Under the pieces are notes generated by a model, which saw only the letters and a program-made list of their open reading frames with translations, did not search any database and was not told the DNA's origin. From a virus, in IMG/VR virus record IMGVR_UViG_3300015192_000033, positions 1 to 20,995 of that record: 20,995 nucleotides of DNA; one strand, given 5' to 3'. Each line of letters begins with the position of its first letter. Position 1 is the stretch's first letter. The position numbers and the translations under genes were made by a program. Positions 1 through 20,995 of the stretch are shown one piece after another.

Positions 1-7
1 GGCCGCC

Positions 8-265
8 ATGGCTGGCGCAGGGGCACTCGCGGGCAGCAGCGCGCTGGTCATCGGTCAGAGCGGCGCTATCACCAACCTGGCGGCAGCGGCCACCGGCATT
101 GTTGCGCTGCATCTGGCGGCCCGCGCGCTCACGCTAACGCTCGCCGCGCGCACACCGGCGCTGACACTGGCCAGCCACGCGCAGGCGCTGACACTGGCCG
201 CCCGCACACCCGCGCTAACGCTGGCCGCCCGTTCGGCGGCGCTGACACTGCCGCCAAGGAGTTGA
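8..265 (+). CDS. nonapeptide-repeat structural protein (unknown function)
   Basis: This is an 85-residue reading frame. Its reading frame is still open at the window edge, so the true start may lie upstream. The first 40 residues are rich in Ala, Gly and other hydrophobic residues. The C-terminal half is five tandem nine-residue units of the form ALTLAARTP, with L-T-L strands alternating with A-A-R turns. Such alternation suggests short beta strands, but I do not recognise the family with certainty. The next gene follows with only the stop and a Shine-Dalgarno sequence between them, which places it in the virion operon. A structural or fibre-associated role is inferred from position only. Low-complexity GC-rich sequence also produces a mirrored antisense frame here, but operon direction favours this strand. 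Confidence 0.55.
   Translation: MAGAGALAGSSALVIGQSGAITNLAAAATGIVALHLAARALTLTLAARTPALTLASHAQALTLAARTPALTLAARSAALTLPPRS
131..262 (+). repeat. 27-bp tandem coding repeat, about five units
   Basis: Units begin near 131, 158, 185, 212 and 239, and each encodes a variant of (A/T)LTLAARTP. The second unit has diverged to ALTLASHAQ and the last ends in PPRS. The period is a multiple of three, so the frame is preserved. This points to repeat expansion within a gene rather than to a non-coding array. Confidence 0.8.
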
Positions 266-266
266 T

Positions 267-716
267 ATGTCCGCATCTAATTCTTTAGAGTCAAGCTTGC
301 TTCTGCTACTTTTCAATAACACCGCCCTGGCCAACGTAGGCAACGCCGCGGGCCTGCAGCCGTCCGGTGTGGCGGGCTCATTCTTCGTCGCGCTGCACAC
401 CGCCGACCCAGGCGAGGCCGGCGACCAGACCACCAGCGAAGCGACGTACACCAGCTATGCCCGTGTGGCTGTGGCGCGCTCATCGGCCGGCTGGACCGTC
501 TCGGGCACTGCGCCCACCCAGGCGGCCAATGCGGCGGCGGTGACGTTCGCTCAATGCACTGGTGGATCGAACGTCATCACGTATTTCTCAATTGGCCTGA
601 TTACGTCGGGTGCATCGGTCATCGTGGCCAGTGGGGTGCTCACGGCTTCACTCACGGTGAGCAATTTAATTACCCCGTCGTTCGCCATCGGAAGTTTGGT
701 CGCGACTTTGGATTAA
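267..716 (+). CDS. small phage structural protein with TADPGEAG signature
   Basis: A protein of 149 residues. An AAGGAG Shine-Dalgarno at 255-260 sits six bases before the ATG. The sequence has the layout of a common siphophage protein: an N-terminal helix (residues 5-16, ESSLLLLLFNNTA), then FVALHTADPGEAGD (about 40-53), then a YARVAV strand (about 64-69) and alternating beta strands to a C-terminal LVATLD. Proteins of this type are usually annotated as hypothetical or minor tail/fibre proteins. The family resemblance is from memory of the TADPG and YxR motifs. A head or tail accessory role in the virion is inferred from context. Confidence 0.7.
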   Translation: MSASNSLESSLLLLLFNNTALANVGNAAGLQPSGVAGSFFVALHTADPGEAGDQTTSEATYTSYARVAVARSSAGWTVSGTAPTQAANAAAVTFAQCTGGSNVITYFSIGLITSGASVIVASGVLTASLTVSNLITPSFAIGSLVATLD

Positions 717-719
717 CCC

Positions 720-1037
720 ATGCCCACCAACCGCCAGGCGCTAGAAGGCCCGCTCAAGCAAGGCGTAGATGAGAGTATCGCCTACACCATCACCACGACG
801 CCATGGGGCACGGCCCCGACTGCCGTTGTGGTGGGCGTGGACGACCGCACGACCCTGCCGGCGGTGGATGCGGCGGCGACGGTCATGCCGGTGCTGACCA
901 CCAGCGTGACGGGTGACGTGATAACCCTGTCGCCGCTCAAGCTGCTGACGGCCGCGCACACGTACCGGGTGGAAGTGCGCTTTACAGTGAATGGCAATGT
1001 ACTGGAAGTTTACTTTGACGTACTGGGTGAGGACTGA
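720..1037 (+). CDS. small beta-rich phage protein, unknown
   Basis: A protein of 105 residues starting three bases after the previous stop, with no obvious Shine-Dalgarno, so translation is probably coupled. After a polar N-terminus (PTNRQALEGPLKQG) it consists of alternating hydrophobic/polar strands with a T-P-W-G-T-A-P turn. It ends in VEVRFTVNGNVLEVYFDVL, typical of an all-beta Ig-like fold. No catalytic motif or cysteine is visible. I do not recognise a named family. Its place between small structural genes and the minor head gene suggests a virion or fibre component. Confidence 0.6.
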   Translation: MPTNRQALEGPLKQGVDESIAYTITTTPWGTAPTAVVVGVDDRTTLPAVDAAATVMPVLTTSVTGDVITLSPLKLLTAAHTYRVEVRFTVNGNVLEVYFDVLGED

Positions 1038-1042
1038 CGGCC

Positions 1043-1858
1043 GTGCCTAGCGCCGCGCGCGAGGCGCTGCTTGACCTGTTGGCCACCGCTAATTTGTGGC
1101 AGCGGGCGGCCTTGCCGGCTGTCAAGGCAGATCGGCCAACAAAGGAACCTGGCCGGGCCGATAAGCTGCGGGCCGAGGGTAAGCTCGCGGCGGTGGTACA
1201 GGCATTTTTCGCGCGAATGACGAAGAAAGTCACCGTCAAACTCAATAGCGCCCCGCCTAAGCAGGCAGCCGTCAAGGCTGATTACACCGACACCACATTC
1301 GACAGCGAGTTTTTTACCGATGACGAATTTGAGAGCGCACTGGAAAAAGTCCTAACCACGGCCGCTCAGGGTGGAGTGCTCCAGTTCACTGACATGGTGG
1401 CACTGGAAATAGACCAAAGCGCTGTGAACAAGGAAGCCGCCGCCGCGATCAAGACCTACACTTTCGATCTCGTGAAGAATCTGGATGACAGCTCACGCAA
1501 GTCACTGCGCCTGGCAATCAGCGACTTCATCACTTCGCCGGGCATGACGATGGCCGACGTGATTGATCGGCTGCCGTTCACGGAATCTCGGGCGTCGCTG
1601 ATTGCCACGACCGAGATAACCCGCGCATATTCCACCGGGCAGTCAATCGCCGGTGAGGCCGTCGCCATCGCCTGGCCGGATGTGCCAGTGACGAAGATGT
1701 GGCATACGAATAACGATAGCCTGGTGTGCCCTATCTGCGACCCGCTGGACGGAACCGAGGCGCCGCAGGATGGTTCATTCGATGATGAATATGACGCTCC
1801 GCCGGCCCATCCGGGCTGCCGCTGCTGGGTGAGCTACCGGACCAACATCAATGGCTAA
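1043..1858 (+). CDS. minor head protein, Mu gpF / SPP1 gp7-like
   Basis: A protein of 271 residues starting at GTG 1043, with AGGA at 1030-1033 nine bases upstream. The C-terminal third matches the phage minor head morphogenesis (Mu gpF-like) family. It has RASLIATTEITRAYSTGQ (residues 183-200), then W220...D225, C229-P-I-C232, D236-G, and the closing HPGCRCW (256-262). The four cysteines and the histidine could bind a metal. The N-terminal part is helical and acidic and lacks clear motifs. Family members associate with the portal and are found in few copies inside the head. The portal gene is presumably upstream, outside the window. The gene overlaps the next one by 8 bases. Confidence 0.88.
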   Translation: MPSAAREALLDLLATANLWQRAALPAVKADRPTKEPGRADKLRAEGKLAAVVQAFFARMTKKVTVKLNSAPPKQAAVKADYTDTTFDSEFFTDDEFESALEKVLTTAAQGGVLQFTDMVALEIDQSAVNKEAAAAIKTYTFDLVKNLDDSSRKSLRLAISDFITSPGMTMADVIDRLPFTESRASLIATTEITRAYSTGQSIAGEAVAIAWPDVPVTKMWHTNNDSLVCPICDPLDGTEAPQDGSFDDEYDAPPAHPGCRCWVSYRTNING

Positions 1859-2315
1859 GATATCGATCAAAGTCACCGGCTTGGACAAGGTCCAGGCGGC
1901 CATGGCCAAGTTTCCGCAGGAGATCGGCCGCTACACGGCCGCCGCCGGCGTTGAGGTGGGCAATGAGATACTGGACACGCGCGGCGTGCGGCTCTACCCG
2001 CCCGCCGGGCCGGCAAACGCGCCGCCGCCGCCTTACTACATACGCGGGCAGGGCACGCAGTATGCCACGCGCAACTCGGGCAACAGTCAGCGGCTTGGCA
2101 CACAATTCTACGTGGATGCCTCGGCTACTTCGTACAAGACCACCATCGGCAACCGCGCCAGCTATGCCGGGTACGTGGTTGGCGAGAATCAGGCGAAGGC
2201 CATGGGGCGGATTGGCTGGCGGCGGATGTACGATGTGGCGATTGAGAAGCTAGAGCCGATCCGTGCCATCTATCAGGGCTGGATCGACAAGCTCATCAAG
2301 GATATGGGGCTGTGA
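1851..2315 (+). CDS. HK97 gp10-like neck/tail-completion protein
   Basis: A protein of 154 residues. The opening ISIKVTGLDKVQAAMAKFP is typical of the gp10-like tail-completion family (a beta strand, then a 'G-L-D-K-V' helix). The middle holds LYPPAGPANAPPPPYYIRG, and the C-terminal part has WRRMYDVAIEKLEPIRAIY followed by a helix ending at the stop. In family members this protein helps join the head to the tail. Here it lies before the capsid gene instead of after the connector, which is an uncommon order. A second neck candidate sits at 6743-7201, so which of the two does the gp10 job is uncertain. Confidence 0.62.
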   Translation: MAKISIKVTGLDKVQAAMAKFPQEIGRYTAAAGVEVGNEILDTRGVRLYPPAGPANAPPPPYYIRGQGTQYATRNSGNSQRLGTQFYVDASATSYKTTIGNRASYAGYVVGENQAKAMGRIGWRRMYDVAIEKLEPIRAIYQGWIDKLIKDMGL

Positions 2316-2485
2316 CCGACCGCGAGTTTGTTCTCGAAATCCGGCATGGCCTGATTATCATTATGCGGGCCTGCATCAAGCGTTACGCGATGGCCTGGCG
2401 CGATTTCCTGCCATTGGACGCAGCGGCGACGGTATTCCCCGCCCCATACGCGGCGGGCGTTGACGTTTTACAGAAACAGTCTTAG
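2312..2485 (+). CDS. 57-residue phage protein
   Basis: A short frame starting at a GTG whose last two bases form part of the previous stop (GTGA overlap). This signals translational coupling. The product begins MTDREFVLEIRHGLIIIM, followed by a basic stretch (RACIKRYAMAWRDFLP), and ends KQS. It forms an amphipathic or weakly hydrophobic helix at residues 8-30 and has one cysteine. The -35 and -10 of the promoter noted below lie inside its last codons. I do not recognise it, but the coupling and unbroken direction make it a plausible gene. Confidence 0.55.
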   Translation: MTDREFVLEIRHGLIIIMRACIKRYAMAWRDFLPLDAAATVFPAPYAAGVDVLQKQS

Positions 2486-2488
2486 TAT
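2460..2488 (+). promoter_or_regulatory. sigma70-type promoter
   Basis: TTGACG at 2460-2465 and TAGTAT at 2483-2488 are separated by exactly 17 bases, each one or two bases off consensus. It is the best-matching promoter I could find in the window. Transcription would begin near 2495 and run through a short leader into the terminator at 2549-2591 and then the protease gene. Confidence 0.6.
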
Positions 2489-2548
2489 AGGGTTTGCAGC
2501 ACCCGTGCCCTAACCGGCCCGGCCTAACACCCCGAACGCATGCCCATT

Positions 2549-2591
2549 GGCCCGCGTCCTTATCTACGAGGACGGCGGGCCTTTCGTTTTT
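2549..2591 (+). terminator. intrinsic terminator/attenuator upstream of the capsid genes
   Basis: GGCCCGCGTCC (2549-2559) pairs with GGACGGCGGGCC (2570-2581), with one bulged base and a ten-base loop. TTTCGTTTTT (2582-2591) follows. This is a textbook Rho-independent terminator. It separates the head genes from the protease/capsid genes and lies downstream of the only visible promoter, so expression of the capsid requires read-through or antitermination. Confidence 0.75.
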
Positions 2592-2608
2592 CCCCGCCCC
2601 GGTGACCG

Positions 2609-3829
2609 ATGCCAGGTGCGCGACATTCCAAATCCGACCAGCAGCACCTCGACCAGGCGGCGGCCCATATGGCGTCGGCGGGCGTGAACATGCCCGGCAA
2701 GATGGCCCCGCCCGCCAAGTCCGCCGCCAAGAGCATTGAAATGGTGCGCTGCCTTGTCACCTGCCAGACCTGCCAGGCGGCCTGCCGCTATTGCATCAGC
2801 GCTTGCCAGTCATGCCCCAATAGCCTGTCTCCATCTCACGCCGCCTGTGTGGCTGCCTGCCAGGTGTGCGCCGATGCGTGCGCGGCCTGCCAGACGGCGG
2901 CTGATGCGTCCGGCCTGGACAGCCCCGAGTGCATGGCGGCCTGCGCGGCTTGCCAAGCGGCCTGCGCCGCCTGTGCGTTGGCCTGTATCGCCTGTGCGGT
3001 CGAGTGCGACCACTGCGCCTGGGACTGCCAGAACTGCGCCGGGGCGTGCGCGTCGTGCGCGCGTGACTGCGGCGACTGCCTGGGTGGCGCGGCGGACGCG
3101 GACGCCGGGGCCGAGGATGAGATGGACGCGCCGGGCATGGGTGCCATGATGAGCGCCTATCAGAAGGCGGTCGGTGAAAGTATCGCTGCCAAGGGGCTGA
3201 CGCTCAACTACGTCAAGGCCCTGCACCTGCCGCGCGATGAAGAGTTCTTTGCTGACGTTCTGGCTGTCAAGAGCGTTGGCCACGACCGGATCAAGGGCTA
3301 TACATTTCTGTGGGGCAACGAAGAACTGACCGACGTTGAAACGGAGTTCTTCACCCGTAAGTCCGACTTCTGGGATACCCAACTCGGCAAGACCGCGCGC
3401 CCGCTGACCTGGGACCACGCGCAAGACCCCGACACAAAATCAGCGCCCGTCATTGGGCAGATAGACGAGTTTGGTGATGACGCCATCGGACGGTGGTATA
3501 TCGCCCAACTCGACCGCAATCACAAATTCCGCAAGGCTGTGGACGCATTGGTGAGCAAGCGCGCCGTTGGCACGTCTAGCGACAGCGCCAATCAATACGT
3601 CATCCGCGAGAAGACCAAGAGCGGCGCGGTCTGGCTGGCACAGTGGCCCTGGTTTTGCTCGGCCCTGACAACGACGCCCGCCGAGCCGCGCATGTTGGAT
3701 GTCGGCTCCCCCTACTGGAAGTCAACCGGACTGGCTGAGACAGTCGCCCGTATGGGCTCACGGCGCTCTGGACAGAGCGACCGGCTGGCGCAGCTTGACC
3801 GAGAGCTTGAATTGCTGGAACTGAGTTAA
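2609..3829 (+). CDS. HK97-type prohead protease with N-terminal Cys-rich (Csp/DUF326-like) domain
   Basis: A protein of 406 residues. Residues 48-157 contain 27 cysteines at strictly alternating 4- and 3-residue steps (C48, 52, 55, 59, 62, 66, 69; 80-94; then 15 from 108 to 157). This is a heptad pattern that places every Cys on one helix face, as in the four-helix copper-storage Csp/DUF326 proteins. Residues 160-180 are an acidic linker. Residues about 195-365 resemble the HK97 prohead protease (U35). There is LTWDHAQDP with candidate His270, then VGTSSDSA with the candidate Ser at 323-326, and the closing strand ALTTTPAEPR (352-361). The C-terminus is a charged helix. The protease should cleave scaffold domains of the next gene's capsid protein. 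The ATG at 2609 has no good Shine-Dalgarno. An internal ATG at 3122 follows GAGGA and could yield the protease alone. Confidence 0.82.
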   Translation: MPGARHSKSDQQHLDQAAAHMASAGVNMPGKMAPPAKSAAKSIEMVRCLVTCQTCQAACRYCISACQSCPNSLSPSHAACVAACQVCADACAACQTAADASGLDSPECMAACAACQAACAACALACIACAVECDHCAWDCQNCAGACASCARDCGDCLGGAADADAGAEDEMDAPGMGAMMSAYQKAVGESIAAKGLTLNYVKALHLPRDEEFFADVLAVKSVGHDRIKGYTFLWGNEELTDVETEFFTRKSDFWDTQLGKTARPLTWDHAQDPDTKSAPVIGQIDEFGDDAIGRWYIAQLDRNHKFRKAVDALVSKRAVGTSSDSANQYVIREKTKSGAVWLAQWPWFCSALTTTPAEPRMLDVGSPYWKSTGLAETVARMGSRRSGQSDRLAQLDRELELLELS

Positions 3830-3841
3830 CGGAGAAACGCT

Positions 3842-5266
3842 ATGGCAAACGAATTGCAAACGAACCTGAAAGCCGCTGTCACCCGCGCGCGCGCCATTTC
3901 CGACGGCGTCTCGGCCAAGGGCGGCGCCTGGTCCGAAGACGACCAGAAGGCTTATACCGCCGCGATTGAATCGGCCAAGTCACTCAAGGCCACCGCGGAG
4001 AAGACCGCCGAGTTGGACGACATCTCCAAGTGGATGAGCGAGCCAACCGGTGAAAGCGCCGTCAAGACCGGCTGGGCCGGCGAGGCGCTGCCCCACGAAG
4101 GCGACATTACCGAAGTCGCACAGGAGCCCGTGTCCGTCACGATCAACCCCACCAGCGGCGTCAAGAGCGTCTCGGGCGGCGAGTTGTACGCGCTGGGCAA
4201 GCTGGGCGAGGACAAGCTCAAGGCGCTCAAGAGCGGCGCTTACAAGGACGCCTTCGTCAGTTACTTGCGCATCATGGCCCGCCCCAACGGCGACCTGCGC
4301 GCCATGAAGGGCGAGGCCATGAAGGTGCTGCAGGAAGGCATCGACAACCAGGGCGGCTTCTGGGTGCCGCCGGACGTGCGTAACGAATTGGTCAAGAAGA
4401 TGGCCACCATCACGGCTATTCGCCAGTTCGCCTACAGCTTCACGACCGGCTCGGATATGGTGACGTTCCCGAAGGTGGTCTACACCACCAACGACCAGTA
4501 CACGTCTGGTGTGCGCTTCTCGTGGACGGCGGAAGCGCCGGCGGCGGATATCGCCGAGGCCACTAACCCCATTGCCGGCAAGGTGCAAATCCCGGTCGAG
4601 ACGGCCATCGCCTCGCTGACCGTGACGCGCGCATCCACCGAAGACAGCCAATTCGACATTCTGGGCTATCTGTCGATGAACCTGGGCGAGGCCTTCGCGC
4701 TGGGCGAAGACGACGCCTTCATCAACGGCGACGGCGTCGGCAAGCCGCAGGGCATCCTGAATCATGCGAATGCCACCGTGGCCACCGGCTCGGGCGGCAT
4801 GTACGTGGCCAGTGGTAGCGCGGCGGCGATTGCCTGGGGCGTGGACGGCGTCAAGGGCGTCACCGGCCTGGAAGGCGCGCTGCCGCCGCAGTATGAGAAC
4901 AACGCCCGTTTCGTGGCCGCCAAGGCCACCTATGCGGCCCTGCGCGCGCTCAATACCGGCGCGGCCGGTATGCAGTGGACTAGCGAGGACTTCTATCCGA
5001 ACTTCCGCAACGGCTACGCGCCCAACCTGCTGGGCTATGCGGCGGTGCGCGACCAGTTCGTGCCCGCCATCGCGGCCAACAGCTACAGCGCGATTTTCGG
5101 AGATCTGCAAGGCTACTACATCGCCGACCGGGTCGGGCTGAGCATCGAAGTGCTGCGCGAACTCAAGGCGCTGCGCGACGAGGTCGTGATCTACGCCCGC
5201 AAGCGGCTGGGCGGCCAGCTCGTCCACGACTGGAAAGTCAAGCTGCTCAAGATCGCTGTTTCATAA
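3842..5266 (+). CDS. HK97-fold major capsid protein
   Basis: A protein of 474 residues with GGAG at 3831-3834 before the ATG. Residues 1-75 are a Lys/Ala/Glu-rich helical region like the scaffolding delta domain that the prohead protease removes. The region around 160-180 has LQEGIDNQGGFWVPPDV, the typical start of the phage capsid domain. TFPKVVYT, WTAEAPAADIAEA and the E-loop/axial segments follow. FALGEDDAFINGDGVGKPQGIL (about 286-307) is a hallmark of HK97-family capsids. The end is LRALRDEVV-like, then RKRLGGQLVHDWK. It is somewhat longer than HK97 gp5. It directly follows its protease, as in HK97-like phages. Confidence 0.95.
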   Translation: MANELQTNLKAAVTRARAISDGVSAKGGAWSEDDQKAYTAAIESAKSLKATAEKTAELDDISKWMSEPTGESAVKTGWAGEALPHEGDITEVAQEPVSVTINPTSGVKSVSGGELYALGKLGEDKLKALKSGAYKDAFVSYLRIMARPNGDLRAMKGEAMKVLQEGIDNQGGFWVPPDVRNELVKKMATITAIRQFAYSFTTGSDMVTFPKVVYTTNDQYTSGVRFSWTAEAPAADIAEATNPIAGKVQIPVETAIASLTVTRASTEDSQFDILGYLSMNLGEAFALGEDDAFINGDGVGKPQGILNHANATVATGSGGMYVASGSAAAIAWGVDGVKGVTGLEGALPPQYENNARFVAAKATYAALRALNTGAAGMQWTSEDFYPNFRNGYAPNLLGYAAVRDQFVPAIAANSYSAIFGDLQGYYIADRVGLSIEVLRELKALRDEVVIYARKRLGGQLVHDWKVKLLKIAVS

Positions 5267-5290
5267 CGGGCAGAGAAAAGGACAACTGAC

Positions 5291-5737
5291 ATGCCTATCC
5301 ATACTCTCGGCGACAACTTTTTCTTTCAGCCGATTATCGCGCCCGTCTCGGCTCTCGGTGCAACCATCCAGCCGGCCGGCGCGTACATCGACATGGGTCC
5401 CTACGACTGGGGCGCGTTCATCCTGATGGTGGGCGTCACTGACCGCACGCTGACCACCATCCAGGTGGTGCAGGCCACGGCCGCGGCCGGGACCGGCTCG
5501 AAGAACGTCTCCGGCGCGATCAATCCCACCTTCGCGGCCACTGACGACGGCAAGATTGCCATCGTCACCTTCCGCGCGGCGGACCTGGATATTAACAACT
5601 CGTTCCGCTATGTGGCCATCCAGCCAGCCGCGACCGGCGGCACGGCTGACCTGGGCGCGATCCTGTTCATCGCCGGCCGCACGCGCAACCAGGCGCCGAC
5701 CCAGCCGTCGACCGTTCTGAATATCACCAACGTCTAA
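5291..5737 (+). CDS. probable head decoration / capsid-associated protein
   Basis: A protein of 148 residues. An AAAGGA Shine-Dalgarno lies about ten bases before the ATG. The protein is beta-rich: a short N-terminal arm, YIDMGPYDWGAFILMVGV (about residues 32-49), then TTIQVVQATAA, an IAIVTFRAADLDI strand pair and FRYVAIQPAA, ending in a polar tail. No catalytic or metal-binding motif is visible. Small beta proteins encoded right after the major capsid gene are often capsid decoration proteins, and this layout (G-x-Y-x-x-x-x-x-x-x-V-G followed by Q-x-x-x-A) fits that group. The role is inferred from position and fold. Confidence 0.6.
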   Translation: MPIHTLGDNFFFQPIIAPVSALGATIQPAGAYIDMGPYDWGAFILMVGVTDRTLTTIQVVQATAAAGTGSKNVSGAINPTFAATDDGKIAIVTFRAADLDINNSFRYVAIQPAATGGTADLGAILFIAGRTRNQAPTQPSTVLNITNV

Positions 5738-5747
5738 GGAGACGCAC

Positions 5748-6149
5748 ATGCATATCAAACTGAAGTCTGACGCCCGCTGGGGCAGTGCCCGCACCGAGTT
5801 CGGCGTGGCCGGCAGTGAGCACGACGTCACGCTAGAGCAGGGCCACCGGCTGGTGGCTGCCGGGCTGGCCACCACGGAAGAGAAGTACGAAGCGCCCAAG
5901 GTGGCGAGCAAGGCCGAAGTGCGCGCGGCGTTGACCAAGGCGCAGGCCGACAAGACCGAGAGCGCCGAGTGGCGCGCCAAGGTCAAGGCGCTGCTGGACA
6001 ACAAGGCCGCCGCGTCGGTACTGCTGGCCGATGAGTTGGCGGCCTACAAGCTGCGCCACCCCGATTTGACCGAGGCCGAAGTTGAAGCCGCCAAGGCCGA
6101 AGCGAAGGAAGACGCGGCTGAAGCGAAGAGCGCCAGCAAGCGCGCCTAG
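5748..6149 (+). CDS. small head protein with helical charged C-terminus, unknown
   Basis: A protein of 133 residues with AAGGAGA directly after the previous stop and four bases from the ATG. Residues 1-45 look like a small beta domain (IKLKSDARW, then DVTLEQGHRLVAAGLATTEE). Residues 50-133 are almost entirely Ala, Lys and Glu and should form one or more long helices ending SASKRA. No motif gives a function. A small protein of this shape commonly sits between the capsid and connector genes, so it may be an assembly accessory. Beyond that the role is unknown. Confidence 0.6.
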   Translation: MHIKLKSDARWGSARTEFGVAGSEHDVTLEQGHRLVAAGLATTEEKYEAPKVASKAEVRAALTKAQADKTESAEWRAKVKALLDNKAAASVLLADELAAYKLRHPDLTEAEVEAAKAEAKEDAAEAKSASKRA

Positions 6150-6155
6150 GCGACT

Positions 6156-6746
6156 GTGGCCTACATAGTTCTAAGTGATCTGAAGAATTACTTAATGGCG
6201 GGTGGGCAAACCCCACCCGCCACTGATGACGCGCTGCTGGCGTCCATGTGTACGCGGGCGCAGTCGATCATCGAGCGCAAGACCAAGAAAAAGTTTGAGA
6301 GCCGGACCGAGACGCGTTACTACGATGTGCCATCTTACGGCCGCAAACTGTATCTGGACGACGATCTGCTGAGCGTGACGACCTTGACCAATGGCGACGG
6401 CACGGTGCTGGCGTCAACCGAATATCATCTGTGGCCGCTCAACGGCCTGCCGGCGGGGGGCATCGTCATCAACTACGGTTCTACGTTCTACTTTAAAGGC
6501 GACTCGCTGGGAAATACCGAGGGCAAGATCGCCGTGGCCGGCGCCTGGGGCTACACGACGACGGCGAATGACGACGTGAAGCAAACCACCATCCGGATGG
6601 CGTCGTGGCTGTATCGGCAGAAGGATAGCGCCGGTGAGCAAGACCGGCCGCTGATTGGGCCGGACGGGACGGTGCTCATGCCCTCGCGCATCCCGGCCGA
6701 CGTGATGGACATGATCAACGATCTAATGTCGCGGGCCTTCGCATGA
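6156..6746 (+). CDS. head-tail connector, gp6-like
   Basis: A protein of 196 residues starting at GTG 6156, six bases after the previous stop. The N-terminal helix-turn-helix layout (LSDLKNYLMAGG, then DDALLASMCTRAQSIIERKTKKKFE) is typical of the HK97 gp6-like connector family. It is followed by a beta insertion (RYYDVPSYGRKLYLDDDLLSVTTL) and the closing helices VKQTTIRMASWLYRQKD and VMDMINDLMSRAFA. The family forms the dodecameric ring below the portal. The stop overlaps the ATG of the next gene (ATGA), so the two neck proteins are coupled. Family assignment is by pattern memory. Confidence 0.78.
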   Translation: MAYIVLSDLKNYLMAGGQTPPATDDALLASMCTRAQSIIERKTKKKFESRTETRYYDVPSYGRKLYLDDDLLSVTTLTNGDGTVLASTEYHLWPLNGLPAGGIVINYGSTFYFKGDSLGNTEGKIAVAGAWGYTTTANDDVKQTTIRMASWLYRQKDSAGEQDRPLIGPDGTVLMPSRIPADVMDMINDLMSRAFA

Positions 6747-7201
6747 CCCTGGCGCTTGTCCGTACCGCGCTGGCGGGCCAGGCCGTGGCCGTGGGGGCGC
6801 TGACACCGCTGACTTATTACGGAACCACGCTGCCGCCGGCGCTGACCACGGGGCACCTGCCCTGCCGGCTGCTGCTGGCGGGCGATGCGCAGGGGCGCTC
6901 GAACGCGGGGTCGTTTGTGGCGCTGGGGAAGCTGGCGCAGACGACGCGGCAGATATCGGACCTGCTGTTCTGGCAGGCGGTGGCCGGCGGCATCGGCCGC
7001 AGCGGGGTGGAGGCCGATCTGACCACCTACTGCGACAACTACGAGACGATGCTGAGAAACTTTCGGAGTGCCGGCCAGTCGGCGGCGCACATCTTGAGTT
7101 GGCAGCTGGATATTCAACCTATCGCCTACCCGGCACAGAGTACGTTTACCTGCTGGGGCGTGGTGTGCATTGTGCAGATACAGGAGTACGCCAGTGGATG
7201 A
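6743..7201 (+). CDS. neck / tail terminator candidate
   Basis: A protein of 152 residues whose ATG overlaps the connector stop by four bases. The sequence starts with helix LALVRTALAGQAVA. The core has strands LPCRLLLAGD, RQISDLLFWQAVA and IQPIAYPAQSTFTCWGVVCIVQIQEYA, the last a long beta strand at the C-terminus as in tail-terminator or head-closure proteins. There are no catalytic motifs. Position between the gp6-like connector and the tail tube is where head-closure and tail-terminator genes lie in siphophages. I infer one of those roles and cannot choose between them. Confidence 0.55.
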   Translation: MTLALVRTALAGQAVAVGALTPLTYYGTTLPPALTTGHLPCRLLLAGDAQGRSNAGSFVALGKLAQTTRQISDLLFWQAVAGGIGRSGVEADLTTYCDNYETMLRNFRSAGQSAAHILSWQLDIQPIAYPAQSTFTCWGVVCIVQIQEYASG

Positions 7202-7424
7202 GAAAGCAGAACCACCTAAAGTTGTTTACGCCAAATACACCGGCAACGGTCAGAGCGCCTATCTCATGGGCCTGCCGATGCAGGATATGACGCGCGCCGA
7301 GTGGGACGCGGCGCCAAAAGAACTTACCGCGCTGGCCGTGACACTGAAGCTGTATTCCCTGGCCGGTGGCAAGCCTGCCGCGCCAGTTGCGCCAGTCTCT
7401 CCGAAAGTCGAGCGTGAGCCATGA
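7194..7424 (+). CDS. small tail-module protein, unknown
   Basis: A protein of 76 residues starting at GTG 7194, with AGGAG at 7182-7186 seven bases before it. The start overlaps the end of the previous gene. A longer frame to 7170 exists, but the strong Shine-Dalgarno supports 7194. The core is VVYAKYTGNGQSAYLMGLPMQDMTRAEWDA: a beta strand pair around G-N-G followed by 'G-L-P-x-x-D-M-T'. This pattern is seen in small phage proteins that precede the tail tube gene. The C-terminus is a Pro/Ala/Val tail. No function is known to me. Confidence 0.6.
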   Translation: MDEKAEPPKVVYAKYTGNGQSAYLMGLPMQDMTRAEWDAAPKELTALAVTLKLYSLAGGKPAAPVAPVSPKVEREP

Positions 7425-8398
7425 CCGTAAAGGCACTTTTAGAATGTCAGTTGGCGAAGGAAGTAACCTGGGGTACAAGTTTGGCCGGTCTTGTGCGCCT
7501 GATGGGCGTCGAAGACGTGCATTTTCAAGCGCTGTACCAGACGGCCGAATACCCAGACCTGCGTGCCAATCTCGCGCCGGCCGTGCTGTCGGCGCTGGAG
7601 AAGACCGCCGGCAAGTGCGTGATGAAGGGTGTTGCCGTCTATGACGACATCAGCTACTTCTTTGACAGCCTGTTTGCCATCGCTACGCCGGGCGGCGCCA
7701 ACCCGTACACGCGCGCCTGGACCGGGCCGGTAGGCACCGCGCCTGTCACGCGCACGAACACGATCCTGTACGGCTCTGGCTCGGACGTGCAGCGCATGTC
7801 CGGCGCGGTGCTGTCCAAGTTGCACCTGTCCGGGCAGTCGGGCGCGCCGGTGATGTACGACGCCGAGTTTGACGGCAAGATGGTGGACGGCGGCGGCGCG
7901 CTGGCGGTGCTGGCCGACCGGGCCGGGTTCCCGATCATGGGCAATCATTTTGCCTGCGCGGTGGATGCGCTGGGCGCCACCATCGGCACGACCGCCATTG
8001 CCAACACCGCCTTCGCCTTTGATCTGACGCTGGAGAGCCCGAACATTCTCAAGCGCTACCTCGGCTCGACCGCGCCGGCCGCGTATGAAGAGGGCCGCTT
8101 CAAGGGCGCGCTCAAGCTGAGCCTGGAAGTCAACGCCACGAGCCGCGCCTACCTGCAAGCCATCTACAACACCACGCCGGCCATCGTGTCGAAGCTGGTG
8201 CAGCTCAAGGCGGACGACACGGCCAACCGCAACTTGACGCTCCAGTTCGCAGGCTACCAGAGCCAAGGGCCGGACGCCTACACCGATCGGGATGGGGTCA
8301 TCACGTTTGACCTTGACCTTAACGCCGTGTACGACACCGGGGCGTTCGCGAATTGGTTCAAGGCGAACAACATCTGCGCCACGGCGGTTCTGCTCTAA
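7421..8398 (+). CDS. major tail tube protein
   Basis: A protein of 325 residues, with ATGA overlap to the previous gene. The N-terminus LLECQLAKEVTWGTSLA is the usual 'KE-x-x-WGT' opening of siphophage tail tube proteins. It is followed by LMGVEDVHFQAL and a long beta-sandwich with repeated strands (KLHLSGQSGAPVMYDAEF, AFAFDLTLESP, GALKLSLEV, LTLQFAGY). It lies immediately before the chaperone pair and tape measure, as expected. The tube protein polymerises around the tape measure to form the tail. Its size is on the larger side and leaves room for an extra C-terminal Ig-like domain, but I cannot delimit one. Its stop shares a base with an ATG (TAATG) that opens a nine-codon mini-frame. Confidence 0.82.
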   Translation: MTVKALLECQLAKEVTWGTSLAGLVRLMGVEDVHFQALYQTAEYPDLRANLAPAVLSALEKTAGKCVMKGVAVYDDISYFFDSLFAIATPGGANPYTRAWTGPVGTAPVTRTNTILYGSGSDVQRMSGAVLSKLHLSGQSGAPVMYDAEFDGKMVDGGGALAVLADRAGFPIMGNHFACAVDALGATIGTTAIANTAFAFDLTLESPNILKRYLGSTAPAAYEEGRFKGALKLSLEVNATSRAYLQAIYNTTPAIVSKLVQLKADDTANRNLTLQFAGYQSQGPDAYTDRDGVITFDLDLNAVYDTGAFANWFKANNICATAVLL

Positions 8399-8427
8399 TG
8401 GCCATAAAAATCAGGCCACTCCCGTGA
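8398..8427 (+). other. nine-codon mini-frame linking tail tube and chaperone genes
   Basis: ATG 8398 overlaps the tail-tube stop (TAATG) and encodes MAIKIRPLP. Its TGA (8425-8427) overlaps the GTG start (8424) of the chaperone gene. It could carry ribosomes from one gene to the next, since the chaperone gene has only a weak AGG at 8413-8415. It may also be chance. Confidence 0.35.
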
Positions 8428-8744
8428 CCGTCGTTCACGAGCACGCCCGGCTGGGCAAGCTGGAATTGGTGGCCGAGGCCGACACCATGACGCAGGAATG
8501 CGTTGAGCATTTCATGGACGAATACCGGGCGCTGGACGGGAAATTCGACGCTAACGGCAAGCTGGTGCGCGCGGCGGTAGCAGCCGGCTGGATTGTGCAG
8601 CCGGCGCTTACGGTGGCCGAAGTTGGAAAAAGGACTTCCCAGTGGGTCACCTGGGCTGGCCGGCTGGTGGACCAGCTGTACGCGGAGGCCACGACACCCG
8701 ACCCAAAATACTCCGCGCCACCGCCCGCTACGCCCGAGGGCTAG
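8424..8744 (+). CDS. tail assembly chaperone (lambda gpG-like)
   Basis: A protein of 106 residues from GTG 8424. It lies between the tail tube and tape measure, the invariant position of siphophage tail-assembly chaperones. The sequence (LGKLELVAEADTMTQECVEHFMDEYRALDG, VAAGWIVQPALTVAEVGKRTSQWVTWAGRLVDQLYAEAT) is a short mixed alpha/beta domain similar in layout to gpG homologues. It ends in a Pro-rich tail, KYSAPPPATPEG. Chaperones of this kind bind the tape measure and recruit tube subunits, and they are not in the finished virion. The C-terminal codons carry the slippery site for the longer form. Codon 1 is a GTG with weak Shine-Dalgarno. Confidence 0.75.
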   Translation: MTVVHEHARLGKLELVAEADTMTQECVEHFMDEYRALDGKFDANGKLVRAAVAAGWIVQPALTVAEVGKRTSQWVTWAGRLVDQLYAEATTPDPKYSAPPPATPEG

Positions 8745-8989
8745 GCGAGTGCCCCTACCCGCTGCGCTACGTCTTCCAGGCGGGCGCGTTCCCTGGCGCG
8801 CTGCCTGACACGGGCGGCCTGCGGGCTCAATCGGCCCGGCTGATGGAAACCATGACCGCCACTCACAATCTCTACCGCGCCATAACGGAGTACGACAAAG
8901 TGCCGGCCGGCAAGCGCGCCCGGTGGAAGAACGAACACCCGGCTCTGGCCGAGGCCATCGCCGCCGCCCGACACGAAGGCTGGATTTAG
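8424..8989 (+). CDS. tail assembly chaperone long form (GT-like, -1 frameshift)
   Basis: The frame from 8708 to the TAG at 8987-8989 has no convincing start of its own and lies exactly -1 to the upstream gene. If ribosomes slip at C CCA AAA (8702-8708), the product is 95 codons of the short form joined to 93 further codons, 188 residues in all: join(8424..8708, 8708..8989). The extension reads ILRATARYARGLGECPYPL, then a helical, basic part that ends ALAEAIAAARHEGWI. This matches the lambda G/GT arrangement, where the T part binds the tube protein. The frame and slippery site are seen directly. Use of the slip is inferred. Confidence 0.72.
8702..8708 (+). promoter_or_regulatory. programmed -1 frameshift site C CCA AAA
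   Basis: In the phase of the upstream gene the heptamer is C|CCA|AAA, a canonical X XXY YYZ slippery sequence. After a one-base backward slip, the P- and A-site tRNAs re-pair on CCC and AAA and enter the downstream frame. GC-rich sequence follows (for example GGGC...GCCC around 8738-8754) and could form a stimulatory stem. Confidence 0.72.
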
Positions 8990-8992
8990 ACC

Positions 8993-11140
8993 ATGCCACC
9001 CTTAAATATTGAGATTACCGCCAGCGTGGACCAGGCCGTGCGCGATCTAGGCCTGGTCAACGACAAGTTTGACGCCATGAAGAAGGTCAACCAGGACGCC
9101 GCCGGCGCGCTGGGCGTGTTTGGCGTCTCACTGACCGCGCTGAGTAACCCCATGACGGCCGTGGCCGGGGCGATCAAAGACAGCATCGATACCACGCTCG
9201 CATGGGGGCAGACCATCGACAAGCTCTCGCGCTCCAGCGGCGTGAGCGCCGCCGAGACCAGCAAAATGGCGGTGGTGCTGGGCGACTACGGGATCAAGGT
9301 GGACAGCCTGGATAAGGTAGTCAAGACGTTCACTAAGAATGGGCTCGAATTCAACCTGGAGACGATCAAGAAGCTGGCCGTCCAGTATCAGGCCATCCAA
9401 GACCCCATCAAAAGGAACGAGTTCGCGTTCCACAATTTCGGCCGCGCCGGCCTGGAGATGAACGAGATACTGAGCAAGTCACCGGCCGAGTTGGAAGCGG
9501 TGGGCAACGCCGCCATGTACAGCGGCAAGATTATGAATGAGCAGGGCGTGCAGAGCATACAGGAGTTTGGCGTCAAGACGGCGCAGCTCACCGACAAGCT
9601 GGACGGGCTAAAAATCGCCATCGGGGGGCCGCTGGTGGGTGCGCTATCCAGCGCGGCGGACGGGTTCAAGGGGGTGTTTGCCACCGCCAACGCGGTCGGC
9701 ATCGCCATCGAAGCTCACACCGGGATCATCACTTACGACGAGGCCGCGTTGCGGGCCAACGCGGCGGCCAATGGCGATCTGCTGGCCATGTACCATCAGG
9801 TAACGCCGGCCATCCAGGAGCAGACCAACAAGCTGCAAGACGATATTGTGGCGCACCAAACGTCAGCGCGGGTCTACTCCGACGCGGCGAGTATCATCGC
9901 CGGCTACACCGGCAATGTTAACTTGCAGGCCACATCGCAATACAACGCCAAGACCGCCACCGATGCGGCCAACGCTTCAATGAAAAACCAATCCGACCAA
10001 CTCCTACTCAGCGCGGCTACGTCGGGAGCGGTGACCAGCGCCGAACAAACTTATGCGGGCGTGATCGACGGCAACGCCGACAAGATCGGGAATCTGCGCG
10101 ATGAAATCGCCAAGATGACGGCCGCCAATGGAGAGAGTTTTACGGTCGTCACCAAGGGAACGCACACGCAGGAGGACTATAACCTGGCCGTTGACCGGGC
10201 GGCGCTGGCGCTGGACAAATACACCAACCACGGCAAGGTGTCGGCGCAAGGTCTGGAAGGCTTACGCATCGCCTCCGAGTCGGCCCAAAACGCGGTTGAC
10301 AAAATGGGCGCGTCCATGGGCTCCACTGCATCGGGAACGGCTGACTACACCACAAAGATTGGGGCAGACCAGGCGGCGCTCGATCTTCTGACCAAGGCCA
10401 ATGATGACGCGGCTGCGGCCATGGCCAAGTCAACCGGCGCGTTTATCTTGCAGCAGGTAGCGGCGTCGGCCGGGCCGGAAGTGCAATTGCAGCTGGCGCA
10501 CGCGCTAGGGCTGGTGGATGACAAAAGCTACAACCTGGCGCTGAATGTCCAGTCGCTGACTAAGGCCTGGGACTTGAACCACAACGGAATGATTGACGCC
10601 GGCAAAGAAGCCGACGGTCTATCCGTGGCGCTGAAAGGTTCCCAGACGGCCGTTGAGCAAGCCGCCGGTGTTATTCCGAAACTCGTTAGCCACACGGACG
10701 AACTGGCCGGATCGGCCGCCACCGCGGCCGGAAACGTGGACCTGTTGCGCGACGGTATCAACGGCTTGCATGATAAAACAATCACGATCCATACAATCAA
10801 CACCACCGATAACACCGGGGACTCCAGCAGTCAACATAACTATGTGGACGCCAACGGTGTTTACCACTATGCGTCTGGCGGCAGCTTCATCATCCCACCT
10901 GGCTACAACGAGAATTTCCCCATTGGCCCTAATGGCGGCGCATCCTCCGGCGAGCGCGTCACGGTGACACCCGCCGGCCAGACGGCCGGCCAGGCGTCCG
11001 GCCAGGGCGTCACGATCCACGTCGACGCCCGCGGCTCCGTTGACCCGTCGGCTGTGGAAGCGGCCGGTTACCGTGGCGCGCTGCGCGCCATGCAGGCGGC
11101 CGGGTATCGCGCTGACCAGATAGGCAGAATGGGAGTCTAA
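8993..11140 (+). CDS. tail tape measure protein
   Basis: A protein of 715 residues, the longest gene here. The start ATG is three bases after the chaperone stop. The N-terminus (IEITASVDQAVRDLGLVNDKFDAMKKV) and the long Ala/Gly/Lys-rich helical body are typical of tape measure proteins. Around residues 40-60 is a weakly hydrophobic stretch (LGVFGVSLTALSNPM). At D527 there is a DLNHNGMIDAGKE loop like a calcium-binding EF-hand loop. Residues near 600 read KTITIHTINTTDN, and the end reads VTIHVDARGSVDPSAVEAAGY, the usual tape-measure C-terminal pattern. Tape measures set tail length at about 1.5 angstrom per residue, so a tail of roughly 100 nm is expected. The stop overlaps the next ATG (TAATG). 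Confidence 0.9.
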   Translation: MPPLNIEITASVDQAVRDLGLVNDKFDAMKKVNQDAAGALGVFGVSLTALSNPMTAVAGAIKDSIDTTLAWGQTIDKLSRSSGVSAAETSKMAVVLGDYGIKVDSLDKVVKTFTKNGLEFNLETIKKLAVQYQAIQDPIKRNEFAFHNFGRAGLEMNEILSKSPAELEAVGNAAMYSGKIMNEQGVQSIQEFGVKTAQLTDKLDGLKIAIGGPLVGALSSAADGFKGVFATANAVGIAIEAHTGIITYDEAALRANAAANGDLLAMYHQVTPAIQEQTNKLQDDIVAHQTSARVYSDAASIIAGYTGNVNLQATSQYNAKTATDAANASMKNQSDQLLLSAATSGAVTSAEQTYAGVIDGNADKIGNLRDEIAKMTAANGESFTVVTKGTHTQEDYNLAVDRAALALDKYTNHGKVSAQGLEGLRIASESAQNAVDKMGASMGSTASGTADYTTKIGADQAALDLLTKANDDAAAAMAKSTGAFILQQVAASAGPEVQLQLAHALGLVDDKSYNLALNVQSLTKAWDLNHNGMIDAGKEADGLSVALKGSQTAVEQAAGVIPKLVSHTDELAGSAATAAGNVDLLRDGINGLHDKTITIHTINTTDNTGDSSSQHNYVDANGVYHYASGGSFIIPPGYNENFPIGPNGGASSGERVTVTPAGQTAGQASGQGVTIHVDARGSVDPSAVEAAGYRGALRAMQAAGYRADQIGRMGV

Positions 11141-12600
11141 TGCCAACCCAAGCGTTTCCGCTGTTGACCATCACGGACGGCACGACCTCCTGCGTTATTG
11201 GAGACGGTTCTGGCGGCAGCGTCTCCTACCAACTCGACGCCCTGGCCGGCGCCTGGCGGCCCGGCATAGCCGGTTTTTCGCAGTCGCAGCTCGGCGGGCG
11301 CGGGCCGTATGACGACGTGCTGGAAACAATGACGCTGGACGTGACGGGCGCAACGGCTGCGGCGGCGACGAACAACCTGCAAACGCTCGAGCGGCTGATC
11401 GGCCAGGCTGAGCGCTGGAGCCGGGGCGAGAATGTGGCCGTGGTGCTGATCAAGTTCGCGCCGCAGGGCTCCACGGTGGCCACGACGGCCGCGCCGTATC
11501 AGGCGGTGGTGATGGGCTACGCGCCGGGCGCCAATGCCGCCTGCACCTCGGGCGCCCGGCTGCTGATGATGCCGGCCGCGGCCGGGTCGACCTTCATCAT
11601 TCCGGGCGTGGTGCTGACCTTCCAGCGGCGCGGGGCGTGGCTGCTGAGCACGGCGATCACGGGCACCAGCGCCAGTGTGGCCAACCCTGGGCCGTACCCG
11701 TTGGGCATGACGACGCACCCGAATGTGAGCCCGGCCAAAATAAAAATATCCGGTTTTACCGCCGCAACCAGTATTGATACGACAGACGGAAAACCAATTG
11801 TTTTGTTGGCCGGGAAACAGACCGACCTGCAATTTTCAGAGGCCGAGGTGGGCGTTTCGGGCCTTCCCTACATCAGTTCACCCGATACTGTTGGTGTTGC
11901 ACGTGGTGGAGCGGTTCTGCGCTATACGCCGTCCGCCACTACCGAAACATTAAGCGGCGAGATTGCTTTTAGTTTAATCACCGCCAGCGCGCGGCGCTTT
12001 GCCTTCTTTGCCGCCATCCGTAATAACGGCGCAACTACCTATCGGCTGCGCCTTGGCGCACTCATCCTGGCGCGCACTACCGGGGCAGTTAATGAAATCG
12101 TCGCCTATACCCGGCCCGTGGTAATCGACGCCGCTCACACGCGTCCGCGTTTTTATCCGCTGGGCGTGGTGTCGCTGCCGGCTCAACTGCGCTCGGTGCA
12201 ACTGGCTATAACCGCTTCGGCGGCCAGCAGCACGCTTGATATTGATTATATTGTGGCGCTGGCAGTGGACAATCCCTATGCGCGGGCGATCCAGCTAGAC
12301 CGGATCGAAAATACCGGCGCTTATATCCATACCCAGATTAGCGACTTATACATTGATCCGTTGCCGCTGTCCGGTCTAACGCCATCTGCGTACCGCAACT
12401 TTCAAACCACGACTGACAACGACAACCTGGGTTATTACGGCGATGCATACCCGGTGGCAGATAGCACAGAGTACACTGCTGCGATTCTCTGCAAACGTGT
12501 GGATGTTCCGGCGAGTTGGTGCTATGCCCCGGCCAGCGGTACGGGTGTCAGCCTTACGCTGACCGTCTCTCGCTACGACGCTCGAATGGTTCCAGAATAG
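11140..12600 (+). CDS. distal-tail (Dit)-like protein with divergent C-terminal domain
   Basis: A protein of 486 residues with GGGAG five bases before the ATG. It directly follows the tape measure, the place of Dit genes. Residues 1-180 (FPLLTITDGTTSCVIGDG, YQLDALAGAWRPG, TMTLDVTGATA, LQTLERLIGQAERW) fit a Dit-like N-terminal beta domain. Residues about 195-486 look like extra beta-sandwich domains. Their DNA, from about 11735 to 12540, is clearly poorer in GC and uses AT-ending codons, unlike its flanks. This suggests a swapped module, perhaps for carbohydrate binding or receptor contact. Dit proteins form the hexameric hub at the tail tip. The assignment rests on position and the N-terminal pattern, with no clear family motif in the C-terminal part. 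Confidence 0.62.
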   Translation: MPTQAFPLLTITDGTTSCVIGDGSGGSVSYQLDALAGAWRPGIAGFSQSQLGGRGPYDDVLETMTLDVTGATAAAATNNLQTLERLIGQAERWSRGENVAVVLIKFAPQGSTVATTAAPYQAVVMGYAPGANAACTSGARLLMMPAAAGSTFIIPGVVLTFQRRGAWLLSTAITGTSASVANPGPYPLGMTTHPNVSPAKIKISGFTAATSIDTTDGKPIVLLAGKQTDLQFSEAEVGVSGLPYISSPDTVGVARGGAVLRYTPSATTETLSGEIAFSLITASARRFAFFAAIRNNGATTYRLRLGALILARTTGAVNEIVAYTRPVVIDAAHTRPRFYPLGVVSLPAQLRSVQLAITASAASSTLDIDYIVALAVDNPYARAIQLDRIENTGAYIHTQISDLYIDPLPLSGLTPSAYRNFQTTTDNDNLGYYGDAYPVADSTEYTAAILCKRVDVPASWCYAPASGTGVSLTLTVSRYDARMVPE

Positions 12601-12604
12601 TCCC

Positions 12605-14146
12605 ATGCTCCAAGTCGGCCTCTACGACACGTCTTCTGGCTCGCTCATCCTGGACATCTCCCCGCGCGCCTCGGGAGTGGAGATCATCAACGGCGAGCAC
12701 GGCTTCGGCACGCTGACGGCGTTCGTGAAAATGGCGCTATGGGAAGCGTTCATGCTGTACGACCGGCCGGGCATCCCGCACGTGCAAGTCACCGAATACG
12801 GGCTGAGCGTCTGGGAAGGCCGGCTGGAAGACGTGGCCATCGTCGCCGGCGGGGTGCGGCTGACGGCCTTCGGCTACTGGCGCGCGCTGTCGGATTTTCC
12901 GTACACATCGCTGTGGTCCACCACCAGCGTGGCTGGCTGGCGGCCGATCATCAAGTCAGAGCTAGGCAGCCATGACCCGCAGATGTACACCTTCGACACA
13001 AATAACCGCCTGTACGTCGCCACTACCAAAGGGAACGTTTACGGGAACGGTGTCAACCAATTCGAGTTTACCTTCGCGGCGCCCAATGGCGGCGATGCGA
13101 CCATCGTAGCCGTAAGCTTTAGTTATTCGATGCTGCTGCCGGTCAACTGGTCCATGCGGCTGCGCAGCATGGACGAAGGCTTTACAACTGTTACCAATCA
13201 GAACACCATCGTGGCCAGCGGCATTCTTCAAACTGGCACGGTGACAGTCACGTTCACCGGCCAGAACCGGCTGGGCATTCTGATCTTCAACAACACCGGC
13301 GCTAACAGCACACCCGCCGGAGAGACGGGTATTAACTTCCTGGAAATCACCAATCTGCGCGTCAAGGCCAACACGGCCAGCACCATTAGCGCCGATCTGA
13401 TCGCCAACCGGCTGGCTGCCTATGTCAATAGCAGCAACCCGGCCCAGATGTCGGCCAGCACGGCGCTAATCAGCTCACCCGGCGTCGACCTGACCGACGA
13501 GGTGTATCAGGACGCCTACCCAGCCGACGTGCTCGACCGCCTGGCGCGGCTCGGCGACAACTCATCCCCGGTGGCGCTGTATGAGACCGGGGTATGGGAA
13601 GGGCAACGGCTCACCTTCCAGAAGCGCGGCACAACCGCTAAGACCTGGTATGTGGACATCTCGACGTTGGAGCTTGAGCGCACAATCGACGCGCTGCGCA
13701 ACAGCATCTATGCCGATTACCAGGAGGCCTCGGGCCGCACGCTGCGCACGGCCGCCAGCACCGACAGCGATAGCCGCAGCCGCTACGGACTAATCCGTCA
13801 GCGGGCGGTCCAAACATCCACCACCAGCAGCACGCTGGCTGGGACCCAGCGCGATGCGGCCTTGCAGGACGGCAAGGACCCAGCCCCGCGCATCGCGATT
13901 GCCTTTCAGCGCGTGTATGACGGCGCCGGCTCACTCTATCCGCTGTGGGCTCCCCGTGCTTGGGATAATTTTGTCGTGAGAAATCTGCCGGCCACGCTCT
14001 CAACGAGCCTGGACCGTATCCGGCAATTTCGCGTGATTGAAGCGCGCTACACGGTCGATACCAACACACTGGCGGTGACGCCTGAATCGTTTATGCCAAG
14101 CCTGGCGGTGCTGACGGCCCGGAACGCGGCGGGGATAAAACGGTGA
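12605..14146 (+). CDS. tail hub / Tal-like protein
   Basis: A protein of 513 residues starting four bases after the previous stop. Residues 1-110 are beta-rich (LYDTSSGSLILDI, GTLTAFVKMALWEAFMLYDRPGI, LSVWEGRLEDVAI). The middle has a jelly-roll-like insertion. Near residues 320-420 is VALYETGVWEGQRLTFQKRG, then TWYVDISTLELERTIDALRNS, and SGRTLRTAAS. These appear in tail-hub proteins of siphophages that follow the Dit gene. The C-terminal region has LPATLSTSLDRIRQFRVIE, another recurrent pattern. Hub proteins close the tube and often carry cell-wall enzymes. Here the muramidase is a separate downstream gene that overlaps the hub stop (GTGA at 14143-14146). Confidence 0.68.
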   Translation: MLQVGLYDTSSGSLILDISPRASGVEIINGEHGFGTLTAFVKMALWEAFMLYDRPGIPHVQVTEYGLSVWEGRLEDVAIVAGGVRLTAFGYWRALSDFPYTSLWSTTSVAGWRPIIKSELGSHDPQMYTFDTNNRLYVATTKGNVYGNGVNQFEFTFAAPNGGDATIVAVSFSYSMLLPVNWSMRLRSMDEGFTTVTNQNTIVASGILQTGTVTVTFTGQNRLGILIFNNTGANSTPAGETGINFLEITNLRVKANTASTISADLIANRLAAYVNSSNPAQMSASTALISSPGVDLTDEVYQDAYPADVLDRLARLGDNSSPVALYETGVWEGQRLTFQKRGTTAKTWYVDISTLELERTIDALRNSIYADYQEASGRTLRTAASTDSDSRSRYGLIRQRAVQTSTTSSTLAGTQRDAALQDGKDPAPRIAIAFQRVYDGAGSLYPLWAPRAWDNFVVRNLPATLSTSLDRIRQFRVIEARYTVDTNTLAVTPESFMPSLAVLTARNAAGIKR

Positions 14147-15990
14147 CTTCGATCCTCGGCGTCGACGTCAGCCACTACCAGCCGCCCACGCTGCCCTGGC
14201 GCGAGTGGGTCGCGGGCGGGCTGAAAGTTTGCTGCGTCCAACTAACCCACGTTGACTACCCAGAAGGCAACGCCACGGCGCACCTTCAGGCGGCCGCGGC
14301 GGCGGGAGTGCCTTCAATTTCCTGTTACCACTGGCTGGGCGGCGGCGGCGCGAAGGAGTGCCGCTACTTCCTGTCGTTCCTGCCGGCGGGGGCGATGTGG
14401 GCGATGGTGGACGTGGAGGACCCGCGCGCGACCGCCGTGTCTCTCGCGGAGTTCTGCGCCTGGTGGGACGCGCACGAGACGCGGACGCTGGTGCTGTATG
14501 GCAATAACCAGCTCGCGGCGTTCGTGGAAGCGCGGCCGGAGTTGCGCAAGTACCAAGTTTGGTACGCAGCCTATCCGACATTCCCCAACCCCTGCACCGT
14601 GCCGCCGTTCGACAAGCCGCGCAACGTGCCGGCCAGCATCGCCGGGCAGGTGATAGCCTGGCAATATGCTGGCGATAATGGCCGGCTGCCACCTTACGCG
14701 GGCGCGATAGATTTAGATATTTGGTATTCAGTCCCAGGAGTAACTAGCCCTATGACTAGCCCATCCACCGGCTGCCTGATCGGCTTCCACACACAGGGCA
14801 ACAGTGACGCCGTGCCAATCGCGGCTGACTACGCCGCGGCCGGGGCGCGCATTGCCATCATGCTGTCTGACGAGGACGGCGGCAAGGCCATCGACACGCA
14901 GAACACCGTCAAGACGCGCATCACCCGGCTGCAATTCGTGGAGGCCGGCGACGATCACGACTTCGAAGGCGGCGGCGCGGGGCGGCTGGGCTGGTCAGAG
15001 GAGAAGGTGAACCGCTACCTGGCCGGCATCGAGAACATGCTGACCGTCCGGCTGGGCATCGGTGAACTGAACGCGGCCACGCACCTGCAGCTAGGGTGCA
15101 ACGAGTGGGATGCACAGGACGTGGGCGAGTGGCTGCGCACCTTTGACATTCTGGCGCGGGTAGTGGACAAGGTCAATGAAGTCAGCGCCCGGCTGATAGC
15201 GACCAAGGGCCTGGCGCACCCGCTGCGGCTGGCGCCGCCGGCCTTCAACGCGGGCACGCCAAAAACGTGGGCCATGTATCAGGCGATCGCGGCACATCCG
15301 ATCTGGCCCAAGCTGGCAGCCCAGGGCGGATGCATCCTGTTTCACGAGGGTATCGGCTTCAGCCAGCCGTTCGATTGGGGCGAGAACATGCCAGTGGAGC
15401 CGGGCGCGCCGCAAGTGGCGGGCGCGGGCCTCGTCAACTTCCGCGCCTACAACTTGCTTGACCTGCTGGCCCAGCGCGGGCTTGAGATTGATTGGGCCGT
15501 GGGAGAGTGGTATGACGGCCGCAAGCGTGCCGACGATGTTGAGGCGCGGGTTGACAACTTGATCCGCCATGACCGGCTGCTGGCCGGGTCGAAGTGGGCC
15601 CGGCGCTGCCTGGGCTATTGCACTTATGAGCTCACCAACGACCCACAGTCGCCGTGGTGGGAGCAAGACGCAACTCAGATTTGGAAACACCCCAGGTGGA
15701 AAGCCTACTGCGTTTCTGTAAAAGACCGTATCAATGGAATGGAGAATGACGATATGCCTCAGCCACTCTATCACGCCCGCACCCTGATCGACCTCATCCT
15801 GCGGGACGCCTCGGGCGCCGTCGCCGCCGACCCGCTGGCGCAGTCGCCGGACGGCCATGTGGTGCTCAAGGGCACCACGCTGCACATCTACCAGACCGGC
15901 GTGACGGCCGGCGGGTTCACCAACCGCGCCACGGTGACGGCAGACGGAAAGTCAGTTTGGGGCATCGCCAGCGCGATTGTGCGCATCTGA
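14143..15990 (+). CDS. multidomain endolysin / tail lysin: GH25 + second glycosidase-like domain + SH3-like tail
   Basis: A protein of 615 residues starting at GTG 14143, overlapping the hub stop. Residues 1-196 are a GH25 muramidase: GVDVSHYQ at the start, VDVED (89-93) with the catalytic acidic pair, and AWQYAG (172-177) before IDLDIWY. GH25 enzymes cut the MurNAc-GlcNAc bond of peptidoglycan. Residues 204-530 look like a second TIM-barrel glycosidase of clan-A type: LIGFHTQGN opening, CNEWD with candidate acid/base E321, and AVGEWYDG with candidate nucleophile E455. This second call is an inference from motifs. Residues 538-615 end in a small beta domain (HVVLKGTTLHIYQTG) that could be a wall-binding module. 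There is no signal peptide. Two internal ATGs with Shine-Dalgarno sequences fall on the module boundaries. Confidence 0.85.
   Translation: MTSILGVDVSHYQPPTLPWREWVAGGLKVCCVQLTHVDYPEGNATAHLQAAAAAGVPSISCYHWLGGGGAKECRYFLSFLPAGAMWAMVDVEDPRATAVSLAEFCAWWDAHETRTLVLYGNNQLAAFVEARPELRKYQVWYAAYPTFPNPCTVPPFDKPRNVPASIAGQVIAWQYAGDNGRLPPYAGAIDLDIWYSVPGVTSPMTSPSTGCLIGFHTQGNSDAVPIAADYAAAGARIAIMLSDEDGGKAIDTQNTVKTRITRLQFVEAGDDHDFEGGGAGRLGWSEEKVNRYLAGIENMLTVRLGIGELNAATHLQLGCNEWDAQDVGEWLRTFDILARVVDKVNEVSARLIATKGLAHPLRLAPPAFNAGTPKTWAMYQAIAAHPIWPKLAAQGGCILFHEGIGFSQPFDWGENMPVEPGAPQVAGAGLVNFRAYNLLDLLAQRGLEIDWAVGEWYDGRKRADDVEARVDNLIRHDRLLAGSKWARRCLGYCTYELTNDPQSPWWEQDATQIWKHPRWKAYCVSVKDRINGMENDDMPQPLYHARTLIDLILRDASGAVAADPLAQSPDGHVVLKGTTLHIYQTGVTAGGFTNRATVTADGKSVWGIASAIVRI
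14736..14754 (+). promoter_or_regulatory. possible internal ribosome binding site in the lysin (second module)
   Basis: AGGAG (14736-14740) lies 11 bases before an in-frame ATG at 14752 (residue 204), exactly where the GH25 domain ends. The local DNA turns AT-rich. The other two frames carry several stops here. A 412-residue second product, or a relic of gene fusion, would explain it. Confidence 0.42.
15741..15756 (+). promoter_or_regulatory. possible internal ribosome binding site in the lysin (C-terminal module)
   Basis: GGAG (15741-15744) sits nine bases before an in-frame ATG at 15754 (residue 538). The product would be the 78-residue C-terminal module alone, as known for some endolysins that make free wall-binding subunits from internal starts. 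Confidence 0.42.
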
Positions 15991-16031
15991 CGCGCGCGCC
16001 CGCGTGCGCTGGCGTGCGCGAAAGGGGCAGG

Positions 16032-16256
16032 CTAGGCGGGCGGCGGCGGATTGTTGGCGTCCCAGCAGGCTTTGTGCGCCACGCGCCCCCACTCGCTGTA
16101 CCCGGCATAGACAGCGCCGTGCAATTCTTCCAGCGTCGTGAACTCGGCATGGCAGAAGCGGCACTTCTCGCCCAGATACATTGACATAGCCAGCCGAAAC
16201 ATCGCAGGCCGGTTTTCGTCGGTCAGTTCGACGATTGCGATAGCATCAACGGTCAT
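16032..16256 (-). CDS. small zinc-finger-like phage protein
   Basis: A protein of 74 residues. The frame is open further upstream, but ATG 16256 has AAGGGA seven bases before it and overlaps the previous gene's stop (ATGA), so I start there. Residues 31-67 hold KCRFCHAEF and AHKACWDANN. The C32-x2-C35 and H61-x2-C64 pairs would form a zinc-binding knuckle. The C-terminus is proline-rich. It is the last gene of the leftward cassette and ends 41 bases from the lysin stop. Proteins with this pattern are common in phage accessory regions, and no function is known to me. Confidence 0.68.
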   Translation of the reverse strand: MTVDAIAIVELTDENRPAMFRLAMSMYLGEKCRFCHAEFTTLEELHGAVYAGYSEWGRVAHKACWDANNPPPPA

Positions 16257-16948
16257 TCCGTTATCCCTTCCGAAAGCCCTTCTCCGGCCTGTTGGGCCTG
16301 TTGTTGGCGTTGTTTTTGTGAGGTGTTGGTAGTCAAAAGCACTTCCGGGGGCGCTACCCGCATCTGGGGGAGTGGTAGCGTCATGTACTCCCGCTGCCAG
16401 CGCGCCCACGACCAGTCAGGCGCCCAGCGCGTGCCGCCCCGGCTCACCAGCACACCGGCGTCCAGCAGCAGCCCTACCATATCCCCCCATGCGTCCCATT
16501 CAATCACCTGATGCTCCCCGGCCGCCAGGACGCGCACCTGGAAGCCGTACAGCGCCCCGGCGGTGACAAATCGATGGGCGGCTGCGCGCCAGGCGGGAGT
16601 ATAGTCGGGCGCATCGTCCGACGGCTCGCCCACCGGCTCCGCCACCGGCGCCTGCGTGGCGGCCAGGCGCACGGCGGCATCGGCGCGCATCAATTCAGCC
16701 TTCGCATCCGTCAGTTTTCGATTGGACGTGCTGTCGGCAACGTCAACGTCCAGCCGGCGCATATCCGCCCGGATGGACCACAGACCGGCCGCCAGCAGCG
16801 GAAAGCCGAATCCCACGCCCAGACTGGCCAGGTAGATCATGCCGTCCGCTGCCGGCCAGATGAGCCGCGCCAGCCCGGCGGCGAAGAAGCCCGCGCCGAA
16901 CGCGACCACCAGCGGGCCAACGACGCGGGACTCGGAGTCAGTCAGCAT
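16253..16948 (-). CDS. membrane protein with two N-terminal TM helices and cytoplasmic domain
   Basis: A protein of 231 residues. GAAGG lies about ten bases before the ATG, and the start overlaps the upstream gene by 11 bases. Residues 10-30 (VGPLVVAFGAGFFAAGLARLI) and 37-58 (MIYLASLGVGFGFPLLAAGLW) are two hydrophobic helices, consistent with a hairpin. A helical linker follows (DSTSNRKLTDAKAELMRADAA). Residues about 117-190 have a winged-helix-like layout (TPAWRAAAHRFVTAGALYGF, DAWGDMVGLLLDAGVLVSRGG, TRWAPDWSWARWQ). The tail is Gln-rich. I do not know the family. A membrane-anchored sensing or DNA-binding role is speculation. Confidence 0.66.
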   Translation of the reverse strand: MLTDSESRVVGPLVVAFGAGFFAAGLARLIWPAADGMIYLASLGVGFGFPLLAAGLWSIRADMRRLDVDVADSTSNRKLTDAKAELMRADAAVRLAATQAPVAEPVGEPSDDAPDYTPAWRAAAHRFVTAGALYGFQVRVLAAGEHQVIEWDAWGDMVGLLLDAGVLVSRGGTRWAPDWSWARWQREYMTLPLPQMRVAPPEVLLTTNTSQKQRQQQAQQAGEGLSEGITE

Positions 16949-17318
16949 GTATCACCGCCTTCAGCGCGGCGCGGCAGATGGCTAGGGGCGCGGTATCGGC
17001 ACTTACCTTGTTAGTAGCGCCAATGGTGCATTGCCATTCAAGCGGCTGACCAAGCGTCCACCCATTCGAGCGGCGTTGAGTGTGGAAAATGCCCTTGTGT
17101 GTTTTTGGAAAGGCCATCAGAACAGAGAACGCCGCCGCGATGTCGGTGCTGTAGGCAGGCGGCAAGCACGGCTTAGGAGTATCGTGCGGCAATACAATCG
17201 GCGCATGGAACGCACCTGGCTTGCCGAGCCACGGTTCCAAGCCCATCACGTGCTCAGCAATCAGCACATCCAACTCCCGGCCCGCTGGCATCGCGTCAAT
17301 CTCATCGTCAGTCAACAT
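16938..17318 (-). CDS. phage ABA-sandwich domain protein
   Basis: A protein of 126 residues with AAGGG eight bases before the ATG. The N-terminus DDEIDAMPAGRELDVLIAEH followed by VMGLEP, then PPAYSTDIAAAFSVLMAF, and the end ADTAPLAICRAALKAV, match the small alpha-beta-alpha 'Phage_ABA_S' family as I remember it. Members are frequent in tailed-phage accessory regions and have no established function. The start overlaps the upstream 42-codon gene by 11 bases. Here it lies between two membrane protein genes. Confidence 0.75.
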   Translation of the reverse strand: MLTDDEIDAMPAGRELDVLIAEHVMGLEPWLGKPGAFHAPIVLPHDTPKPCLPPAYSTDIAAAFSVLMAFPKTHKGIFHTQRRSNGWTLGQPLEWQCTIGATNKVSADTAPLAICRAALKAVIHAD

Positions 17319-17436
17319 GGCGCTTGCCCTTTCCGCGCCAGATGACCAGGCCGAACAGCACCAGGGCCGCGCCGCCGATGAGCTGCACGGCGGCCGGGAC
17401 GGATGGCAGGTGGATGATGGCGGCGAGTAGTGGCAT
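17308..17436 (-). CDS. 42-residue single-TM protein
   Basis: A short frame encoding MPLLAAIIHLPSV, then a hydrophobic helix VQLIGGAALVLFGLVIW (about residues 17-33), then a basic tail RGKGKRHVD. AGGA lies eight bases before the ATG. It overlaps the next gene by 11 bases, the same length as the following junction. The shape (short N-terminus, one helix, positive C-terminus) would suit a membrane accessory or a small holin-like protein, but it is not next to the lysin in the same direction, so I do not assign it. Confidence 0.55.
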   Translation of the reverse strand: MPLLAAIIHLPSVPAAVQLIGGAALVLFGLVIWRGKGKRHVD

Positions 17437-17446
17437 GTGCGTTATC

Positions 17447-17764
17447 CTAATCCTGTTGGCGCGGCGGTGTCAACTTATTGTGCGCCAGCCATGCCGCCCA
17501 CAGCAAACGGAACAGCGGCTTGTATGCGATGCGCGGCTTTGCCGGTGCATGGGGCAACCTGTCCCTGATAGCCTTCGTGGCTGGCCTGTAGCCGTGTATG
17601 GCCACCTGATAAGCCATTCCCGACGAGATGCCATATTTCGCGCCTACGGCTCTCCAAGTCCCCAGAAGGTCATAGTCAGCCAACAGGCACCTCCTAATCG
17701 CGTTACGAGGCTTAGTATGGATTTGTACCGTCTGACGTCGGGGCGGTGACTTGTAGCCGGTCAT
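17447..17764 (-). CDS. helix-turn-helix DNA-binding protein
   Basis: A protein of 105 residues with an ATGA overlap to the RNA ligase stop. Residues 25-70 read RCLLADYDLLGTWRAVG, AKYGISSGMAYQVAIHGY, PATKAIRDRL. The segment W-x-x-V-G-x-x-Y-G-I-S-x-G-x-A-Y-x-V is a helix-turn-helix like those of small phage proteins. The N-terminus is basic (YKSPPRRQTV), and the C-terminus (RLLWAAWLAHNKL) is hydrophobic and amphipathic. There is no Shine-Dalgarno, so translation probably depends on coupling. Its targets are unknown. Confidence 0.65.
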   Translation of the reverse strand: MTGYKSPPRRQTVQIHTKPRNAIRRCLLADYDLLGTWRAVGAKYGISSGMAYQVAIHGYRPATKAIRDRLPHAPAKPRIAYKPLFRLLWAAWLAHNKLTPPRQQD

Positions 17765-18657
17765 GGCGCAGGCTCAAACGCCAGTTTGGCTAGTTCGTCC
17801 TTGTACCATTCCGCCAATCCCGCCGTGACGCCGCGTTGGATGGTGGGCCAATAGTGCTTGAACAGGGCGTCCCGTATCTCCGCCTCGTATTCTTTCAAGA
17901 TGTCGGCGGGCACTTCGCAGATGAGCAATCCAATGTCACGCGGCGAACCTTCCAGCTTGCCGGCCTCGCGCAAGTGCTGGACAGCCTTTTGATAGCGGGC
18001 GTCGGTCTTGTAAGTCTCGATTAGCTGCTGGGTGAAATCTTTGCCGCTGGGATTGCGCTCTTTCCAGTCTTTCGCGTTGCGCTCCTTGAAATCCTCGGCA
18101 ACGTATTTGCCCACCGCCACTTTCTTCTCAGGCGTGAACAGCGCGTAGTTCTTGACCACCACGCCCTCAATGCGCGTGCCACCCAGGACGCTTTCGGCTT
18201 CGAGTAGCGCCTTGAACATTTCCAAGCTGGTGACAGCGCCATCGAAAACGCAGGGTACACATTCCAGGCCCAGCCGGCCAGCCTCGGCGTGCTTGTCGGC
18301 GTAGCTCAGATATTGCTCCAGGCCGGAGCAAACGTCGAACACAATCAGATTGTGCGCGGGCACGCGGGCGTAAGCCAGGGTGTTGTGTTTGGGCTTTTCT
18401 AGGTATTCACACCGATAGACCCAGTCCGGATGCAGCGGCAGACTGCGCGCCGTGGCTACTGCTGTCTCGAACATCTTTTCCGGCGCGTCAATGTTGAGCT
18501 GCCGGCCCTTGCTCCGGCACTCCAATTGACCGTCAATCAGCGCCATGCTGAATTGGCTGCCGTCCACTTTCTCCTCGACCAACACCGGGCCGCTGAATAG
18601 CTCGGCTATGGCCTTGTGACCTATCGCGTACACACTTGGGTAAGAATAAATTGGCAT
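17761..18657 (-). CDS. RNA ligase (Rnl2-like nucleotidyltransferase)
   Basis: A protein of 298 residues. The frame stays open upstream, but ATG 18657 has AGAGGA with six-base spacing and begins the recognisable domain. Residue K30 in EEKVDGSQF is the adenylated lysine of motif I (K-x-D-G). YRCEYLEKP (81-89) is motif III with E84. LIVFDV (104-109) is motif IIIa. IEGVVVK (163-169) is motif IV. KVAVGKYV (179-186) is motif V. The helical C-terminal part follows. The ligase would seal 3'-OH/5'-phosphate ends in RNA, as in phage tRNA repair that counters host anticodon nucleases. No polynucleotide kinase partner is visible in the window. RNA rather than DNA ligase is inferred from the short size and the motif spacing. 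Confidence 0.85.
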   Translation of the reverse strand: MPIYSYPSVYAIGHKAIAELFSGPVLVEEKVDGSQFSMALIDGQLECRSKGRQLNIDAPEKMFETAVATARSLPLHPDWVYRCEYLEKPKHNTLAYARVPAHNLIVFDVCSGLEQYLSYADKHAEAGRLGLECVPCVFDGAVTSLEMFKALLEAESVLGGTRIEGVVVKNYALFTPEKKVAVGKYVAEDFKERNAKDWKERNPSGKDFTQQLIETYKTDARYQKAVQHLREAGKLEGSPRDIGLLICEVPADILKEYEAEIRDALFKHYWPTIQRGVTAGLAEWYKDELAKLAFEPAP

Positions 18658-18659
18658 AG

Positions 18660-19004
18660 TTATCCTCTCGTCTCCTCGCCGCTGGCCGCCGGTGGCAGCG
18701 CGGCGGCACGTTCCCGCTCGTCCCGGCGTATCACGTCGGCATGACACAAATCAGGACCATACAGGCGGCCCGTTGCATGGGTCGTGTGATAGAAATGGCC
18801 CCTGTCGGCATCGTATTCGGCTGGCGTCCAATGTGGATTGCCACAGTACAAGCACGCAGCCGCGCAATCCCGCTCCAGTTGTTCCGCCCAGCCAACGGCG
18901 AGGCCAGCGGCGAAGCCATTTGCATAAGCGGCGCGTGTTAGTTCGTGTTGGTCTTCAAGTGTCGCTATCTGTTCCAAGGTCAAACCATTTACAATCGTTT
19001 TCAT
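18660..19004 (-). CDS. small Cys/His protein, possible zinc ribbon
   Basis: A protein of 114 residues. The ATG overlaps the upstream stop (ATGA), and the Shine-Dalgarno AAGGGCG lies inside the 167-bp repeat. Residues 8-30 are helical. The core has C47, C51, C54 (CAAACLYCGNPHW), then HFYHTTHATGRLYGPDLCHADV with H70, H73, H76 and C87, likely a zinc site of ribbon type. The C-terminus is charged and Ala-rich. It sits two bases before the ligase gene. No family name is known to me. Confidence 0.62.
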   Translation of the reverse strand: MKTIVNGLTLEQIATLEDQHELTRAAYANGFAAGLAVGWAEQLERDCAAACLYCGNPHWTPAEYDADRGHFYHTTHATGRLYGPDLCHADVIRRDERERAAALPPAASGEETRG

Positions 19005-19167
19005 CGCCCTTGCTCCCCATCCCCCGCCTGCTCCGGAGCAGGCGGGGTGGCGGCGCGAAACGCGGCAATGGCGGCGGCGCCACCCCGCGACTTTCTATCT
19101 GCCGCGCGTTCGGTCATCGCCTTGACAACAATCTGCTGTAGCGCATCCCGTTCCGCCCGGTACCGCT
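19001..19167. repeat. 167-bp direct repeat, copy 1
   Basis: Bases 19001-19167 recur at 20829-20995 with an offset of 1828. I count two differences, at 19037 and 19040 in this copy. The repeat covers the C-terminal 54 codons of a coiled-coil gene, its stop, and the ribosome binding site and start ATG of the following gene. Confidence 0.9.
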
Positions 19168-19435
19168 CGCTCGTCGCCTGCGCGTCGGCCAGGGCCAGGA
19201 CGGCGGCGTCCCGGTCTTTCAGCGCCACAAGCAGCCGCATGTTCGCGCCTTGCAAGTCAGCGCGGCGCGCCATGACGTAAGCCAGTTCGGGCGTGTTGAC
19301 CACTTCGCGCAACTCGTCCCGCTCGGCCAGCGCCTCGCGGAGTTTCCCGGCACAGTCCGCGCCGTCCACGCGGGAGTCTTCGAGCTCGGCGCGCAAGGCA
19401 TCCAGTTCGGTGTACTCAATCTTTACATCGCTCAT
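19001..19435 (-). CDS. coiled-coil protein (paralogue of the partial gene at the window end)
   Basis: A protein of 144 residues. The frame extends to a GTG at 19444, but ATG 19435 overlaps the previous stop (ATGA), as elsewhere in the cassette. Residues 8-115 are nearly all helix with heptad-like Leu/Ala spacing (LDALRAELEDSR, KLREALAERDELREVV, MRLLVALKDRDAAVLALADA, RYRAERDALQQIVVKAM). The C-terminus ATPPAPEQAGDGEQGR is low complexity. Residues 91-144 are identical to the truncated gene at 20829-20995, and DNA identity is 165 of 167 bases. The function is unknown. A role in binding another helical protein or nucleic acid is guesswork. Confidence 0.68.
   Translation of the reverse strand: MSDVKIEYTELDALRAELEDSRVDGADCAGKLREALAERDELREVVNTPELAYVMARRADLQGANMRLLVALKDRDAAVLALADAQATSERYRAERDALQQIVVKAMTERAADRKSRGGAAAIAAFRAATPPAPEQAGDGEQGR
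19022..19047. repeat. 26-bp perfect palindrome near a gene junction
   Basis: CCCCGCCTGCTCC is followed at once by GGAGCAGGCGGGG. The inverted repeat codes for the C-terminal PPAPEQAG of the coiled-coil protein. On the minus-strand mRNA it would form a hairpin about 18 bases before the stop/start overlap with the next gene. Copy 2 of the 167-bp repeat has lost two of its base pairs. Confidence 0.7.
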
Positions 19436-19710
19436 CTCAGCCACTTCGCTTTCTGCTCCGGCGTCATATCTGGGTCGGCGCGCACGGCGTCTTGGAAGCT
19501 CTCTTGCACCGTCACATCGTTGTTATTCAGCCACGCGCACATGCTTGTCGCAGCGTCAGTCTCAAACAGCACCGGGCCGGACGTGTGGCCTGCCGCATCG
19601 CACGCACGCACGGTCCATTTGCCGTCAAGCTGGTAGGCCACGCGCAGGCCATCGCGCATCCACACGGCGCGCCGGTCATGGTTGAACAGGTTTACAACGT
19701 TGAAGTTCAT
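19432..19710 (-). CDS. small protein, unknown
   Basis: A protein of 92 residues with GGAG five bases before the ATG and an ATGA overlap with the gene before it. The N-terminal beta part reads FNVVNLFNHDRRAVWMRDGL, RVAYQLDGKWTVRACDAAG, then PVLFETDAATSMCAWLNNND. The C-terminal helix is SFQDAVRAD-PDMTPEQKAKWLR. The layout (a small beta-hairpin, GKWTV, then a helix) resembles small phage or regulatory proteins, but no known family comes to mind. It is part of the coupled leftward cassette. Confidence 0.62.
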   Translation of the reverse strand: MNFNVVNLFNHDRRAVWMRDGLRVAYQLDGKWTVRACDAAGHTSGPVLFETDAATSMCAWLNNNDVTVQESFQDAVRADPDMTPEQKAKWLR

Positions 19711-20354
19711 TTCGTCTCCGTCCCCTCCCCTCGCCCGTCGGCGGCGGCGGCCAGGGCGGCTTTCGACTTGTCCAATAAATCATCGCCCGTGTCGATTGCA
19801 ACTGTTATCTGGTCAACAATTGCGGCGGCCAAAGTGGGGTATTTATCCATCTGTTCAGCATCTAATTCCAGCGCCCCCCACGCAGCACCACACTCACCTG
19901 CCCAAAATTTGTTATCACGATTTTGGCGGCAGCGCGTCAGCAGCGCCAGCGCCCGCGCGCGATAAGTCGTTCCGCGCCGCTCCTGCTCAAACGCCAATCG
20001 TTGCCACACACCACTAGCGGCCAATGTTGCATTGATGTTGTGAGTTGCGCGCTCCAGCCGGGCGTGCAGAGCGTCCACTTCGCTCTGCAGCTCAGCGACC
20101 TTCTGCGACCGCTCCGCGTGCGCCGCCTGCCACTGGTCGCGCTCCGCGGTCACCGCCAGCAAAGCCGCTTCGTTTTTAGCCCATTCCGTGTGCACAATGG
20201 CATTGGCGCGCAGCGCTTCGTCCAGTTCGGCAATCAGCGCGGCGGCTACGTCATCCAGCACCGTGATAGGCAGATACTCGCGGCGCATCCGTGAGCGGAT
20301 CAAGTTCACAAGGTCGGTAGCCCGCTGCTCCGCCGTCAACGTGTCGTTAGCCAT
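19707..20354 (-). CDS. coiled-coil protein with TTYRARALALL motif
   Basis: A protein of 215 residues starting at ATG 20354 with a strong GGAGG five bases upstream. A longer frame to 20387 has no such site. Residues 35-115 form a long coiled coil (AAALIAELDEALRA, KNEAALLAVTAERDQWQAA, SQKVAELQSEVDALHARLERA). Residues 128-139 hold GTTYRARALALL, a motif repeated in the next gene upstream in the operon. Residues 145-215 are an Ala/Asp-rich helical end. The N-terminal region (DLVNLIRSRMRREYLPI) is helical and basic. It overlaps the upstream gene by 8 bases. Function unknown. Confidence 0.65.
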   Translation of the reverse strand: MANDTLTAEQRATDLVNLIRSRMRREYLPITVLDDVAAALIAELDEALRANAIVHTEWAKNEAALLAVTAERDQWQAAHAERSQKVAELQSEVDALHARLERATHNINATLAASGVWQRLAFEQERRGTTYRARALALLTRCRQNRDNKFWAGECGAAWGALELDAEQMDKYPTLAAAIVDQITVAIDTGDDLLDKSKAALAAAADGRGEGTETK

Positions 20355-20832
20355 TCGTGCCTCCGTCTGCGGCCAGGGCAGCGTCAATCAGTTCAACTGT
20401 CCTAGCGACAGCTTCCGCGCTGGCGTCATGGCTGGGATACTCAGCCGTCACCGCTTGACGTATGTCGTCCAGCAGCCCGGCCAGCGAGTCGCCGCGTGCT
20501 TCGGCGGCGGTAGCGCGGGCCTGAGCACCGTAAGCGTTCGCCTTCCACGTCTCGCTCGCCCAACGATGATGTGCCGCCTGCTTCAGCAGCGCCAGGGCGC
20601 GGGCGCGGTAGGTCGTCGCCTTTTTGGACATAGCCAGGACGGTCCACAAATCTTTCGTGTTCAATTCCTGCGCCGCCGCCAGTTCGGCTCGGCCAGCGGC
20701 GAGCACTGACGCAATCTCGTCACAAATGGTACAGCGCCGACGCCAAACAATGTCGTTGACACTGCGCGCGCCGGGCGGGGCTGAGCCAACGGTACTTTTG
20801 AACTGATCCGGGTGCTTGCAGTTCTCGCTCAT
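20347..20832 (-). CDS. zinc-finger-like N-terminus plus helical TTYRARALALL domain
   Basis: A protein of 161 residues. The ATG overlaps the stop of the partial gene before it (ATGA), and the Shine-Dalgarno AAGGGCG lies in the second repeat copy. Residues 5-37 hold CKH and RCTICDEI, a C5-x-H7 plus C34-x2-C37 metal site, with SVNDIVWRRRC typical of short phage zinc-ribbon proteins. Residues 42-66 are helical, and 73-83 hold TTYRARALALL, shared with the gene at 19707-20354. The remaining residues (LAGLLDDIRQAV, AVARTVELIDAALA) are helical. It may be a modular paralogue of that gene with a different N-terminal domain. Confidence 0.65.
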   Translation of the reverse strand: MSENCKHPDQFKSTVGSAPPGARSVNDIVWRRRCTICDEIASVLAAGRAELAAAQELNTKDLWTVLAMSKKATTYRARALALLKQAAHHRWASETWKANAYGAQARATAAEARGDSLAGLLDDIRQAVTAEYPSHDASAEAVARTVELIDAALAADGGTNG

Positions 20833-20995
20833 CGCCCTTGCTCCCCATCCCCCGCCTGCTCCGGCGCGGGCGGGGTGGCGGCGCGAAACGCGGCAATGGC
20901 GGCGGCGCCACCCCGCGACTTTCTATCTGCCGCGCGTTCGGTCATCGCCTTGACAACAATCTGCTGTAGCGCATCCCGTTCCGCCCGGTACCGCT
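20829..20995 (-). CDS. coiled-coil protein, 3' part only (truncated by the window edge)
   Basis: The 5' end lies beyond the window. The 54 visible residues begin RYRAERDALQQIVVKAMTER and end ATPPAPEQAGDGEQGR. They are identical at protein level to residues 91-144 of the gene at 19001-19435. The two base differences (20865 and 20868) are both third-position synonymous changes. The overlap with the next gene's ATG (ATGA) is the same as in the other copy. Confidence 0.7.
   Translation of the reverse strand, partial: RYRAERDALQQIVVKAMTERAADRKSRGGAAAIAAFRAATPPAPEQAGDGEQGR
20829..20995. repeat. 167-bp direct repeat, copy 2 (reaches the window end)
   Basis: This is the second copy of the repeat at 19001-19167 and it stops exactly at the last base of the window, so its true upstream limit cannot be seen. 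The remaining bases match copy 1, which suggests recent duplication or gene conversion. Confidence 0.9.

Follow-up and report, generated by a model that had tools for sequence, protein, structure and literature searches.

A copper-storage-like cysteine bundle, predicted by modelling, in frame with the prohead protease of a phage

A single gene of an uncultured phage encodes, in one reading frame, a domain with 27 regularly spaced cysteines and a prohead protease. The gene lies in the window, by which we mean the whole 20,995-nucleotide stretch of viral DNA analysed here (IMG/VR virus record IMGVR_UViG_3300015192_000033, positions 1 to 20,995). Modelling suggests that an in-frame bundle of the copper storage protein (Csp) type, with a nearly all-cysteine core, has taken the place of the variable N-terminal region of the protease or been added to it. 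The gene has the following parts, all on the plus strand, with helices as predicted by AlphaFold2:

2609-3829, plus strand: fusion gene, ATG at 2609, 406 residues (N-terminal motif, Csp-like four-helix domain, linker, HK97-type prohead protease)
2615-2647, plus strand: N-terminal motif GARHSKSDQQH, residues 3-13, in common with relative L128 (GARHSKTDQEH)
2714-2809, plus strand: predicted helix 1, residues 36-67, with cysteines 48, 52, 55, 59, 62 and 66; C69 lies just beyond
2750-3079, plus strand: the 27 cysteine codons of the domain, C48 to C157 (23 TGC, 4 TGT)
2831-2911, plus strand: predicted helix 2, residues 75-101, with cysteines 80, 84, 87, 91 and 94
2924-3004, plus strand: predicted helix 3, residues 106-132, with 7 cysteines; the turn that follows, residues 133-136, holds C133, H135 and C136
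3017-3094, plus strand: predicted helix 4, residues 137-162, with cysteines 140, 143, 147, 150, 154 and 157
3095-3193, plus strand: linker rich in Ala, Asp, Glu and Gly, residues 163-195, mostly of low pLDDT, with a short predicted helix at its end
3194-3826, plus strand: prohead-protease domain, with the H270 codon at 3416-3418 and the TSSDS serines at residues 322-326

Listing the residues bore out the original prediction: residues 48-157 include 27 cysteines, which follow a 4/3 spacing that is interrupted twice (70-79, 95-107). The coordinates given for them, 2752-3081, marked the right region but were 2 bases off. The cysteines fall into three blocks (48, 52, 55, 59, 62, 66 and 69; 80, 84, 87, 91 and 94; and the 15 from 108 to 157), and their spacing alternates strictly between 4 and 3 except at the two breaks, of 11 and 14. 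Prolines 70, 75 and 106 lie inside the breaks, and the protein sequence confirms that the final run of 15 contains none. In 20,000 shuffles of the same composition, the longest 4/3 run averaged 2.8 and never exceeded 8, against 15 in the protein, and spacings of 3 or 4 account for 24 of the 26, where 5.6 would be expected. As both values far exceed the shuffles, the pattern is not due to chance.

An in-frame stop codon, TGA at 2603-2605, stands just 5' of the ATG. The frame is open across both flanks of the cysteine region, and both flanks match L128 in that frame. Third-position G+C is 0.83 in the cysteine region and 0.86 in the gene for the major capsid protein (MCP), and G+C by codon position tracks that of the neighbouring genes. 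This resemblance to the capsid gene, together with the use of 23 TGC and 4 TGT codons, indicates that the cysteine region is coding sequence in the local style. Expansion of a DNA repeat was ruled out as its source, as Tandem Repeats Finder saw only patches of 1.9-2.6 copies.

The original prediction had read the N-terminal region as a helical bundle with buried cysteines, and AlphaFold2 modelling supported this reading. With the full protein, for which the alignment covered the protease part only, the N-terminal domain was predicted to form four helices (residues 36-67, 75-101, 106-132 and 137-162). Four helices were also obtained with the cysteine domain alone, modelled as a single sequence (mean pLDDT 90.1, pTM 0.82), and the five models were alike (pLDDT 88-90). 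A Foldseek search with the predicted domain gave a TM score of 0.89 to the Streptomyces lividans Csp (6ei0). VIA alignments to Csp structures gave Z scores of 18.8-19.3, with an rmsd of 1.5 Å over 117 of 119-120 residues and 32% identity; unrelated bundles scored 14.1 or below, and the best structural matches were all copper storage proteins. In every predicted helix the cysteines lie on one face (resultant length 0.85-0.88, about 0.3 by chance; P of 0.005 or less). The predicted model is that of a four-helix-bundle monomer of Csp topology; its many cysteines include CxxxC pairs and, judging from the 4/3 spacing and their position on one helix face, point towards the core. The last run, of 15 cysteines over 50 residues, is as regular and proline-free as first described, but it is not predicted as one helix: the models show two antiparallel helices, with a turn at residues 133-136. 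On these models, the cysteine domain very probably has a Csp-like fold. Against this, the AlphaFold2 training set includes Csp structures, and a heptad pattern of cysteines may by itself evoke the Csp fold.

The sequence of the domain says less about kinship. A phmmer search of the PDB ranked a Csp first, covering residues 44-160 (E 1.2e-4), and hhalign of the domain against nine Csp3s gave 95.8% and an E value of 8e-9. Membership of the DUF326/Csp sequence family, which the original prediction had implied, was not borne out: the domain scored 12.2 bits with PF03860 (DUF326), below the curated cut-off of 20.4, and gave no match in a second run, in which all nine ordinary Csps used as controls passed at 36-65 bits. 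The composition correction of HMMER is large for this domain. Against a Csp profile the domain scored 9.0 bits, a value reached by none of 500 full shuffles, by 19 of 500 shuffles with the cysteines fixed, and by the reversed sequence, at 10.0 bits. Because sequences that keep the cysteine positions, and the reversed sequence, can score as high, the sequence likeness to Csps appears to be a likeness of cysteine pattern. The three conserved histidines at the open mouth of Csp3s seem to be represented by H135 only, in the turn between helices 3 and 4; H77 lies near the loop between helices 1 and 2. Descent from a Csp is possible, on the strength of fold and cysteine pattern. We call the domain Csp-like, and it should work like a Csp.

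That the C-terminal half is a maturation protease, as originally proposed, found support by a less direct route. The fusion protein itself had no protease match in Pfam, PHROGs or NCBIfam, and on its own this half is too diverged for those models. One relative, however, matched PHROG_80 (head maturation protease; E 7e-7), and another, L151, matched PF04586 (Peptidase_S78) at E 0.0098, below the cut-off. The AlphaFold2 model of the protease part was of moderate confidence; in a fold search of BFVD, the leading named matches were prohead or head maturation proteases, with E values down to 4.7e-9. H270 (in LTWDHAQ) and S323/S326 (in GTSSDS) are invariant across 24 aligned rows; by analogy with HK97, we take this histidine and the TSSDS serine to be the likely catalytic pair. 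The MCP gene (PF05065) starts 12 bases 3' of the fusion gene. Relatives, fold and the adjoining MCP gene all support assignment of this half to the HK97-type prohead proteases.

Relatives were collected through capsid and protease searches. The protease part of L128 is about 70% identical to that of the fusion protein, and its N-terminal motif is identical at 9 of the 11 positions of residues 3-13. From sequence, the motif marks the N-terminal region that is native to proteases of this family. The fusion looks genuine because family sequence flanks the cysteine domain on both sides in one frame; an assembly error joining two genes, which the original prediction had named as a danger to its reading, was examined, and the L128-like sequence on both sides speaks against it. 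Between motif and protease the relatives differ, and by sequence comparison this N-terminal region is a variable slot. It holds a Cys-poor, apparently helical segment of approximately 80 residues in L128, L129/L138 and L151/L152, and zinc-ribbon-like CxxC...CxxC motifs in L147/L148, L157 and L284. In L003 the insert is much longer. The helical segment of L128 was considered as a Cys-poor Csp and rejected (hhalign, 1.4%). The protease genes with zinc-ribbon-like motifs, and that of L003, are located as follows:

L148, 5668-6636: protease ORF with zinc-ribbon-like motifs
L157, 5824-6609: protease ORF with zinc-ribbon-like motifs
L284, 2958-3788: protease ORF with zinc-ribbon-like motifs
L003, 3796-5976: protease gene, 726 residues, with an insert of roughly 300 residues between N-terminal motif and protease that contains a CPDC motif

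In three further records (L132, 5611-8073; L160, 2532-5036; L162, 5353-8322) the protease is apparently fused, in one ORF, to several hundred extra residues; in L132, the remainder beyond the protease reads like a major capsid protein.

Among the relatives examined, the Csp-like bundle was seen in one phage only. No second cysteine domain was found among over 30 protease relatives, by cysteine pattern or with DUF326, nor among the distant protease relatives found in 9 of 400 Chloroflexota genomes. The INPHARED phages contained no second Csp fusion, and Csp matches in phage records fell in scaffolds without annotation, in records of very small size or in those from Acinetobacter. A search of viral_contigs with the whole fusion protein gave no match. 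Scans of viral_contigs for 9 and 13 cysteine codons in 4/3 spacing returned, among the matches listed, nearly only low-complexity or stop-broken frames; these scans were not exhaustive, and other copies may exist. A tblastn search of plasmids and phages with the cysteine domain gave no match, probably owing to the low-complexity filter. The view that no such fusion had been described agrees with the literature searched and with the reference phages, neither of which yielded a head protein of a phage joined to a copper-storage domain.

The neighbourhood of the fusion gene is that of a head operon. The main genes of the window are:

267-716, plus strand: fibre-like gene (Gp80), followed by a small gene
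1043-1858, plus strand: Mu F-like head gene
1851-2315, plus strand: 154-residue gene, an HK97 gp10-like connector by position, also in relatives, and by look; no Pfam match
2312-2485, plus strand: 57-residue ORF with a GTG start that overlaps the preceding stop codon; not a ferritin, in the slot held by ferritin in about ten distinct relatives
3842-5266, plus strand: major capsid protein (PF05065), directly 3' of the fusion gene, with further genes of the structural block beyond
8993-11140, plus strand: long gene in the tape-measure position, with a weak PHROG match (E 0.049)
14143-15990, plus strand: endolysin of glycosyl hydrolase 25 type
17761-18747, minus strand: RNA ligase (PF09414), among minus-strand genes 3' of the endolysin

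A strong hairpin at 2549-2592 (folding energy of -27 kcal/mol over 72 nt; z about -2), followed by TTTCGTTTTT, lies shortly 5' of the protease start. It resembles a terminator or attenuator that would separate the head genes upstream from the genes for protease and capsid; a simple terminator scan did not flag it. One relative lies within a Chloroflexota MAG, which, with the distant protease relatives in Chloroflexota genomes, hints at a host in this phylum.

In relatives, a ferritin gene follows the counterpart of the gp10-like gene. We searched 35 records, relatives by protease or by capsid, and found a ferritin gene (PF00210) in the head operon near the protease in 11 of them, representing about ten distinct phages (L002, L003, L137, L143/L144, L148, L150, L153, L155, L156 and L157), or roughly half of the relatives with a complete upstream region and readable head operon. 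The ferritins score 62-96 bits (cut-off 24.5) and were located as follows:

L002, 1-498: ferritin gene, PF00210 over cut-off
L003, 3314-3796: ferritin gene, PF00210 over cut-off
L137, 4293-4763: ferritin gene, PF00210 over cut-off
L143, 3542-4042: ferritin gene, PF00210 over cut-off
L148, 2404-2880: ferritin gene, PF00210 over cut-off
L150, 5241-5747: ferritin gene, PF00210 over cut-off
L153, 801-1289: ferritin gene, PF00210 over cut-off
L155, 4970-5665: ferritin gene, PF00210 over cut-off
L156, 3776-4267: ferritin gene, PF00210 over cut-off
L157, 4524-5027: ferritin gene, PF00210 over cut-off

The gene lies directly after the gp10-like gene or adjoins its position, zero to three genes 5' of the protease, and its start often overlaps or abuts the preceding stop codon. 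Read from alignment columns, the positions of the di-iron site (Glu, ExxH, Glu, Gln) are kept in all ten aligned ferritins. Ferritin occurs in more than one branch of the protease-domain tree, and is therefore either old in the group or was gained repeatedly. The record of the window has no ferritin match anywhere, and none was found in the short loci around the distant protease relatives of the 9 Chloroflexota genomes. Among reference phages, ferritin matches fell in five unannotated records, with no close parallel. The recurrence of ferritin suggests a link between metal storage and the heads of these phages.

In HK97, the protease becomes part of the procapsid, cleaves itself and exits. By the mechanism that we propose, the bundle would fold in the infected cell and bind many Cu(I) ions between its core thiolates, possibly, by analogy with Csps, up to about one per cysteine or roughly 20-27 per copy. 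Since the protease is incorporated into the procapsid, it would bring in the attached bundle with the bound metal. If the protease then cut itself within the acidic linker (residues 163-195), the bundle could be freed from it at maturation. The phage might benefit because, while heads assemble, reactive copper would be removed from them or from the cytosol, or because copper would be carried with the virion. Binding of metal in vivo is likely; for the complete sequence of events, in which a Cu(I)-binding bundle is taken into the procapsid by the protease and released when the linker is cut, we regard the chances as even. To our knowledge, no role for copper has been shown in any phage head. 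Csp3s bind about 20 Cu(I) per monomer on core-facing cysteines and release it slowly (PMC5171941).

Several other readings have to be weighed against entry of a copper-loaded bundle into the procapsid. The bundle could act in the infected cell, as a sink that shields replication against copper stress or damage of the Fenton type; the protease would then be no more than a highly expressed carrier. Csp3s are cytosolic, and expression of a Csp3 in E. coli increases copper tolerance (reviewed in PMC7558416). The ferritin genes of the relatives, moreover, are free-standing and unfused to head proteins, so that loading of the capsid is not required. It would be odd, however, to fuse such a sink to the one head protein that, as known from other phages, is packaged and then consumed, when a free gene would be simpler, and we consider this reading unlikely. 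Still less probable, in our view, is that the thiols form a redox or metal switch that prevents protease activity before the head is finished, through a disulfide or release of metal. The domain does precede a protease whose timing matters, and zinc-ribbon-like cysteine motifs occupy the same site in L147/L148, L157 and L284; but a switch needs few cysteines, not 27 at nearly every core position, and most relatives have no cysteine in the N-terminal slot.

About the same low standing is given to a purely structural bundle that scaffolds the protease or targets it into the shell, with cysteines as core filler and metal irrelevant. The apparently helical, Cys-poor segments at the same place in L128, L129/L138 and L151/L152 are consistent with such a role, but the segment of L128 shows no relationship to Csps and so is not a Cys-poor version of the same domain; besides metal binding, we know of nothing that favours cysteine at nearly all a/d positions, which also counts against this reading. 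We prefer a role in metal handling to a plain helical scaffold mainly because ferritins adjoin the head genes of the relatives. That a host csp gene was joined to the phage protease gene during assembly is extremely improbable. The fusion does come from a single contig, and no second copy was found, but with family sequence on both sides of the cysteine domain a single gene would have to contain two false joins, both in frame; codon usage does not vary along the gene, and the domain is unlike every ordinary Csp tested.

Compared with Csp1 and Csp3 (DUF326, PF03860; for example S. lividans Ccsp, 6ei0, B. subtilis Csp3, 5fig, and M. trichosporium Csp1 and Csp3), the phage domain is predicted to share the four antiparallel helices, of equal size, the CxxxC pairs, the cysteines on the inner face of all four helices and a histidine in the turn between helices 3 and 4. 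It differs in failing the DUF326 model, in apparently lacking two of the three mouth histidines and in being fused to a head protease that retains its native N-terminal segment. It also differs in its 27 cysteines, against 13 in Csp1, 18 in MtCsp3 (both as quoted in the original prediction) and 19 in BsCsp3 (PMC5171941). If it binds copper, the bundle exceeds the characterised Csps compared here (13-19) in number of cysteines. The protease resembles the HK97-type prohead proteases (Peptidase_S78, PHROG_80) in fold, in the invariant histidine and serine and in its place before the MCP gene, and differs in bearing the N-terminal cysteine bundle and in having diverged beyond the family models.

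Phage capsids have been proposed as the source of ferritin-loaded encapsulins, whose shells have the HK97 fold (PMC8346489). As in encapsulins with ferritin-like cargo, including the Flp-fusion encapsulins (PMC8346489), HK97-fold shell genes here adjoin a gene for a putative four-helix metal-handling protein; in encapsulins they may also be fused to it. In this phage, however, a Csp-like bundle is joined to the protease and not to the shell, and ferritin is a separate gene in the relatives. Encapsulins are HK97-fold shells without phage morphogenesis or lysis genes, and the locus does not fit this description, with its Mu F-like head gene, weak tape-measure match (E 0.049) and endolysin. In the Vi01-like phage Sajous1, gp217, encoded near a tail completion gene, was assigned as a ferritin by a single Phyre-based call and discussed with the Ferrojan Horse idea (PMC10892097). 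It is likewise a metal-storage protein in a phage structural-gene neighbourhood; unlike it, the ferritins described here are Pfam-positive and were met repeatedly, in the head operons of about ten phages that are related to one another, and storage of copper would be a new element. Apart from that report (PMC10892097), the literature searched held no published parallel to a head-operon ferritin.

The cysteine bundle and the ferritins of the relatives together lead to a testable claim, namely that head assembly in some phages includes the handling of metals, which bears on virus-metal interactions and on the origin of encapsulins as HK97-fold shells loaded with ferritin-like cargo. A broader idea, which we hold only tentatively and think rather doubtful, is that in one clade of tailed phages, whose hosts may be Chloroflexota, metal storage has become part of head assembly or adjoins it, as a separate ferritin gene of the head operon in many lineages and, here, as a Csp-like bundle tethered to the protease, with virions that carry iron or copper. 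If true, this would be a phage counterpart of the ferritin-loaded encapsulins and a route from phage head to nanocompartment.

Cysteine-rich ORFs of a different make were also seen. L211 (minus strand, 384-residue ORF) and L017 (minus strand, 172-residue ORF) contain long CTCDCNY/CNCNYCTC repeats, with up to 54 cysteines, and are another kind of Cys-rich phage protein.
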